64,000 bases of DNA from Bacteroidia bacterium 43-41 (GTDB lineage: Bacteria > Bacteroidota > Bacteroidia > Bacteroidales > Dysgonomonadaceae), in the NCBI GenBank assembly GCA_001898165.1, contig MKTD01000018.1:1-64000 (forward strand). Reading direction: 5' to 3'. Shown here piece after piece: positions 1 to 64,000 of the stretch. The position numbers and the translations under genes were made by a program. Numbering within the stretch: position 1 is the stretch's first letter; every line of letters begins with the position of its first letter. The notes under the pieces were generated by a model. That model ran no database searches. It was not told the DNA's origin and saw only the letters and a list, made by a program, of their open reading frames with translations.

Positions 1-54
1 TACTTACTCATCCCGCAAAGTTATCAATTTTAGGCATAGCCCCAAAGAACATGA

Positions 55-79
55 CCACCACCAAAGGTGGTGGATTTTT
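55..79 (+). terminator. Rho-independent terminator of an off-window gene
   Basis: A perfect 8-bp stem (CCACCACC 55-62, GGTGGTGG 66-73) with an AAA loop is followed by ATTTTT. The T-run lies on the + side, so it would end a + strand transcript entering from the left edge. It sits just beyond the 3' end of the minus-strand gene at 110, so the two genes converge. Confidence 0.7.
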
Positions 80-109
80 AAATTGAATTAAAATCCGATC
101 AATCGATCC

Positions 110-1228
110 TTATTTAACAACCAGGAACTCGGCTGCCCGGGAAAAAACATGGGTGAAAGCATTGTTCACAGATGTGGTGTCTTTTGAATTGTGCGGAAAC
201 GGGTTTTCGTGCGTATAAGGGAATGGAAAATCAAGCAATTGGATGGCCGACTCCGCGGTTTTCCTGCCCAATGCTTCCAATACCCCGTGATAAGGGATCA
301 CAAGGTCGTTTGACAGGGCAATTCCCCTGATCTTCTCTTTTAAGCGTGTAAAGAATTTTTCACGCTCGGAGCGGAATCTTTCGGGTGAGATCATCTGAAG
401 GAAAGCATTGAAGGCATTGTCGCGCTCCCATACAGGCCAGGCTTCGTTTCCAAAAATATAGATGTAATACTGTTGGAGTTCCTCAAAAGCGGGTTTATCC
501 AGTATGCTCCTGGAAATTCCGGACATGGAGCGGAAGATGCTCCCGCCGCAGAACATAAAGAGACGGGAGTCCGAAAAAAGGCCTTTCTGGTTGGCCATAA
601 GCGCCACCTGCGACAAAAAGGCGCCGATGGAGTAGGCGAAAATATCAATATTTGTGCCTTCCTTGAAAAGGGGATGACGGCCGGTTTTTATCTCTTCGAA
701 CAATACGGTTAAATCTGCCCAGGTTTGCCTTCCCGACAGGTAAAACCGCTCCGGATTCTGGCTGATGCGCTCACTCAACGCAACGTTGGCATAGCTGATG
801 GTGCGATCGCCGGTATATTTCTCTTTCCGGAAGTTCAGCAAGCTAATCAGGCTGCGGGGATTCGACCATGTTACGGGTGCCCGGTTTATGTGGAAAGCAA
901 TGGGGAAAAGGATGACCGGTTTTCCGGTATTGTTGCTCAGGAACTCGGCCCAGGTGAGGTATTTGTTCCAGTTCCGCTCATTCAAGCCGTGCAAAAGCAG
1001 GATGGCTTCCTCTTGCTTAGGTTTGCCCGAAGGAGTGAATACGGGATATTCAAACGAAAAATTTTCGGATATATTATTGTCGGCGTTATTCAGTGTGCCG
1101 CCCCTTCCGTCGCTTGAAAGGCTGTGGAAACGGAAAAAACGGATGTCGATGCCTGTTTCGTCTAAGTGGCAGTCCTCTCCTTGCCTGAAGCAACTGTTCA
1201 GTTCGATGTATCGTTCGTTGTAATTCAT
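110..1228 (-). CDS. Alpha/beta-hydrolase-like protein (DUF6051-like)
   Basis: A 372-residue protein from the ATG at 1228 (MNYNERYIEL). The frame stays open upstream, but that part is low-complexity with no better start. The sequence has an alpha/beta-hydrolase look: a strand followed by LLLHGLNER, a central region with VILFPIAFHINRAP, and IDIFAYSIGAFLS, where AYSIG would be a nucleophile elbow with Ala replacing the usual first Gly. A late DLVIPYHG segment could carry the Asp of a triad. No signal peptide is visible, so it is probably cytoplasmic. The resemblance to DUF6051 is recalled, not searched; the substrate is unknown. It stands alone, converging on the terminator at 55-79 and divergent from the LytTR gene at 1510. 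Confidence 0.65.
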   Translation of the reverse strand: MNYNERYIELNSCFRQGEDCHLDETGIDIRFFRFHSLSSDGRGGTLNNADNNISENFSFEYPVFTPSGKPKQEEAILLLHGLNERNWNKYLTWAEFLSNNTGKPVILFPIAFHINRAPVTWSNPRSLISLLNFRKEKYTGDRTISYANVALSERISQNPERFYLSGRQTWADLTVLFEEIKTGRHPLFKEGTNIDIFAYSIGAFLSQVALMANQKGLFSDSRLFMFCGGSIFRSMSGISRSILDKPAFEELQQYYIYIFGNEAWPVWERDNAFNAFLQMISPERFRSEREKFFTRLKEKIRGIALSNDLVIPYHGVLEALGRKTAESAIQLLDFPFPYTHENPFPHNSKDTTSVNNAFTHVFSRAAEFLVVK

Positions 1229-1450
1229 TCTATCTTTTCGACGGTTTTCGACAAAAGAACAGCCTTTTTCTCTCGTGTGCAAATGAAAGGGAAAGGTGCC
1301 GCAAAAATGGGACGGAAAACCATATATGGGGTGAAATCGGTTATGCAGGGGTGAAAAAGTGATCGGTAAATTCCGATTATTTTGGTAAGTCTTCAATAAA
1401 AATTTACTTTTGCATAATATAAGATGCGCCTCAGCATAGATCAAGCAAGC

Positions 1451-1481
1451 TTGTCTCTGCGCCCGGCTTTCATTATATTTG
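1451..1481 (+). promoter_or_regulatory. Bacteroidota sigma-A promoter for the LytTR gene
   Basis: TTG at 1451-1453, then 20 bp, then TATATTTG at 1474-1481 fits the Bacteroidota -33/-7 consensus (TTG, 19-20 bp, TAnnTTTG). It predicts transcription from about 1486 with a short leader to the ATG at 1510. Confidence 0.7.
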
Positions 1482-1509
1482 TACCGGATGGCCTATAATT
1501 CATTCTACA

Positions 1510-2364
1510 ATGGACGAAAAGATCCCTGCATATTTGTATGAAAAGAAAAACAATGTAAAAACGATCCTTTTTACGGCTCTTTTTGCCTTATTGTTTATCA
1601 ATCTTTTCCAACCGTTCGGTTCCCGTGACTGGTACCCCGGCATTTCGGATATCAGGTATTTTGCTTTCTCGAGCCTGATCATCCTTACCGGTATGCTGGT
1701 GGTGGTAATCAGCCGGATGATCCTTATGGCCTATTCGAAAAGACGGGATGTCTTGTACTGGCAATACGCCTTGTGGATCCTGTGCGAAGTGGTATCAATG
1801 TCGATCTTTTATACCTTGTTCGCAAAATTCTTTCCCAAAGGCGGGGTCGGGAGGGATGTCTCCGAAATCTTTCGCCAGAGTCTATTCAATACGGCCCTGG
1901 TGTTATTGTTGCCCTATGCTATTTCGTGGCTTTATTTCTCGTGGAAGGAGAAAAGCGTGCTTTTGGCAAACATGGAGCAGGAAAAAGCTTTAGACGTGCA
2001 TGCAAGAACCCTGGTGGCGTTTCCGGACGAAAAGGGTGACCTGAAGATTTCAATCACACTGGAGAACCTGCTCTATATAGAGTCTGCCGATAATTACGCT
2101 ACCATCTATTACCTGAATAAATCCAGACAATCCCACTTTTTGCTTCGCAATTCGCTGAAATGGATGGAGGAGAACCTGACGAAGGATACTCCATTGGTGC
2201 GTTGCCATCGTTCCTACATTGTGAATATGGACAAGGTGAAGATACTCAAAAAGGTGAAAGGCGGGATTGTGCTTGAGCTTGATGCGGAAAATACACCCGA
2301 TATTCCGGTATCAAAAACGTATTATGAGTCGTTTATGTACAAGTTTTCACGATATACGGTTTAA
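1510..2364 (+). CDS. Membrane-anchored LytTR DNA-binding regulator
   Basis: 284 residues. The N-terminal half has about four hydrophobic segments (roughly 18-36, 47-70, 80-100, 118-142), one starting in FTALFALLFINLFQPFG. The C-terminal about 105 residues form a LytTR domain (ISITLENLLYIES, then TPLVRCHRSYIVNMDKV), the beta-rich DNA-binding domain of the AgrA/LytR class. There is no receiver domain, so this is a one-component membrane LytTR protein in which signal sensing would be through the membrane part. No histidine kinase or obvious target operon is adjacent; the next unit is rnpB. Target genes cannot be told from the sequence. Expressed from the promoter at 1451-1481. Confidence 0.85.
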   Translation: MDEKIPAYLYEKKNNVKTILFTALFALLFINLFQPFGSRDWYPGISDIRYFAFSSLIILTGMLVVVISRMILMAYSKRRDVLYWQYALWILCEVVSMSIFYTLFAKFFPKGGVGRDVSEIFRQSLFNTALVLLLPYAISWLYFSWKEKSVLLANMEQEKALDVHARTLVAFPDEKGDLKISITLENLLYIESADNYATIYYLNKSRQSHFLLRNSLKWMEENLTKDTPLVRCHRSYIVNMDKVKILKKVKGGIVLELDAENTPDIPVSKTYYESFMYKFSRYTV

Positions 2365-2372
2365 TAAGAGCC

Positions 2373-2491
2373 AAGAACAAAGAACAAAGAACAAAGAACA
2401 AAGACAAAAGACAAAAGATAAAAGACAAAAGACAAAAGACAAAAGACAAAAGACAAAAGACAAAAGACAAAAGACAAAAGACAAAAGACAA
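2373..2491. repeat. Heptanucleotide tandem repeat, 17 copies
   Basis: Seventeen head-to-tail 7-bp units: four of AAGAACA (2373-2400), then thirteen of AAGACAA (one is AAGATAA), ending at 2491. It starts 9 bp after the LytTR stop codon and ends 27 bp before the rnpB -7 box. It is purine-rich on the + strand with only one C/T per unit. Such arrays are prone to copy-number change. It is non-coding; reading frames across it are a by-product of its lack of stops. Confidence 0.95.
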
Positions 2492-2518
2492 AAACAGCAA
2501 AAACTCATTACTTATTAT

Positions 2519-2526
2519 TACTTTTG
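2519..2526 (+). promoter_or_regulatory. -7 box of rnpB
   Basis: TACTTTTG matches TAnnTTTG and ends 5 bp before the predicted 5' end of the RNase P RNA, the spacing expected for direct transcription of the mature 5' end. No clear -33 TTG is visible upstream, where the heptamer repeat ends. Confidence 0.6.
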
Positions 2527-2531
2527 TAATC

Positions 2532-2900
2532 GCAGCAGGCCGGTTTGTCGTTCCGGTGTTTATCGCCGGGGAGGAAAGTCCGGGCAACGTAGAGCGCCAT
2601 ACTTCCTAACGGGAAGCTGTCCGCGAGGGCAGAGTAGCGTAACAGAAAATAACCGCTTCGTTTTCTCGAGAGATCACGATGCAAGGGTGAAAAGGTAAGG
2701 TAAGAGCTTACCGGGTGCCATGGCAACATGGTATGCCGTACGTCTTATGGGTTGTAAGACCATGTATATCGGATATGTAGGGTTGCTCGCCCGATGCCGA
2801 GGGGTGGGTCGCTAAAGAGCGGTGGCGACATCGTTTCGTAGATAAATGACAAACATCCCGACTTGTCGGGATACAGAACCCGGCTTACAGGCCGGCTGCT
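2532..2900 (+). ncRNA. rnpB: RNase P RNA
   Basis: The catalytic RNA of RNase P, which matures tRNA 5' ends. Hallmarks are present in order: the 5' P1 strand (GCAGGCCGG, 2535-2543), the universal 5' P4 segment GAGGAAAGTCCGGGC (from 2571), the stem ATCCCGACTTGTCGGGAT near 2855-2871, then the 3' P4 partner ACAGAACCCGGCTTA and the closing P1 strand CCGGCTGC (2892-2899). A T-run from 2900 serves as the terminator, with P1 just before it. Length of about 370 nt fits a type A RNA. The downstream yihY frame extends back into it via a TTG codon, but that is not a credible start. Confidence 0.95.
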
Positions 2901-2916
2901 TTTTTATTTTGACCGT

Positions 2917-4464
2917 ATGTTGAAGAGGAAAAAAAGGATTTCAAAACAAGAGGAGGAAGATAAACCGGGGTTGTTGGAAAGAATCAGGCTTAAAATAAAA
3001 GAATGGGTTCACTTTCTTTCCTACGATATCTGGCGGCTGAATCCCGAAAATTTCTCCAATAAAAAGAATGTTTCACACAATATTCTTAAGGTCATCATGC
3101 TCACCGTCAGAGGTGTGCAAGAGCAAAACCTCGGTGCCAGTTCCCGCTCGTTAACCTATCGTACAATCCTGTCGCTTGTTCCCATGCTTGCGGTTTTGTT
3201 TGCTATTGCCCGCGGTTTCGGTTTCGAGAAAATACTGGAAAGTCAGATCTTCAGCTTTTTCAACAACAGCGAGAAGGAGATGGTAGCTGCTTTGCCGGAA
3301 TCCAAAATAATTACCGATACCATTATCGATGTGTCGAAATCAATAAACCCCAATCAGGAGATAAGCATCCTGAGTACGGTGCAAACGCCGGACTCGCCGC
3401 CGGACGAAGACCTTTCCATTACGGGAACTTCATTTACGATGGAGACGCTCATCAAATTTGTCAATAATTCGTTGAGGCATGCCCAGGGAGGAGTTTTTGC
3501 CGGAGTCGGGATATTTTTACTGTTATACACCGTTGTTTTGCTGTTTACCGATATTGAAAACAGCTTTAACCGTATTTGGGGCGTGAAAAAAGGGCGATCC
3601 TTACAACGAAGGGCGGTGGACTATTTCGCTCTCATCCTGCTGCTGCCTGTTTTTGCCGTATTGAATTACAGCCTGACAGCCCTTATACAGGCCTCTACGG
3701 GACCGTTTGATAAGTTCAGATACATCCTCGACCCTGTAGTAACCCAGGTGTTGAATATCCTTCCGTTTTTAGTAATGATCATCACCTTAACGCTTTTGTA
3801 CCGGTTTATGCCGAACATGAGGGTGAAATGGACGAGTGCATTGATCGGGGGGATTGTTGGCGGCATCGCCATCCAGCTCTTTCAGATGATCTATTTAACC
3901 GGTCAGTTGTGGATAGCGAAGTACAATGCCATTTACGGAGCTTTTGCCGCCATACCGCTGTTGCTTTTATGGGTACAAATGTCCTGGTTTATTGTGCTGA
4001 TAGGTGCCGAGTTATCTTTTTCGATTCAAAATGTCCGGAAATTCTCTTTCGACAAGGAGACTAAAAATATCAGCCGCCGCTTCCGGGATTTCTTTACCAT
4101 TATGATCGCATCGGTGATTGTAAAGCGATTTGCAGACGGCGAACCTCCATTCACTGCCGATCAGATTTCGATGAAATGTAAGATACCTATTAAATTGACA
4201 AACGATATTATTGATGAACTTCACAAGCTTCAGATCATTTTACCGACCCCCACACCCAAGGATGACCGCATTATGGCATACCAACCCGCTTTGGATATTA
4301 ATTTGCTGACGGTTAATGACCTGATAGAGCAGATAGATAAAGAGGGCTCCGAAGATTTTCTGATAGATGTTGAAGGTGATTTTGCACGGCACTGGAATGC
4401 CTTGATGGATACACGAATGTCTGTTTACGAATCTTCAAGCAATGTAATGCTGAAAGATTTATAA
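2917..4464 (+). CDS. YihY/BrkB family inner-membrane protein
   Basis: 515 residues from the ATG at 2917 (MLKRKKRISK). An earlier TTG at 2863 in the same frame lies inside rnpB and is rejected. The basic N-terminus precedes a BrkB/YihY domain (roughly residues 70-390) with six hydrophobic stretches and family-typical SRSLTYRTILSLVP, FNRIWGVKKGRS and YGAFAAIPLLLLWVQMSW. A C-terminal soluble part of about 110 residues resembles a winged helix (FTADQISMKCKIPIKLTNDIIDELHKL), an arrangement seen in Bacteroidota members. The family was once called ribonuclease BN, which is now regarded as wrong for YihY; the true role is unknown. A spacer region at about residues 100-140 is hydrophilic and probably periplasmic. 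Ends 10 bp from the convergent metalloprotease gene. Confidence 0.85.
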   Translation: MLKRKKRISKQEEEDKPGLLERIRLKIKEWVHFLSYDIWRLNPENFSNKKNVSHNILKVIMLTVRGVQEQNLGASSRSLTYRTILSLVPMLAVLFAIARGFGFEKILESQIFSFFNNSEKEMVAALPESKIITDTIIDVSKSINPNQEISILSTVQTPDSPPDEDLSITGTSFTMETLIKFVNNSLRHAQGGVFAGVGIFLLLYTVVLLFTDIENSFNRIWGVKKGRSLQRRAVDYFALILLLPVFAVLNYSLTALIQASTGPFDKFRYILDPVVTQVLNILPFLVMIITLTLLYRFMPNMRVKWTSALIGGIVGGIAIQLFQMIYLTGQLWIAKYNAIYGAFAAIPLLLLWVQMSWFIVLIGAELSFSIQNVRKFSFDKETKNISRRFRDFFTIMIASVIVKRFADGEPPFTADQISMKCKIPIKLTNDIIDELHKLQIILPTPTPKDDRIMAYQPALDINLLTVNDLIEQIDKEGSEDFLIDVEGDFARHWNALMDTRMSVYESSSNVMLKDL

Positions 4465-4474
4465 ATTTTACAAA

Positions 4475-5188
4475 TCAGGGCTTCAACAGTTCATAGGCCA
4501 TTGACTTCTGGTTCCTGAGCGAGCGGCTGACAGTTTTGGCGTCTTCCCCGCAGAAACTATTGAGCAGTTTCCAGAATCTTTCACTGTGATTCAGTTCAAC
4601 CGTATGTGCCAGTTCGTGAAGGATGATATAATCGATCTGTTTTTCGGAAAGCAGCAACGTATAATAAGAAAAATTGATGTTTTTCGCGCGAGAACAACTT
4701 CCCCAGCGCGATACGCTTTTGTTGATCTTTACACCGTTTACCTGCAGGTTGAGTTTTTGTGCAAATGCAACTGTTTTTTCCGGTAATATCCTCATGGCTT
4801 CGTAGCGCAAAGCTTGCCTGATCATCTCCTTGACAATATGCTGGGAAGCAGGATCCTCCAAATCAAAATTCACAGGAATAAAAACGGTTAAATCGCCGCC
4901 TTTTAGCCTCATTTTTACGCTTTCCACCAGATGGGTCCTCGATAGCCTTGCCGTAAAAGAAAACGTCTCTAAAATGGAATCTTCCGTAATCAACTGATCT
5001 TCATCAGCACTTATTTTCATTAAACGATGACGCAGATCATCCAAAACGAACGGTAATTTTTTCATTTTAAATCCGGACGGCACAGTCAAATGAATGTGTC
5101 CGTCTTTTCTTCGTGCGATGATTCTTTTTGCCCGGATGTTGGGTTTTACTATTATTTTCCCAAGCTCTTTATCGTTGTATTCGTACAT
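4475..5188 (-). CDS. YgjP-type (DUF45) zinc metalloprotease
   Basis: 237 residues from the ATG at 5188. The C-terminal half carries the HExxH zinc motif H191-E192-L-A-H195 followed by NH at 200-201, plus the family segment SRWGSCSRAKNINFSY that precedes the catalytic helix. This is the YgjP/SprT-like, M48-related family of cytoplasmic metalloproteases, whose substrates are largely unknown. It is often the M48-like neighbour of restriction or repair genes, but nothing here supports such a link. The ORF can be extended two codons-worth upstream to a TTG, but the -7 box TATCTTTG at 5193-5200 lies within that extension, so the ATG at 5188 is the start. The transcript would then be almost leaderless. 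Confidence 0.85.
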   Translation of the reverse strand: MYEYNDKELGKIIVKPNIRAKRIIARRKDGHIHLTVPSGFKMKKLPFVLDDLRHRLMKISADEDQLITEDSILETFSFTARLSRTHLVESVKMRLKGGDLTVFIPVNFDLEDPASQHIVKEMIRQALRYEAMRILPEKTVAFAQKLNLQVNGVKINKSVSRWGSCSRAKNINFSYYTLLLSEKQIDYIILHELAHTVELNHSERFWKLLNSFCGEDAKTVSRSLRNQKSMAYELLKP

Positions 5189-5192
5189 TTTA

Positions 5193-5200
5193 CAAAGATA
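5193..5200 (-). promoter_or_regulatory. -7 box for the YgjP-type gene
   Basis: TATCTTTG on the minus strand ends only 4 nt before the ATG at 5188. Transcription a few bases downstream would start at or right next to the start codon, implying a leaderless or near-leaderless mRNA. Confidence 0.6.
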
Positions 5201-5259
5201 ATACAATTATTTTCGCCAATAGTTTTGCCCCGTAAATCATCAAAATAAAAAACATTGCC

Positions 5260-5267
5260 TATCTTTG
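5260..5267 (+). promoter_or_regulatory. -7 box for mlaE
   Basis: TATCTTTG at 5260-5267, 21 bp upstream of the mlaE ATG. No good TTG at the -33 position. It is the only promoter-like element seen before the mlaE-mlaF pair. Confidence 0.6.
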
Positions 5268-5288
5268 TGCACGTTAATTTCCGATTAA

Positions 5289-6038
5289 ATGAGCATAATA
5301 AGTTCTTTAGAGAGCATCGGCGAATATGTCGAGCTAATGAGAAGAGTGATGGCTCCGCCCGACCGGGTCAGGGAATTCTTTAAAGAGTTCTCGAAGGAAG
5401 TTTATAAGCTGGGAGTTAACTCCATCTGGCTTGTCATCATCATCTCCTTCTTTATCGGAGCGGTTATTGTTATGCAGATTGCCATAAACGTGGCCTCTCC
5501 TTTATTGCCCCGCTTTACGGTTGGAGTGGTTTCGCGCGAAATCATTCTTCTGGAATTTTCATCCACCATCATGTGTTTGATCTTGTCGGGCAAGGTGGGT
5601 TCCAACATTGCTTCGGAAATTGGCACTATGCGTGTTACCGAACAGATTGATGCGTTGGAAATTATGGGTATAAATTCTGCTAATTACCTGATTATGCCTA
5701 AAGTGTCGGCATTTGTATTTTTTATGCCCGTTTTGGTGGCATTGAGTATGTTTCTGGGTATGTTTGGCGGATACATCATATGTCTTTTTACGGGTACTCC
5801 CCCGGTTTCTACCTATATTTACGGTATTCAGTTTTTCTTCCGGGAGAGCTTTGTCTGGACTTCCATCCTGAAATCGATGATTTACGGCTTTATAATCGCT
5901 TCGGTTTCCGCATATTTTGGTTATCACGTTAAGGGCGGATCGCTTGAGGTGGGAAAGGCAAGCACCGACTCCGTCGTTATCAACAATATTTTAATATTAG
6001 CAGCCGATTTGGTGTTCACTCAATTGGTTATGGGATAA
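5289..6038 (+). CDS. mlaE: MlaE-family lipid transport permease
   Basis: 249 residues, the usual MlaE length. An amphipathic N-terminal helix is followed by about five membrane segments (for instance LGVNSIWLVIIISFFIGAV and a conserved SGKVGSNIASEIGTMRVTEQIDALEIMG loop, given here as SGKVG...EIGTMRVTEQ). MlaE is the inner-membrane permease that works with the ATPase MlaF and an MCE protein (MlaD) to move phospholipids between the inner and outer membranes. The ATPase gene follows after 5 bp, so the two are one operon. No MlaD/MCE, MlaB or MlaC gene is next to it, so the substrate-binding partner must be encoded elsewhere. Confidence 0.9.
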   Translation: MSIISSLESIGEYVELMRRVMAPPDRVREFFKEFSKEVYKLGVNSIWLVIIISFFIGAVIVMQIAINVASPLLPRFTVGVVSREIILLEFSSTIMCLILSGKVGSNIASEIGTMRVTEQIDALEIMGINSANYLIMPKVSAFVFFMPVLVALSMFLGMFGGYIICLFTGTPPVSTYIYGIQFFFRESFVWTSILKSMIYGFIIASVSAYFGYHVKGGSLEVGKASTDSVVINNILILAADLVFTQLVMG

Positions 6039-6043
6039 AATAT

Positions 6044-6823
6044 ATGATACAGGTAAGGAATTTAGTAAAAGAATTCGAAGGCAGGATCGTTCTCGACGAC
6101 ATTACGACTTCCTTTAAAAAAGGGGCGGTAAACATGATCATTGGAAAGAGCGGTTCGGGCAAAACTGTTTTCCTGAAATGCCTTATCGGATTAATACATC
6201 CCACTTCGGGGGAGATCAGGTATAACGGGCGCAATATTATGGAGATGAGGGCCAGGGAAATGAAACGTTTGCGCCGCGATATGGGCATGTTGTTTCAGGG
6301 ATCGGCCTTGTTCGACTCAAAAACGGTACTCGAAAATGTAATGTTCCCGTTGGATATGTTCTCCCGGATGAATGTGCGCGAAAGAAAGAAACGTGCCGAA
6401 TTCTGTCTCGAAAGGGTAAATCTTTCGCATGCTGCCGATCTTTATCCATCCGAGATATCGGGCGGTATGATGAAACGGGCGGCTATTGCCCGTGCCATTG
6501 CATTGAATCCCAAATACCTGTTTTGCGATGAACCGAACTCGGGCCTCGACCCGAAGACGGCACAACTCATCGATGAGCTGATTTCGGATATCACGGACGA
6601 TTTCGGGATAACATCCATCGTTGTTTCGCACGACATGAACTCGGTAATGAACATCGGCGACAACATTATCTTTTTGAATGAAGGCGTATTGGAATGGCAA
6701 GGATCGAAAGACAAAATAATGGACGCCAAAAATGAAAAACTGAACGAATTTGTTTTTGCTTCAGAGCTTTTCAAAAAAATAAAAGAGGCCGACTCCATTA
6801 TTACAGAAAACAATTGTGTTTAA
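6044..6823 (+). CDS. mlaF: MlaF-family ABC transporter ATPase
   Basis: 259 residues with all ABC motifs: Walker A GKSGSGKT (about 34-41), Q-loop in GMLFQGSALFD, signature SEISGGMMKRAAIARA, where the MlaF-typical SGGM replaces SGGQ, Walker B LFCDEPNSGLDP and the H-loop VVSHD. It powers the permease encoded just upstream; ATP hydrolysis in the cytoplasm drives lipid transfer through MlaE. The SGGM signature and the immediate mlaE neighbour separate it from other ABC ATPases. After it comes a 125-bp gap containing a structured repeat, then sufC. Confidence 0.9.
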   Translation: MIQVRNLVKEFEGRIVLDDITTSFKKGAVNMIIGKSGSGKTVFLKCLIGLIHPTSGEIRYNGRNIMEMRAREMKRLRRDMGMLFQGSALFDSKTVLENVMFPLDMFSRMNVRERKKRAEFCLERVNLSHAADLYPSEISGGMMKRAAIARAIALNPKYLFCDEPNSGLDPKTAQLIDELISDITDDFGITSIVVSHDMNSVMNIGDNIIFLNEGVLEWQGSKDKIMDAKNEKLNEFVFASELFKKIKEADSIITENNCV

Positions 6824-6839
6824 AAATTGTTATTCACTC

Positions 6840-6896
6840 AGAAACTGTTCAAATTTCTTACGATGATAGCCCGCTATTATCGCCAAAACAGTTTCT
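6840..6896 (+). repeat. Structured repeat, copy 1 (paired arms, conserved core)
   Basis: Perfect 10-bp arms AGAAACTGTT (6840-6849) and AACAGTTTCT (6887-6896) enclose an inner hairpin GATGATAG/CTATTATC (about 6862-6880) with a CCCG-type loop. The 3' half CCCGCTATTATCGCCAAAAC is identical to a segment in the second copy at 42457-42515, whose arms have a different but again self-complementary sequence. It lies 52 bp upstream of sufC. It may be a REP-like element or a structured RNA leader. Confidence 0.7.
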
Positions 6897-6948
6897 AGGA
6901 ATAGGCAGGCGGCACAACAGGTTGTAGCCGTTTTTTAATGATTTATAT

Positions 6949-7701
6949 ATGGCTAATTTATTAAAGATCAAGAATCTACATGCAATAGTAGAAAATAAAG
7001 AAATTCTGAAAGGTATTAATCTGGAAGTAAATGAAGGTGAGATTCACGCTATTATGGGCCCCAACGGATCGGGGAAAAGTACATTGGCTTCTGTTCTTAC
7101 CGGAAATCCAAAATATGAAGTGACACGCGGTAGCATACTCTTCAAAGAAAAAGAGTTGCTGGACATGGAACCTGCCGATCGTGCCAGGGAAGGGATTTTT
7201 CTCAGTTTTCAGTATCCCATTGAAATTCCCGGCGTGAGCATGGTTAATTTTATGCGTGCCGCGTTAAATGAACAACGTAAATACAGGGGTGAAGAACAAA
7301 TATCGGCATCCAACTTCTTGAAACTGATGCGCGACAAGCGCGAATTGCTGGGGATTGACAGCCAACTGGTAAGCCGTTCGGTGAACGAGGGGTTCTCGGG
7401 AGGAGAAAAGAAGAGAAACGAAATTTTTCAGATGGCCATGCTCGATCCTGCTTTGGCGATACTTGACGAAACCGATTCGGGATTGGATATTGATGCGTTG
7501 CGAATTGTCGCAGCCGGGGTGAATGCTTTGCACAGTCCCGAAAAAGCGGCTATCGTTATTACACACTATCAGCGCCTTCTCGATTATATTGAACCCGACG
7601 TGGTTCACGTTCTTTACGACGGAAGAATCATCAAAACCGGAGGCCCCGATCTGGCTCTCGAACTCGAAGAAAAAGGATATGACTGGCTCGTAAACCCGTA
7701 A
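6949..7701 (+). CDS. sufC: Fe-S cluster assembly ATPase SufC
   Basis: 250 residues, the typical SufC length. It has Walker A GPNGSGKST (about 37-45), the SufC-specific signature FSGGEKKRNE, Walker B LAILDETDSGLD and an H-loop VITHYQRLLDYI. SufC is the cytosolic ATPase of the SufBCD scaffold that assembles Fe-S clusters; it binds SufD and SufB. sufD and sufS follow at once, forming an operon. Unusually, sufB is not the preceding gene: the upstream neighbour is mlaF, 125 bp away. No clear TAnnTTTG box is seen before it; the structured repeat at 6840-6896 occupies most of the leader region. Confidence 0.95.
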   Translation: MANLLKIKNLHAIVENKEILKGINLEVNEGEIHAIMGPNGSGKSTLASVLTGNPKYEVTRGSILFKEKELLDMEPADRAREGIFLSFQYPIEIPGVSMVNFMRAALNEQRKYRGEEQISASNFLKLMRDKRELLGIDSQLVSRSVNEGFSGGEKKRNEIFQMAMLDPALAILDETDSGLDIDALRIVAAGVNALHSPEKAAIVITHYQRLLDYIEPDVVHVLYDGRIIKTGGPDLALELEEKGYDWLVNP

Positions 7702-7723
7702 CTCGTAATCTCGTAATAAAAAA

Positions 7724-9070
7724 ATGATTGAACAACAATATATCGATTTATTCAACGATTACAGAAGCGAGATCGATGCGAATTCCGTTGCCGGACTAAA
7801 TCGTCATCGTGAAGCCGCTTTTGAGGCGTTCAATAAATCGGGCTTTCCCACTTCAAAATTAGAAGATTATAAACACACGGATGTTTCCCGCGTATTCGAT
7901 GGCGATTTAGGGTTGAACCTGCGGAACATCCCTGTTCCTGTTGATCCGTACGAAGCATTTAAATGTGACGTTCCTAACCTCAACACCAATGTCTATTTTT
8001 TGATAAACGACCGGTTCTATACCAACGGGCGTCGTCAGGGACCTTTACCCGAAGGGGTTTTTGCAGGGAGCTTACAGGAGTTTTCGGAAACTCATCCCGG
8101 GGCCTTCAACAGCTGTTACGCGAAAATTGCCGATTATTCCGGCAATGGCAATGGCGTTGTGGCTTACAACACGATGTTTGCCCAGGATGGTTTTGTAATC
8201 TATGTTCCCGAAAACGTGATCCTCGAAAAACCGTTGCAGTTAATCAATATTCTCCGGGGTGGCGTTGACTTGAATGTGAACAGGCGCATTCTTATTGTTG
8301 CGGAAAAAAATGCGCAGGTTAAGCTGCTTGTCTGCGATCATACGGTAGATGATGTGCAGTTCGTAGTAACGCAGGTGGTTGAGGTTGTTGCCGATAGAGG
8401 CGCCCAGGTGGATTTTTACGAACTGGAAGAGAATTCGGAAAAGGTAAAGAAACTGAACAACGTTTACTCCGAACAGAAAGAAAACTCAAATGTCACCGTC
8501 TCGGGTATAACGTTGCACAATGGATTTACACGCAACAATTATCGCTTCCGTTTACTGGGAGAACACGCCGAAGCACATATCGGCGGCCTGGCTATCTGCG
8601 ACAAAGAGCAGCATGTTGATAATTTTGCGTTTCTCGATCACTCCGTTCCCAACTGCCTGAGCAACGAGCTGTTTAAATATTCGCTGCAGGACAGTGCAAC
8701 CGGTGTTTTCTGCGGAAGAATACTGGTTGAAAAAGATGCCCAGAAGACGCTGGCATACCAGAACAACAAGAATCTTTGTGTGTCGGAAGAGGCCAGGATG
8801 TTCTCGAAGCCGCAACTCGAAATTTATGCCGATGATGTAAAGTGCTCGCACGGTTTAACAACCGGACAGCTCGATGAGGATGCCATGTTTTACCTGCAAG
8901 CCCGCGGAATCCCTAAAGAGGAAGCCCGTATGCTCCTGATGGTGGCATTTACGCAGGATGTGGTTGACCTGATCCGTATCGATACGCTTCGGGACAGGCT
9001 TGTACAGCTGATCAATAAGCGGTTCAGGGGAGAACTTATTCGTTGTGGCAATTGCAACGTTTGCAAATGA
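7724..9070 (+). CDS. sufD: Fe-S cluster assembly protein SufD
   Basis: 448 residues. The C-terminal two thirds form the right-handed beta-helix core of the SufB/SufD family (for example VNRRILIVAEKNAQVKLLVCDH and CSHGLTTGQLDEDAMFYLQARG), the latter being the family signature near the C-terminus. The N-terminal helical part contains KLEDYKHTDVSR. SufD partners SufB and SufC in the scaffold complex in the cytosol. The protein ends in ELIRCGNCNVCK, a CxxCxxC tail that could bind metal or a cluster. The length and an N-terminal region of SufD type distinguish it from SufB. Its stop codon overlaps the sufS start (ATGA), indicating translational coupling. Confidence 0.95.
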   Translation: MIEQQYIDLFNDYRSEIDANSVAGLNRHREAAFEAFNKSGFPTSKLEDYKHTDVSRVFDGDLGLNLRNIPVPVDPYEAFKCDVPNLNTNVYFLINDRFYTNGRRQGPLPEGVFAGSLQEFSETHPGAFNSCYAKIADYSGNGNGVVAYNTMFAQDGFVIYVPENVILEKPLQLINILRGGVDLNVNRRILIVAEKNAQVKLLVCDHTVDDVQFVVTQVVEVVADRGAQVDFYELEENSEKVKKLNNVYSEQKENSNVTVSGITLHNGFTRNNYRFRLLGEHAEAHIGGLAICDKEQHVDNFAFLDHSVPNCLSNELFKYSLQDSATGVFCGRILVEKDAQKTLAYQNNKNLCVSEEARMFSKPQLEIYADDVKCSHGLTTGQLDEDAMFYLQARGIPKEEARMLLMVAFTQDVVDLIRIDTLRDRLVQLINKRFRGELIRCGNCNVCK

Positions 9071-10281
9071 TTAATGTAGCAGACATACGCGCCGATTTCC
9101 CTATCCTGTCACGCCGGGTACACGATAAGCCGCTTGTTTATCTCGATAATGGCGCTACAACACAAAAACCCGGGTGCGTGATAGATAAAATCCGGGAAAT
9201 GTATTGTTCCGTAAATGCCAACGTGCATCGCGGAGCACACTTCCTGAGCCAGGCAGCTACCTTCGAACACGAAGCATCGAGAAAGACGGTGCAGGAGTTT
9301 ATAGGCGCTGCTTCTGCAAACGAGGTTGTTTTCACACGCGGCACCACGGAGGCTGTTAACCTGATTGCCTCTTCATTCTGCCGTGAGTTCTGCAAACCCG
9401 GTGACGAGGTTATTGTTTCGGCTATGGAGCATCACTCCAACATTGTTCCCTGGCAGTTACAGGAAACGATTTCGGGAATTAAGCTGAGGGTTTTGCCAAT
9501 CTCGGACGATGGGGAAATTCTTTTGGAAGAGCTTGAAAAGTTAATCTCTTCACGCACGAAGCTGATCTCGATCACTCATGTTTCCAATGTTCTCGGCACG
9601 ATAACCCCGATTGAAAAAATCATTGAAATTGCCCATCGGTACGATATCCCTGTTTTGGTTGATGCGGCACAATCGGTTCAGCATATCCCGGTAGATGTTC
9701 AACGGATGGATTGTGATTTTCTCGTATTTTCGTCACATAAGATTTACGGGCCGACGGGAATGGGAGTATTGTATGGAAAAGAAAAGTGGCTCGAAAAACT
9801 TCCTCCTTATCAGGGCGGGGGTGAGATGATCGCCACCGTATCATTCGAAAAAACCACTTTTGCCGGTTTACCGTTCAAGTTCGAAGCCGGCACTCCCGAT
9901 TATGTGGGCTCCGCGGCACTGGCCACGGCGTTGAATTATGTATCCAATATCGGCATAGGAAATATTGCTGAGCACGAACATGACCTGCTCACGTACGCTA
10001 CAGAACAACTGTTGTCTGTGGATAAACTTAAAATATACGGAACATCTAAAAATAAATGCAGCGTAATCTCCTTCCTTGTGGACGGGATCCATCATTATGA
10101 TATGGGTGTGTTGCTCGACACGATGGGGGTTGCCGTTCGTACAGGCCATCATTGTGCCGAACCGCTGATGCGCCGGTTGGGTATTGAGGGGACTGTCCGG
10201 GCATCGTTTGCGATGTATAACACCCGGGAAGAGGTGGATGTCTTGGTGAATGGAATCCGACGGATTGTTAAGATGTTCTGA
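9067..10281 (+). CDS. sufS: Cysteine desulfurase SufS
   Basis: 404 residues from the ATG at 9067, which overlaps the sufD stop as ATGA; an earlier frame start at 9043 would run inside sufD. It is a PLP-dependent class V aminotransferase-fold enzyme that strips sulfur from cysteine for the SufBCD scaffold. The PLP lysine is K225 in SSHKIYGPTG; the persulfide cysteine is C363 in RTGHHCAEP. RGTTEAVN and HHSNIVPW are the usual cofactor-contact motifs. The short loop around the active Cys marks it as type II (SufS) and not IscS. No sufE/sufU gene follows; the next gene is an ECF sigma factor 25 bp downstream. Confidence 0.95.
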   Translation: MINVADIRADFPILSRRVHDKPLVYLDNGATTQKPGCVIDKIREMYCSVNANVHRGAHFLSQAATFEHEASRKTVQEFIGAASANEVVFTRGTTEAVNLIASSFCREFCKPGDEVIVSAMEHHSNIVPWQLQETISGIKLRVLPISDDGEILLEELEKLISSRTKLISITHVSNVLGTITPIEKIIEIAHRYDIPVLVDAAQSVQHIPVDVQRMDCDFLVFSSHKIYGPTGMGVLYGKEKWLEKLPPYQGGGEMIATVSFEKTTFAGLPFKFEAGTPDYVGSAALATALNYVSNIGIGNIAEHEHDLLTYATEQLLSVDKLKIYGTSKNKCSVISFLVDGIHHYDMGVLLDTMGVAVRTGHHCAEPLMRRLGIEGTVRASFAMYNTREEVDVLVNGIRRIVKMF

Positions 10282-10306
10282 CCGGTAGCGGAAGAATGTT
10301 TGCGAT

Positions 10307-10873
10307 ATGGGGAAAAATTTTCCGGACTACGTTAGAAATGAAGATCATGCCCTGTTTCTCCTGATAAAAAAAAGAGACAAGGAGGCTTTTGCCGTGATAT
10401 ATCAAAAGTATCACCGGTATTTGTATTCGCTGGCACTCAAATACCTGAAGGATACGCAACTGGCGGAAGACGCCGTTCAGCATATCTTCGTGAAATTGTG
10501 GGAAACGACTCAAAACATTGAGATAGAGATAAATCTTAAGAATTACCTTTATACCATGATCAAAAACTACATCCTGAATCAGTTCCGGAATAACCGTGAA
10601 TCCATCTCGTTGAGTTATATGAACGCTCAAACCGAAATTGCGAAAGAAGAGGACTTTGAAGAAAAGCTTGAAGAACGGGAATTGCACGATTTCCTGTACA
10701 AAGGAATTGATAAACTCCCTCCGCAGAAGCGTGAGATTTGTAAATTAAAATTGGAAGCCAGGCTTAGCAACCTGGAAATTGCCGATCGCATGGGAATCTC
10801 TATTCATACCGTTAAGTCTCATTATCAGGAATCCATAAAAATTCTTCGTAATTATTTTCAGGAAATTGAATAA
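10307..10873 (+). CDS. ECF RNA polymerase sigma factor (FecI-like)
   Basis: 188 residues with the two ECF domains: region 2 near 18-85 (YQKYHRYLYSLALKYLKD, then AEDAVQHIFVKLWE) and region 4 near 125-185 (LPPQKREICKLKLEARLSNLEIADRMGISIHTVKSHYQES), whose helix-turn-helix reads the -35 box. It should direct transcription of the PUL behind it when released by the FecR anti-sigma factor encoded 59 bp downstream. The STN domain on the SusC protein completes the outer-membrane-to-sigma signal chain known from FecA/FecR/FecI. It starts 25 bp after sufS; whether it is cotranscribed with the suf genes or has its own weak promoter is unclear. Confidence 0.93.
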   Translation: MGKNFPDYVRNEDHALFLLIKKRDKEAFAVIYQKYHRYLYSLALKYLKDTQLAEDAVQHIFVKLWETTQNIEIEINLKNYLYTMIKNYILNQFRNNRESISLSYMNAQTEIAKEEDFEEKLEERELHDFLYKGIDKLPPQKREICKLKLEARLSNLEIADRMGISIHTVKSHYQESIKILRNYFQEIE

Positions 10874-10932
10874 CTCAACTCATTCTCTTCCTATATTTAC
10901 GTGTCTATAATAAACAAAAGTCAACTTAATTT

Positions 10933-11925
10933 ATGCATATACTCGACAAAAAGACAATCGAAAAGGTTATTTTCGGCACTTCAACCAAAGAAAACGCCCG
11001 TGAAGTTGCCGATTGGTTCTCGTCGTCGGTCGAGGGACAGCAATACCTGTCGGACATGCTGGATAAGGACGCTTTTTTGATGGAGGAGGAGCCGGAGGAT
11101 TTCCAAAACACTATTTCACCGTATCGCTCCGATGTTCTCCTTTCCAAAATCAACCGGCAGATTGTTCGTAAAAAAACAATCCGTTTGGCATTGAGCGTGG
11201 CAGCAGTCCTGCTTCCGCTCATCCTGATAACCGGATTCATGGTGCAATTGAGTAACCGGTACGACTTGTTCGGGAACAGTAGATACTCCGAAATTTATGT
11301 GCCCAAAGGCGAAAAAATGCAAATCCTTTTTCAAGACGGAAGCCGTGCTTATCTGAATTCCGATACCCGGCTCCGTTACCCTGAAAAATTTGCATTGCTT
11401 AACCGTGAGATTTTTCTGGAAGGGGAAGCCTATTTCCAGGTGGCATCCAACAAGAAACGCCCGTTTATTGTCAATACCGGCGAGACATCGGTAAAAGTGC
11501 TGGGTACTTCTTTCAATGTGAATGCGTATAAAGATAACAAGGAGATCCGCATAGTGCTGGATGAGGGTGAAATAGTTTTTGCCGCCCGCAATAACGAATA
11601 CAGATTAAACCCCGGACAAAAATTCATTTACGATACGGAAAACAAACAATTATACCTCGTCAATGTCCGCAATTCCGGTGAAGAGTCGTTGTGGAAATCC
11701 AATTATATCAGGCTCAACGATACTCCTTTGCGGGAGACCTTGGAGATTCTAGACCGGAAATTCAATATACCGTTCAAAGTGATCGATAATAAAGCGCTAG
11801 CCTACTCCTTTAATCTATTGTCGGAAGACAAATCGCTAAACTACATCCTGAGTGAATTGGAGAAGATTGCTCCCGTTAAATTTGTTGAGGTAAACGATAC
11901 AATTAACGTAAAATGTTTGAAATAA
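10933..11925 (+). CDS. FecR-family anti-sigma factor
   Basis: 330 residues. The N-terminal about 75 residues are cytoplasmic and bind the sigma factor; one membrane helix follows (IRLALSVAAVLLPLILITGF, about 81-100). The periplasmic part has the FecR domain (YVPKGEKMQILFQDGSRAYLN, EGEAYFQVASNKKRPFIV, VLGTSFNVNAY) and a C-terminal DUF4974-type domain (LRETLEILDRKFNIPFKV). It holds the ECF sigma factor until the STN domain of SusC reports bound ligand. Its position between the sigma gene and susC is the standard Bacteroidota arrangement. Confidence 0.93.
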   Translation: MHILDKKTIEKVIFGTSTKENAREVADWFSSSVEGQQYLSDMLDKDAFLMEEEPEDFQNTISPYRSDVLLSKINRQIVRKKTIRLALSVAAVLLPLILITGFMVQLSNRYDLFGNSRYSEIYVPKGEKMQILFQDGSRAYLNSDTRLRYPEKFALLNREIFLEGEAYFQVASNKKRPFIVNTGETSVKVLGTSFNVNAYKDNKEIRIVLDEGEIVFAARNNEYRLNPGQKFIYDTENKQLYLVNVRNSGEESLWKSNYIRLNDTPLRETLEILDRKFNIPFKVIDNKALAYSFNLLSEDKSLNYILSELEKIAPVKFVEVNDTINVKCLK

Positions 11926-12145
11926 CATAAAATTAACACACCTTGCACTCATTCTTTTTTTCCCCCGGCGTGTCAATATAGAAAGCGTTACGTTGAATGT
12001 GTAAACTTATTGGATACTTCATTTTGCCTTGGCCATATTTGCATGCGGATCCCCTTCTCCAAATTGATAACCCCAGTTAGTTGAAAATAAAGCTTTTATA
12101 GAGAGAAATTAATTATTATAAGTCAAACTTAATTACAATGAAACC

Positions 12146-15100
12146 ATGACAAGAGATCGATTAAAAAAGTATGTAGCTTTTTTATTGCCGCTTTTTCTGC
12201 TGAGCTTTACATTTAGCATGGCACAAAAAGTGAATCTGAATTTGAATGGAGCGAGTTTAAAATACGCGCTCGAAAGTGTCGCTAAACAATCCGGCTATAC
12301 ACTTGCTTATAGCAAAGAGGTTGTAAATCTGGACGATGCTGTTACTATCGACGCACGAGACATGGAGTTATCCAACGTTCTCGACCGACTGCTGACACCT
12401 CGCAACCTGAGTTACGAAGTAGTGGACAACAAGATTTACATTTTGTACAAGCCCAAAGCGGTTGAATCGAAAACTGGAGCGGTCTCACCGCAGCAAAACC
12501 AACCGGTAGAGCAACAAGTAAGTGGTGTGGTTACCGATGTTAACGGTGACCCCATCATTGGCGCTAACATTTCTGTTCCCGGAACAACCCTTGGCACTGT
12601 AACTGATATTGATGGGAAGTTTACGCTGTCTGTCCCCCGCGGGGCAGTCCTTCGCTTCTCGTATATCGGTTATGTAAATCAGGAGTTTACAATCACCAAT
12701 CAATCTTCCCTTAACGTGCAGATGAGCGAAGAGGTGGAAAGTCTTGATGAACTGGTGGTTGTTGGTTACGGCGTTCAGAGGAAAAGCGTGGTCACTGCAG
12801 CTATCAGCCGCGTTACGGCCGACGAGCTGAACACAAACAAACCTTCACGCGTGGAAGACGCCCTGAAAGGGAAAGTATCGGGAGTTCAGATTACACAAAG
12901 TTCCGGCCAGCCGGGTTCCGATTCGAAAGTGAGGATTCGCGGTATTGGTACCATCAATAACAGCGACCCGCTTTATATTGTTGATGGGATGGAGGTTGGA
13001 GGCGGAATCAGCTACCTCAACCCCGTTGATATCCAATCGGTAGAAATTCTGAAAGATGCCGCGTCAGCCGCCATTTACGGTACTCGTGGAGCCAATGGTG
13101 TAGTTTTGGTAACTACAAAAAGCGGTAAAGCCGGAAAAACCAGTGTAAATTATGATGTAAGCTATGGTTGGCAAAATCCATGGAAAAAGAAATCGGTGCT
13201 TGATGCTCACGATTATATGATCATAATGAATGAGGTTCAAATTAACGACGGAAACCTACCCCGATATTCTAACGAACAGGTTTTGGCTGCCGGAAAGGGA
13301 ACCGATTGGCAGGATGAAACCTTCTACTACAACGCTCCCGTTCAGAATCATCAGGTGAGTGTTTCGGGCGGATCGGAAAAGTCCCAGTTTTTCCTGTCGC
13401 TTGGTTATTTTGATCAAGCCGGTATTGTAGGCGGAAATTACGATAAATCGAACTACAAACGCTGGAGCCTTCGTTCCAATTCTACGCATACCATTTTTGA
13501 AGCTCGTAACCGCTCTTTTCTTAATAAAGTGGTGTTAAGCGCTAATGTAGGCTACTCAAGAGACAAATCTTCCGGTATTGAGACCAACTCGGAGTATGGT
13601 TCCATTTTAGGAAGTGCCATTACATTCGCACCAATGGTCCCGGTTTATGCCGATGAAGCAACCGCTGCCGATATTTTAGCAACACATCCGTACGCCGTAC
13701 AAAAAGACGGAAGAGTTTTCTCCCTGCCCCCTGCGGGATTCCAGGAAATTGCCAATCCGGTAGGTATGCTGAATCAGCCGACATCGGGGAAAAATAACTC
13801 CGATAAAATAGTAGGCTCGTTTTGGGCGGAAATATCCATTTTGCCGGAATTGAAGTTCAGAAGCAGCTACGGAGTTGATTTGGCGTTCTGGGGATACGAT
13901 AGTTATCAATTCCCTTATTTTCTGGCTACTCAAGGGAAGGACATCAAAGTGAGCACCGTGCAAAGCGAGATGAACAGGGGTTATCGCTGGCAGGTGGAAA
14001 ATTATTTCACTTACGAAAAATCGTTCAACGATATTCATAATTTTTCTGCCGTACTCGGCCAATCGGCCAATAAATATTCTCAACGGAGTTTGGGCGGAAA
14101 CGATCTCGATCTGCTCGAAACCGATCCGTTGAAAGCGAACATCAATTCTGCAATTGCCGACCGCAAAGATGAGCGCACGTGGGGAGGAACGGCAGGTTAC
14201 AATTTTATTGCCGGCGCATCTTATTTTGGCAGGATAAACTACAACTACGACGAACGTTACATCCTGCAAGGTACGCTTCGACGCGACGGTTCATCTAATT
14301 TTGGAACAAATAACAAATGGGGCGTATTTCCGTCATTCTCCGCCGGGTGGAACGTGACCAATGAAGCCTTCATGAAAAACAGGCCTGCCTGGTTTGACGC
14401 GTTGAAACTTCGCTTCAGCTGGGGTAAAAACGGTAACGACCGGATTGGGCAATTCCTTTACACTTCGTTAATGAACGGCGGACAGAATTATTATTTCGGT
14501 GGTGGCTATAAAGTCAACCAGGGCGATCCTACCAAAATAGGAGAGGTTTCCGGAATTATGCAGTACGGCAGCTCACCTGCTTATATCCCCAACCCAAATG
14601 TGAAATGGGAAGAATCGGCACAGACTGATATCGGTTTGGAAGCTCGTTTTTTAAACAACGCACTTACTTTTGGATTTGATTATTTCAAAAAGAAGACAAT
14701 CGGCATGTTGATGTATCAACCCATCCCTTCGTATGTGGGGCTTGGTGCTCCCATCGCCAACGTGGGCGATATGGAAAACTGGGGATTGGAATTTGAAGCC
14801 GGATGGAGGCAATCCATCGGCGAATTTAAATACTCCATCTCTGCCAATGCGTCTTACCTCAAAAATACACTGATCAACATCGGAAACGCTACCGGCGAAC
14901 AAATTTATGAAAGCATGGGTGCCACCGGTGTAGGTTCTTACGTTAAAGGTATGAACGGCGAAGTATTTCCCTATTTCTATGGATTTAAAACAGACGGGCT
15001 GTTCCAGAATCAAGCTGAAATTGACGCTTACGTGAATGCCGACGGACAAAAGTTGCAAGCTTCGGCAAAACCGGGAGACGTGAGATTCGTTGACCTTAAC

Positions 15101-15637
15101 AACGATGGAGTTATCAGCGATGCCGATAAAACAAAAATCGGAAAAGGTATGCCCGATTGGACGTATGGGGTTACGCTCGGTGCCGAATGGAAAGGGCTTG
15201 ACCTCAATTTGTTCTTTCAGGGAACCGTTGGAAACAATATTTTCGATTATGCGCAACGTGGCGATATACCTGCCATGAACCGTCCGTCGTGGATTCTGGA
15301 ACGCTGGCACGGGGAGGAAACTTCCAATAGAATTCCCCGTATGACTGCTGCTAATCCTAATGGAAACTGGCGTTCATCTGACCTTTACATTAAAAACGGA
15401 TCATACTTGCGTCTTAAAACCGCTCAACTTGGATATACTTTACCTGCCCGGTGGGTGCAAAAAGTCTCTATCCAGCGATTAAGAGTGTATGTGGCTGCAG
15501 AAAACCTGCTTACATTCACCGGTTACGACGGATTTGACCCTGAGCTCGCATCAGGCGGTTACACTACCATTGGAGTAGATCGCGGCATTTATCCGCAATC
15601 CCGTACTATTTCGTTAGGTGCTAACATATCGTTCTAA
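12146..15637 (+). CDS. susC: SusC/RagA TonB-dependent transporter with STN domain
   Basis: 1163 residues. Order: signal peptide (LLPLFLLSFTFSMAQ, cleavage near 26), STN domain (about 28-105, NGASLKYALESVAKQSGYTLAYS), carboxypeptidase-regulatory-like domain (about 127-205, VSGVVTDVNGDPIIGANISV), a TonB-box/plug region (ELVVVGYGVQRKSVVTAAI, DPLYIVDGMEV, GTRGANGVVLVTTKSGK), then a 22-strand barrel ending in ISLGANISF. It imports oligosaccharides across the outer membrane with SusD as lid. The STN domain contacts the FecR protein and couples substrate binding to sigma release. The start at 12146 follows a 220-bp intergenic region, which should contain the ECF-dependent promoter. Confidence 0.95.
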   Translation: MTRDRLKKYVAFLLPLFLLSFTFSMAQKVNLNLNGASLKYALESVAKQSGYTLAYSKEVVNLDDAVTIDARDMELSNVLDRLLTPRNLSYEVVDNKIYILYKPKAVESKTGAVSPQQNQPVEQQVSGVVTDVNGDPIIGANISVPGTTLGTVTDIDGKFTLSVPRGAVLRFSYIGYVNQEFTITNQSSLNVQMSEEVESLDELVVVGYGVQRKSVVTAAISRVTADELNTNKPSRVEDALKGKVSGVQITQSSGQPGSDSKVRIRGIGTINNSDPLYIVDGMEVGGGISYLNPVDIQSVEILKDAASAAIYGTRGANGVVLVTTKSGKAGKTSVNYDVSYGWQNPWKKKSVLDAHDYMIIMNEVQINDGNLPRYSNEQVLAAGKGTDWQDETFYYNAPVQNHQVSVSGGSEKSQFFLSLGYFDQAGIVGGNYDKSNYKRWSLRSNSTHTIFEARNRSFLNKVVLSANVGYSRDKSSGIETNSEYGSILGSAITFAPMVPVYADEATAADILATHPYAVQKDGRVFSLPPAGFQEIANPVGMLNQPTSGKNNSDKIVGSFWAEISILPELKFRSSYGVDLAFWGYDSYQFPYFLATQGKDIKVSTVQSEMNRGYRWQVENYFTYEKSFNDIHNFSAVLGQSANKYSQRSLGGNDLDLLETDPLKANINSAIADRKDERTWGGTAGYNFIAGASYFGRINYNYDERYILQGTLRRDGSSNFGTNNKWGVFPSFSAGWNVTNEAFMKNRPAWFDALKLRFSWGKNGNDRIGQFLYTSLMNGGQNYYFGGGYKVNQGDPTKIGEVSGIMQYGSSPAYIPNPNVKWEESAQTDIGLEARFLNNALTFGFDYFKKKTIGMLMYQPIPSYVGLGAPIANVGDMENWGLEFEAGWRQSIGEFKYSISANASYLKNTLINIGNATGEQIYESMGATGVGSYVKGMNGEVFPYFYGFKTDGLFQNQAEIDAYVNADGQKLQASAKPGDVRFVDLNNDGVISDADKTKIGKGMPDWTYGVTLGAEWKGLDLNLFFQGTVGNNIFDYAQRGDIPAMNRPSWILERWHGEETSNRIPRMTAANPNGNWRSSDLYIKNGSYLRLKTAQLGYTLPARWVQKVSIQRLRVYVAAENLLTFTGYDGFDPELASGGYTTIGVDRGIYPQSRTISLGANISF

Positions 15638-15655
15638 TTCTATAAAAATAAACAG

Positions 15656-17221
15656 ATGAAAAAGATTATATATTTTATCCTTTTGCTTACCTTTATGGGG
15701 GTTACAGCTTGTGGCGAAGATTTCCTGACGAATGCCACAACTGAAAAACAAGCAGCAGGCGCTCCGGCAACGGAAGGTGCTATCTTATCGAACCTGGCTG
15801 CGGCCTATCAGATTTTGTTATTCGACAGTTATGCCGATAACAATTATAACAGTATCCCGTTAATGTCCGACCTGCGGTCCGACGATATTTTCAAAGGTGG
15901 CGGCGATGCCGGCGATCAGCACCAACTTTATCTGCTGTCGTTGTTCACCTCTACGCCTCAGGAAACATTGAACGGGCTATGGAGTATTTTCTACTCCGGG
16001 CTGGCCCGATGCAATAATGCGCTGGAAGCCTGTGACAATGCCGTTAACGTAAAACCCGAAAAAGTGGAACAATACAGAGCCGAAGCCCACTTCCTGCGCG
16101 CTTATTATATGCATTGGTTGTGGAAATTCTGGGGGAATGTTATTTATTTTGAAGAGCCGCTTACTACGCCTCCGTACATGACTAAACAGATGAAAGCCGA
16201 TGAAATTTATGCAGTCATTATGAAAGATATTGATTATGCGTGTGGAAAGACGGATCAGGGGAAAGACAGGTTGCCGATGAAACTGGAGAAAAACGCAAGC
16301 GGGAACAACATTGAAGCATCCATAGGAAGAGTAAACAAGGCGGCTGTCCTGATGCTCAAAGCCCGCGTTGTCCTTTATCAGAAAGACACGCAACGTTATG
16401 CTGAAGTAACCAAAGATATGGCTGAGATTATTAACAGCGGCGAATATCACCTATTCAATAATTTTGCCGATATGTGGCTGGATCAAAATGAATTTTGTGA
16501 AGAATCCATCTTTGAAACCAACCAACTTCCCGAAGGAAAAACATGGGCAAGCGGTTGGCAAGGGTATGGAACCAACTTGCCGGCATTTATTTCACCAGCC
16601 GAATTGAAAGGCGGTAATCAAACCGGTGATTTTAAAGGCGGGTGGGGGTTTGGCCCTGTTCGAACATCTACCTGGGCTATTTACGAAGATGGCGACAAAC
16701 GCCGTGAAGGCTCAATTAACGACTGGTCGAAAGCTGAATACACAAAGCGTTTTCAGGATACGGGCCTGTTTATGGCAAAGTATGCCGCACGTGTGGGATA
16801 CAATCCGCAAGGTGATACCGACTTAAATTATTGCAATAATTTACGTGTTTTTCGCTTTGCAGAAACATTGCTTAATTACGCCGAAATGCTTGTCATTCAC
16901 GGACAAGCTGCCGTAGGCGGAGTAACCGCGCAGGCTTGTCTGGATCAAGTTCGGGCACGCGCGTTCGGCACAGCCAAGTCGGTTCCGGCAACTGCCGAGA
17001 ATATCAAACTGGAACGTCGCCGCGAGTTTGTAGGTGAAGGAATGCGTTTCTGGGATTTGGTCCGTTGGGGCGACACTTCTGTTTTAAATGAAAATTTGAC
17101 GGAAAGCAACAGCGTGCGTACCTGGAAAGAGACTTCTAAATATTTACCCATTCCACAATCGGAAATTGATAAAACCAAAGGGACGGAATTTGCGTTAGAA
17201 CAAAATCCGGGTTATAATTAA
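15656..17221 (+). CDS. susD: SusD/RagB family nutrient-binding lipoprotein
   Basis: 521 residues. The signal peptide ends in a lipobox (FMGVTACGE, Cys at 20), so it is anchored on the outer membrane facing out. It has the SusD fold: helical TPR-like half (AEAHFLRAYYMHWLWKFWGNV is the family landmark, about 140-160), a variable middle, and the conserved C-terminal RRREFVGEGMRFWDLVRWGD and LPIPQSEID. It forms the lid of the upstream SusC barrel and helps bind glycan. Translation starts 18 bp after the susC stop. Confidence 0.95.
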   Translation: MKKIIYFILLLTFMGVTACGEDFLTNATTEKQAAGAPATEGAILSNLAAAYQILLFDSYADNNYNSIPLMSDLRSDDIFKGGGDAGDQHQLYLLSLFTSTPQETLNGLWSIFYSGLARCNNALEACDNAVNVKPEKVEQYRAEAHFLRAYYMHWLWKFWGNVIYFEEPLTTPPYMTKQMKADEIYAVIMKDIDYACGKTDQGKDRLPMKLEKNASGNNIEASIGRVNKAAVLMLKARVVLYQKDTQRYAEVTKDMAEIINSGEYHLFNNFADMWLDQNEFCEESIFETNQLPEGKTWASGWQGYGTNLPAFISPAELKGGNQTGDFKGGWGFGPVRTSTWAIYEDGDKRREGSINDWSKAEYTKRFQDTGLFMAKYAARVGYNPQGDTDLNYCNNLRVFRFAETLLNYAEMLVIHGQAAVGGVTAQACLDQVRARAFGTAKSVPATAENIKLERRREFVGEGMRFWDLVRWGDTSVLNENLTESNSVRTWKETSKYLPIPQSEIDKTKGTEFALEQNPGYN

Positions 17222-17239
17222 TTTTAATACGCCAATTAT

Positions 17240-18739
17240 ATGAAGAAAATAATAAAATATGGATTTGGTATCTTGCTGTCGCTTTTCGTATGGGTAGGAT
17301 GCAATCCGCAGGAAGATAATTTACACTCGTTAGGTACGCCCGACTCGGTGAAAGATCTGGATGTAACATTTACATCGGCTCCCACCGCCAAAAGTGCGAA
17401 CGAAATAGTATTCACCAACACTACTGTTGCTAATTTCCCGGTTACAGTAGTTTGGGATTTAGGAAATGGAGCTAAAGGGACAGGAGGAAAAGTGACCGGT
17501 GTTTATCCTGAAAAAGGAGACTATAATGTAGCCCTTACACTTTATGCTGCCGATGGTTCTTCCGCATCAAAGAGCATGGTGATTCATCTTGAGGATGATG
17601 ATTACGGATTGGTAAACACCCCGGCTTATTCTAATTTGACCGGAGGGATGGATAAACCGGAGGGCAAAATATGGGTGTTTGACCAGTACAATAATTTTGC
17701 AAAAGAAGTTGCAACAGCCACAGGATTAAATATTAAGGGACATTTGGGATTAGGCCCTGAAGGTTCATATGGACAGGAATGGTGGGGAGCTGGGCCGAAT
17801 GAAAAGAACACATGGAAAATGTACGACTTTAAGTTCAATTTTCAGCAGGCCGGCGCCAAACTCAACATCGCAAATAAGGGTGAAGGCTACGGGCGTGTCC
17901 GCACTTCAGCTTCAGTAGGTGGATACACAGTTACAGGTAATAGTGGCGATGATGCTTTTTTTACCTATAATGGTGGAAATTATACATTCTCTATTGATGA
18001 ATCGGGCAAATATCCGGCATTAAAATTAAGCGGCAATGCTTTTATGGGATATTATTGCGGCACTCAGAATTATGATATTGTATATCAAACGGATAAAGTG
18101 ATGGCTTTGCGGGTTGATAATTCGGCAGAAGGCCAGGACTGGGTTTTTGTTTATTGTCTGGAAGAATTAAACGTTCCGCCTCCTGCAGTGGTAAAAGAAC
18201 CGAAAGCCGTGCCGTTGTTCGAAAATTTTGAAGGCGCAACTGCCAAAATTGTCTTTGTGAAAGATGCCATGGGAGATAAGAGCGCTGTGGTTGACAATCC
18301 GCTTCCGCTGCCTATAAATACTTCGAATAAGGTGTATCGTTACGAGAAATCAAATGAGTTTTACAGCAATTTGCAATTTACGGCTGCCACGTATAAGTTT
18401 GATCTGACCACGCAAAACAAAATAAAGGTCAAAGTATTTATTCCGTCATACAACGATTATACTACGGATAATGTTACTGCGGGTGATTGGATTTCAAACA
18501 AGAAGCTGCAACCGCAACTGGCCGTAAAACTTCAGGACAGTGAACATCCGGCCCCGTGGGAAACCCAGACGGAGATAATAAAAGCCGGCCTGGAGAAAGA
18601 TAAATGGATTGAATTGACGTTTGATTTCAGCGGAGTTGCCGATAGAAAAGATTACGACCGGATTGTGCTCCAGTTCGGTGCCGAAGGACATTCGGGTCCC
18701 GGATTCTTCTTCTTCGACGATTTTTCGTTTATCGAATAA
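17240..18739 (+). CDS. PKD-domain surface glycan-binding lipoprotein
   Basis: 499 residues with a lipoprotein signal (LLSLFVWVGCN, Cys about 21). A PKD-type domain spans about 35-115 (VTFTSAPTAKS, VWDLGNGAKGTG, VYPEKGDYNVALTL). The rest is beta-rich with many aromatics (EWWGAGPNEKNTWKMYDF) and ends in a jelly-roll-like segment (DRIVLQFGAEGHSGPGFFFF, RQFG-like in carbohydrate-binding modules). It has no catalytic motif. Position directly after susD and the architecture suggest a SusE-position surface glycan-binding protein. Similar PKD lipoproteins are found in laminarin-type PULs of Bacteroidota (recalled, not searched). Ligand: probably the same beta-glucan cut by the GH16 enzyme that follows. 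Confidence 0.8.
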   Translation: MKKIIKYGFGILLSLFVWVGCNPQEDNLHSLGTPDSVKDLDVTFTSAPTAKSANEIVFTNTTVANFPVTVVWDLGNGAKGTGGKVTGVYPEKGDYNVALTLYAADGSSASKSMVIHLEDDDYGLVNTPAYSNLTGGMDKPEGKIWVFDQYNNFAKEVATATGLNIKGHLGLGPEGSYGQEWWGAGPNEKNTWKMYDFKFNFQQAGAKLNIANKGEGYGRVRTSASVGGYTVTGNSGDDAFFTYNGGNYTFSIDESGKYPALKLSGNAFMGYYCGTQNYDIVYQTDKVMALRVDNSAEGQDWVFVYCLEELNVPPPAVVKEPKAVPLFENFEGATAKIVFVKDAMGDKSAVVDNPLPLPINTSNKVYRYEKSNEFYSNLQFTAATYKFDLTTQNKIKVKVFIPSYNDYTTDNVTAGDWISNKKLQPQLAVKLQDSEHPAPWETQTEIIKAGLEKDKWIELTFDFSGVADRKDYDRIVLQFGAEGHSGPGFFFFDDFSFIE

Positions 18740-18797
18740 GTTCTCTACAATTTAATACCCATCAGTCTAATGATTCGATGGCCTAATCTGTAAAAAA

Positions 18798-19907
18798 ATG
18801 AATGTAAAGTCTCTTTTATTTTTATTCGCTCTCCTTCTTTCCTGCGGAAACAGCGGTACGGCTCCCGATATTTCGCCGGTGGAAAAGGAAATTACATGGC
18901 AGGTTTCACCCGCTTCGTTATCGTTTACAGCCCAAACCGCTACAAAAAGCGTCTTGATCGTGGCTAACGACGATTGGATGGTTGCCTCCGGCCAGTTGTG
19001 GTGTACAACCGACCGCACAACCGGTTTTAACGGACAAACTGTCTTGAAAGTTACGGTTACCTCCAATCCGGCCGAAACAGCCAGGAATACCGAACTAACG
19101 CTTTCGTCAGGAAAATATTCCGCGAAAATCCCTGTTTCACAGGAGGGCGCCAAAATTGAGAGCTACGTGCCGGAAAGTTATACGCTGAAATGGCAAGACG
19201 AGTTTAATGCCCCCCGCTTATCCGGGGGCAAGCCCGCGCTTCCCAATGCCGATAAGTGGTGGTACGAAAATCTACCCAAGGGAGCGGTTAACAATGAATT
19301 GCAGACTTACGTGGGAGGATTTCGCGGTACCGACACGGTGGCGGCTATCCACGATGGCACGCTGAAGATTATTGCTCAAAAGAGTGGAGGGGATATTATC
19401 TCCGCACGTATCAATACCAAAGAGAGCTGGCAGTACGGTTATTTTGAAGCACGGCTGAAAATGCCGTCCGGAAAAGGTACCTGGCCCGCTTTCTGGATGA
19501 TGCCGAAAAATTTCACAGCCTGGCCTCTCGACGGGGAGATCGATATCATGGAGTATGTGGGTTATGATCCCGGATGGGTACATGCTTCTGTGCATACAAA
19601 AGCCTACAACCATACAATCGGAACCCAGAAAACAGCCAGAATGGAAACTAAAACTGCTGAAACAGAGTTCCATATTTACGCTGTGGAGTGGACGGCCGAT
19701 TTTGTCAAAGGTTTTGTGGACGGTGTGGAATATTTTCGTTTCGACAACGATAAAAAAGGGGATGTAAATACCTGGCCTTTCAACAAACCGTTCTACCTGA
19801 AACTCAATCTTGCCTGGGGTGGCGATTGGGGCGGCGCGCAAGGCGTTGATGAAACCAAACTGCCGGCTACTTATGAAATTGATTACGTAAGGGTGTATCA
19901 GAAATAG
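18798..19907 (+). CDS. GH16 endo-beta-glucanase lipoprotein with BACON domain
   Basis: 369 residues. Lipobox LLLSCGN (Cys about 15), a BACON-type domain (about 33-118, WQVSPASLSFTAQTATKSVL...NDDWMVAS, ending VSQEG), then a GH16 catalytic domain (about 128-369). The active-site motif is E247-I-D249-I-M-E252 (DGEIDIMEYVG), with E247 as nucleophile and E252 as acid/base. The EIDIMEYVG form is typical of laminarinase/licheninase-type GH16. It would cut beta-1,3 or mixed beta-1,3/1,4-glucan at the cell surface into pieces for SusC/SusD. Beta-agarase or carrageenase activity is less likely given the GH3 partner. BACON probably acts as a spacer from the membrane. Confidence 0.92.
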   Translation: MNVKSLLFLFALLLSCGNSGTAPDISPVEKEITWQVSPASLSFTAQTATKSVLIVANDDWMVASGQLWCTTDRTTGFNGQTVLKVTVTSNPAETARNTELTLSSGKYSAKIPVSQEGAKIESYVPESYTLKWQDEFNAPRLSGGKPALPNADKWWYENLPKGAVNNELQTYVGGFRGTDTVAAIHDGTLKIIAQKSGGDIISARINTKESWQYGYFEARLKMPSGKGTWPAFWMMPKNFTAWPLDGEIDIMEYVGYDPGWVHASVHTKAYNHTIGTQKTARMETKTAETEFHIYAVEWTADFVKGFVDGVEYFRFDNDKKGDVNTWPFNKPFYLKLNLAWGGDWGGAQGVDETKLPATYEIDYVRVYQK

Positions 19908-19955
19908 AATTAGGGCACAAAACATAAGGGTTGACAACTATAATTTTTTTAGACA

Positions 19956-22304
19956 ATGAAGATGAACAAAATTTTCTTTTTCCTCCTTTTCATTCCATTA
20001 TTGGCTTCCTGTAACGCCGGTGCTGAGAAAGCCGGAATGAATTTAGATGCCGGCATTGAGAAAAAGATCGACAGTGTGCTCTCCAGGATGACACTCGAAG
20101 AGAAGGCGGGCCAGATGGCGCAATATACGCTGGATGTGATCGGGAAAGGCGGAAGCGCTTATTTCAGTGACGAGCCTTTTGAGATTGACCCTTTGATGCT
20201 TGATACGGTCATTGGCAAGTACAAAGTGGGTTCCATACTGAACACGGCCAACAATCGTGCCCGTACAACCGAAGTGTGGGAAAACGTCGTCCGGACTATT
20301 CAGGAGCGTGCCTTGAAGGAGACCGGAATACCTGTTTTGTATGGCATCGATTCCAATCACGGGACTACCTATACCGCCGGTGGAACGTTTTTCCCGCAGG
20401 CTATTGGTATGGCCGCTACATTTAACACGGCGCTTATGGAACAAGGCTCGCAGGTGTCGGCGTACGAAACCCGTGCAAGTAACATCCCCTGGACATTTAA
20501 TCCCACCATGGATCTCGGTCGCGACGCCCGATGGCCGCGCCAATGGGAAAGCTACGGCGAAGATGCATATTTGAATGCCCGGATGGCCGTTGCTTCGGTA
20601 AGGGGATTCCAGGGCGACGACAGGAACAAAACCGGTAGCGGGCATATTGCCGCTTGCGTGAAGCACTACATGGGTTACGGTGTTCCCGTTTCGGGGAAAG
20701 ACCGCACTCCGGCGGTGATTTCCGAAAGCGATCTGCGTGAAAAATATTTCGAGCCGTTCCGGGCTTCCATCGTGGAAGGCGGGGCTTTGTCGCTGATGGT
20801 GAACTCGGGGATTATTAATGGGGTTTCCACACATGCCGATTATCGTCTGCTGACGGAATGGGTAAAAGAAGACCTGAATTTTGATGGCGTTATCGTTACC
20901 GATTGGGCGGACGTACAGAACCTGCTGAGCCGCGACCATATCGCACAAGATTATAAAGGCGCCGTGAAAACGGCTATCAATGCCGGTATAGATATGGTGA
21001 TGGAGCCCTACAACCTGAAATTTTGCCCCACGCTTGTGGAGTTGGTTAAAGACGGCGAAGTCTCCATGAAGCGCATCGACGATGCTGTTCGCCGCGTATT
21101 GCGGTTGAAATTCCGGTTGGGACTATTCGAAAAACCTTGTTGGTCGAGAAGCGAATATCCGCTATTCGGCGGCGTTGAGCACAAAGCCATCGCCAAGGCT
21201 GCTGCCGATGAGTCGATTACGTTGTTGAAAAACGAGGATACCATTCTTCCACTCAGGCAAGGTAAGCGCATTTTGGTGGCAGGACCTAATGGAAATTCCA
21301 TGCGCACACTTAACGGCGGCTGGAGCTACTCGTGGCAGGGCGAAAAGACAGAAGAGTTTGCCGGGCAGTACAACACCATTTTCGAGGCGCTGCAAAATAA
21401 GTTTGGTGCGGACAACGTGAAATACGAACCGGGGGTAACCTACAAAATGGACGGGCAGTATTACGAGGAAAATCCGCCCGAAATACAGAAGGCTGTTGCA
21501 GCTACCTCGGGAGCCGATTATATCGTGTTGTGCGTGGGAGAAAACTCCTATTGTGAAACACCCGGTAACCTGGATGAATTGACATTATCTGAAAATCAAA
21601 CCGGGTTGGCGTTGGCATTGCAGAAAACCGGAAAACCGGTTATTCTGGTGCTGAACGAAGGCCGCCCGCGACTGATCCGCAAGATCGAACCCGGTGCCAA
21701 AGCGGTTGTCCAGTTATACCTGCCCGGAAATTACGGAGGTGATGCACTGGCGGATATATTGGCCGGCGATGTAAATCCGAGCGGGCGATTGCCATATACC
21801 TATCCTAAGTTTGAACAGGGGATCATCACCTACGACCACAAACCAAGCCAAAACTTGGAAAAGAAAATGGAAGGCGCGTATGATTACGGTGCCGAAACAT
21901 CGGTTCAGTATCCGTTTGGATTCGGGTTGAGTTATACCACGTTCGAATATTCCGGTTTAACGGTTGATAAAAAGGATTTCGCTCCCGGCGATAAAATCGC
22001 GGTAACTGTTCAGGTGAAGAATACCGGAAACGTTGCCGGAAAAGAGACGGTAATGCTTTTTAGCAGCGATTTGGTGGCATCCCTGTCGCCCGACGTTCGC
22101 CGCCTGCGCGCGTTTGAGAAAATCTCCCTGAAGCCGGGAGAGACGCAAACGGTTACTTTCGGACTGAAAGGTGAGGACCTGGCGTTTGTCAACGAACAGG
22201 GTCGATGGGTACTCGAGGAAGGTGAGTTTATGTTGCAGGTAGGAACCCAGACTGTGGGGATTCATTGCACGGCGACCAAAATCTGGGAGACTCCCAACAA
22301 GTGA
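19956..22304 (+). CDS. GH3 beta-glucosidase
   Basis: 782 residues. Signal peptide with a possible lipobox (LFIPLLASCNAG). The N-terminal TIM barrel carries the nucleophile D316 in GVIVTDWADVQ, with substrate-contact motifs KHYMGYG and SYGEDAYLNARM. The second alpha/beta domain (about 400-620) has TLLKNEDTILPL and VLCVGENSYCETPGN; a fibronectin III-like domain ends the protein (VTVQVKNTGNVAGKETVMLF). It removes terminal glucose from beta-gluco-oligosaccharides imported by this PUL, most likely in the periplasm. It is the last gene of the PUL; a 12-bp hairpin follows. Family GH3 also includes xylosidases, but the GH16 context favours a glucosidase. Confidence 0.93.
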   Translation: MKMNKIFFFLLFIPLLASCNAGAEKAGMNLDAGIEKKIDSVLSRMTLEEKAGQMAQYTLDVIGKGGSAYFSDEPFEIDPLMLDTVIGKYKVGSILNTANNRARTTEVWENVVRTIQERALKETGIPVLYGIDSNHGTTYTAGGTFFPQAIGMAATFNTALMEQGSQVSAYETRASNIPWTFNPTMDLGRDARWPRQWESYGEDAYLNARMAVASVRGFQGDDRNKTGSGHIAACVKHYMGYGVPVSGKDRTPAVISESDLREKYFEPFRASIVEGGALSLMVNSGIINGVSTHADYRLLTEWVKEDLNFDGVIVTDWADVQNLLSRDHIAQDYKGAVKTAINAGIDMVMEPYNLKFCPTLVELVKDGEVSMKRIDDAVRRVLRLKFRLGLFEKPCWSRSEYPLFGGVEHKAIAKAAADESITLLKNEDTILPLRQGKRILVAGPNGNSMRTLNGGWSYSWQGEKTEEFAGQYNTIFEALQNKFGADNVKYEPGVTYKMDGQYYEENPPEIQKAVAATSGADYIVLCVGENSYCETPGNLDELTLSENQTGLALALQKTGKPVILVLNEGRPRLIRKIEPGAKAVVQLYLPGNYGGDALADILAGDVNPSGRLPYTYPKFEQGIITYDHKPSQNLEKKMEGAYDYGAETSVQYPFGFGLSYTTFEYSGLTVDKKDFAPGDKIAVTVQVKNTGNVAGKETVMLFSSDLVASLSPDVRRLRAFEKISLKPGETQTVTFGLKGEDLAFVNEQGRWVLEEGEFMLQVGTQTVGIHCTATKIWETPNK

Positions 22305-22312
22305 AATAGACT

Positions 22313-22341
22313 ATTCGCCCGCTATGCCGTAGCGGGCGAAT
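22313..22341. terminator. 12-bp hairpin between convergent genes
   Basis: ATTCGCCCGCTA (22313-22324) and TAGCGGGCGAAT (22330-22341) pair perfectly around a 5-nt loop. It lies between the GH3 stop (22304) and the end of the helicase gene (22363), so it could end both transcripts. There is no T-run on either side, so it may act as a 3'-end stabiliser instead of an intrinsic terminator. Confidence 0.6.
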
Positions 22342-22362
22342 ATCTAATGAATCATGCGTGAT

Positions 22363-24456
22363 TCAATTCCGTATGTTGATGTAGTTATGGATTATTTCAA
22401 GAAACTGCGCGCCGAAGCGTTTTGCTTTAACCTTTCCGAAACCATGGATCTTCAGTAGCTCCTTTTCTGTCTCCGGCAGGCAATCGGCCATTTGTACCAG
22501 TGTTTTTACAGATGCCACAATATATACCGGCAGATTTTCCTCTTTGCTGATGCGGTTACGGAGTTGCACCAGTTCGTTTAACAGTTCGGGATGGATCGAT
22601 TTCAACTGTGTTCCCGTGCTGTCGCGGCTGTATGAAGTGAGGGAGAAAGAGGGTTGCCTGAATTGGCTGCGGGCCTTGTAGTAAGACTCTACACTGAAGT
22701 TATCGGCCGTTGCGGAGATCAGGTGTGCCTTCAGGGCTGCTGCTGAAAAAAGGGAAGTGATGGCCTCATCGTATTCCTGTGCATTTGCCTTGTTATCGGT
22801 GGTTGCGGCCGACTCCCGCAACGTTCGCAACACTGTTTCAATTTTTCCGGTGAAATAGGAAGAGGATGCACGGAGGCGTTCTGCAAAAAAAGTCTTGTTG
22901 ATGGGTGTTTGCCCGGTAATGTGTTGTAATTGCATCCTGAATTTACCGGCTACTTCCTCCAGTTCCGTCAACTGATTACAGATCTCACTTACGAAAGGAA
23001 CGGTTCCTTCGCTGAAGGAAGACTCGTTTTCCTTGGTGTCGAAGTGCCAGGAACGTGCCGTCTGAAGAAGCGGATCGAAGTTGTACAATTGCATCAGCAG
23101 GTTCATTTTGAATTGCTCCTTTGCCAATTGCAGCTCTTCGGCAACACGATCTTCACTGGGCTTTGCCGATGAAAACCGGACCACCTGTTCGTTTACCTCT
23201 ATGCTGTAACGGTTAATCGGGCTTTTCAGCACCAGGCTCTGGAGCGAACGGCAACGGCTCAATGCCACATACACCTGTCCCGGTGAGAAGGCTTTTCCTG
23301 CATCGATGATGGCCTTGTCGAAAGTAAGCCCCTGGCTTTTATGGATGGTGATGGCCCAGGCGAGTCGCAGGGGAACTTGCTTGTAAGTGCCTATGATTTC
23401 CTCTTCTACCATATTGGTTTCGGGATGAGTGGTGTAGCGGATGTTTTCCCAGATCACGGGTGAGACGGTGATCTCATCTGTGTCGCCCGGACACAGCACG
23501 GTGACACTCTCTTCCATGATGCGCGTGACCGTGCCGATTTTTCCATTGAAATAGCGTCGCGGTACTTCCATATCGTTTTTCACGAACATCACTTTGGCGC
23601 CTTCCTTCAGTGTGAGAACCCGATCCACGGGAAAAGCATTCTCTGGAAATTCCCCTTTCACCACCGCATTGAATTGATGAGCGGTTGTGTTGATTTTTTC
23701 CAATTCGGCGCTGTTGATGGTATCGGCGCTGAAATTGTGCGTCGTGAGCGTGATGTAATTTTCTTCGGGCAACGGGTTAAAGTGCGGATCATAACGGCTT
23801 TGCAGCAGGTTAAACCCTTCCGGTGAAAGTGAATCGTTCCGTACCTGATTCAATACATCGATAAAAAGGTTGTCGGATTGCCTGAAAATCTTGTCAAACT
23901 CCACATAGACCGGTGGATGTTCCTGGATGACGTGGCTGTGAAAAAAATAAATTCCCCGGTAATAATCCGACAGGATCCGCCACTCATCAGCCTTGACCAC
24001 GGGCGACAGTTGGTACATGTCCCCGATAAAAACTACCTGCACGCCGCCGAAAGGTTCAGAACCCCTGTGGCGTACACTGCGAAGCACCGTATCCATGGCA
24101 TCCAGCAAATCAGCCCGTACCATGCTGACTTCATCGATCACCAGCACTTCCAGCTCACGGATCACACGACGGCGGGAGCTGTTCATTCTCATACGGGTGA
24201 TCAACGATTCGCGTCCGGCAGGTGTTGGCGTAAACGGAGTAAACGGCAACTGAAAAAAGGAATGGATGGTCGCACCGCCCGCGTTGACAGCTGCCACGCC
24301 CGTCGGCGCCACCACGGCAATCTGTTTCGTTGTTTCCGCACGAAATTGGTGTAAAAAGGTTGTTTTTCCCGTACCTGCTTTTCCGGTGATAAATATGTTC
24401 CTGCCGGTATGGGCGACAAATTCCTTTGCACATTCATATGGAGTGGGGTAGGGCAT
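22363..24456 (-). CDS. Pif1-like superfamily 1 DNA helicase with C-terminal HRDC-like domain
   Basis: 697 residues. Walker A GKAGTGKTTFL (about 23-33), motif II VLVIDEVSMVRADLLD, the SF1B motif III-like VFIGDMYQLSPVV, and late motifs KVMFVKNDMEVPRRYFNGK and AITIHKSQGLTFDKAIIDAG ... VYVALSRCRSL define a Pif1/RecD2-type helicase (SF1B, 5' to 3'). A helical linker follows, and about residues 620-697 form an HRDC-type DNA-binding domain (VYIVASVKTLVQMADCLPET, IHGFGKVKAKRFG). Bacterial Pif1 proteins resolve G-quadruplexes and help replication through obstacles; that role here is inferred. It is transcribed alone from the promoter at 24468-24497, near the convergent PUL. Confidence 0.9.
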   Translation of the reverse strand: MPYPTPYECAKEFVAHTGRNIFITGKAGTGKTTFLHQFRAETTKQIAVVAPTGVAAVNAGGATIHSFFQLPFTPFTPTPAGRESLITRMRMNSSRRRVIRELEVLVIDEVSMVRADLLDAMDTVLRSVRHRGSEPFGGVQVVFIGDMYQLSPVVKADEWRILSDYYRGIYFFHSHVIQEHPPVYVEFDKIFRQSDNLFIDVLNQVRNDSLSPEGFNLLQSRYDPHFNPLPEENYITLTTHNFSADTINSAELEKINTTAHQFNAVVKGEFPENAFPVDRVLTLKEGAKVMFVKNDMEVPRRYFNGKIGTVTRIMEESVTVLCPGDTDEITVSPVIWENIRYTTHPETNMVEEEIIGTYKQVPLRLAWAITIHKSQGLTFDKAIIDAGKAFSPGQVYVALSRCRSLQSLVLKSPINRYSIEVNEQVVRFSSAKPSEDRVAEELQLAKEQFKMNLLMQLYNFDPLLQTARSWHFDTKENESSFSEGTVPFVSEICNQLTELEEVAGKFRMQLQHITGQTPINKTFFAERLRASSSYFTGKIETVLRTLRESAATTDNKANAQEYDEAITSLFSAAALKAHLISATADNFSVESYYKARSQFRQPSFSLTSYSRDSTGTQLKSIHPELLNELVQLRNRISKEENLPVYIVASVKTLVQMADCLPETEKELLKIHGFGKVKAKRFGAQFLEIIHNYINIRN

Positions 24457-24467
24457 ACACTTTTTTA

Positions 24468-24497
24468 CAAAGGTATGCCATTTTTCACATTATGCAA
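24468..24497 (-). promoter_or_regulatory. Promoter of the Pif1-like helicase gene
   Basis: On the minus strand TTG (complement of 24495-24497), 19 bp, then TACCTTTG (complement of 24468-24475) fits the Bacteroidota consensus. The box ends 11 nt before the ATG at 24456, so the leader is very short. Confidence 0.7.
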
Positions 24498-24560
24498 AAA
24501 AGCATTATAAGAATAAAACTGATCAGGGGCATGCTTTCGGCGATAGATTTGCGTTAGGAA

Positions 24561-25802
24561 TTACCGGTATAAACATGGATACCTGTTGTTGAACCGGTAT
24601 CCGATGCCCAGCATCAAATAATTCGGTGTTTGGAAGTTCTGAAGGTTATAGCCGATATGGATGAATGAATTTTTAGTAACTTCCACTTTCAGCGCCAGGA
24701 TCTGATAGAGTCCGGCCAAATCGCCGCCGCCGTGCACGATATTGGCGCCGATTCCTACCCCGACAGTGAAGTAGGGCATCACATATTCCGCCCGTGCCGA
24801 AACGCCCAGGGCCAATTGCCTGTGTACCGGTGGTTTATAAAATGTGTATCCGGGATCTTTGTCGCCGTATCCTATAATGTAATCTTCGGTATATACATTT
24901 GCACTGCTGTCGTAAATGCCGTCTAACGATAAGCCGGCACGTAGCTTGTAGCCAAAATTGTACATCGGGCTGATGTTGAACCCCGCTACCGGATATGTGT
25001 GTGGCGAAGCTATTCCCCTCTCTTCAAGATAAACACCTTTGCGGCGCCATGACCCGAACAAAACAACATCGTAGCTAACGTGACGCGGAAAATCGGGTAC
25101 CAGCGTTTGTTGCAACGGTTGCTGAAAAAACGTGTTCCGGTTGAAGCTGTACATCAATCCCAGTTTAGCCGACGCTGTATTTAATCCTGCATTGGGAAAT
25201 TGTGTGTTCCCGTTGGAAAAATGCGTAAGGCTGACGCCGCCAATCAGGTCGAAATGTTGCGAAAGCGTTTGGCAGAGATAAAAACCGGCGTTCATATATG
25301 CGTTCATTTTTGAGCCGATGATACGATTCTCCGGATTTGTTTGGGGGTGGTAAGGTTTCCATCCTCCCGACAATCCGAAATTCCATTCGTAACGAAGCGA
25401 CAGCCGGGGTGTAAATTGCGCCAGTTGGGCGCCCTGAAAGAGATATAGAGCGATGGGATTTCCCAATTGTCCGGGTTCGCCAAACGTAAAAAAGGCGGTA
25501 CCGATTCCCTGGTGCGGTACGCCGTAAATCTGTCCCACGGGTGTGTTGGGGCGAAATTGAAACGAATACTTCAGGTGTGTGGAGAACGAATTTCGAATGG
25601 GTTTAGAGCTCATTCCTCCACTTCTCAGAAAACCGTTGGTAGGGAAAATGTATCCCGGTCGTGCTTCGATTTCCAGTCTGTGCAGAAACTGATCCGGTTG
25701 AGGCGCAGAATCTGCGCGTGTTTGTGCAAACGAGATTTTTGGTGCTAAAAACAGGAAAACTGTGGCAATGATTAATACCTTGTATGTAGTTTGTTCGTTC
25801 AT
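24561..25802 (-). CDS. PagL-like lipid A deacylase (acyloxyacyl hydrolase family)
   Basis: 413 residues from the ATG at 25802 (MNEQTTYKVL); an upstream extension inside argS is rejected. Signal peptide ends at about FAQ (residue 27). The mature part is a predicted outer-membrane beta-barrel. The active-site block HFSNGNTQFPNAGLN starts at H194; H194 and S196 match the catalytic His and Ser of PagL, and N204 its oxyanion Asn. The residue aligned with the PagL catalytic Glu is Asn (N208). The protein is about twice as long as proteobacterial PagL. PagL removes the 3-O-linked acyl chain of lipid A at the outer membrane. It lies just downstream of argS with a 16-bp gap, so the two may share a transcript. 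Confidence 0.8.
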   Translation of the reverse strand: MNEQTTYKVLIIATVFLFLAPKISFAQTRADSAPQPDQFLHRLEIEARPGYIFPTNGFLRSGGMSSKPIRNSFSTHLKYSFQFRPNTPVGQIYGVPHQGIGTAFFTFGEPGQLGNPIALYLFQGAQLAQFTPRLSLRYEWNFGLSGGWKPYHPQTNPENRIIGSKMNAYMNAGFYLCQTLSQHFDLIGGVSLTHFSNGNTQFPNAGLNTASAKLGLMYSFNRNTFFQQPLQQTLVPDFPRHVSYDVVLFGSWRRKGVYLEERGIASPHTYPVAGFNISPMYNFGYKLRAGLSLDGIYDSSANVYTEDYIIGYGDKDPGYTFYKPPVHRQLALGVSARAEYVMPYFTVGVGIGANIVHGGGDLAGLYQILALKVEVTKNSFIHIGYNLQNFQTPNYLMLGIGYRFNNRYPCLYR

Positions 25803-25818
25803 GAAATTCGGAATTCGT

Positions 25819-27612
25819 TTACATCCTTTCCGGCACCTCAATTCCAAATAGCGCCATTCCTTTTTTTACGGTTAAGGCAATGTTTTTCGAAAGCAACAGG
25901 CGGAACGCACGCAAGGCTTCGTCCTTTTCGCGCAGTATTGGAAAATCGTGATAAAACTGGTTGAATTCTTTGACCAGATCGTACACGTAATTCCCGATAA
26001 GCGAAACGTTGTATTCGCTACCCGCTTGTTTAACGATATCCGGAAATTCGGCAAGCACCTGCACCAATCCTTCTTCTTTTTCAGAAAGGATAATGTTGGG
26101 ATCCAGCGATTCGGGAACCGGGATCCCCTGTTCTTCAGCTTTTCGCAAAACCGATTTAATGCGGGCGTGGGTGTATTGAATAAATGGGCCGGTGTTCCCG
26201 TTAAAATCGATGGATTCTTTCGGATTGAAGGTCATGTTTTTTTTCGGATCTACTTTCAGGATGAAATATTTTAACGCACCCATTCCAATCATAGTTATGA
26301 CATTATCAGCTTCCTCAGGCGTTACATCGTCCAGCTTTCCCAGTTCTTCCGATGTTTCGCGTGCGGTCTGGATCATCTCTTCCATCAAATCATCGGCATC
26401 CACTACTGTTCCTTCGCGCGATTTCATCTTCCCTTCGGGTAATTCCACCATTCCGTACGAAAAATGTATCAATCCCTTTCCGAACTCAAATCCCAGTTTG
26501 TCGAGCAAGATGGAAAGCACTTGAAAATGGTAGTTTTGTTCGTTGCCAACCACGTAAATCATCGTGTCGATGGGATAGTCATCGAACCGGAGTTTCGCAG
26601 TGCCGATATCTTGCGTCATATACACCGAAGTTCCGTCGGAACGGAGAAGGATTTTTTCGTCGAGCCCTTCTTTTGTCAGGTCGGCCCAAACCGAACCGTC
26701 TTCGCGTTGCTGGAAAATACCGCTTTTCAACCCGCGCAGGACTTCGTCTTTTCCCGCCAGGTAGGTTTGCGACTCGTAATAAACCTTGTCGAATGAGACG
26801 CCCAGCTTTTTGTACGTCTCGTCGAAACCCGCATACACCCAGCTGTTCATCATTTTCCACAAATTGACGGTCTCTTCGTCGCCGGCTTCCCACCGACGCA
26901 GCATTTCGCGGGCTTCTTCCATCAAAATCGATTGCACCTCTGCCTGTTCTTTTGATAGGCCTGTAGCCTGCAATCCGGCTAGTTCGGCTTTGTATTTCTT
27001 ATCGAAAAGCACATAATATTCGCCGATGAGGTGATCGCCTTTTTTCCCCGATGACGCGGGCGTTTCCCCATTTCCCCATCTCTGCCATGCGAGCATCGAT
27101 TTACAGATGTGAATGCCCCTGTCGTTCACGATGTTGGTTTTCACCACCCGTTTGCCGTTGGCTTTCAGTACTTCGCTCAGCGAGTGTCCAAGCAGGTTGT
27201 TGCGGACGTGCCCGAGATGAAGCGGTTTGTTGGTGTTTGGCGAGGAATATTCCACCATAAACAGGGGGGCATCGTCGGTTGCTTCCACAAAACCGAAATT
27301 TCCATCCTTGTTTATATTCACAAGGGTTTGGATCCATTCGCTCGAAGAGATAGTGAGGTTCAGGAAGCCCTTTATCACGTTGAACTCTGCAATTGTGGGC
27401 GATTTTCCGGCTAAATATTCGCCGATTTCCTGTGCCGTTTGTTCCGGATTTTTCTTCGATATCCTCAATAATGGAAACGTTACCAGCGTATAATGCCCTT
27501 TAAACTCTTTCTTGGTTTTCTGAAGTGTGATTTGCGATGCATCCACATTGGTGTTGTACAAATCTTTTATCGCACCGATAATGGCGGTTTGAAGTATATT
27601 TTCGATGTTCAT
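25819..27612 (-). CDS. argS: Arginyl-tRNA synthetase
   Basis: 597 residues from the ATG at 27612; upstream in-frame codons overlap the -7 box at 27637-27644 and are rejected. It charges tRNA-Arg in the cytosol. Class I motifs: HIGH-type PLHLGHVRNNLLG (about 122-134), and the KMSK-type loop in GKMKSREGTVVDADDLM, where KMSK is replaced by KMKS as in many ArgRS. The N-terminal Arg-specific domain (Add1) and the C-terminal DALR anticodon-binding domain (about 470-597, from FIQYTHARIKSVLRKAEE) are both present. Ends 16 bp before the PagL-like gene. Confidence 0.97.
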   Translation of the reverse strand: MNIENILQTAIIGAIKDLYNTNVDASQITLQKTKKEFKGHYTLVTFPLLRISKKNPEQTAQEIGEYLAGKSPTIAEFNVIKGFLNLTISSSEWIQTLVNINKDGNFGFVEATDDAPLFMVEYSSPNTNKPLHLGHVRNNLLGHSLSEVLKANGKRVVKTNIVNDRGIHICKSMLAWQRWGNGETPASSGKKGDHLIGEYYVLFDKKYKAELAGLQATGLSKEQAEVQSILMEEAREMLRRWEAGDEETVNLWKMMNSWVYAGFDETYKKLGVSFDKVYYESQTYLAGKDEVLRGLKSGIFQQREDGSVWADLTKEGLDEKILLRSDGTSVYMTQDIGTAKLRFDDYPIDTMIYVVGNEQNYHFQVLSILLDKLGFEFGKGLIHFSYGMVELPEGKMKSREGTVVDADDLMEEMIQTARETSEELGKLDDVTPEEADNVITMIGMGALKYFILKVDPKKNMTFNPKESIDFNGNTGPFIQYTHARIKSVLRKAEEQGIPVPESLDPNIILSEKEEGLVQVLAEFPDIVKQAGSEYNVSLIGNYVYDLVKEFNQFYHDFPILREKDEALRAFRLLLSKNIALTVKKGMALFGIEVPERM

Positions 27613-27636
27613 AACGTGAATTTGCGATTGAGAGTG

Positions 27637-27644
27637 CAAAGATA
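27637..27644 (-). promoter_or_regulatory. -7 box for argS
   Basis: TATCTTTG on the minus strand (complement of 27637-27644), 24 bp upstream of the argS ATG at 27612. It settles the choice of the internal ATG over the longer frame. Confidence 0.65.
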
Positions 27645-27659
27645 GAAAGAATGTGCGAT

Positions 27660-27995
27660 TTACGAAGTACGATTTAAGGGGCTATTCAACAACTCAACGT
27701 TAAAGTTCACTTTAGTCCTTAACGCACCAAAAACTTTTAGAATAGTTTCCATTGTAACATTGCTGGTGTGATTTTCAAGTTTTGAAATTTGTGCACGTTG
27801 AACACCAATTAATTTACCCAATTCAGTTTGTGTTAAATTTCTTTCCAGGCGAATTTTACGTATCAATTCACCCAGTATCTCAAGTTGTAACTCTTGTTCG
27901 TACCGAATTCTTTTTTCTGTACCGATCTGACCAATGAATTCATCTTTTATCTGGTCGAATGTGTACATTTTTAATTCTTTATTTTTTGTTGTCAT
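27660..27995 (-). CDS. XRE-family antitoxin of a type II toxin-antitoxin pair
   Basis: About 111 residues from the ATG at 27995; an ATG at 27968 (MYTFDQIKDEF) is also possible. The C-terminal half is a helix-turn-helix of the Cro/cI (XRE) class: IRLERNLTQTELGKLIGVQRAQISKLE, quoted here as LTQTELGKLIGVQRAQIS, with MYTFDQIKDEFIGQIGT as a toxin-binding N-terminus. It should neutralise the RelE/HigB-like toxin encoded just upstream and repress their shared promoter. The two reading frames overlap by about 17 bp, so they are coupled. Toxin-first order is typical of HigBA-type modules. Base composition is visibly more AT-rich than argS and the oxidase on either side, suggesting acquisition. Confidence 0.85.
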   Translation of the reverse strand: MTTKNKELKMYTFDQIKDEFIGQIGTEKRIRYEQELQLEILGELIRKIRLERNLTQTELGKLIGVQRAQISKLENHTSNVTMETILKVFGALRTKVNFNVELLNSPLNRTS

Positions 27996-28335
27996 TTTTC
28001 TTCTTTTTAAGTTCAAAGTATCTTAAACGTATTTGCTCTGCTTTGTCGATTTCTCTTTTGGGAGTTTTATCTGTTTTTTTTATGATTCCGTGTGTTGCTA
28101 AAACCAGAGTTTCCTGTTCCTCATCTCTATCCCAAAAAGCAAAAATTCGAAAGTGTGTTTTATTAAATAACGTTCTAAATTCCCAAATTTCGTCCCTTAA
28201 TTTTTTGAATAATTCTTTGTCTGTTTTAATCTTAGCTTTATCAATGTTGAAGATTATTTTGTCACGGCTTTTTTCGTCTAAATTCAACAAAAAATCCCTT
28301 GCTTCTTCCAAAAAAATAACATCAAATCTTAACAT
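27979..28335 (-). CDS. RelE/HigB-like type II toxin
   Basis: About 118 residues from the ATG at 28335 (MLRFDVIFLEEARDFLLNL). An ATG at 28356 is 1 nt after the -7 box and would lie at or before the RNA start, so it is rejected. The ParE/RelE-superfamily fold is suggested by KLRDEIWEFRTLFNKTHFRIFAFWDRDEE, where WEFRTLF and FRIFAFWD are the phage-Gp49/HigB-type core, and by LVLATHGIIKKTDKTPKREIDKAEQI at the C-terminus. Members cleave mRNA on the ribosome; the exact target here is unknown. Paired with the XRE antitoxin by overlap. Confidence 0.85.
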   Translation of the reverse strand: MLRFDVIFLEEARDFLLNLDEKSRDKIIFNIDKAKIKTDKELFKKLRDEIWEFRTLFNKTHFRIFAFWDRDEEQETLVLATHGIIKKTDKTPKREIDKAEQIRLRYFELKKKKNDNKK

Positions 28336-28357
28336 TACAGAACCACTTGTTTCCATA

Positions 28358-28365
28358 CAAAGATA
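28358..28365 (-). promoter_or_regulatory. -7 box of the toxin-antitoxin operon
   Basis: TATCTTTG on the minus strand, 22 bp upstream of the preferred toxin ATG (28335). The XRE antitoxin would be expected to bind around here. Confidence 0.6.
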
Positions 28366-28404
28366 CAAAATAGATCAATATAAAAGTGTTTTTCTATGCG
28401 AAAT

Positions 28405-31197
28405 CTATCTCCCCTCCGCAGCCCGATCCACCAAATAGACCAGCGATTTATACGCCACGCCGCTGTTTATCGACAAACCGATTTCGCAGGTGCGGCTGTT
28501 GGAGAAACCTTCGGTTGCATCGCCGATGCCGTGTTTAAGTGGCGCAAGCGCCGAATTGTTCAGTTCGGGATAGAAAAATCCGCGGTCGCCTGCCCATCCG
28601 CAGCAATAGACATCATCGGGGACGATTACTTTTTCGGCGCAAAGCTCAGCGACGGTTTTCAACTTTTCTTCGAGGTGCATTTTTGTAGAGCTGCACGTGG
28701 TGTGAATGGCGATGGAGATGGGCTGTTTCTCAAAGGTCAGTTTATCTAACAGAAAATCGTGAATGAACTCCACCTGGTCGTACAATTTCAGCCGTGGGTC
28801 GAGCGTCTCACGCATGTGCAGCAGACAGGGGCTCATATCGCAGACGACAGGTAGTTCTCCGTTCCGGCTCGCTTCCAGCAACGCATCGTTCAACTCCGAT
28901 TCCTTTTTTTTCGCCTGTTTTCGGAATCCCTTGCTGCTAAAAGCCATCCCGCAGCAGAGGCTCTCTTTCCCTTCGGGAATAATAACGGTATAGCCGGCTT
29001 TTTGCAGTACGGATAACATTTTTGCAGGTGTATCTCCTGCTTCGTTTTGTGCCGGAACGGTACCCATTGTCCGGGTGATGCACGATGGGAAATAAACCAC
29101 CAGCGGCGACCCGGAAGAGGCAGAAGAGGCGGAAGGGTCGGCAGGAAAAATATCCTGTTTTATTTTCGCCGCTCCCGATGGGGTATATCTCGTCCACAGC
29201 GGAAACAGGCCGTCGCCCACTTTAAATAATCCACGTGCGATATTTTCCATCCGGTTGTATCCGATGATCCGTGCAACCGTATGCGGGACTTTCAAGAGCT
29301 GGCGCACTGTGGAAGACACTTTATCCATATTTGCGGCAATGCTGCCGGCGATAAAGTTGCCCCATTTCCCAACGTTTTCCCACCGTAGTTCTTTGACGAG
29401 TGTTCCCGTATCAATTCCAACCGGGCAGGCGATACCGCACAGGCCGTCTGTGGCACAGGTCTCGTCCAACGAATAAGAGATGGGTTTTGGCTTTAAATAC
29501 CGATAAGCCACAATCCGTTGGCGCGGTGTCATCGTCAGGTTTTTAGAGGGGCAGGTTACTTCACAAAATCCGCATTCGATGCATTTATCGATAATGGGAT
29601 TGGCAGACGGGATATTTTTCAGGTTTTTGATGAAAACATCTTTATCGTCATTGATGATCACACCGGGATTCAGGATACGTTGAGGGTCGAAAGCCGATTT
29701 TATCCGCTTCATCAGGCCATAAATTTCCGTACCCCACTCCTTTTCCACGAAAGGCGCCATGTTTCGTCCCGTTCCGTGTTCTGCTTTCAGGCTTCCGTGA
29801 TGCTTCAGAGCGACTAAACTGCACAATTCGTGCATAAATTGAGCGTATTTTTGGATGCCTTCGGGTGAATTTATATCGGGAAAAACGGTGAAATGTACAT
29901 TCCCATCCAATAAATGTCCCCACATCACGGCATCGGCGTAACCGGTCCGCACCAGCAAGTCGCGCACATCGGTAAGTGCATCGCCCAGAACCTCCGCTTC
30001 AAAAGCGATATCCTCTATTACGCATGCCGTATTTCGCGGCCGTGCTGCCGCAGCCGATGTAAACAAGCCGTTCCGGACGTTCCAGTAAAGGTTGTAAAGG
30101 CTGTTGTCGGTTGTAAACCGTATCGGGAAAAGGGTTTCGATGTGGGCAAGCTTCTCTTCTATTTCCCGTATTTGAGCGGACAACGTTTCGTGGTCGTCGG
30201 CTGACGTGTCGATAAGCAGTGCCGAAGCGTTTTCGGGAAGAAGCTTGAGCTCTACCGGCATTCCGGCTTGCTCTTCCACGGCTCGGAGGGCGTTCCTGTC
30301 CATCAGCTCTGCCGCGCTTACGGAACAACTTCGCAACGGGAGAATAGCCTGGCACACATCGCGAAGGTTTGGAAAATAAATCATTGCCGTGGCTTTCAGC
30401 CGGGCATCGTGAACCGTTTCGAAGGTTGCTTGCGAAATAAAACCAAGCGTTCCTTCCGATCCGATCATCAGGTGTTGCAGGATATCGACAGGGTCGGAGA
30501 AATCAATCAATGAATTTACGCCGTAACCGCAGGTGTTCTTTAAGTTGAATTTTGTTGATATACGGTTTTTGATCTCTTTGTTTTCGGTTGCTTCCAGGTG
30601 AAGCGCGTTTATTTTTTCGATGAATTCCGGATGGGTTTCCATGAATTGTTTACGGCTTTCGTTATCCGATGTGTCTAACAGAGTGCCATCGGCAAAAATG
30701 ATCCGCATCGATTTCACCGTGTTGTAGCTGTTGTATTTTATGCCGTAGCTCGATCCGCTGGCATTGTTTGCCAGGATACCGCCTATTTTCGCCGAATTTA
30801 TCGATGCCGGTTTGGGCCCAAGTTTCCTGCGGTAGCGCTGTAACATCCGGTTGGCTGCCGTTCCGGTAAGCCCCACGCCGAAGGTAGCCGTTTTTCCGTT
30901 TTCCGTTATCGCTGAAAATTCGAATCCCTGCCCGATTTCCATCAGGATGGAGTCGGAAATGGTTTGTCCACTCAGGCTTGTGCCTGCTGCCTTGAACGTT
31001 ACGGAAATATTTTCCCTGTTGCAGAATTGCAACAACCTTATTACTTCTTCTTCCGAATTGACTTTGACTACCGCTTTGGGGATGAGCCGATACAATCCGG
31101 CGTCGGTACCTTTAACCAAACACGAAAATTCGTCGGTAAAAACCTGCTCTTTCGGGAAAAGTCTTGCGAGCTGTGTATGCAGTTTGGAGTTATTCAT
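28405..31197 (-). CDS. FAD-binding and 4Fe-4S oxidase (GlcD-GlcF/D-lactate dehydrogenase type fusion)
   Basis: 930 residues. N-terminal FAD_binding_4 domain (about 35-210, VTFKAAGTSLSGQTIS, AKIGGILANNASGSSYG), FAD-linked oxidase C-terminal domain (about 230-500, GHLLDGNVHFTVFPD, AEHGTGRNMAPFVE), then a ferredoxin-like pair CIECGFCEVTCP and CATDGLCGIACPVGID, and a CCG-domain tail with CCGMAFSSKG and YCCGWAGDRGF. It is a GlcD/GlcF-like fusion that oxidises a 2-hydroxyacid such as D-lactate or glycolate and passes electrons through Fe-S clusters to an unknown acceptor, probably quinone. The exact substrate cannot be told. A near-consensus -7 element (TATCTTTA) lies 13 bp upstream of the ATG. Confidence 0.9.
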   Translation of the reverse strand: MNNSKLHTQLARLFPKEQVFTDEFSCLVKGTDAGLYRLIPKAVVKVNSEEEVIRLLQFCNRENISVTFKAAGTSLSGQTISDSILMEIGQGFEFSAITENGKTATFGVGLTGTAANRMLQRYRRKLGPKPASINSAKIGGILANNASGSSYGIKYNSYNTVKSMRIIFADGTLLDTSDNESRKQFMETHPEFIEKINALHLEATENKEIKNRISTKFNLKNTCGYGVNSLIDFSDPVDILQHLMIGSEGTLGFISQATFETVHDARLKATAMIYFPNLRDVCQAILPLRSCSVSAAELMDRNALRAVEEQAGMPVELKLLPENASALLIDTSADDHETLSAQIREIEEKLAHIETLFPIRFTTDNSLYNLYWNVRNGLFTSAAAARPRNTACVIEDIAFEAEVLGDALTDVRDLLVRTGYADAVMWGHLLDGNVHFTVFPDINSPEGIQKYAQFMHELCSLVALKHHGSLKAEHGTGRNMAPFVEKEWGTEIYGLMKRIKSAFDPQRILNPGVIINDDKDVFIKNLKNIPSANPIIDKCIECGFCEVTCPSKNLTMTPRQRIVAYRYLKPKPISYSLDETCATDGLCGIACPVGIDTGTLVKELRWENVGKWGNFIAGSIAANMDKVSSTVRQLLKVPHTVARIIGYNRMENIARGLFKVGDGLFPLWTRYTPSGAAKIKQDIFPADPSASSASSGSPLVVYFPSCITRTMGTVPAQNEAGDTPAKMLSVLQKAGYTVIIPEGKESLCCGMAFSSKGFRKQAKKKESELNDALLEASRNGELPVVCDMSPCLLHMRETLDPRLKLYDQVEFIHDFLLDKLTFEKQPISIAIHTTCSSTKMHLEEKLKTVAELCAEKVIVPDDVYCCGWAGDRGFFYPELNNSALAPLKHGIGDATEGFSNSRTCEIGLSINSGVAYKSLVYLVDRAAEGR

Positions 31198-31237
31198 TTA
31201 TTTTTTTGGGTAAAGATAGCGGATAAAAATAAAACCT

Positions 31238-31267
31238 GAAAAAAAAGCCGTCGTAAAAGGCGGCTTT
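31238..31267 (-). terminator. Intrinsic terminator of the winged-helix gene
   Basis: AAAGCCG (31244-31250) pairs with CGGCTTT (31261-31267). Read on the minus strand the stem is followed by at least eight T (complement of 31238-31246), ending the transcript from 31294. Confidence 0.8.
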
Positions 31268-31293
31268 AATTTAAACAGTCTCTTAATTGATTA

Positions 31294-31491
31294 TTACACC
31301 AACGAAACAACCAATTCCTTTTCTTTTTCAACAAGGGTTATTTTCCCTTCCCTGGCCAACCAGCCAAGAGCAGCATAGAGGTCTTTGTCTGTCAATTTTG
31401 AAGACTTTTTCAGATCTTTTACGTTTTGGGAACCGGCTTCGTCCAACAGTGTCCAAACTTTACCGGCATTGGTTCCAATTTTCTCTATCAT
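31294..31491 (-). CDS. Small winged-helix protein (DUF2582 type)
   Basis: 65 residues, full length for this family. The sequence is one winged helix: AGKVWTLLDEAGSQNVKDLKKSSKLTDKDLYAALGWLAREGKI, in short KVWTLLDEAG..LTDKDLYAALGWLAREGK. The family is common in Bacteroidota and archaea; function unknown, probably nucleic acid binding. It has its own -7 box (31528-31535) and terminator (31238-31267), so it is a single-gene unit between coaE and the oxidase. Confidence 0.85.
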   Translation of the reverse strand: MIEKIGTNAGKVWTLLDEAGSQNVKDLKKSSKLTDKDLYAALGWLAREGKITLVEKEKELVVSLV

Positions 31492-31527
31492 TTCTCTAAT
31501 TTTAAATTAATAACCTAAATAAGGTCA

Positions 31528-31535
31528 CAAAAGTA
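31528..31535 (-). promoter_or_regulatory. -7 box for the winged-helix gene
   Basis: TACTTTTG on the minus strand (complement of 31528-31535), 36 bp upstream of the ATG at 31491. Confidence 0.5.
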
Positions 31536-31636
31536 GTGAAATTATTTTTAACGTCTTTTATTAATATTGTAAAAATCCTTAATTAAGTTATTGATTAGTA
31601 CGCTTTTCTATGGGTTAATCTGCTTGTAATCCTGTG

Positions 31637-32224
31637 TCAGTAAGGGTTTGAAACAACTTGCAAGATTTTGTCAACCTGTTCCAGCAGAGAATGTTGCCCG
31701 TCGTTTTCAATGATAAAATCGGCTAATTCTGCTTTCTCTTTGTCGCTCATTTGGCTGTTGGCGCGTGCCGTAATTTGTTCTTTGGTTAAATTGCCTCTTT
31801 TTACGGCCCGTTCGATGCGCACCTCCAGAGGAGCCAGGACGATAATGGTCTTATCCAGTACCGATTGAAATCCGGCTTCGAACAATACCGCCGCGTCCAG
31901 GGCAATAACAGGATGATGTTTTCGCTGTTCCGCCCATTCCATGAAATGTTTTGCAAGTTCGGGATGAATAATGGAGTTTGCCGTGCGAAGGTTTTCTTCG
32001 TTGTTGAAGATAAGGTGCGCCAGTTTTTCCCGGTCGAGCCTGTTGTTCCGGTAAAGGTCCTGTCCGAAGCTTTGGGTAAGTTTCTTACGGATTACGGGAG
32101 AGGTGTCGTTCAGGTTTTTAGCTTCCAGGTCGGCATCATAAACGGGGATATCGTGAAGGCGAAGCACATCGCACACGACCGATTTTCCGCTTCCGATTCC
32201 GCCCGTAACACCTAATTTTATCAT
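31637..32224 (-). CDS. coaE: Dephospho-CoA kinase
   Basis: 195 residues. P-loop GGIGSGKS (about 8-15), then HDIPVYDADLEAK and the lid/substrate segment ALDAAVLFEAGFQSVLDKTIIVLAP, quoted in part as DAAVLFEAGF. It phosphorylates the 3'-OH of dephospho-CoA, the last step of CoA synthesis. It is the fourth gene of nusB-yajC-ybbR-coaE, 2 bp after the ybbR stop. coaD, the preceding step of the pathway, is also in this window (37774), in a separate operon. Confidence 0.95.
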   Translation of the reverse strand: MIKLGVTGGIGSGKSVVCDVLRLHDIPVYDADLEAKNLNDTSPVIRKKLTQSFGQDLYRNNRLDREKLAHLIFNNEENLRTANSIIHPELAKHFMEWAEQRKHHPVIALDAAVLFEAGFQSVLDKTIIVLAPLEVRIERAVKRGNLTKEQITARANSQMSDKEKAELADFIIENDGQHSLLEQVDKILQVVSNPY

Positions 32225-32226
32225 CG

Positions 32227-33210
32227 TTATTTGCTTTCTAAAAGAAACTCTATCGAAGATGGCGATAGCTTGACGTTGCGTATGGCCGGAGGGCTTTTTG
32301 ATAATTCCAGATCGACACGGCCATTCTCGTTTTTAAAGAATTTTTTGTAATCCAGTTCAACCTCGAAATCTTCGGGAGCAATTTTTTTGTATTCTTCCAA
32401 CGTTACCGAAAAGGAGACTTCGGTTTGTGAAGGGAAGAATTTCACGTCGATATTTCCGGGAAGATTTCTTGCCGTGACAGGGACTTCAAATTTTCTTTCG
32501 GTATATTCCAGAACAGGGATGTATATTTCCACCTCTTCGGGTACGAATTTAACTCCGTTCACAGGCATTATTTTTACCTTGAGTTGCGATGTGGCCTTCA
32601 GGTTGTTGAACAGGGTGTACTCGGTTACAGCCGATGAGATTTCCGATAACCGGCTTTGGGCCCCGTAAGCCATTACGGTCGCCGGCAGAAAAGTAGCGCT
32701 GTCGGCCACTAAATTACTGCGGCTGGTGGATATGACCCCGTCAAAAACTACTTTCAGTTCTTTCTTTTGAAGCCTGGAAGTGGCCAGCGATATGTTTATG
32801 GGGTAATACGCTTTGAGGTTGGTGCTTTGCGATAATTTTGCCCGGATCAGTTGCATCAGCTCAGTGCCTTGCAGGTTATTGATCCGCTCTGCCTTGTATT
32901 TAGCCACGTCAATTTCAACAGAATCGTTCAGTGTGAAGGTGTATCGGAATATTTCCGCACCTTTGTCGGCGACACGTATCTCAATATCATTGGGCAATGA
33001 GGCGTCGAAAACCACATCATCAGGGATGTTTGTGTATTTCAGCGGTATTTTGTAAGTGGCCTCAATATCGCGCCGGAAAAACAACATCAACCAAAAAATA
33101 AAAGCCAGTATGAAGAATCCGAAAAAAATAAAGATATTCTTCCAGTTTAATCTGGAAAAGAAGGATTTTATCTTCGGAATCCATTTATCCTTGGTTGATG
33201 TCAAATCCAT
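32227..33210 (-). CDS. ybbR: YbbR-like domain membrane protein
   Basis: 327 residues. One N-terminal membrane helix (NIFIFFGFFILAFIFWLMLF, about 25-44) and a periplasmic part with at least two YbbR-like beta domains (for example PDDVVFDASLPNDIEIRVADKG and ARNLPGNIDVKFFPSQTEVSF). In Firmicutes YbbR (CdaR) regulates a diadenylate cyclase, but no cdaA is adjacent here, so the role is open. It lies in the nusB-yajC-ybbR-coaE operon, an arrangement widespread in Bacteroidota. Confidence 0.85.
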   Translation of the reverse strand: MDLTSTKDKWIPKIKSFFSRLNWKNIFIFFGFFILAFIFWLMLFFRRDIEATYKIPLKYTNIPDDVVFDASLPNDIEIRVADKGAEIFRYTFTLNDSVEIDVAKYKAERINNLQGTELMQLIRAKLSQSTNLKAYYPINISLATSRLQKKELKVVFDGVISTSRSNLVADSATFLPATVMAYGAQSRLSEISSAVTEYTLFNNLKATSQLKVKIMPVNGVKFVPEEVEIYIPVLEYTERKFEVPVTARNLPGNIDVKFFPSQTEVSFSVTLEEYKKIAPEDFEVELDYKKFFKNENGRVDLELSKSPPAIRNVKLSPSSIEFLLESK

Positions 33211-33228
33211 GATTGAATAAACTTTTTC

Positions 33229-33537
33229 TTAAGTTGTAGGCACGTCGGACGAAGATGCAAAAACCGATGTTTTCTCGAATTTCAATTTAACGCCATCGGC
33301 CACTTCTACTAAAACCCAGGTATCGCCTATTTCTTTTATGCGTCCGTGAATACCGCCGGAGGTAACCACCTTGTCGCCAACTTTCATTGCTTCGCGAGCC
33401 TTCTGCACTTCTTTTTGTTTTTTCTGTTGCGGGCGGATCATGAAAAAATAAAATACGGCAATGATGGCTACCATCATCAACAGCGATGTCCCCATTCCTC
33501 CACCTGCGCCTGAAGCTGCTTGTAATAAAATATCCAT
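33229..33537 (-). CDS. yajC: Preprotein translocase subunit YajC
   Basis: 102 residues with a single membrane helix (GTSLLMMVAIIAVFYFFMIR, about 17-36) followed by the YajC signature RPQQKKQKEVQKARE and the small beta domain GDKVVTSGGIHGRIKEI. YajC is the accessory subunit of SecDF-YajC in the inner membrane. The Bacteroidota placement downstream of nusB supports the call. Confidence 0.95.
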   Translation of the reverse strand: MDILLQAASGAGGGMGTSLLMMVAIIAVFYFFMIRPQQKKQKEVQKAREAMKVGDKVVTSGGIHGRIKEIGDTWVLVEVADGVKLKFEKTSVFASSSDVPTT

Positions 33538-33565
33538 AAGAATAATGTTTTAAAAGTGTTTGAAA

Positions 33566-34492
33566 TTAATTTTTAAAAATAATATTATTTTTTCTAAGTT
33601 CGGCAACAATTGCGTCCAGAATTCCGTTGACAAATGTGCCGCTCTTGGGTGTGCTGTAGGATTTTGCAATTTCGATATATTCATTGAGCGATACGTTGGT
33701 AGGGATTGTCTCAAATGTATGTATCTCTGCCAAAGCAATTTGCATGATGATCATATCCATAAAGGCGATGCGGTCGAAATCCCATTTTTCGCTATGATGC
33801 TCAATGAGTTGGCGATATTTCTGTTCGTTTAAGATGGTATCGTGAAGCAATTTCAATGCGAACCGGCGGTCTTCGTCGTCTTTAAACATCGGAAGCAGGC
33901 GTTGATTTTCCCCTGTCTCCTCCGAAAATTGCCTGATGGATTTCATTACGAAAGTTTGAACAATTTCAATATCATCGTTCCAGAAAATACTCTCATCTTC
34001 CAGTATTTCATCCAGTTTTTCGTTGTTGTAAATGAACTGCTTGAAGATTTTTCGCCAAAACTCCCTGTCGTCGTTGTAATTGGCCTTTGTGTCGTTGCAA
34101 TATTCCGCATAAGTATCGGATGCAAGGATCTCGTCGAGCAGGTTTTTCACAAACGCATCGTGTTCCCTCCACGACATTGGGCGCTCGTTCAGGTATTTGT
34201 TGAACTGATGGTTTTGCGAAAGTTGCCGGATGAACTTGTTTTCGATTAACCTGACATTGGGGTTTAAATCTTCATCCGAAGGGAGATACTTGTTCCGTTT
34301 TGCTTCAATGCGTGCGTCGTAAACTTTTGTCAGCTCAACCATCAACAAAAGGAGATAATAATAAAGATCGTAAGATTTTTGTAATCCGAACAGGAGTTCT
34401 TTCTCTGCCGTACGTAAATCTTTATTCGTATTCTGATACCAGGCGTAAACTATCTGCACTATTCTGGTACGAATTAAAATTCGATTAATCAT
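33566..34492 (-). CDS. nusB: Transcription antitermination factor NusB
   Basis: 308 residues, about twice the size of E. coli NusB. The C-terminal about 135 residues carry the NusB fold (KLLHDTILNEQKYRQLIEHH, RIAFMDMIIMQIALAEI, ETIPTNVSLNEYIEIAKSYS, KSGTFVNGILDAIV). The N-terminus starts MINRILIRTRIVQIVYAW, also NusB-like, and a long helical insert separates them, as usual in Bacteroidales. NusB with NusE and boxA RNA acts in antitermination at rRNA operons. First gene of the nusB-yajC-ybbR-coaE operon. Confidence 0.92.
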   Translation of the reverse strand: MINRILIRTRIVQIVYAWYQNTNKDLRTAEKELLFGLQKSYDLYYYLLLLMVELTKVYDARIEAKRNKYLPSDEDLNPNVRLIENKFIRQLSQNHQFNKYLNERPMSWREHDAFVKNLLDEILASDTYAEYCNDTKANYNDDREFWRKIFKQFIYNNEKLDEILEDESIFWNDDIEIVQTFVMKSIRQFSEETGENQRLLPMFKDDEDRRFALKLLHDTILNEQKYRQLIEHHSEKWDFDRIAFMDMIIMQIALAEIHTFETIPTNVSLNEYIEIAKSYSTPKSGTFVNGILDAIVAELRKNNIIFKN

Positions 34493-34517
34493 TTTTTAAA
34501 TGAGCATTTTAAGAATG

Positions 34518-34525
34518 CAAAATTA
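34518..34525 (-). promoter_or_regulatory. -7 box for the nusB operon
   Basis: TAATTTTG on the minus strand (complement of 34518-34525), 25 bp upstream of the nusB ATG. Confidence 0.6.
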
Positions 34526-34669
34526 GCTATTTTTTTGGATATGCAAGTAAAATGGTTTTGAAAACTGTTTTGGATTAAGAAAAGTGACTTGATTACAAAC
34601 AGATATGAACAGGCTGTGTAAGATTTTATTTTTTCTGAAATGATGTTTCAAACATTCTCTAAAATTCAT

Positions 34670-34677
34670 TATCTTTG
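34670..34677 (+). promoter_or_regulatory. -7 box for the GNAT-like gene
   Basis: TATCTTTG at 34670-34677. It lies inside the longer reading frame from 34640 and so excludes that start in favour of the ATG at 34724. Confidence 0.65.
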
Positions 34678-34723
34678 CCGTTCACAGAGTTTTGTGAAAA
34701 CTAAACCGTCAATTATAAAGAGT

Positions 34724-35854
34724 ATGTCAGTAGAAATCAGGCAAGTAAAAGATAAAGATACACTGAGGCATTTTGTTCAGTTCAGTATCGATATATACGA
34801 AGGAAACGAATTTTTTGTTCCGCCACTCGTTTATGATGAGATAGCTACGTTAAGCAGGGATAAAAATCCGGCTTTTGAACATTGCGATGCAGCTTATTTT
34901 TTGGCTTATAGGGAAGGAAAAATTGTAGGCAGAATTGCAGTAATTATCAATCATAAAGCGAACAATGTCTGGAACGAAAAGAACGCCCGTTTTGGATTCC
35001 TCGATTTTATTGATGACCGGGAAGTGGTTGATGCGCTTTTTCATGAAGCCGAAAATTGGGCCCGCTTCCGCGGTATGGAGAAGATGCACGGACCTATGGG
35101 ATTTACCGATTTCGATTATGAAGGCTTGCTGGTTGACGGGTTCGATCAGATAGGCACCATGCAGACCATCTATAACTACCCCTACTATGTGGATCATATC
35201 GAAAGGTTGGGTTTCAAAAAGGATCAGGATTGGTATGAGTTCCTGATCACAATTCCTAAAGAAGTTCCGGAACGGTTTCTACGTGTTGCCGAAATAGTAA
35301 AAAAACGATTCCGGCTGAATGTTGTACAATTTGAAAGTAAAAAAGAGGTTGCACCCTATGCGCACGAGATATTTGAGTTGTTGAACCGTTCGTATAAAGA
35401 TTTATACGGCTTTGTCCCGTTGTCGAAGGCCCAGATAGATTACTACGTGAACATGTATATTCCCATGTTGCGTTTAAATTTCTTGTCGCTCGTGTTGCGC
35501 GAAGAAGACAATAAACTTGTGGGTGTGGGAATTGGATTGCCCAGCCTGGCAAAAGCGTTACAGAAATCGGGCGGAAAATTCCTGCCTACCGGATGGTACC
35601 ATTTATACAAGGCATTGAAAGGAAACGGTAATAAAGTGCTCGACCTGCTGCTCATCGGGATCGATCCCGAGTATCAGGGAAAAGGAGTGAATTCGCTTAT
35701 TTTTAGCCAGTTCATTCCCGAAGCGGTTAAGTTAGGGTTTGAATATGCGGAAACCAACCCCGAGCTGGAAATCAACAATAAAGTGCAATCCATGTGGGAC
35801 GATTTGGAGGCCAGGCATCACAAGACACGTCGTGCATACATTAAGAATTTATAA
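34724..35854 (+). CDS. GNAT-fold acyltransferase-like protein
   Basis: 376 residues from the ATG at 34724 (MSVEIRQVKDKDTLRHF); the longer frame from 34640 overlaps the -7 box. Two GNAT-like halves can be made out: an N-terminal one (AYFLAYREGKIVGRIAVIINHKA) and a C-terminal one with LIGIDPEYQGKGVNSLIFSQF, where the QGKGV loop resembles the acetyl-CoA pyrophosphate site. The family is common in Bacteroidota; substrate unknown. No signal peptide. It stands before parE with a 45-bp gap, possibly in the same transcript. Confidence 0.75.
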   Translation: MSVEIRQVKDKDTLRHFVQFSIDIYEGNEFFVPPLVYDEIATLSRDKNPAFEHCDAAYFLAYREGKIVGRIAVIINHKANNVWNEKNARFGFLDFIDDREVVDALFHEAENWARFRGMEKMHGPMGFTDFDYEGLLVDGFDQIGTMQTIYNYPYYVDHIERLGFKKDQDWYEFLITIPKEVPERFLRVAEIVKKRFRLNVVQFESKKEVAPYAHEIFELLNRSYKDLYGFVPLSKAQIDYYVNMYIPMLRLNFLSLVLREEDNKLVGVGIGLPSLAKALQKSGGKFLPTGWYHLYKALKGNGNKVLDLLLIGIDPEYQGKGVNSLIFSQFIPEAVKLGFEYAETNPELEINNKVQSMWDDLEARHHKTRRAYIKNL

Positions 35855-35899
35855 TTAAACGCACCTCGCACCGGAAAAATATAAGGAGAAAAATAAAAA

Positions 35900-37753
35900 G
35901 TGACTGAGTTTGAAAAAGAACAAGCGATACTGAATTATAGCGAAGATAACATTGTAACCCTGGAGTGGCGCGAGCATATCCGCCGGCGTCCGGGGATGTA
36001 TATCGGGAAATTGGGAGACGGTTCCTCGTCGGACGACGGAATTTACGTACTGCTGAAAGAGGTGATGGATAATTCCATCGATGAATATCGGATGGGTTTT
36101 GGGAAGAACATCGATATTCACATTGAGAGTGGGAATGTAGCCGTTCGCGATTATGGACGCGGTGTCCCGTTGGGAAAAGTGTTGGATGTTTCATCCAAGA
36201 TGAACACGGGAGCCAAGTACGACTCCAAGGCGTTTAAAAAATCCGTAGGATTGAACGGAGTTGGCATCAAAGCGGTAAATGCGTTGTCGTCGAGATTTCT
36301 GATTGAAAGTTTTCGTGAAGGAGAATCAAAAAGTGTTGAGTATGAGCGCGGAAATGTGGTAAACGATAGCCCGCAGAAACCCTCTTCACAAAACAACGGA
36401 ACGGTCATTGAATTTACTCCCGATACGGAAATTTTTGGGGACTATGTTTATCGAGAGGAGCATATTGAGCCTCTGCTTAAAAATTACGTTTTCCTGAATA
36501 CGGGGTTGACGATTACCTTTAACGGTAAGAAATTCAATTCAAAAAACGGACTTGAAGATCTGCTCAACGACAACCTGACAACCGAAATCCTCTATCCCAT
36601 CATCCGGCTTTACGGAGAAGATATTGAAGTAGCTATAACTCATTCCAACCAGTACGGCGAAGAATACTACGCTTTTGTCAACGGCCAGCACACAACACAA
36701 GGCGGGACGCATCTTTCTGCTTTTCGTGAGGCGGCGGCAAGGGTCATCAAAGAGTATTTCTCCAAAAACTTCGAGTATTCCGATATCCGGAACGGAATGG
36801 TTGCGGCCATCAGTGTGAAGATTGAAGAGCCGGTTTTTGAGTCGCAGACAAAAACAAAACTCGGGTCAAAAGATATGTCGCCCGATGGTGTTTCAATCAA
36901 TAAATACGTGAGCGATTTCCTGAAGAAAGAACTGGATAACTATCTGCACAAACACTTGGAGACGGCCGACATCCTTCAGAAAAAAATTCTCGATTCCGAA
37001 AAAGAACGAAAAGCCATTGCCGGCGTGACAAAATTAGCGCGCGAACGGGCAAAAAAGGCAAACCTGCATAACCGGAAACTGCGTGATTGCCGCATCCATT
37101 ACAACGATTCAAAAGGAGATAATCTGGACGATACCTGTATTTTTATCACGGAAGGTGATTCGGCCAGCGGCTCTATTACCAAAAGCCGGGATCCCAACCT
37201 ACAAGCTGTTTTCAGCCTTCGGGGCAAGCCGTTAAACTCTTTTGGGCTGACCAAAAAGATCGTTTATGAAAACGAAGAGTTCAACTTGCTACAGGCGGCA
37301 CTCAACATCGAGGACGAAATGGAGGGGCTGCGCTACAATAAGGTCATCATAGCTACCGATGCCGACACCGACGGCATGCACATCCGCCTGTTGTTGCTTA
37401 CGTTTTTTCTGCAATTTTTCCCCGACCTGGTAAAAAAAGGACACGTTTACATCCTTCAAACCCCTCTTTTCCGCGTGCGTAACAAAAAGAAAACCCTCTA
37501 TTGCTATACAGAGGAAGAACGGCTTGCTGCCGTTGAAGAACTTGGTCCGAATCCGGAGATTACCCGATTCAAAGGCCTCGGAGAAATTTCACCCGACGAA
37601 TTTAAAAATTTCATCGGGAAAGATATGCGGCTCGACAAAGTTTCTATGCGGAAAGAAGATCTCATAAAAGAACTTCTCGAATTCTATATGGGTAAAAATA
37701 CTCCCGACAGGCAGACTTTTATTATAGAGAACCTGATTGTGGAGGAGGAGTGA
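35900..37753 (+). CDS. parE: DNA topoisomerase IV subunit B
   Basis: 617 residues, from a GTG (35900). GHKL ATPase domain ([39 protein letters not shown]), transducer with the K loop in [10 protein letters not shown], and TOPRIM ([17 protein letters not shown]). Lack of the gyrase-type insert and the shorter length fit ParE instead of GyrB. With ParC it decatenates daughter chromosomes. parC is not in the window. coaD and an S41 protease follow closely in the same direction. Confidence 0.93.
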
Positions 37754-37773
37754 TTTGAGGAATAATTGTAAAT

Positions 37774-38289
37774 ATGATTAACAATTCAAAAAGAGCAGAC
37801 ATAATGGCTCCGGAAGCCGTACCCCATCCCAGCCTCCGGATTGCCCTTTTTCCCGGTACTTTTGACCCGTTCACTATCGGACACGAGTCGCTGGTGCGGC
37901 GCGGATTGCAACTGGTTGACGAAATTGTAATTTCCATTGGCGTGAACGAAGACAAAAAAACCTACTTCGCGTTGGAAAAACGGTTGGAGATGATCAGGAA
38001 CTTATATCGAAACGAACCTCGTGTGAAAGTGGGGAGCTACGATTCACTCACTATAGAATTTGCCAGAAAAATGGGTGCAAAATTCATATTAAGGGGAATC
38101 CGGTCGGTAAATGATTTTGAATACGAGAAGACCATTGCCGATATGAACCGGACTATTTCGGGAATAGAAACATTTGTATTATTTACAGAGCCTGAACTTA
38201 CACACATCAGCTCTTCCCACGTACGGGAATTATTGCGTTACGGACACGATGTGAGCGCTTTTGTTCCGAAAGGAATGGTGCTTGGCTAA
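37774..38289 (+). CDS. coaD: Phosphopantetheine adenylyltransferase
   Basis: 171 residues from the ATG at 37774; an ATG at 37804 would give a more standard length and both are plausible. The nucleotidyltransferase signature [17 protein letters not shown] contains the TxxH/HxGH-type site; [15 protein letters not shown] and the [10 protein letters not shown] motif near the end are CoaD-specific. It makes dephospho-CoA from 4'-phosphopantetheine and ATP, one step before CoaE (31637-32224). It lies 20 bp after parE. Confidence 0.95.
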
Positions 38290-38349
38290 CGCCGTCATTC
38301 ACTTACTGCGTTCGCGTTATTCAATAGTTATAGGTTGCGGCCAAATTAA

Positions 38350-38391
38350 AATTGAATAACAATAATAACTGAATAACAATTGAATAACAAT
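38350..38391. repeat. Short A/T-rich direct repeat before the S41 protease
   Basis: Three close copies of GAATAACAA lie at about 38353-38390, just ahead of the ATG at 38390, with an inverted relative (GTTATTCAA) at about 38317-38325. It could be a regulatory or slipped-strand repeat, and pairing of the inverted copy with a direct copy would form a leader hairpin. Confidence 0.5.
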
Positions 38392-40003
38392 GTATAAAAT
38401 AACTTTTTTTCTTACTGTACTTTTACTGGTATCGTCGTTGTCTTTTGGCCAATCCCGCTTATCTCCCGATGGAGTAAAGCTAGAGAGGGCGTTGCAGATG
38501 ATAAGCAGTTTATATGTCGATGACGTTAAGCCATCCGATCTGGCAGAGACAGCCATTCGTGCCATGTTGCTCGAGCTCGATCCGCATTCCACTTACCTCG
38601 ACAAAGAGGAGGTGAAAGCGATGAACGAACCGCTGCAAGGCAATTTTGACGGTATTGGCATCTCGTTCAATATGCTTACCGATACGCTTTATGTAATGGA
38701 GGTTATTTCCGGCGGGCCGTCGCAAAAGGTTGGCATTGTGCCCGGCGATAAAATTATTTATGTGAACGACTCCCTGATCGCCGGTGTAAAAAAGGGCAAT
38801 CAGGATGTGATTAATATGCTTCGCGGTCCCAAGGGTACTACGGTGGATGTGAAAGTGTTGCGCCGGGGAACGCCTCAGTTGCTGGAATTCAGGATCGTTC
38901 GCGACAAAATCCCGATTTACAGCATCGATGCCAAATACATGGTGGATCAGAATACCGGATATATCCGTTTAAGCCGTTTTGGGATAAGTTCGTCCGAGGA
39001 ATTTCTTGCGGCAGAGAAAGAACTGAAAGCCAAGGGGATGAAAAACCTGATTCTCGATCTGACCGGGAACGGCGGAGGTATTTTGCAAACGGCATCCGAT
39101 ATTGTTGATGAATTCCTGGGTAGCGGGGAATTAGTGGTTTATACCGAAGGGAAAAACCAGCCGCGGTATGATTTAAGTGCAACTTCGGCAGGTAACTTCG
39201 AACAAGGGAACCTGGTTATCCTGGTGGATGAAGGATCGGCATCGGCAAGCGAAATTGTTGCCGGAGCCGTTCAGGATTGGGACAGGGGGGTAGTGGTAGG
39301 ACGCCGCACATTCGGAAAAGGACTGGTGCAACGCCAGCTTCCGCTTCCCGATGGAACGATGATCCGGTTAACTGTTGCCCGATATTATACGCCCACGGGC
39401 AGGAGCATTCAGAAACCGTACGAGGGGGGCCATATTGACGAATACAATCGTGATTTCTTCAACCGGATGCGGCACGGCGAAATGTTGCATGCCGACAGTA
39501 TCCGTTTCCCTGATTCGTTGAAGTTCACAACGCTTGTCAACAAGCGTACGGTTTATGGCGGCGGCGGTATCATGCCCGACTATTTTGTACCCATCGATAC
39601 CAATTCGGTGACGGATCTGCATCGCAACCTTATTGCCAGGGGGGTAATCAACAAACTCACCATTGCCGAAGTGGACAAAAATCGGACCAGCTTATTAAAA
39701 TCGTATCCCCATGTCCAAAAATTCAAGTCGGATTACAACATTCCCGAATCCATGATAAACCGGATGAAGGAGATGGCAAAAGAGGAGAAAATTGAATGGG
39801 ACGACGATCAATTCCGGAAATCGGAACAGTTTATTAAAACTCAACTCAAGGCGCTGATGGCCAGGGATCTGTTTGATTCATCGGCTTATTTTGTCATTAT
39901 CAACGACAAAAACGATATTTTCAGGGAAGGCTTGCGCATCATTAATGATTTCCGGGTTTATAACGAGCTCCTGGGCGAAACGCCTTCGTTACTCCGAAAG
40001 TAA
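38390..40003 (+). CDS. S41-family C-terminal processing protease
   Basis: 537 residues. Signal peptide (FFLTVLLLVSSLSFGQS, cleavage near 21), a PDZ domain (about 78-165, GNFDGIGISFNML, GPSQKVGIVPGDKIIYVND) and the S41 catalytic domain (about 180-360). The Ser/Lys dyad is in DEGSASASEIVAG and in RRTFGKGLVQ. It is a CtpA/Prc-type protease acting in the periplasm; in some relatives it trims lipoproteins or murein enzymes. The Bacteroidota order parE-coaD-S41 suggests a conserved housekeeping cluster. A C-terminal extension of about 150 residues is helical. Confidence 0.93.
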   Translation: MYKITFFLTVLLLVSSLSFGQSRLSPDGVKLERALQMISSLYVDDVKPSDLAETAIRAMLLELDPHSTYLDKEEVKAMNEPLQGNFDGIGISFNMLTDTLYVMEVISGGPSQKVGIVPGDKIIYVNDSLIAGVKKGNQDVINMLRGPKGTTVDVKVLRRGTPQLLEFRIVRDKIPIYSIDAKYMVDQNTGYIRLSRFGISSSEEFLAAEKELKAKGMKNLILDLTGNGGGILQTASDIVDEFLGSGELVVYTEGKNQPRYDLSATSAGNFEQGNLVILVDEGSASASEIVAGAVQDWDRGVVVGRRTFGKGLVQRQLPLPDGTMIRLTVARYYTPTGRSIQKPYEGGHIDEYNRDFFNRMRHGEMLHADSIRFPDSLKFTTLVNKRTVYGGGGIMPDYFVPIDTNSVTDLHRNLIARGVINKLTIAEVDKNRTSLLKSYPHVQKFKSDYNIPESMINRMKEMAKEEKIEWDDDQFRKSEQFIKTQLKALMARDLFDSSAYFVIINDKNDIFREGLRIINDFRVYNELLGETPSLLRK

Positions 40004-40019
40004 CCGACAGCAGGAATAT

Positions 40020-40050
40020 TTGTATAATTCACGTAAGATCAATATCTTTG
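40020..40050 (+). promoter_or_regulatory. Promoter of the DUF1080 gene
   Basis: TTG at 40020-40022, 20 bp, TATCTTTG at 40043-40050; a full match to the Bacteroidota -33/-7 pattern. The ATG is at 40084. Confidence 0.75.
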
Positions 40051-40083
40051 TAATTCTAACGTTTAAACATAAAATCGGAAAAA

Positions 40084-41358
40084 ATGAAATCTAGAATTTT
40101 TTTATTGTGCACTACACTGCTTATGACGATGGCTTTTGCATCCTGTGAATCTTCCGCTAAATACAATGTGTTGACGGAAGCTGAAAAAGCTGAAGGTTGG
40201 CAACTCCTTTTCGACGGAACAACCATGAATGGCTGGCGCGACTACAATGGCGATTCGTTAACCGCTCCGTGGTTTGCCGAAGACGGTATGATTCAGGCAA
40301 GAGGCGAAGGCGCTGATGAACACGGTTACATTGTAACGGACAAATTGTATGAAAACTTTGAATTGATGTGGGATTGGAAAATCGCCGACGGCGGGAACAG
40401 CGGCGTGTTGTATCACGTGGTTGAAAATCCAAAATTTGCGGTACCCTACGTTACAGGACCTGAATATCAGTTGATTGATAACCTCGGATTTCCCGATCCG
40501 TTGGAAGAATGGCAAAAAACAGCAGCCGATTACGCCATGTATGTTCCCGACTCGGCAAAACTCATCATTAAACCGGCCGGAGAATGGAATACATCGAAAA
40601 TCGTTTTCGATAACGGACATGTGGAACATTGGCTTAACGGAGAGAAAGTTGTGGAATTCGAAGCATGGACAGATGACTGGTTTGTACGCAAACACAGCGG
40701 TAAATGGGAAAATGCTCCCGAATACGGTCTGGCGCGAAAAGGTGTTATCTGCCTGCAAGACCACGGATCGGCAGCCTGGTTCCGTAACGTGAAAATTAAG
40801 GAACTTCCCCGCAAAACAAAAGAAGTAAATCTTTTCAACGGAGTTGACCTGAGCGGATGGGAAGCCTACGGAACCGAAAAATGGTACGTGCAGGACAGCC
40901 TGCTGGTTTGCGAAAGCGGCCCCGACAAGCAATACGGTTATCTGGCTACACGTGAATATTACGATAATTTTGACCTGTCGGTTGAGTTTAAGCAGGAGGC
41001 CGATGGTAACTCGGGTGTATTCATCCGTTCATTTATCGAGCCGGGCGCTATTGTAAACGGCTGGCAGGTTGAAGTGGCTCCCAAAGGACACGATACAGGC
41101 GGCATCTATGAGTCCTACGGACGAGGCTGGCTTGTGCAGATCCCTGACGAAAAAGAGGAGATCCTGAAGGAGGGCGATTGGAACACCTTACGCATTATTG
41201 TAAAAGACGATAACGTGAAAACGTACCTCAACGGTGAAGAGATGGTTGATCTGACCGACGAAAAGATCGGTAAGGGACAGGGACGTATTGCCCTGCAAAT
41301 CCACGATGGCGGCGGGATCAAAGTGCTTTGGCGAAACCTGAAGTTGCAGACGCTGTAA
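40084..41358 (+). CDS. Tandem DUF1080 lipoprotein (3-keto-disaccharide hydrolase family)
   Basis: 424 residues. Lipoprotein signal (LLMTMAFASCES, Cys about 21) and two DUF1080 domains: about 38-235 (GWQLLFDGTTMNGWRDYNG, DGGNSGVLYHV, WNTSKIVFDNGHVEHWLNGEKVV) and about 250-424 (LFNGVDLSGWEAYGT, DGNSGVFIRSF, WNTLRIIVKDDNVKTYLNGEEMV). The fold is a concanavalin-like jelly roll. The family is annotated as 3-keto-disaccharide hydrolase; members cleave 3-keto-glycosides after oxidation by Gfo/Idh/MocA enzymes. Such an oxidoreductase is 1.3 kb away (42623). A double domain may bind longer substrates, or one copy may be catalytic and one for binding. Own promoter at 40020. Confidence 0.88.
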   Translation: MKSRIFLLCTTLLMTMAFASCESSAKYNVLTEAEKAEGWQLLFDGTTMNGWRDYNGDSLTAPWFAEDGMIQARGEGADEHGYIVTDKLYENFELMWDWKIADGGNSGVLYHVVENPKFAVPYVTGPEYQLIDNLGFPDPLEEWQKTAADYAMYVPDSAKLIIKPAGEWNTSKIVFDNGHVEHWLNGEKVVEFEAWTDDWFVRKHSGKWENAPEYGLARKGVICLQDHGSAAWFRNVKIKELPRKTKEVNLFNGVDLSGWEAYGTEKWYVQDSLLVCESGPDKQYGYLATREYYDNFDLSVEFKQEADGNSGVFIRSFIEPGAIVNGWQVEVAPKGHDTGGIYESYGRGWLVQIPDEKEEILKEGDWNTLRIIVKDDNVKTYLNGEEMVDLTDEKIGKGQGRIALQIHDGGGIKVLWRNLKLQTL

Positions 41359-41372
41359 GCTGAAAAAACAGG

Positions 41373-41406
41373 ACCCACTGAGCCAAGCTGCTCAGTGGGT
41401 TTTTTA
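41373..41406. terminator. Bidirectional terminator
   Basis: Perfect stem ACCCACTGAG (41373-41382)/CTCAGTGGGT (41391-41400) with T-run 41400-41406 on the + side and A-run (41363-41368) on the other. It serves the convergent DUF1080 and dihydroorotate-dehydrogenase-like genes. Confidence 0.85.
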
Positions 41407-42423
41407 CTACTGAAAATTACCGAAAATAGTATCCGAAGTCAGCATCAGATCAACATATTGTGCTCTTTTATAAACCAATGAATGTTCATTTTTGTCTAAA
41501 TTGCAATTGGCCAGCTTGCCCCTGAATTCATCGAGGCTGTTGTAGCCCTTCTGTTGCATCCACTCCGTAATGTCGTTCTTTATCGTGGCTATTCTTTCCA
41601 CACCGTATTTATATACCGAGCTGACAACCTGTACTGCAGTTGCTCCCGACAGGATCAGCTTCAACGCGTCGTCTCCGTTAAAAATGCCGCGGCTGCTGCA
41701 AATATCGGCTTTGATGTTTCCGTACAGCATCCCGGTATATCTTAGCGTTTGTTTGTAATCGCCTGACTGGGTAAGATTGAAAACCTTTTTGTGTTTCTCC
41801 TTTTGTATGTCAATATCGGGTTGAAAAAATGCATTGAAGAGGACGACGGAGTCAACATTAGCCTCGTCTAACCTTTTTACAAAATGGAGGATATTTGTGT
41901 AATCCGAACTCAATTTCACGCTTACGGGGATGGAAACGGCTTTTTTAATACCCTCAACGATATTTATCTGATTGTTTTCAATATTTTCACTGCTGATGTC
42001 AAAATCGACAGGGGTTTGGTAAAGGTTCACTTCAATGCCGTCAACGCCGGTTTGCTCGATCATTTTAGCATAGCTTATCCACGATTCTCCGTTCACGGCA
42101 TTAAGACTGGCAAACACGGGTACGGACAAGCTTTCCTTCGCTTTTCGAAGTCTTGTCAAATGGTAATCGATATCGGAAAAATCCATATCGGGATGAGTAC
42201 TGGTCATCTCGGCGTGAATATGCTCGTATTGGCTTAACCGTTCATCCAATTGCAGGTTTTCAAGTTGTACCTGCTCTTCGAATAACGTTTTGTAAACAAC
42301 GGCTCCCACACCTTGTTGTTCGGCCTTTTTTAGCTGATCGGGATGCGACGACATATTGCTTGCGCCCAATATAACCGGATTATCCAGTTTTATTCCCATA
42401 AAGGTAGTTTCAAGATTTTTCAT
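41407..42423 (-). CDS. Dihydroorotate-dehydrogenase-like flavoprotein
   Basis: 338 residues. A TIM-barrel FMN enzyme of the PyrD class 1 type: TTFMGIKLDNPVILGASN at the start, a substrate segment VFASLNAVNGESWISYAKM, SIPVSVKLSSDYTNI (FMN contact) and ICSSRGIFNGDDALKLILSGATAVQVVSSVYKYG at the end (phosphate site, quoted in part as SSRGIFNGDDALKLILSG). It lacks an obvious catalytic Cys loop of class 1A in the standard place, so its true reaction is uncertain. In Bacteroidota such paralogues are listed as DHOD-like. No pyrimidine genes adjoin. The structured repeat copy 2 lies 34 bp upstream of its ATG. Confidence 0.8.
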   Translation of the reverse strand: MKNLETTFMGIKLDNPVILGASNMSSHPDQLKKAEQQGVGAVVYKTLFEEQVQLENLQLDERLSQYEHIHAEMTSTHPDMDFSDIDYHLTRLRKAKESLSVPVFASLNAVNGESWISYAKMIEQTGVDGIEVNLYQTPVDFDISSENIENNQINIVEGIKKAVSIPVSVKLSSDYTNILHFVKRLDEANVDSVVLFNAFFQPDIDIQKEKHKKVFNLTQSGDYKQTLRYTGMLYGNIKADICSSRGIFNGDDALKLILSGATAVQVVSSVYKYGVERIATIKNDITEWMQQKGYNSLDEFRGKLANCNLDKNEHSLVYKRAQYVDLMLTSDTIFGNFQ

Positions 42424-42456
42424 AGACTCTTTAAAAAATTTTATGTTGTGATTTTA

Positions 42457-42515
42457 AGAATGTGTTTAGAATTTTTTTATGTACTCTTCCCGCTATTATC
42501 GCCAAAACACACTCT
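42457..42515. repeat. Structured repeat, copy 2
   Basis: Arms AGAATGTGTTT (42457-42467) and AAACACACTCT (42505-42515) pair with one mismatch. The 3' half CCCGCTATTATCGCCAAAAC (from about 42489) is identical to copy 1 at 6840-6896, while the arms differ, and both sets of arms are self-complementary. It lies between the divergent genes at 41407 and 42623. Confidence 0.7.
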
Positions 42516-42585
42516 AAATGTAATTCCGAATATAAACATATAACATTTTTTTGTTAGAATAGTTTTCGGCTGAAACATATATAGC

Positions 42586-42593
42586 TATATTTG
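42586..42593 (+). promoter_or_regulatory. -7 box for the Gfo/Idh/MocA oxidoreductase gene
   Basis: TATATTTG at 42586-42593, 29 bp upstream of the ATG at 42623. The -33 position holds a T-run and no TTG. Confidence 0.6.
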
Positions 42594-42622
42594 CATTAAC
42601 AGTCACATTTTAAATATATAGT

Positions 42623-43618
42623 ATGGATATAGTAGTTGTAGGTTTCGGGTTTATGGGAATGACCCACACGTTGAATATATTGAAAAATCCCAATCTTCAT
42701 TTGAAAGCCATCGTTGACAAGGTTCCCGAAAATATCCTCACGAAACTCACCGGGCAGTCCGGTAATTTTTCTACCGGGAATATCGATGCAAAAGACCTTT
42801 CGGATGTGAAAATTTATTCCGATTTTGCCGAATGCCTGAAAGTAGAAAAGCCTGATGCCTGTGTTATCGCAGTTCATACGGCATTGCATCATGAGATGGC
42901 AGAAATGGCGCTTAAGGCGGGAGTGAATGTTTTTCTTGAAAAACCTTTTTGCATTGATGCGGAAGAAGGAGAAAGTTTGATTAACCTTGCCCGTTCCAAA
43001 AACAAGATGTTGATGATTGGGCACGTCGTACGGTTTATGCCGGCCTATGAGGCATTGAAAAACCGGATCGATTCGGGTGAATACGGGCGTTTGGAATTTC
43101 TTACGCTGTCGCGTTTTTCGGGGGTGCCTATTTGGGGGCAATGGAAAGACAAGCAGAAAGACTTTGGGTCGTCGGGCGGCGCCCTGTTTGATTTGGTAAT
43201 CCACGATATCGACTTTGCCCAATGGGTTTGCGGGGCTCCTGACCAGATAGAAGCCCGGTGTTTACCGGGAAAATTAAGCAATCACGACTACGTGAGCGCG
43301 TTGTGGAAATATACCGACTCGGATGTCGTTGTCAAAATTGACGGCGGGAACACGTTCCATGCCGATTATCCGTTTCACGCCGGGTTTAGCGCCCGGTTCG
43401 AAAATGCCACTGTTTTCTTTTCGTCGCAAGACCCGCATAGCATGAAAGTAGCCACGGATACCGGGATCATATCCGTTTCGGTAGGTGATGCGAATGAAGG
43501 CTTTTCCAACGAACTTTATTATTTTGCCGATTGCATCCTAAAAGGCACCCGGCCCGACAGATGTACCCCCGAATCGGCGCTGGAGTCCGTCCGCATCTGC
43601 CACAGGCACACACTCTAG
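42623..43618 (+). CDS. Gfo/Idh/MocA-family oxidoreductase
   Basis: 331 residues. Rossmann N-terminus (VVVGFGFMGMTHTLNIL, about 4-20), the EKP motif (FLEKPFCIDAEEG, about 110) and the C-terminal GFO_IDH_MocA domain (GSSGGALFDLVIHDIDFAQWV, where the HDIDFAQW is the active-site area). It is an NAD(P)-dependent sugar or cyclitol oxidoreductase in the cytoplasm. The protein ends abruptly after ESVRICHRH; related proteins usually continue for about ten residues, so a small 3' loss is possible. It could pair with the DUF1080 protein in keto-glycoside metabolism (inference). Confidence 0.85.
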   Translation: MDIVVVGFGFMGMTHTLNILKNPNLHLKAIVDKVPENILTKLTGQSGNFSTGNIDAKDLSDVKIYSDFAECLKVEKPDACVIAVHTALHHEMAEMALKAGVNVFLEKPFCIDAEEGESLINLARSKNKMLMIGHVVRFMPAYEALKNRIDSGEYGRLEFLTLSRFSGVPIWGQWKDKQKDFGSSGGALFDLVIHDIDFAQWVCGAPDQIEARCLPGKLSNHDYVSALWKYTDSDVVVKIDGGNTFHADYPFHAGFSARFENATVFFSSQDPHSMKVATDTGIISVSVGDANEGFSNELYYFADCILKGTRPDRCTPESALESVRICHRHTL

Positions 43619-43682
43619 ACGGGCTGCTGCGGTAGGTCAGCGGTTTTGCTGCTCACCTGAATAGCTACACTCGGGCCGGTTG

Positions 43683-43702
43683 CCGCAGAACCCCTTCTGC
43701 GG
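43683..43702 (+). terminator. Hairpin downstream of the oxidoreductase gene
   Basis: CCGCAGAA (43683-43690) pairs perfectly with TTCTGCGG (43695-43702) around CCCC. Only a short AT-rich stretch, no long T-run, follows. The surrounding 200 bp hold no gene. Confidence 0.5.
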
Positions 43703-43817
43703 ATATTATTCTCCGATTATCGGGAAATCTGGCTTAAATGATCCATCGCTCCAAGGCCGGGCGGGAGTGGAGTTCATTCGAAGTCCTGTTTTATGCTGAA
43801 TGATAATTTATATAATC

Positions 43818-44573
43818 TCAAATACCGTTTTTTGCTGTTAAAATGATAGGATTATCAGAGGTCACTAAAATTGTGTGTTCGTGTTGAACACAAAAGCCTC
43901 CTTTATTCCCTGCAAAAGTCCACCCATCGGCAGCCGTATTAACTAATGTAGAGCCTGTCGTTAAGAACGTTTCAATAGCTACAACACTATTCTTCTTAAA
44001 TCTCCTACGGTCATGCCTGTCATAATAATTCAATATGCAGTCAGGATCTTCATGCAAAGCCTTTCCAACACCATGTCCTCCTAAATTTTTAATGACTTTG
44101 TAGCCCTTATCCTTAGCTGTCTTTTCAATAATCCGTCCGACTTCTGAAATTTTGATGCCACTTTTGATTACGGAGATTGCTTTATACAACGCCTCAATGG
44201 AAGTATCTACTAATGCTTGTTTCTCGTTGATATCTTCCTCAAGTACAAAAGATGCTCCGTTATCAGAATAAAATCCATTTAATTCAGCTGACACATCAAT
44301 ATTTACTAAGTCACCCTCTTTTAGAATTCTGCTGGACGGAATCCCATGTGCCATTTCGTTATTAATGCTTATACAAGTCCACCCCGGAAATTGATATGTT
44401 ACAAAAGGGGCAGAATTTGCTCCGAAATTTTTCAGAATATTCCTTCCAAAATCATCTAGTTCTTTCGTAGTCATACCAGTTCTTACATACTCTTTCATTT
44501 TCTTCACTGTAATTGCAACGATGTCGCTAATCTCCTGAATGCCTTTTAGTTCTTCTTCTGTTTGTATAATCAT
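43818..44573 (-). CDS. map: Type I methionine aminopeptidase (accessory, MapB-like)
   Basis: 251 residues. All five metal ligands are recognisable: the D and D in VNIDVSAELNGFYSDNGASF, H in NLGGHGVGKALHEDP, E in VVAIETF and E in FCVQHEHTILV; the substrate His is in NEMAHGIPSS. It removes the initiator Met from nascent proteins. It stands outside the ribosomal-protein cluster where the housekeeping map gene normally lies, and the sequence looks more like stand-alone MapB/YflG paralogues (judged by eye). Its codon use is clearly more AT-rich than its neighbours, as is that of the divergent AraC gene. Confidence 0.9.
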   Translation of the reverse strand: MIIQTEEELKGIQEISDIVAITVKKMKEYVRTGMTTKELDDFGRNILKNFGANSAPFVTYQFPGWTCISINNEMAHGIPSSRILKEGDLVNIDVSAELNGFYSDNGASFVLEEDINEKQALVDTSIEALYKAISVIKSGIKISEVGRIIEKTAKDKGYKVIKNLGGHGVGKALHEDPDCILNYYDRHDRRRFKKNSVVAIETFLTTGSTLVNTAADGWTFAGNKGGFCVQHEHTILVTSDNPIILTAKNGI

Positions 44574-44587
44574 ATCTTTTTTAATGG

Positions 44588-44595
44588 CAAAGTTA
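44588..44595 (-). promoter_or_regulatory. -7 box for the accessory map gene
   Basis: TAACTTTG on the minus strand, 14 bp upstream of the ATG at 44573. It sits about 70 bp from the opposite -7 box for the AraC gene, so the two promoters share one intergenic region. Confidence 0.6.
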
Positions 44596-44665
44596 TAATC
44601 AAGAAATCACTTGTGGTAGTATAAATTAGACACATCGGAAATAACCTGAAATTGAACATTCTATA

Positions 44666-44673
44666 TATCTTTG
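44666..44673 (+). promoter_or_regulatory. -7 box for the AraC-family gene
   Basis: TATCTTTG at 44666-44673, 8 nt before the ATG at 44682. It lies within the longer frame from 44652, so the start is the ATG at 44682 and the leader is very short. Confidence 0.6.
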
Positions 44674-44681
44674 CATCCGTT

Positions 44682-45530
44682 ATGCCAATAAATTTTCTAA
44701 AAAAGATTATTCAACAAGAAAAAATAGCTTCTGATGATGGGTGTTGGATGAAAAAATCCCCATCTAAAGCATGTGTAAACTATATTGAGGGTTTCTACTC
44801 GTTTTATGATGTCAATAGTAAAACAGAGCATTGGATATTTAATGATGGCTTTCCTGCAATTATACTATTTCCGGAAAAAAACAATAAGGTTTGCATTAAT
44901 ATTGATGGTAAGGAAATTATAATAAAATCGGGATGGGTTGATGCTGGCGTAATGAAAAAGATTTATGTGCAATACCTTGAAGACTTGGATTACATTTTAA
45001 TTATCAGGTTTAAACCTGAATGCTTTTACAAATTATTCAAGTTGAATCCTTCATTTTTCAAATATCGAAATATAGCATCATTAGCAGACATTAATTTTGA
45101 ATTAGGATTGCCGGATGAATTATTTGTTACAGATTCTGTTGAGAAAAAGATTGATATAATTGAATCGTATGTAAAGAACCTGATTCCTGTAAATACCAAA
45201 ACCGGTTTACTGAACTCCGCTATTGAACTAATTAATCAAACTAAAGGGCAAATTTCAGTAGCGAATGTGATTCAAGAAGTTGGTGCAAATTACAAATGGT
45301 TAGAACGAAATTTTTCTAAACATCTTGGACTTACTCCCAAAGAATACATACAATTGCAAAGATTTTTATCTGCATATATAAATATGCATAACGAACCAGA
45401 TGATTTGTTGAGTGTAGCAATAGCCAATGGATACTATGACTACAATCACTTTCTTAAAGAATTCAAGGACTTTACAGGAAAGACTCCAATAGAGTATATT
45501 TCTAAAAAAGAAGTATTATCTTTGCAGTAG
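44682..45530 (+). CDS. AraC-family regulator with DUF6597-like N-terminus
   Basis: 282 residues from the ATG at 44682 (MPINFLKKIIQQ). The N-terminal half (about 20-165) is a cupin-like sensing domain of the kind annotated DUF6597 (YSFYDVNSKTEHWIFNDGFPAIILF, quoted in part as EHWIFNDGFPAIILF; FKPECFYKLF). The C-terminal about 100 residues have two HTH motifs: ISVANVIQEVGANYKWLERNF and LLSVAIANGYYDYNHFLKEFK with FTGKTPIEYI. It could control the divergent aminopeptidase gene or its own expression. Like that gene, it is AT-rich. Confidence 0.88.
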   Translation: MPINFLKKIIQQEKIASDDGCWMKKSPSKACVNYIEGFYSFYDVNSKTEHWIFNDGFPAIILFPEKNNKVCINIDGKEIIIKSGWVDAGVMKKIYVQYLEDLDYILIIRFKPECFYKLFKLNPSFFKYRNIASLADINFELGLPDELFVTDSVEKKIDIIESYVKNLIPVNTKTGLLNSAIELINQTKGQISVANVIQEVGANYKWLERNFSKHLGLTPKEYIQLQRFLSAYINMHNEPDDLLSVAIANGYYDYNHFLKEFKDFTGKTPIEYISKKEVLSLQ

Positions 45531-46029
45531 AGTTATTTGAAACAATGGTAAAACAAAGCAGACCGAACTGTTTCGCTCGTTTCTATATCGTTACCCATTG
45601 TTGACTTTTCTTTCTTTACAATACTGCTGTTCAGTATATTACATTTCGAGCCGAATGTCTTTTCATAACTCTGATTTTTCAATTACAAATTTAATTCTCT
45701 TAGAATCATTCACACTATGAGAAATAATGCAAATAGCTGTATAATAAAACATTATATAAAATGCCTAAAAACTACCCAGGTAACGATTTGGTAATGTAAC
45801 TCGGCGTCATCTTTGCTTTTTATTGCGTTTTCTCCCGTTCTAACTAAAACAAGCATTCTTTTAAGTCACAGATTACATTCTTGTTACCTCCTTTTTCTCC
45901 CCGATTCCTGACAAACTACTATTTCTATTAAGTATGCGTAGTTTATCGTGTATTTAATGCAATAAACATGCAATAAAATAAATATAATGAAATTTTATTT
46001 CTTCGGGATTTTAGATCCATATTTTTCTT
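45531..46029. other. AT-rich non-coding gap
   Basis: About 500 bp after the AraC-family gene with no credible ORF. A possible MPKNYPGNDLVM peptide at about 45762 has no support. There are long T- and A-rich runs and no recognised RNA gene. It may be a remnant left by the gain of the AT-rich gene pair. The far end holds a sigma-54-like element (46030-46044). Confidence 0.6.
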
Positions 46030-46044
46030 TGGCATTCTTTTTGC
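46030..46044 (+). promoter_or_regulatory. Sigma-54-like -24/-12 element upstream of rsfS
   Basis: TGGCATTCTTTTTGC has GG and GC separated by exactly 10 bp, matching the TGGCA-N6-TTGC form of RpoN promoters. Bacteroidota can encode RpoN. It lies 94 bp upstream of the rsfS ATG. A match of this length by chance is possible. Confidence 0.35.
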
Positions 46045-46090
46045 CATAATTTTATATACGTGAGATAAGTGTTTGTTTATAAAAAGCAAC

Positions 46091-46098
46091 TATCTTTG
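46091..46098 (+). promoter_or_regulatory. -7 box for rsfS-ftsH
   Basis: TATCTTTG, 25 bp upstream of the ATG at 46124. It lies inside the longer frame that starts at 46073 and so rules that start out. Confidence 0.65.
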
Positions 46099-46123
46099 CA
46101 AACGTAACTCATTAAAACAGCGA

Positions 46124-46483
46124 ATGAAAGAAAAAAACAAATTATTACAAAGCATAATTGAAGGAATACAAGAGAAAAAAGGAAAAAATATCACTCAAAT
46201 TCAATTAAAAGGAATTCAGGGAGCGATTTGCGATTATTTTGTCATTTGTGAAGGAAATACGCCAACCCAGGTTTCGGCGTTGGCCGAATCGGTGGAAGAG
46301 GTGGTGAAAAAGAACACCAAAGAAAGCCCGATCAGGGTTCAGGGGCAGCAACGTGCCGAGTGGATCGGTATGGATTACGGCAATATTATCGTACATATTT
46401 TCGTGCCCGAATTAAGGCAATATTACAACCTCGATCATCTGTGGGAAGACGCCTTAATGGAGCGGGTTCCGGCATTGGATTAA
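46124..46483 (+). CDS. rsfS: Ribosome silencing factor RsfS
   Basis: 119 residues from the ATG at 46124. DUF143/RsfS fold: LQSIIEGIQEKKGKNITQIQLKGI, quoted in part as KGKNITQIQLKG, then CDYFVICEGNTPTQVSALAESVEE and WIGMDYGNIIVHIFVPELRQYYNLDHLW. It binds uL14 on the large subunit and blocks subunit joining during starvation. ftsH follows 68 bp later; rsfS-ftsH is a common Bacteroidota pair. In many relatives cdsA follows ftsH, but here a minus-strand peptidase does. Confidence 0.95.
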   Translation: MKEKNKLLQSIIEGIQEKKGKNITQIQLKGIQGAICDYFVICEGNTPTQVSALAESVEEVVKKNTKESPIRVQGQQRAEWIGMDYGNIIVHIFVPELRQYYNLDHLWEDALMERVPALD

Positions 46484-46551
46484 AACTTATTTAAACAGTT
46501 TCTTGTCTGAAGTGTTACATATATTCATCAAAAAATTCATAGGAGAAGTTA

Positions 46552-48576
46552 ATGGAAAATAACAACCAAAACAATCAGGATAATAATAAATCTAAGAAAC
46601 CGGTTCGTCCCGGCGGGTTGGGCAATCCAAATCCCAATCAGCCATTTAATGTTTACTGGATATACGCCATTTTGTCGATGGGGCTTATCGGAATGTTATT
46701 TTTCGGGCAGAACAAAACCATAAAGAAGGTAGATTGGTCTGATTTTCAGGAATACGTAAACGATAACCGGATCGAGAGTATTGTTGTATATAGCAATAAA
46801 GATATTGCCGAAGCAAAAGTGCGTTCCGAATCTGTTAATTATGTTTTTGGTGAAGATGCGGCCAGATTTAAAGGCAACCCGTTTATAAATGTAAATATAC
46901 CTTCCACACAGGGAGCTTCGGAGTTTCTTGATACCGTTAAAAAAGAAAAAGGATACGATATAAAAGTCCGCTTCGACACCACGTCCGAGATTTGGGGAAT
47001 GCTGCTTACGTTCGCGCCGTTCCTGCTAATCATTGTTTTTTGGATATGGATGATGAGGCGCATGCAAGGCGGCCCCGGCGGCGGAGGCGGCGGTATCTTC
47101 AGTGTAGGGAAGTCCAAAGCACAGCTTTTCGATAAGGATGCCGGTGTGAAATATACTTTTAAAGATGTGGCAGGGCTTTCTGAAGCGAAAGAAGAGGTTC
47201 AGGAAATAGTGGAGTTCCTCAAGCATCCGGGCAATTACACCAACCTGGGTGGGAAGATTCCGAAAGGCGCTTTATTGGTAGGCCCTCCGGGAACAGGGAA
47301 GACGCTGTTGGCAAAGGCCGTTGCCGGCGAAGCAAATGTGCCGTTTTTCTCTATATCCGGTTCCGATTTTGTGGAGATGTTTGTCGGGGTAGGGGCATCG
47401 CGCGTTCGCGACCTGTTTCGCCAGGCAAAGGAGAAGTCGCCGTGCATTGTGTTTATCGATGAGATAGATGCCGTTGGGCGCGCCCGTGGGAAGAACGCCA
47501 ATTTTGGCTCGAACGATGAGCGTGAAAATACGCTGAACCAGCTTCTTACTGAAATGGATGGTTTTGGCTCAAACAGCGGAGTGATCATTCTGGCAGCAAC
47601 CAACAGGGTGGATATTTTAGATAAAGCCTTGCTTCGTGCAGGCCGTTTCGACCGGCAGATTTATGTGGAGTTGCCCGACTTGAACGACAGGAAAGAGATT
47701 TTCAAGGTCCACCTGCGTCCTATCAAGATTGATGAATCGGTAGATGTGGAATTTCTTGCACGTCAAACACCCGGATTCTCCGGGGCCGACATTGCCAATG
47801 TTTGTAATGAGGCTGCTCTTATTGCTGCTCGGAATAAAAAGAGATTTGTTGAAAAGGAAGACTTTATCAGTGCCGTTGACCGGATAGTGGGCGGGCTGGA
47901 AAAGAAGAACAAGATCATCACGCAAGATGAGAAAAAATCGATTGCTATTCACGAAGCCGGGCACGCCACGTTAAGCTGGTTCCTGGAGCATGCCAACCCG
48001 TTGGTGAAAGTAACTATTGTGCCGCGGGGAAAGGCATTGGGTGCGGCGTGGTATCTTCCCGAAGAGCGACAGATTACCACCAAAGAGCAAATGCTCGACG
48101 AGATGTGCGCCTTGCTTGGCGGGAGAGCCGCCGAAGAGGTTTTTATCGGACAAATATCTTCGGGAGCCATGAACGATTTGGAACGTGTAACCAAGCAGGC
48201 TTACGGTATGATAACGTATCTGGGGATGAGCGACAAGATGCCGAACCTGAGTTATTATGATTCGTCGGGGCAGGATTATACTTTCCAGAAGCCGTTTAGT
48301 GAAAACACGGCGGAGCTTATCGATGCCGAAGTTAAAGCTATGATTGCCGAACAATATGAAAGGGCTAAAGAACTGTTGCTCAAACATGCCGCCGGGCATA
48401 ATCAATTGGCCCAGATATTGCTTGAGAAGGAGATTATTTATGCAGAGAACTTGGAACATGTTTTCGGAAAACGGCCCTGGGTCTCCCGCTCGCAAGAGAT
48501 TTTGCAAAATAAAGAAAAGTCTAAGAACGTTTATGACGATCCCGATCCTTCACTTCCGCCCGTTCCCGCTGAGTAA
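46552..48576 (+). CDS. ftsH: ATP-dependent zinc metalloprotease FtsH
   Basis: 674 residues. Asn/Pro-rich N-terminus, two membrane helices (about 32-52 and 150-170) flanking a periplasmic domain, Gly-rich [14 protein letters not shown], then the AAA domain: Walker A G244-PPGTGKT, Walker [36 protein letters not shown], quoted in part as [12 protein letters not shown]. The zinc motif is H467-EAGH; the third ligand is in an acidic helix further on. FtsH degrades inner-membrane and regulatory proteins. Convergent with the decayed peptidase gene, leaving only 13 bp between the stops. Confidence 0.96.
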
Positions 48577-48589
48577 ACATCGGGGTCTC

Positions 48590-50421
48590 TCACGGCCCGG
48601 TTTGCCAGAGTGCAAATGAAAACATGTCTGCCAACAGTTTTTGATAATCTTTAATGTCATTGACCCCGTGTCCTGCTTTGTAATTCACCGAAAGGAATAC
48701 CGGTCTACCGGAAGTTGAATTTGCTTGCAAGGCTGCGGTGAACTTAGCCGGCATCCACGGTACAACACGGGAATCGTTGATGCCTGTTATTGTCAATACC
48801 GCAGGATACTTCACTCCTTTTCTGATTTTTGATTGTACATCCATTTCAATTAAAGCATCAATGTCTTCCTTGTTTTTTACAGAACCTATTTCAGGAATTT
48901 GATTGTCACCATTCGCGGTAACCTCATTTCTCAATGTCTGCGTCATGCCCACAATGTTTATGGCAACGGCAAATAAATCGGGCCTCTCGGTAATCGCCCT
49001 TCCGATTAAGATTCCTCCGGCACTTGCTCCTTCTCCTGTTATCTTCCGTGCGGAAGTGTACTTTGCGCGTATCAGGTACTCGGCACAGGAGATAAAATCT
49101 TTCCAGGTATTGGGTTTATCTGCTTTCATACCGGCCTGATGCCACTCCTCTCCTTTTTCACCTCCGCCCCTGACGTGGGCAATAGCAATCATTCCGCCTT
49201 GCTGTAAAAATGCAATCTCTTCCCCCAGGAAAAATGGATAGAATGAATAACCATATCCGCCGTATCCTGTGATAAAACAGGGGGTGCTGCCGTCAAGTTT
49301 TATATTCTTGGGATAAACAATGGAAAGCGGAATCATAACGCCATCGTGTCCGGGAACTTCAATTTCTTTAATGTCATACAGCCGGGAGAAATCGGGGAAT
49401 CGGGAGTCGGAATTTAACCAGCTGCTTTTTATTGCCGGTTGTTGCCTGGCTAAATCATATTCTAAAAAATAATCCGGGCTGAGCCAGTTTGAATTGATAA
49501 TGGCTATTTCATCTGATTCCATCCCATTTATGCTGAAACCTAAGTTTACACCGCCCGGGGTTTCAATTTTGTGGATTTCATTGTTTTTGGGGTCTATGCG
49601 ATACAGATTTTGCGTTATACCGTTGCTTTTGGCAAAGAACAGGTAGTTTTTGGAAATATCCAAAGACGTAATGGTTTCCTCTCCGTTGGGGACTATGGTT
49701 TTTGCCTTCTCAAAATCCGGATTTTGAATATCGGTTACACCGATCTTAAAGTTCGGCGCATCTTTAAATGTTAAGAAAAACAGTTGATTACCAAAACTGC
49801 CGAAATTACTTATCTGATCTTCCTCTTTAATTAAAGGCTTCCATGGAATTTTATCGGCAAAGAGGTCCCTGATTTCTGCATAAAAAGCGCTCAGGTAATT
49901 AGTGGCTGCTCCCAAAGTCAGAAAAATATACTGATTATCGGGAGAAAAGAATATTTTCGGAAATCTCTCGGGCAAAATACTCAGATCAGCATTATCTGTA
50001 GCTGATGCCAAAACTCTGTCTTTAGCCGGGTCTGTACCGATAATATGTATTTTTGCTTTCATGTTTTTCAACAACTCTTCACTGTTGGGATCGGATGTGA
50101 CCATCTGTGTGTAACCCAGGGCTCTCCCGTCGGGCGAGAAGTTAACGTCAAATTCACTCCAGATAGGATATAACTTATCCTTCAAAATGGTTTTGTCCGG
50201 TAATTTCAAAAAAATAATTTCACAGAGTTCACTGCCTTCATCCTGGATTTTCACTGCCATCAGATTATCCCGGTTATTAGCCACATAATCTATTCATCCC
50301 AGGCATCCGGAGTACTTAAATCGTCACAACGAGCGTTCTCCGTCCGAATTTCTGGCAAAGAAAATTAATGCCTCTTTTTTATTTCAAAACCCGAAACAGA
50401 CTGTTCCCCGGAATATTTCTG
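48590..50421 (-). pseudogene. Prolyl oligopeptidase family serine peptidase, 5' end decayed
   Basis: An ORF of 564 residues from a GTG at 50284 retains the S9A beta-propeller remainder and the alpha/beta-hydrolase domain with an apparent triad: GEGASAGGILIG (Ser), GINDSRVVPW (Asp) and KAGHGVND (His). Full-length relatives have about 690-720 residues. The 137 bp upstream still encode family-like fragments, but in different frames and broken by stops: KYSGEQSVSGFEIKK (about 50377-50418), EALIFFARNSDGERSL and DDLSTPDAWDE (about 50293-50325). At least three lesions are needed to explain this. Nothing remains of the first part of the propeller or a signal peptide. The 3' part is intact, so decay looks recent. 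A few lesions lie in homopolymers and could be sequencing errors. Confidence 0.75.
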
Positions 50422-50482
50422 CTATTTATATACTTCCCCTGATGAAAGGATGTGTATTCACAACTTATCTGCAAATTATAAT

Positions 50483-50490
50483 TATATTTG
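50483..50490 (+). promoter_or_regulatory. -7 box for the fimbrial-locus regulator
   Basis: TATATTTG, 27 bp upstream of the ATG at 50518. It makes the TTG frame start at 50488 impossible. Confidence 0.6.
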
Positions 50491-50517
50491 CAATTTGCAA
50501 TAATTGATGCGGCAGAA

Positions 50518-51501
50518 ATGAAACAACAATACCAGTTCAATGAGAGTTTATCCCGGCATTTGGGAGAAATGTTCGACAGCCGGCGTAATTACATTAACTT
50601 TTTGATCGATAACCTGAATATAAATTATGAAGCCGCATGTCGCAGGACCAGGGGCGAGGTTCCGTTTACGCTTATGGAGGCAGCCATAATAGCCGAAAAA
50701 TTACAGATCTCCCTTGATAGCTTGACTAAAAATTCCTTGAAGAAATCGGCCCGTTTTGATATGGAGGTTATACCAAACGATAACGTAACCGACTATATGG
50801 CTTACTACGATGTCGTATTTATCGAACCCTATGAAAAATTCGCAACGGTTGCTGAGGTGGGTAACGTGCTTTCCACCAAGGCTGTACACGGTGATCTGCC
50901 GCCGATATTCCTTTTCCCTTACCGTAACCTTACACGTTTCAATATTTTCCAGTGGGTTTACCAGCTTTACCCTGATTCGATTAAGGATGGTTTTGCCGGA
51001 GTGCGTCTCACAGACGATATTATTGAGAGGCAGGATCATATTTATGAAATAATGACCGGCAGTAAACATCATACTACTGCTATTTACGGGAGGAACATTA
51101 TTTCGTCCTTTGTGGTACGGATCAATTATTTTAAAGATCTGGGGATGATTTCTCCAGACGACTTGATTCATATAAAAAAGGAGTTGCTTGCTGCTGTCGG
51201 CAATCTGGAAGAGATAACCCTCAATGGCGGCTATCCCCGTGGCAATCCGGTTGCAACTTACCTGGCCGACATCGATTTTGGGGCAAATTACATTTACATC
51301 GAAACCAAAAATTCGGAGATGACCATCATCGACCTCTACAATATGCATACAATGAGATCGTATGATGAATTTGTCATAAAAATGCATAAGAAATGGGTTG
51401 AATCGCTTAAAAAATACTCCACACTCCTGAATGAGGCCGGCGATGTGGTACGTTCCCGGTTTTTCAGGCAGCAGAGGGCGTATATCGAAGAAAATTTATA
51501 G
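50518..51501 (+). CDS. Putative HTH regulator of the fimbrial locus
   Basis: 327 residues from the ATG at 50518. Residues about 10-80 resemble a helix-turn-helix (FNESLSRHLGEMFDSRRNYINFLIDNLNINYEAACRRTRGEVPFT, quoted in part as NINYEAACRRTRGEVPF; then LMEAAIIAEKLQISLDSL). The remaining 250 residues show no known domain: KSARFDMEVIPNDNVTDYMAYYD, NIFQWVYQLYPDS, PRGNPVATYLADIDFGANYIYIETKNSEMTII. The ligand-sensing part is followed by a basic C-terminus. It precedes a fimbrial operon on the same strand with a terminator (51526-51554) between, which fits a dedicated regulator. I do not recognise the family further. Confidence 0.55.
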   Translation: MKQQYQFNESLSRHLGEMFDSRRNYINFLIDNLNINYEAACRRTRGEVPFTLMEAAIIAEKLQISLDSLTKNSLKKSARFDMEVIPNDNVTDYMAYYDVVFIEPYEKFATVAEVGNVLSTKAVHGDLPPIFLFPYRNLTRFNIFQWVYQLYPDSIKDGFAGVRLTDDIIERQDHIYEIMTGSKHHTTAIYGRNIISSFVVRINYFKDLGMISPDDLIHIKKELLAAVGNLEEITLNGGYPRGNPVATYLADIDFGANYIYIETKNSEMTIIDLYNMHTMRSYDEFVIKMHKKWVESLKKYSTLLNEAGDVVRSRFFRQQRAYIEENL

Positions 51502-51525
51502 CACAACCAATAAATGAACCCGGAT

Positions 51526-51556
51526 AAGAGCGGCAGGCGATACCTGTTGCTCTTTT
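51526..51556 (+). terminator. Terminator after the fimbrial regulator
   Basis: AAGAGC (51526-51531) + GG + CAGG pairs with CCTG + TT + GCTCTT (to 51554), the two central pairs being G-T wobbles, followed by TTTTTT. It separates the regulator gene from the fimbrial operon. Confidence 0.8.
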
Positions 51557-51591
51557 TTATTTTGTTCCGGCTCATCTATTCCGGTCGCAGG

Positions 51592-51700
51592 AAAGTCGTT
51601 TTCCGACTTTAATAGTGGAAATATCGTTTGTTTACAGCTCCATATTTTCTGTTTTTGCATTTTGAGTCGGGAAAAGGTGTTGTAATGACGAATAAAGTCG
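51592..51700. promoter_or_regulatory. Repeated AAAGTCG-type sites upstream of the fimbrial promoter
   Basis: AAAGTCG occurs at 51592-51598 and inverted at 51604-51610 (CGACTTT), forming a hairpin or dyad. It recurs at 51694-51700, with the related GAGTCGG at 51664-51670. All are within 165 bp of the promoter at 51732-51762 and outside any gene, so they are candidate operators. Confidence 0.5.
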
Positions 51701-51731
51701 GAACATCACATTGAGAGTCACTTAGAAAGTC

Positions 51732-51762
51732 TTGCGTCAGACCCATCAGTAAATTAATTTTG
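51732..51762 (+). promoter_or_regulatory. Promoter of the fimbrial operon
   Basis: TTG (51732-51734), 20 bp, TAATTTTG (51755-51762): the full Bacteroidota consensus. The leader to the ATG at 51819 is about 50 nt. Confidence 0.75.
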
Positions 51763-51818
51763 TCATATAAACCAGCAAATGGCAGATAGTTAATTACTAA
51801 TTTTCAATTTTTTAGATT

Positions 51819-52991
51819 ATGAAAACAATTAAATCAATGGTAGCTGTGGCAGTATTAGCAACGGCTTTGATATCCTGCAACAAGGATATCGGTGAGCAAA
51901 TTTCGCCTAAGGATGGAGAAACAACTCACGTTGTCCTGGAAGTACTGAAACCGGGAAATCCTACCAGGGCAGAAGCAGGGACGGTTACATCCCACACGGT
52001 AGAGTTCAGGAACGGTTATGTCTATTTTGTGGATGGAAACGATAAGATCACGGATGTATTCACCATTGTGGACAGTAATCCCAATGCGGCACAGAGGCAG
52101 GTGGTGATGAGTGGAAGCATAGATTTTGCGGAGGTATCCGGAAGCAGTAGAAATATTTACATATTCGGAAACGTCCCCACACTGAGCTTCGTAAAAGGCA
52201 ACAGTATCAGCAATGTAGTAGCGACAATAGTTGACCTTCAAACGCAGACCGAACTGGCGACATCCGACGTAAGCAACGTAACTTTGTACGGCAAGACCCA
52301 GACCGCTATAGACCATACCGGCAACCCTTCGACCGCCGCAGTTACAGTAGCGCCGATCGGTTCACGCATCGAGATACACAAGTTTACAGCCGTGGATATC
52401 GACGGATCTACCCCGACAGCCATAACCACATATAAAGTGGACGGCATCTTTATCAATAATTTTTACTATAAGAGTACAATTGCCGGTACACGCACCTCAA
52501 CCGTTACGCCAGCCAACGACAAATACTATTATGGCAAGGAAGCGGACGGTCAAAATCCGGCAATGTTCCTGGAAGGTGCGGGTATTTACAGTGCGGCCAA
52601 CGCCGGTTACATTTATGATGCCAACAACGCCGGTATAGGTAAGTTTACTTTGGCAGCTAAAGAGTATTCACCCAATACCGACGGGAAAGTATGGGCGTAC
52701 AACCTCTTTGCTCCTGTGGGCGGTGAATTCCCCCACATAGTAATCCGTGTGTCGGGTTTCAATTCCGAAGTGGGCATAGGCAATGAACTCCGCTGGATGA
52801 CTGTCACTAAGTTCCTGAATGTAAGTGACGACAGCGAAGTTCAGGCTTTCCTTCCCGGCCGCATATACCAGATCAAGAACTTTACCTTTAACGAGGACAA
52901 TATTGATGTTGCTCCTGAGATGAAGAGTGTTACTGTCCGGGTTAGTGTAACCTTGGCAACATGGATGGAAAATGAGGTTAAACCGTGGTGA
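51819..52991 (+). CDS. Mfa1/FimA-type major fimbrillin
   Basis: 390 residues. Lipobox LATALISCNKD (Cys about 20), then a fimbrillin N-terminal domain (THVVLEVLKPGNPTRAEAGT, VDGNDKITDVFTIVDSNPN) and a C-terminal transthyretin-like domain ending VRVSVTLATWMENEVKPW, with the W-containing C-terminus typical of Mfa1-family subunits. Such subunits are exported as lipoproteins, cut by an arginine/lysine protease, and polymerise by strand exchange; the segment around PTRAEAGT has an Arg that could be the processing site. It is the first gene of the operon and would be the bulk of the fimbria. Alignment to Mfa1 is recalled, not computed. Confidence 0.8.
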   Translation: MKTIKSMVAVAVLATALISCNKDIGEQISPKDGETTHVVLEVLKPGNPTRAEAGTVTSHTVEFRNGYVYFVDGNDKITDVFTIVDSNPNAAQRQVVMSGSIDFAEVSGSSRNIYIFGNVPTLSFVKGNSISNVVATIVDLQTQTELATSDVSNVTLYGKTQTAIDHTGNPSTAAVTVAPIGSRIEIHKFTAVDIDGSTPTAITTYKVDGIFINNFYYKSTIAGTRTSTVTPANDKYYYGKEADGQNPAMFLEGAGIYSAANAGYIYDANNAGIGKFTLAAKEYSPNTDGKVWAYNLFAPVGGEFPHIVIRVSGFNSEVGIGNELRWMTVTKFLNVSDDSEVQAFLPGRIYQIKNFTFNEDNIDVAPEMKSVTVRVSVTLATWMENEVKPW

Positions 52992-53012
52992 ACCAATAAA
53001 AAGTACAGTCAA

Positions 53013-53039
53013 GCCGTCCCGTCCAAATGGGCGGGCGGC
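53013..53039 (+). promoter_or_regulatory. GC-rich intercistronic hairpin after the major fimbrillin
   Basis: GCCGTCCCGTCC (53013-53024) pairs with GGGCGGGCGGC (53029-53039) around AAAT, with one bulged C and U-G pairs. No T-run follows. It lies between the major subunit and the anchor, so it could give partial termination or protect the upstream mRNA 3' end and set a high major:minor subunit ratio. Confidence 0.6.
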
Positions 53040-53089
53040 CTACGTTAAAAGTGTATAAAGCATTGACCGGCAGAATAAAATATAAAATA

Positions 53090-54025
53090 ATGAAAAGGTA
53101 TTTTGTCATACTGTTATTGCCGCTGCTATTGCTTGTCAGTTGTATATGGGAGCATCCTTTCTGCGAAACAGATAATAACCTGGTATTGCGTCTGCGCCTG
53201 TTGGATACAAACGGTAATGACCAGTTTACAAATAAGATACTTTCAGTGGATATTATCATTTTCGACACCCGGAACAACTTTGTCAGATCATTCCGATTCG
53301 ACAAAACCGCGTTTGATTCTAAGAACCGCGTCGCAATGTCCCTGGTTCCCGGAATTTACCGGATCATTTGCTGGGCAAATGTGACAGACCATTCAAAGAT
53401 TATGGGAGCGAAACAAGGAGGAAACTTTAAGGAGTTGTATCTGGAAGAGAGATCCTCCGATACAGGAAGCCCCGTTTATTATGCTCCGGCCGGTAACATC
53501 AGCAGATCCGGCTCCGGCGATGATTTCGACTACACGGGTTTCACCGTAATTCTGCCTGCCGATAAAATAACTGAAAAAACTATGGATCTGCGCAGGGTTC
53601 ACCGAACGATAAATATTTATATACTTGGATTGGAAAACCTTGCCGGGTTCGATGGCCTGAATCCGAAAGTACAAGCGAAGAATATGCCGTTCCAATACGA
53701 TTTCACCTCCTCAAGCAAGCCCGGGCGGCGCGACTATATAATGACAACGCAGCAGAATACCAGGTCGGCGTTGCTATATACCGCTGGTTTTCATTCGCCT
53801 GCTGCCGCTTTTAGCGATGACATGACCATTCATCTGCTGAATTCTTCGGGCAATACCCAACTGATTGATGGCCTGAACCTGAAAGCATGGGTTGAAGAGA
53901 ACCCGCCTCAGGATACCTGTGAATTCGGCATACTGTTCACCATAACAAAGACCTCTACAGGAGTATGCGTTACGGTAACCAAACCCGATTGGGAAGATAT
54001 TGATGTGAAACCGGGGGATATTTAA
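53090..54025 (+). CDS. FimB/Mfa2-type fimbrial anchor lipoprotein
   Basis: 311 residues from the ATG at 53090. The signal peptide and lipobox (LLPLLLLVSCIW, Cys about 17) fit an outer-membrane lipoprotein. The middle has MRRVHRTINIYILGLENLAGFDG-like fimbrillin features (here DLRRVHRTINIYILG) and PGIYRIICWANV, the family hallmark seen in Mfa2/FimB. It would terminate and anchor the fimbria and set its length. It is preceded by the hairpin at 53013-53039 and followed 12 bp later by the tip candidate. Confidence 0.8.
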   Translation: MKRYFVILLLPLLLLVSCIWEHPFCETDNNLVLRLRLLDTNGNDQFTNKILSVDIIIFDTRNNFVRSFRFDKTAFDSKNRVAMSLVPGIYRIICWANVTDHSKIMGAKQGGNFKELYLEERSSDTGSPVYYAPAGNISRSGSGDDFDYTGFTVILPADKITEKTMDLRRVHRTINIYILGLENLAGFDGLNPKVQAKNMPFQYDFTSSSKPGRRDYIMTTQQNTRSALLYTAGFHSPAAAFSDDMTIHLLNSSGNTQLIDGLNLKAWVEENPPQDTCEFGILFTITKTSTGVCVTVTKPDWEDIDVKPGDI

Positions 54026-54037
54026 AAATATAAAGTC

Positions 54038-56182
54038 ATGAACGTCAAATATGCATTATTGCTTTTTCTACTTGCTGTAATGGCCGCGTGCAGCATGGGA
54101 AATGACATGCCTGACCCGATAGAGGAAGGCCTGGAAGTAATGGTAACGGTTACCACAAACACATCGGAGCCGCTCACAAGGGCCGTGATAACCGATGACG
54201 CTGCAATACATATTTTTACAGCGTTGATATTCGATCAGAACAATAAATTGCTTTATGCTACGGAAGGTGTAAAACGCTCCGGTGTATTCACTTTTAAGCT
54301 ACTCTCTTCAGGGACAGCACTGAACATATATTTTGTGGCTAATGTACAAAGCTCACTCGTTACGGGATTTACGCCAGGTACCGCGTTATCCACGGTAAAG
54401 CAGCAACTCTCCGTGTTGTCCTCCGGCGTAACCAATGCGAACGGCTACCCCATGGCGGGTATGGCCAGGCTAAATAACCTGCCTGCCTCGTTCAGCAACA
54501 ACCTTAACGTCATAATGCTGCGATCGACAGCCTCGGCCAGGATCGTGGTAAATGCTTCTATTCCCGTGAGCAAGTTTAAATTGGTATCGGTAGCCGTATA
54601 TCGGGCCAACGACCGTGTACAGGTTATACCTGCGGCCGATCCTGCCAATTGGAACAGTCCTAAGGTCACTGAGGCTTCGCCGGCCGGAGCTAAAACTAAT
54701 GGAGTATTCTCTGTTGATAACACCTCAACTAATTCCATTGACGGCATTATGGTTCCGGAAGCGTCTCCCGTGACCGAAGCTAATTTACAAGTGAGAACCC
54801 CTACTGTCCTTGTGGTGGGGGGAGTCTATAACAATTCGGGTAAAACCACTTACTATCGGGTCGATTTTAACTCGGAACTTCCGGGGCATCCCTTCGGGCA
54901 GGTATTACGGAATTACAAATATACCCTTAACATCAACAATGTGGACTCCGAAGGATGGGATACGCCCGGCAATGCGGCTGATAACGCTGCAAGCGGGACT
55001 TCGGTTACCATACAAAATTGGGATGGAAATGCAAGTAATGTAACGATAGACGGACCGTACTATTTCGCTATCCCCGGCCAAGATGTAATCTTGCCTTTTT
55101 ATGCGGGAGCAACCGTTACAATTCCTGTCATTACAAATATTCCTAACTTTACCGCTTCATGGGATAGCCCGCCCACGACATCCATATCTCCCGGCGGCAG
55201 CTTCACGAACACCTACTATAAGGTTGACCTGGCTGCCGACAAAAAGAGTATCACCATAACAACCCGTACCAACAACTACAGTGCGGCTGTTTTTTCCTCC
55301 ACACTGTATGTAAAGTTGGTGGGACAAACAGTGCCGATCTCTATCAAACAGAGCAATTACAGTAGCGTCAGTGGCGGGGGCTGTGATATACTGAGCCTTG
55401 GGAACGGTGGAATAGGATATCTGGGAACTTACACACACTGGAACAGCACCGCTGCCGAAGTCAAAGCTGCCGGGCTCAAAGCCCTGCTTGTGCATCCCAA
55501 TAACTTTGGTGCTACCGGCCGGGTTCCTACGAGCCGTTTGAATATATTCTGCGAAGTGAATCCGCAGGACGATTACATTTATCTTCAACGGTATATAGGA
55601 ACGTTCAACATCATATACCTGAATGAGGCGGTCTTTTCGATAGGCCCCAATAGTGCGCAGGTACTCATTGACTGGGCAAAGAGCAGCCCCAGGCACTACC
55701 TTATATATATGTTCGACCGAGCGAAATACAGTCCCCTCACACCATATAATCTGGAGATTTTAAACAAGCTTGGGTTGACGGATATTACTTCATATTATGC
55801 CACAGCCGGAGCATATACCCAGTACTCGGCGAATTACAATGATGCTGCGATGAGCCAGATTTACAAAGGGCCTTTTGGAAACGTGGCATCGGGCTTTTCA
55901 TTCCGTAATATTGACGCCATTCATTCCGAAATGAATCTCGCCGCAGCACAAAGCAAAGGGATCAAGCCTATTTTATTGGGCAATGAGGGGGGGATGTTGC
56001 TGGGGATAGATTTTACCAATCGCATCGTCCATTGTGGAGATGTAGATATATTTAATGCTTTGGCCGGAGGAATAGCCCAATATATAAACACGGACGATGC
56101 CACGAGCGGCACTGCCAACGATGCCACCAAACTGATTGCTAACTTATGGGCGTATATGATAAGGACGGTCTCGTCGAATTGA
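54038..56182 (+). CDS. Large fimbrial tip candidate with a BACON-like and an alpha/beta-like C-terminal domain
   Basis: 714 residues. Lipobox LLAVMAACSMG (Cys about 18). Residues about 20-330 look like a minor fimbrillin (ALIFDQNNKLLYATEG, NIYFVANVQSSLVTG, MAGMARLNNLPASF, LRNYKYTLNINNVDSEGWD). A beta-rich BACON-like segment follows (about 350-445, ending VPISIKQSN). Residues about 450-714 are different: alternating hydrophobic strands and helices (CDILSLGNGGIGYLG, LKALLVHPNNFG, FNIIYLNEAVFSIG, RHYLIYMFDRAKYS, PILLGNEGGMLLGIDF, RIVHCGDVDIFNAL). That pattern resembles a Rossmann-like or class I amidotransferase-like fold (inference). The third gene of the fimbrial operon would supply the tip. 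Confidence 0.65.
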   Translation: MNVKYALLLFLLAVMAACSMGNDMPDPIEEGLEVMVTVTTNTSEPLTRAVITDDAAIHIFTALIFDQNNKLLYATEGVKRSGVFTFKLLSSGTALNIYFVANVQSSLVTGFTPGTALSTVKQQLSVLSSGVTNANGYPMAGMARLNNLPASFSNNLNVIMLRSTASARIVVNASIPVSKFKLVSVAVYRANDRVQVIPAADPANWNSPKVTEASPAGAKTNGVFSVDNTSTNSIDGIMVPEASPVTEANLQVRTPTVLVVGGVYNNSGKTTYYRVDFNSELPGHPFGQVLRNYKYTLNINNVDSEGWDTPGNAADNAASGTSVTIQNWDGNASNVTIDGPYYFAIPGQDVILPFYAGATVTIPVITNIPNFTASWDSPPTTSISPGGSFTNTYYKVDLAADKKSITITTRTNNYSAAVFSSTLYVKLVGQTVPISIKQSNYSSVSGGGCDILSLGNGGIGYLGTYTHWNSTAAEVKAAGLKALLVHPNNFGATGRVPTSRLNIFCEVNPQDDYIYLQRYIGTFNIIYLNEAVFSIGPNSAQVLIDWAKSSPRHYLIYMFDRAKYSPLTPYNLEILNKLGLTDITSYYATAGAYTQYSANYNDAAMSQIYKGPFGNVASGFSFRNIDAIHSEMNLAAAQSKGIKPILLGNEGGMLLGIDFTNRIVHCGDVDIFNALAGGIAQYINTDDATSGTANDATKLIANLWAYMIRTVSSN

Positions 56183-56246
56183 AAATACGACAATTTCAAG
56201 CGGGACGATTCGGTTTCACCGGATCATGGGTATATAAATAAAAAAA

Positions 56247-56285
56247 ATGGGGTGCATTGCCGTAATTTCCGGCAAGCAGCCCCAT
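56247..56285. terminator. Bidirectional terminator between the fimbrial operon and PUL 2
   Basis: The stem ATGGGG-T-GC-TTGCCG (56247-56262) pairs with CGGCAA-GC-A-CCCCAT (56270-56285), with A56256 and G56279 bulged. T-runs follow on + (56287-56292) and, through the A-run 56241-56247, on minus. It ends both the fimbrial operon and the PUL 2 transcript. Confidence 0.8.
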
Positions 56286-56290
56286 GTTTT

Positions 56291-57628
56291 TTACTTCTCT
56301 ACTACGGTCAATACCGCTGCATTCGCTCCTGCCGATACATCGACCGTGAATAGATACGTTTTACCTGTTGTCAGCGTTTTGCCACTGACAATACCTAAGT
56401 TTCCGTTGTCGCGTCCATTGGTTCCGTCGCCAACGAAAATGATTTCGCTTGCGGTAGTAAGTGTTGCGCTGCCAAACTCGCCTCCCCAGCCTTTCTGGTG
56501 GAAGAACTTGAAGTTTATGGCATCCGAACTTATGGTTTCGCCCCCAACTACGGTCAATTGATATTTTTTATTGCCTACCGGAGCCATACACAATGCCTTG
56601 TCGGTATTCCAACCCACTTCATTGCCTGCCACGGACGGTTTTCCTACATTTGTGCCGATGATCCACACCGCACCTGTTCCGTCTGCCTGAAGTGTTGCTA
56701 AATTGCTGCCCGCCATAACTTCCACTTTCAGGTAATTCAGGCTGAGGTTTGCCGTGATACGGTACTTTCCACTAATCGGTACGAAAGTCATCTTACCTCC
56801 CTCTCGGGCAAAAAAGTCAGGATCTATCCACCAATCCGTCAGACCTTTCAAAGTGATTTCCTCACCCTGGGTCAGGTCAATATCCAACTGGTAATTGTCT
56901 TTATCCAGCATCCCCATTTTTTGCCCGTTGAACACTACTTCGAAGAAAGGTGAAGCTTCGAATGTCTTTGTATTGAAAGTTACGCTGTAAGTGCCGCCCA
57001 CTGGGCTTGCAAATGGAATATCGGCTGAAGTGCCTTCGCCAATGGCTCCTTCACTTTCTTCCCAGCCAAAAACAATCTCACGCCCTTTGTCATCTATCAC
57101 CGGTGTTTTTATATAGGCCGGTAATTCCTTGGACGGAAAAGCAGCCTTGGCCGCATACTCATTCGGTTGCCCGGTCGGAAGCATGGGATAAGATGCTTTG
57201 GCGGTTACCAGGATAAGGTAAGGGTACGGTGCCCGGCTCACCGGCACATCGAATGTTTGTATTGCTTTTTTCATGGTGGTGTTCACCAAAATAAACTTCA
57301 ATGTAGCGGTTCCGTCGGGAATATTCTTCCCGTACGGGATGGCTATATTCCCGGAATATTGCCCGTTCTCTTTGGTTCGGAGGGTGGTTTTGGAAACTTC
57401 CTCTTCTCCGAAATACAATATGGCCGTTAACGTGGATAAGGGTACATTGTCGCTGACCGTAACGTTGAACGGCAAAAGATCTCCAAAATGTACATCGGCA
57501 AACTGGTTTTCTATCTGCATGACGGGATTCCCTTCCTGTCGGAGCTCTTCCATGTCATTGGAGCATGACGTGAGTGCAACGGAAATCGTAAATGCAAATA
57601 CCCGATACTTTATTCTATTCATATTCAT
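56291..57628 (-). CDS. SusE-position surface glycan-binding lipoprotein
   Basis: 445 residues from the ATG at 57628; the ATG at 57622 (MNRIKYRVF) is equally likely. Lipobox TISVALTSCSN. Beta-rich domains follow: an Ig-like one at about 25-125 (FNVTVSDNVPLSTLTAILYFG), then regions with WWIDPDFFAREGGKMTFVP and, near the end, AVWIIGTNVGKPSVAGNEVGW and INFKFFHQKGWGGEF, which resemble the SusE/SusF C-terminal starch-binding modules. No catalytic motif. It lies last in PUL 2, after GH30, and probably displays beta-glucan-binding aromatics on the cell surface. Confidence 0.75.
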   Translation of the reverse strand: MNMNRIKYRVFAFTISVALTSCSNDMEELRQEGNPVMQIENQFADVHFGDLLPFNVTVSDNVPLSTLTAILYFGEEEVSKTTLRTKENGQYSGNIAIPYGKNIPDGTATLKFILVNTTMKKAIQTFDVPVSRAPYPYLILVTAKASYPMLPTGQPNEYAAKAAFPSKELPAYIKTPVIDDKGREIVFGWEESEGAIGEGTSADIPFASPVGGTYSVTFNTKTFEASPFFEVVFNGQKMGMLDKDNYQLDIDLTQGEEITLKGLTDWWIDPDFFAREGGKMTFVPISGKYRITANLSLNYLKVEVMAGSNLATLQADGTGAVWIIGTNVGKPSVAGNEVGWNTDKALCMAPVGNKKYQLTVVGGETISSDAINFKFFHQKGWGGEFGSATLTTASEIIFVGDGTNGRDNGNLGIVSGKTLTTGKTYLFTVDVSAGANAAVLTVVEK

Positions 57629-57639
57629 ATAGTTACTGT

Positions 57640-59160
57640 TTATTGTTTTTTCCATCGATAAGATATGACTGATTTGGCAGGTACCTCGTAAGCGAAGTGA
57701 TGAGACCCGTCGTCAAGGGTAATTGCCTTGTTTGTCGCGGTGCTGTTGAGTAGTACCACGGCGTAGGTACCGTCAGGGTTCTCAAATGCCGAATAGTAAA
57801 AACCGGAATCTGAAAAGCCCGATGTCCCTATACGTGCCGCCCCCGGTTTTACCACCGACGAAAGATGCCCGATGATGTAATAATGTGAATTGCGGGTGAT
57901 GGTCTTGTAATTGGAACGATCGATATCCACGGCTCCGTAACAGGTTTGGCAACCACCGTCGCGATTGGGGCCACGATCGCTGTCGAGCATCAGGTTCCAC
58001 ACGATGACGCCTTTGCACCAATTGTTTACCGTACCCAGTGCCACCTCCTTCATATCATCGATCAGGCGGGTTTCGAGGTTCCGGCCGTCGTTCCATGTGC
58101 CGATGGATGTTTCGGTAAATACCAGTTCTTTGTCCGGGCGTGACTGACGGATAAAATTCAGTTCCTCTTTATTTCCTCCATAATTATGATAGGCCGCGCC
58201 GGCAACAAAATCTGCTGCTGCCGCGTCTGCATAAATTTTCAGCGGATACTGCCCCTGATCGGCGTTCTCGGGCTTATTGCTGTCGTAGTTATAATTATGA
58301 TCATAAACATAAATCCTGGTGTTTAATCCCGCTGCTTTGAATTTAGGTCCTAAAGCATCTCTTACAAAGTCGCGTTGTTCCTGCCACGTCATGTATAACG
58401 AAGCGGAGTTACCCCTGTTGAGCGGTTCATTCTGCGGCGTTACAGAATAGATCTTTATTCCCTGTTCCCCGAAAGCATGGATCCATCTCACGAAGTAATC
58501 GGCATAGTCGGAATAATATGCCGGATTGAGCTGACCGCTTGTCCACGAGTTGAACGGTTGCAGGTCAGTGAGGTTATTTACCTTCATCCATCGGGGAGGC
58601 GTCCACGGCGAACCCATTATCTTCACATTGGGATTGATGGCCAGGATCTCTTTCAGAATAGGGATTACGTAGCGCGTCTCTTCCTCCGTAAGGGCAAAAT
58701 TCTCTATGCCGGGTGTATCACAACAGGTGTATTCGCTCAGCGAAAAATCGGAACATCCGATAGATATCCTGATATAACTCTGTCCCATACCTTCGGTTTC
58801 GGAAAACGTCTCTTTCAGGAATTTGGTGCGGTTCTCTGTTGTCATCTGCATCAGGTTGTAACAGGTGGAACCCGTTACGGCTGCCCCAAAACCGTCCATG
58901 GTCTGGTAACGTGTGCCGGGTTCCAGTTTGATGGTGGTTGGCGACATGTTGTCTTTTGGACTGAAATTGGCAGCCTGCTTTTTGAAATCCATAGAGCGGG
59001 TATTGGTTGTAATATAGATGGTTACATCTCCGGCTGCCGGTACTTCCGGTTCGGGGGTGCCACCCTCATTATTGTCTTTTCCGGCATCACTGCAGAATGA
59101 TAAACAGCATAATGCCAGAATCAATAATGTTGTCATTTTCAAATTGAATATTAACTTCAT
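57640..59160 (-). CDS. GH30 glucanase lipoprotein, probably endo-beta-1,6-glucanase
   Basis: 506 residues from the ATG at 59160 (MKLIFNLKM). Lipobox LALCCLSFCSD. GH30 (beta/alpha)8 barrel plus beta-sandwich: TMDGFGAAVTGSTCYN, then GSPWTPPRWMKVNNLTD, acid/base E245 in TPQNEPLNRG and nucleophile E350 in VFTETSIGTW. The subfamily used in Bacteroidota for beta-1,6-glucan (pustulan) has this architecture; glucosylceramidase or xylanase activities are alternatives. Being on the surface it would cut polymer for the SusCD pair upstream. No GH3 partner is visible in this PUL. Confidence 0.9.
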   Translation of the reverse strand: MKLIFNLKMTTLLILALCCLSFCSDAGKDNNEGGTPEPEVPAAGDVTIYITTNTRSMDFKKQAANFSPKDNMSPTTIKLEPGTRYQTMDGFGAAVTGSTCYNLMQMTTENRTKFLKETFSETEGMGQSYIRISIGCSDFSLSEYTCCDTPGIENFALTEEETRYVIPILKEILAINPNVKIMGSPWTPPRWMKVNNLTDLQPFNSWTSGQLNPAYYSDYADYFVRWIHAFGEQGIKIYSVTPQNEPLNRGNSASLYMTWQEQRDFVRDALGPKFKAAGLNTRIYVYDHNYNYDSNKPENADQGQYPLKIYADAAAADFVAGAAYHNYGGNKEELNFIRQSRPDKELVFTETSIGTWNDGRNLETRLIDDMKEVALGTVNNWCKGVIVWNLMLDSDRGPNRDGGCQTCYGAVDIDRSNYKTITRNSHYYIIGHLSSVVKPGAARIGTSGFSDSGFYYSAFENPDGTYAVVLLNSTATNKAITLDDGSHHFAYEVPAKSVISYRWKKQ

Positions 59161-59255
59161 ACGATTATATTTTATAAAGTGAAATTCCATTCTTCGTATT
59201 ATTCCTAAAATTAATTACATTAGTTTTATTGGTTCATTGACTAATTTGCACATCG

Positions 59256-60653
59256 TTATAGCGTTACTTTTTCAATATGCACTGTTTTGTTGTTCAGGTT
59301 GATTGTAAACCGGTAATTGGCGGATTCCACTACCGGATCGTTTTCACCGTTGGGGATTGTCCAGTCGTTATCGCCGGTAATGATTTGTTCGCCGGTAAAG
59401 GTAAATTCACCCGCTTTCTTTTCGTTGCCCCAACCGGTATTTTCGAACGGTTTGAATCCGGCATAATGATCCTGATCGCCCGGCGTATAAAACGTTCCCT
59501 GGTACACTCCTTCGTCGATCTGCCGCAGCAGCACGTATTGCATTACATGTCCGAATCCCCAGCTGGTGTGTGTCCTCTGATGTCCCGGATACACCGCCTC
59601 TATTTCGGCCGAAGTTGCATTTGTGGGATATCCCAATCCGAAACCGCAGGCCAGCAAATAGTCGGGATAAGATGGATTGTCAACCCCTACGAAGATGTTC
59701 TTGCGGACAGGGTTATAGTAAAGGGTATATTCTCCGGTTTTCCCCAGGAAGGTAACCTTGTCGGCAGACGCACGCTTGAAAAAGTCCGGATTATAGATGA
59801 TTTTTGTTCCGGCCAGCTCGCCGAACGCCGAATAGGTCTTGCCGTTCTGTAACGTGCGTTTAAGCACACGGAAAGATTCGCCGTCAATGTCCTGATCCGT
59901 GAAAATGCTCAACGCCAGGTCATCCTCGCCGAGATGACTTCCGGTTGTTGCTACGTTGAAACCATAACCATCGAAGGTGAATGTTTTTATGTAATCGGCC
60001 GACGGGGCATATACAAAGGCCGATTCGCCTCTCTCGTCGATCATCCCGATCCTGCCGTTCACATTACCATATACGTCTCCCGTATAATCGATGGTGTTGT
60101 CGGCATTGAGCTTTTCTGCAATCTTAAACCGAAATGAATAGTCGAAAGTCAGTCCGTCAGCCTGAAATTTATTTTTATCTGCTGTTTGGGGCTCCAGAAT
60201 TGCTATGCCTCCATCGTCCGTAACCAGATAAAGCGGATTGTAAACAGGGCGGTTTCCGGTCAGGCCGGTAATCTGATAGGAGGCTAAGCCCTTCAATACG
60301 TTCCGGGCAACCAGGTTGACCTGCACATCCGAATTATTGGCCTGACTGCTCAGTAGCGGAACGAAGATAGCCCGGGAAACCTCGTGCGTGTCGCCGCCTA
60401 TGGGTATCTCACCCGACGTGAGCGTCCTGCCTCCGGAAACCATTTCGTAGGTCAGCATGGTCAGCGTGGTGGCGGGATCGGTGATTTTTGCCGTCAGCGT
60501 CACCGAATCACCGAACGTAAAGGAGGAGGGACTCACGCTTGCCGCCTCAAATACCGGGGTTGATTCTTTGCGGGGACCATACTCGTCTTCGCACGAGGCG
60601 AGCAACAGGGCAATGATCCCGGCCATGAAAAACAGTTTATATAAGGAATTCAT
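59256..60653 (-). CDS. SusF-position surface glycan-binding lipoprotein
   Basis: 465 residues. Lipobox GIIALLLASCEDE (Cys about 21), an Ig-like N-terminal domain (SPSSFTFGDSVTLTAKITDP) and C-terminal beta modules with many aromatics (YPDYLLACGFGLGYP, HTSWGFGHVMQYVLLRQIDEG, YAGFKPFENTGWGNEK). The closing EFTFTGEQIITGDNDWTIPNGENDP resembles SusE/F-type binding repeats. It is third in PUL 2 after SusD, the place of a surface glycan-binding protein. Not catalytic as far as visible. Confidence 0.75.
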   Translation of the reverse strand: MNSLYKLFFMAGIIALLLASCEDEYGPRKESTPVFEAASVSPSSFTFGDSVTLTAKITDPATTLTMLTYEMVSGGRTLTSGEIPIGGDTHEVSRAIFVPLLSSQANNSDVQVNLVARNVLKGLASYQITGLTGNRPVYNPLYLVTDDGGIAILEPQTADKNKFQADGLTFDYSFRFKIAEKLNADNTIDYTGDVYGNVNGRIGMIDERGESAFVYAPSADYIKTFTFDGYGFNVATTGSHLGEDDLALSIFTDQDIDGESFRVLKRTLQNGKTYSAFGELAGTKIIYNPDFFKRASADKVTFLGKTGEYTLYYNPVRKNIFVGVDNPSYPDYLLACGFGLGYPTNATSAEIEAVYPGHQRTHTSWGFGHVMQYVLLRQIDEGVYQGTFYTPGDQDHYAGFKPFENTGWGNEKKAGEFTFTGEQIITGDNDWTIPNGENDPVVESANYRFTINLNNKTVHIEKVTL

Positions 60654-60683
60654 AGTTGTCTTTTTTTATGTTTATATAAAAAA

Positions 60684-62222
60684 TCAATATCCCGGATTCT
60701 GGACAAGATTCGGGTTTTGGTCGATCACATCCTGCGGAATAGGCAAAATATATGACCGGCTTGTATAAGGATACACCTGTGCCGGGCGCCCTTCATCTTT
60801 ATTAAATACCGCGTTCATCACCTCTTCCACTTTGTCGAGGCGCACGAGGTCGAACCATCGCTGGCCTTCGAGGGCGAGTTCAAGGCGGCGTTCTTTAAGA
60901 TAGGCCTTCAAGATGGATTCTTTGCTGGCCGACGCCGATGCCGGCAGATTGTTCAGTCCGGCCCGCCGGCGTGTCTGATTGATGATCTGAGCCGCTCCGC
61001 TGTAATCGCCTTTCCCGATCAACGCCTCCGCTTTGAGCAATAAAATATCGGCATATCGCATTTTGATGATGCTGTTGTAGGCGCTGCGGGTTTTGTACAT
61101 GAAAGCATAATTATTGGCCGGATAATAGATCGTCCAATCGCACTGATAAAATACAATGGTCTGTCCGTAGCGTTTGTCTCCTTGTTCACTGTTAAAGGCC
61201 TTGATCAGGTCGCGGGATGGCGTGATCCATTTTGCCCAGGTGAAATAGAACGTCCAGTCATCCAGCGGGCGGCCGAACATCCAGGTGACCCAATTGGTAT
61301 TTCCCGGGAAAAACTGCGCTTCGAAAATGGACTCTTTGGTATTGCGTGCTTTTGCTTCTATCGCCTTATTTGTCTGGGAGGGAGGAGCGTTCGGGTCCGT
61401 CAGCACCACATCGAACAGATCGCTAAAATTGTCTACCAGGCCAAAGCCGTCCGTAGCCAATGCGTCGGCGTATTGGATTACCTTGTCGTAATCACGTAAC
61501 GGTTTTTCGGCATAGACCTTTGCCAACAATGCGCGGGCAACGGATTTCGAGAACTGTGTCTTATCCGCCGGATCATTATCGGGAGCATATTGCAACCCGT
61601 CCAACAGGTCTTGCTCAATCTGTTTATAGATCGTGAGAGCATCTGTTTGCGGCGGGAAATAGGCTGGATATACTTCGGCAATGGTTTCGGAGGTAATGTC
61701 ACCTGCCATTGTGGTTATTAACGGGACATTTCCCCATATTCTTACCATATCGAAATAAATCATAGCCCTCAGGATCTTGGCTTCCGCCTTATACTGTAAC
61801 CTCTCTGCTTCGGTCAATGCCGGATCGGGCACTTTGTCGATATTAACGATCAATCGGTTTGCCTGGGCTATGTTCGCCATGTGGCCGTTCCAGTCGCGCC
61901 TCAGGTTGGTATTCGACCCTTCGATGGAATTCACCTCGAACGGCGTTGTTTCAGCATTCGGCGCACCGGCGTAAGCATTATCGGAATGCGACTCGGCAAG
62001 CAACAGCATATCCAGATACCAGTGTTCCTGCCCGTTTTTGAACAGGTTCAGCAGCGTTTGTCTGTGCGACAGAAGCGCGGCTTTGTCTTTAAATACGATC
62101 TTGACACTATCGTTGTTTACTCCTTCGGTTACATCCGAATAAAGTCCCACCGGGTCATAATTCAGTGAACAGGAGGCCAGTAAACAGGCGATAAGGATCG
62201 ATAGAATATATTTTGTCTTCAT
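60684..62222 (-). CDS. susD: SusD/RagB family nutrient-binding lipoprotein
   Basis: 512 residues. Lipobox LIACLLASCSLN (Cys about 18). Family landmarks: YKAEAKILRAMIYFDMVRIWGNVPL near 150, LLAKVYAEKPL, and LKERRLELALEGQRWFDLVRLDK with YILPIPQDVIDQNPNLVQNPGY at the end. It is the lid and binding subunit of the SusC transporter just upstream (11 bp gap). Confidence 0.95.
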   Translation of the reverse strand: MKTKYILSILIACLLASCSLNYDPVGLYSDVTEGVNNDSVKIVFKDKAALLSHRQTLLNLFKNGQEHWYLDMLLLAESHSDNAYAGAPNAETTPFEVNSIEGSNTNLRRDWNGHMANIAQANRLIVNIDKVPDPALTEAERLQYKAEAKILRAMIYFDMVRIWGNVPLITTMAGDITSETIAEVYPAYFPPQTDALTIYKQIEQDLLDGLQYAPDNDPADKTQFSKSVARALLAKVYAEKPLRDYDKVIQYADALATDGFGLVDNFSDLFDVVLTDPNAPPSQTNKAIEAKARNTKESIFEAQFFPGNTNWVTWMFGRPLDDWTFYFTWAKWITPSRDLIKAFNSEQGDKRYGQTIVFYQCDWTIYYPANNYAFMYKTRSAYNSIIKMRYADILLLKAEALIGKGDYSGAAQIINQTRRRAGLNNLPASASASKESILKAYLKERRLELALEGQRWFDLVRLDKVEEVMNAVFNKDEGRPAQVYPYTSRSYILPIPQDVIDQNPNLVQNPGY

Positions 62223-62233
62223 TTTGTTGCAAT

Positions 62234-64000
62234 TTAAAATTCAAGATTCACTCCAAAAACAAATGTCCTGCTGTGAGGGTATGTACCCCAGTCGATACCC
62301 TGTACGGCGCCGCTGTTCCCCCATTGATTCACTTCGGGATCCATGCCGCTGTATTTTGTGAACGTCAGCAGGTTGCTGGCCGTTACATAAGGTTGCAGGC
62401 GTGAAATGCCGGCCTTGTCGAGAATGCTCCCTTTGAAGCTGTATGACAAGGAGATATCTTTTATCCGGAGATAACTTCCGTCTTCCACAAAATAGCTCGA
62501 CGGTTGCAGGTTAAAGCCGGCTTTGGGTACATCGGTGATCTGTCCCGGCGTACGCCAGCGTTTTAGCACTTCTACCGACTGGTTTTTTAAATCGTGCATT
62601 CCTTGCGTATCCCCTTTGGATGCGTTGAAGATATCGTTTCCTACAGATCCCTGGATAAATATATTCAGTCTGAATCCCTTATAAGAGAAAGAGTTGGTCA
62701 ATCCGTACGTGAATAACGGATTGGGATTTCCAATATAGGTTTGATCGGAAGGGCTGATCCTCCCGTCTTCATTCAAGTCGCGGTACATTAATTCTCCGGT
62801 TTCGGGATCTACCCCGTCGCTGATATATCCCCAGAATCCTCCCAGGGGACGTCCCGGCTCATTCCGTACAACGCGCGTCTGGTGAAAAGCGTCGGTAGTC
62901 TCGGCATCTTTATAAATTTTCTGCAGCTCGAGGCTTTTCAGTTTGTTCCTGTTGAACGAAATGTTGAAATCGGTATCCCAACCGAATGCACCGGTAATAT
63001 TGCGCGAGTTCACGGCAAACTCAAAACCGCGGTTCGTCATTACCCCTTCATTCCTTACAATTGAGGATGCCTCTGCCGATCCCGTCGGTACGGTAACATA
63101 CATCAACATATCGGTTGTGTACTTGTAATAGTAATCCATCGCAACGGTTAACCGGTTCTTCAACAGCGTTGCATCCAATCCGATATTGGTTTGTGAGGTG
63201 GTCTCCCAGGTAAGGTCCGCCGTACGGAGGTTTTCCGGAGTCACCAACGGGATGGCGTCTGTCTGTCCGGCTTCAAACCAAGGTTGCCGGGTAATGTTAT
63301 ATCGTTGCAAATAGGCGTAATCACCGATTCCCGACTGGTTTCCCGTTTGTCCCCAGCCGCCCCTGATCTTCAGGTCGTCGAGCCAGGTGAGGTCTTTCAT
63401 AAAGTCTTCGGAAGATAAGCGCCACGCGCCGGAGAAAGACGGAAATGTTCCCCAGCGATGATCGGGGTGAAGCTTCGACGATCCGTCTGCACGCACATTC
63501 GCGGTAAAGAGGTACTTGCTGTCGTAATTATAGGAAAGACGTCCGAACACCGACATGATGGCCCATTCCGAAGCATTCGACCCCGTATTGTTCCAGGCAA
63601 TTTTGTTAGCTGCATTCAGCGTGTGGATAGATCCATCCTTGAAATGGGATCCATTAATATAACTTTGCGACCATTTGGAGTTCGTCCACGATGTTCCGCC
63701 CATTCCTTCAAAATTGTGTTTTTCCGCGAATGTTTTTTTATACGTCAGTACATTATCAAATACCAGCAATGTATTCATCGAGCGGTTATCCCACGCGTAT
63801 CCCCAATCGTCCCTGTCAGTTCCGTGCGAAGGAGGAGTAAAACCTGTTTCCTTACCGTTGCGGCGATCCAATGTAAATGAAGTTTTCAGAATCAGTTCCG
63901 GCATGAAGGTAATGGTTGTGTTTCCGGAGGCAATCAACCTGTTCTCGTTGTTTTTATTGTTTTTACCGTTTTCGATCTCCTCGATGGGGTTGGTAATGTT
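62234..64000 (-). CDS. susC: SusC/RagA TonB-dependent transporter, 5' end beyond the window
   Basis: At least 588 residues, C-terminal part only. The frame is open across the edge at 64000 (NITNPIEEIENGKN), so the TTG at 63937 is not the true start. The barrel part has RADGSSKLHPDHRWGTFPSFSGAWR, quoted as SSKLHPDHRWGTFPSF, WDDLKIRGGWGQTGNQSGIGD (WLDDLKIRGGWGQTGNQ), LRIKDISLSYSF and the final TFVFGVNLEF. The N-terminal plug, any STN domain and the promoter lie outside. It imports products of the surface GH30 enzyme with the SusD behind it. Confidence 0.95.
   Translation of the reverse strand, partial: NITNPIEEIENGKNNKNNENRLIASGNTTITFMPELILKTSFTLDRRNGKETGFTPPSHGTDRDDWGYAWDNRSMNTLLVFDNVLTYKKTFAEKHNFEGMGGTSWTNSKWSQSYINGSHFKDGSIHTLNAANKIAWNNTGSNASEWAIMSVFGRLSYNYDSKYLFTANVRADGSSKLHPDHRWGTFPSFSGAWRLSSEDFMKDLTWLDDLKIRGGWGQTGNQSGIGDYAYLQRYNITRQPWFEAGQTDAIPLVTPENLRTADLTWETTSQTNIGLDATLLKNRLTVAMDYYYKYTTDMLMYVTVPTGSAEASSIVRNEGVMTNRGFEFAVNSRNITGAFGWDTDFNISFNRNKLKSLELQKIYKDAETTDAFHQTRVVRNEPGRPLGGFWGYISDGVDPETGELMYRDLNEDGRISPSDQTYIGNPNPLFTYGLTNSFSYKGFRLNIFIQGSVGNDIFNASKGDTQGMHDLKNQSVEVLKRWRTPGQITDVPKAGFNLQPSSYFVEDGSYLRIKDISLSYSFKGSILDKAGISRLQPYVTASNLLTFTKYSGMDPEVNQWGNSGAVQGIDWGTYPHSRTFVFGVNLEF

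Follow-up and report, generated by a model that had tools for sequence, protein, structure and literature searches.

FimD is an accessory tip adhesin of the FimA fimbriae of P. gingivalis. The protein described here shares with FimD an N-terminal pilin half, a lipoprotein character and a fimbrial operon, but ends in an α/β head that a profile search did not find in FimD-type proteins. To our knowledge, for most type V fimbriae the ligand bound by the fibre end is not established. Among type V fimbriae, an α/β head is already known from Mfa5, which like our protein carries such a domain on the fimbria but differs in that its head has a vWF fold and that it is a type IX secretion substrate (PMC7835359), whereas our head has no conserved MIDAS motif. 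The head studied here is instead GATase1/GIFT-like, a kind of which we found no description on a type V fimbria in the titles, abstract openings and passages of the open-licence PMC literature.

BT1761 (SGBP-lev), a Bacteroidota surface lipoprotein from Bacteroides, is likewise reported to end in a GATase1/ThuA-like domain placed behind Ig-like domains (PMC7618045). It belongs to a SusCD utilisome, whereas the head studied here sits on a fimbrial protein. In the same article, the C-terminal domain of SGBP-lev binds levan, W297 and W359 being important, and gives 1T0B and 7CBE as DALI matches (PMC7618045). The isolated DUF4960 domain is also reported to bind levan and to have a predicted 'Rossmanoid Flavodoxin-like fold' (PMC10076258), and GIFT domains have been proposed to be sugar binders (PMC7226087).

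Gene organisation of the fimbrial operon

The window, that is the whole stretch of 64,000 nucleotides that was analysed, contains a compact block of three genes. The best explanation for it is an operon for type V (FimA/Mfa1-type) fimbriae in a member of the Dysgonomonadaceae. The first gene (51819..52991, + strand) codes for a lipoprotein of 390 aa with an NPTR-A site and is, by its position, the probable major pilin gene. No pilin family was found in it by Pfam and NCBIfam scans. It resembles the first genes of two related operons, L030 and G455 (blastp E 1.3e-23 and 3.5e-23), for which Pfam gave no pilin-family match either; because these three genes are mutually alike yet match no pilin family, we call them pilins by position only. 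The second gene (53027..54025, +; 332 aa as listed) encodes an anchor of the Mfa2/FimB family (PF08842, E 1e-16, over the cut-off), which resembles the L030 anchor with a blastp E of 1.5e-17 and whose start is more likely the ATG at 53090 (MKRYFVILL..SC) than the listed one. The third gene (54038..56182, +) is an open frame for the candidate tip protein of 714 aa and gives a single match within its own genome. The order pilin, anchor, tip is found in the window and in G030, G455, G212, G311 and L030.

Domain layout of the candidate tip protein

The protein starts with a predicted lipoprotein signal peptide (residues 1-17, MNVKYALLLFLLAVMAAC; 54038..54088, +), and Cys18 would be the lipidated residue. 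A cysteine is aligned at this position in all nine tip proteins compared, and seven of them, the window's not included, carry the strict lipobox pattern. Arg48, in the sequence PLTR-A (54179..54181, +), is a candidate site for the type V pilin protease. The pattern T/S/L-R-A/S/L occurs downstream of the lipoprotein cysteine in 9/9 tips, a short pattern that was counted without a chance control. Type V pilins are reported to be processed at an Arg site (PMC7616799), and the window protein is probably cut after Arg48 as other type V pilins are.

A full-length AlphaFold2 model (pTM 0.35), used for domain borders and fold class only, is mostly beta up to about residue 440 and then alternates between strands and helices. 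The type V pilin part covers about residues 29-329 (54122..55024, +) and includes a Pfam FimA match over the cut-off (PF06321, residues 38-165, E 6.8e-9). Its model (residues about 12-312) was closest to FimA1 (6jzk, Z 9.2, 245 residues aligned, rmsd 7.3), with FimA2 (6jzj, Z 8.9) and Mfa3 (5nf4, Z 8.4) close by; over FimA1, FimA2, FimA of W83 and Mfa3, Z ranged from 8.4 to 9.2 and rmsd from 7.3 to 9.2. An Ig/BACON-like domain follows at about residues 338-442 (55049..55363, +). Here model residues 321-425 matched residues 42-129 of 3zmr (Z 9.8, rmsd 2.2, 83 aligned), the N-terminal domain of a Bacteroides ovatus GH5 xyloglucanase, which we take to be the BACON domain of that enzyme, and there were many further Ig-like matches. 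BACON matches in the relatives (PF13004), all below the cut-off, are consistent with assigning this part as an Ig/BACON spacer. Residues 454-697 of the full-length model matched GATase and homoserine succinyltransferase structures.

Fold of the C-terminal head

The head occupies residues 445-714 (55370..56179, +) and is described as GATase1/GIFT/ThuA-like from an AlphaFold2 model and structure comparison. Scanned on its own against Pfam with an E limit of 5, it had no match, and within the whole 714 aa protein the head region gave sub-cut-off matches only (ToxA in Pfam at 0.13; 0.09 in NCBIfam). The model of the head alone, built on 4 usable sequences, had a mean pLDDT of 58.4 and a pTM of 0.67; 94 of its 270 residues reach a pLDDT of 70 and 119 are below 50, its residues 1-71 being among the latter. 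This low-confidence model supports a class-I glutamine-amidotransferase-like fold. An earlier note on this DNA had judged the C-terminal part to be unlike a fimbrillin, with strands alternating with helices, and had suggested a Rossmann- or amidotransferase-like module. Both the full-length and the domain-alone models agree with the former description, the GATase1/GIFT/ThuA matches of the low-confidence model bear out the latter, and the all-beta fold that the note named as counter-evidence is not what structure prediction gave.

Structure comparison was performed with VIA-align 2, in which rows within Z 1 count as tied. The N-terminal (GIFT) domain of IFT52 came top (5fms, Z 11.8, 185 residues aligned, rmsd 3.5, 10% identity), followed by ThuA-like 4pxy (Z 11.3), IFT52 5fmr (Z 10.8) and ThuA-like 1t0b (Z 10.4). 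These rows exceed Z 7-8, the best that VIA-align 2 states for models lacking a clear match. IFT52, with its GIFT domain, takes two of these leading rows (Z 11.8 and 10.8), and a GldG-like sequence has, by eye, a G-D after a strand as the head does; IFT52 itself is a eukaryotic transport scaffold, unlike a fimbrial head. 7CBE, which together with 1T0B was reported for SGBP-lev, likewise matched our model (Z 9.5). A chain of the levan utilisome, 8aa2_G, aligned through its residues 178-438 (Z 10.1, 201 aligned, rmsd 4.2). From its length and title we infer that this chain is BT1761, and its C-terminal domain is presumably the DUF4960. Below it stood GATases, gamma-glutamyl hydrolases, succinyltransferases and domains of larger glycosidases, the GATase matches on this low-confidence model having Z scores of 9.9 (8hx9), 9.2 (2lxn), 8.9 (1i7q) and 8.7 (2a9v). 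No vWA structure was among the best 50 matches listed, which we did not count as evidence. No Foldseek match reached E 0.001. The leading rows, with E from 3.0e-3 to 1.5e-2 and, over the first 13, a query TM of 0.26-0.44, were aminodeoxychorismate synthase GATase domains, a beta-1,2-glucosyltransferase and homoserine O-succinyltransferases.

Profile comparisons did not place the head in a described family. DUF4350 (PF14258) resembled the G455 head only, with an E of 4.6e-4 over the core and 20.9 bits against a gathering score of 30.4, and the other eight of nine members, the window's included, gave no match. DUF4960 (PF16324) had no match in the window protein or in its whole genome. Using hhalign, we compared the head with alignments of DUF4350 (13 of 18 matches, those over the cut-off), DUF4960 (7/11) and GldG (17 of 20 loci, minus L067). 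None of the comparisons was significant, and these three families missed one another too. As this control shows the test to be blind at such a distance, the null result is no evidence against kinship, although membership of the head in DUF4960, DUF4350 or GldG is not supported by the profiles.

Distribution of the head and its conserved residues

The core set consists of ten head copies from nine Bacteroidales loci: the window, two tandem copies in G030, a genome of the same family as the window genome, one copy each in G159, G455, G212, G311 and L030, and two in G303 (G303a and G303b). Eight of the nine loci have one gene with a head, G030 having its two in tandem. With the single window sequence as query, related domains were retrieved over their whole length, with E values from 3.5e-30 to 6.4e-7. 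Counting the window's own genome each time, the head was found in 2/101 genomes of the family, in 6/393 of the order with the single sequence and 9/393 with a nine-row alignment, in 4/395 of the phylum and, with fifteen rows, in 6/355 of the class, two of the last not being accepted. The head is therefore rare and patchy in the genome samples searched. A second group is represented by G264, where a divergent head is carried by a tip-like protein of 1056 aa. In a third group, the related domain ends other surface proteins in G336 and in the flavobacterium-like G512, G750 and G801, and the core and third-group profiles matched at 98.6% (E 7e-16). G386 holds only a short remnant of the head. Two weak profile matches were rejected as relatives: that in G1099 had no Pfam match at E 0.01, and that in G908 sits, by eye, in a subtilase-like protein.

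The earlier note had quoted CDILSLGNGG, which starts at residue 449, and a conserved-looking GNEGGMLLGIDF...VHCGDVDIFNAL block. Both strings are present in the open frame. The block is more conserved than chance would give; this held for its R and its G-D, which are kept in 10/10 core copies, but did not extend to its cysteine. A Cys/His pocket kept across homologues, for which the note had proposed a test, is absent: the best column has Cys in 3/10 and His in 2/10 core copies, and a conserved Asp pair stands near those places instead. Asp560 (D116 of the domain; 55715..55717, +), two residues past strand 4, is Asp in 10/10 core copies and in G264; it is not kept in G336, G512, G750 and G801. 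Gly667-Asp668 (G223-D224; 56036..56041, +), directly past the last core strand, is Gly-Asp in all 15 aligned copies. Core invariants also include an L-G after strand 1, a P-F, an R before the last strand and an N in the last helix. In this family, predicted helices hold the conserved tryptophans, and no clear counterpart of the levan-binding tryptophans was recognised. Several invariants fall at the ends of strands, the likely site of the pocket in this fold, and D560 and D668 may line a pocket at the ends of the core strands of the model.

In the GATase topology, the nucleophilic Cys follows strand 4 directly and a His-x-Glu stands where the last strand ends. In our family the residue next after strand 4 (V-L-I-V) varies (M/G/A/A/Q/G/S/S/G/Q), the G-x-C/S-x-G pattern occurs in 0/10 core copies, and H-x-E occurs in 3/10, at differing places and never behind the last strand, a position taken by the invariant Gly667-Asp668. 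Because the Cys-His-Glu triad is not conserved, we rejected an amidotransferase-type enzyme, which the earlier note had considered.

Neighbouring genes and possible exchange of heads on a pilin base

The suggestion that the protein is a fimbrial tip candidate gained support from its neighbours and from its relatives rather than from the window protein itself. An Mfa2 anchor over the Pfam cut-off lies in eight of the nine core loci (window, G030, G159, G212, G303b, G455, G311 and L030). At G303a, the anchor was not among the two neighbours scanned, both of which are pilin-like (Fimbrillin_C, one over and one under the cut-off). Pilin families adjoin the tips of G030, G159, G212, G303a, G303b, G311 and G264; in G264, an anchor and a FimA-type pilin adjoin the tip, and in G159 the head gene is oriented divergently to the pilin and anchor genes.

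The FimD equivalog NF052322 of NCBIfam, which has a whole-protein cut-off of 170 bits, matched the N-terminal halves only of six relatives, at 31-74 bits and E 9e-8 to 9e-21 (G455 7.7e-19, G303a 8.8e-21, G212 3.4e-9, L030 1.2e-17, G264 5e-20, G311 9.1e-8). With an E limit of 1, the window protein matched neither in full nor as its N-terminal half; both G030 proteins, G159 and G303b were likewise without a match, in full or as their N-terminal parts. The N-terminal parts were scanned separately because the whole G264 protein missed FimD by hmmscan; its N-terminal 370 residues matched at 5e-20, and the genome search gave 8.9e-20. A profile of nine tips matched one of six FimD-type proteins over tip columns 30-392 (97.8%, E 1.2e-12) and nothing beyond, and the head profile had no match in FimD-type proteins. 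A plain FimD orthologue was therefore rejected, since the relatives' match ends before the α/β domain and the window protein has none. Of three FimD-type proteins that were scanned, two have a weak Lcl_C match (PF07603) at their end instead, below the cut-off in L084 (E 0.0014) and L087 (0.015), with none in L083. In G303b, the same head stands behind an Mfa_like_1 part (PF13149, E 3.4e-8). Because the FimD match is N-terminal only, two of the three FimD-type proteins end in a weak Lcl_C match and G303b has its head on Mfa_like_1, the family reads as one in which C-terminal heads are exchanged on a pilin base.

Possible function of the head

Our preferred reading, to which we give a probability of about 0.45, is that the head is a non-catalytic adhesin, probably glycan-binding, that replaces the C-terminal part of FimD-type tips. 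It is favoured because the same fold binds levan in SGBP-lev, because a DUF4960 domain of predicted Rossmannoid fold binds levan as well and because GIFT domains have been proposed to bind sugars. Against it count the weak model of the head, the want of a clear counterpart to the levan-binding tryptophans, the loss of D560 in G336 and the flavobacterium-like relatives, the missing FimD match of the window, G030, G159 and G303b proteins, the missing pilin-family match of the window's first gene, and the two G303a neighbours scanned, neither of which is an anchor. The tip protein would be exported as a lipoprotein and cut at Arg48, and its N-terminal pilin part would receive the strand of the next pilin. 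Its C-terminus would hold the Ig/BACON-like spacer and the GATase1/GIFT/ThuA-like head in place of a polymerising end, so that the head behind its spacer would end the fibre and meet the target.

The same tip and fold could serve instead to bind a protein, on the surface of another bacterium, on a host or in a matrix, a reading that we hold to be doubtful, although it is the strongest of the rivals. The GIFT domain of IFT52 is the top structural row, tied within Z 1, and IFT52 belongs to the IFT-B assembly (PMC10191852); deletion of FimCDE in P. gingivalis is also reported to weaken binding to fibronectin and collagen I (PMC7616799). However, an Asp pair near the classical pocket would better suit a small ligand or a metal than a flat interface, and the precedents of known function that turned up for Bacteroidota surfaces are glycan binders (PMC10076258, PMC7618045). 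That same Asp pair might make the head a divergent enzyme, for instance one that uses a metal to hydrolyse a surface glycan or peptide, which we consider improbable. Hydrolases and acyltransferases are among the fold matches, with D560 kept in every core copy and G-D668 in every aligned copy, but where a nucleophile would be expected neither Cys, His nor Ser is conserved, and a GD-x-D-F run also occurs in L049, an ABC-transporter/GldG-like protein. As far as we know, proteins of this type are not enzymes. A von Willebrand A-type head is very improbable: although Mfa5 combines a Rossmann-type vWF domain with a tip location (PMC7835359), the DxSxS MIDAS pattern was found in 1/10 copies (L015) and not in the window, hence at no conserved place, and a vWA head was rejected by this motif.

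The product of 54038-56182 might also lie elsewhere than at the tip, as an accessory pilin, or one built into the shaft, that bears a large side domain. The divergent orientation of the G159 gene and the lack of a FimD tip-model match in the window protein would agree with this. We nevertheless find it hardly likely, as the bulky C-terminus appears to stand in for the polymerising end, six relatives resemble the FimD tip adhesin in their N-terminal halves, although under the cut-off, and eight of nine core loci have one head gene, G030 having two in tandem. Returning to the glycan-binding adhesin at the tip, a wider reading, less secure than an even chance and offered tentatively, is that the GATase1/GIFT fold without its triad, arranged around the Asp pair, forms a plug-in ligand-binding cassette for the surfaces of Bacteroidota. 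On type V fimbriae this cassette would swap with FimD-type and other heads, and in flavobacterium-like genomes a related domain ends other large surface proteins. The head is a definable domain with conserved putative-pocket residues and a glycan precedent in the same fold, and what its roughly 270 residues bind could reveal the target of the fimbria. If glycan binding is true, adhesion and polysaccharide capture would share one fold in Bacteroidota.

Flanks of the operon

Upstream of the operon, the Bacteroidetes-type promoter pattern had no exact match. Terminator-like sites between 51400 and 56400 numbered 3 against a shuffle mean of 5.0, that is, without excess. Three imperfect inverted-repeat pairs lie upstream of the operon, which we did not take as an inverton, and a convergent gene is found 3' of the tip gene.

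Genomic surroundings of the fimbrial operon

Upstream of the fimbrial operon of the window, the forward strand encodes a 337 aa protein (50488-51501) with a weak match to the BetR HTH (E 0.053), possibly a regulator of the operon. The operon's first gene (51819-52991) belongs to a group of related lipoproteins that also includes the first genes of the operons at L014 (11545-12726) and L030 (2422-3702), two other Bacteroidales loci. These three lipoproteins matched no pilin family in Pfam and are possibly members of an undescribed one. The next genes after the tip gene lie on the reverse strand (56291-63937) and, judged by eye, resemble a polysaccharide-utilisation locus with SusC, SusD, SusE/F-like and GH30-like glycosidase genes.

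A second fimbrial locus was seen in the same genome (L115, 2813-7187), comprising a pilin-like gene, an Mfa2 anchor gene (E 3.1e-45) and a third gene of 584 aa. Searches of the family, order and class genomes for the head, the C-terminal alpha/beta domain of the tip candidate, listed one copy in the genome of the window.

Variation among relatives of the tip gene

Dysgonomonas alginatilytica carries two head-bearing tip genes in tandem (L012, 6059-11203), each with an additional Ig/BACON-like stretch and both preceded by a single pilin and a single anchor gene. The tip gene of L030, from a Rikenellaceae MAG, contains an in-frame TAG (6256-6258) at a Trp position invariant across the remaining 9 core copies of the head, which may be either a mutation or an assembly error. 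At L027 of genome G386 (about 1353-1781 and 1501-1578), an N-terminal tip-like fragment lies next to a small residual piece of the last helix of the head, and this copy has probably degenerated.

A domain related to the head also forms the end of large surface proteins in genomes G801, G512, G750 and G336 (L031, L032, L033 and L026, respectively); at L031, the next gene has, by eye, an end resembling the gliding/T9SS type.
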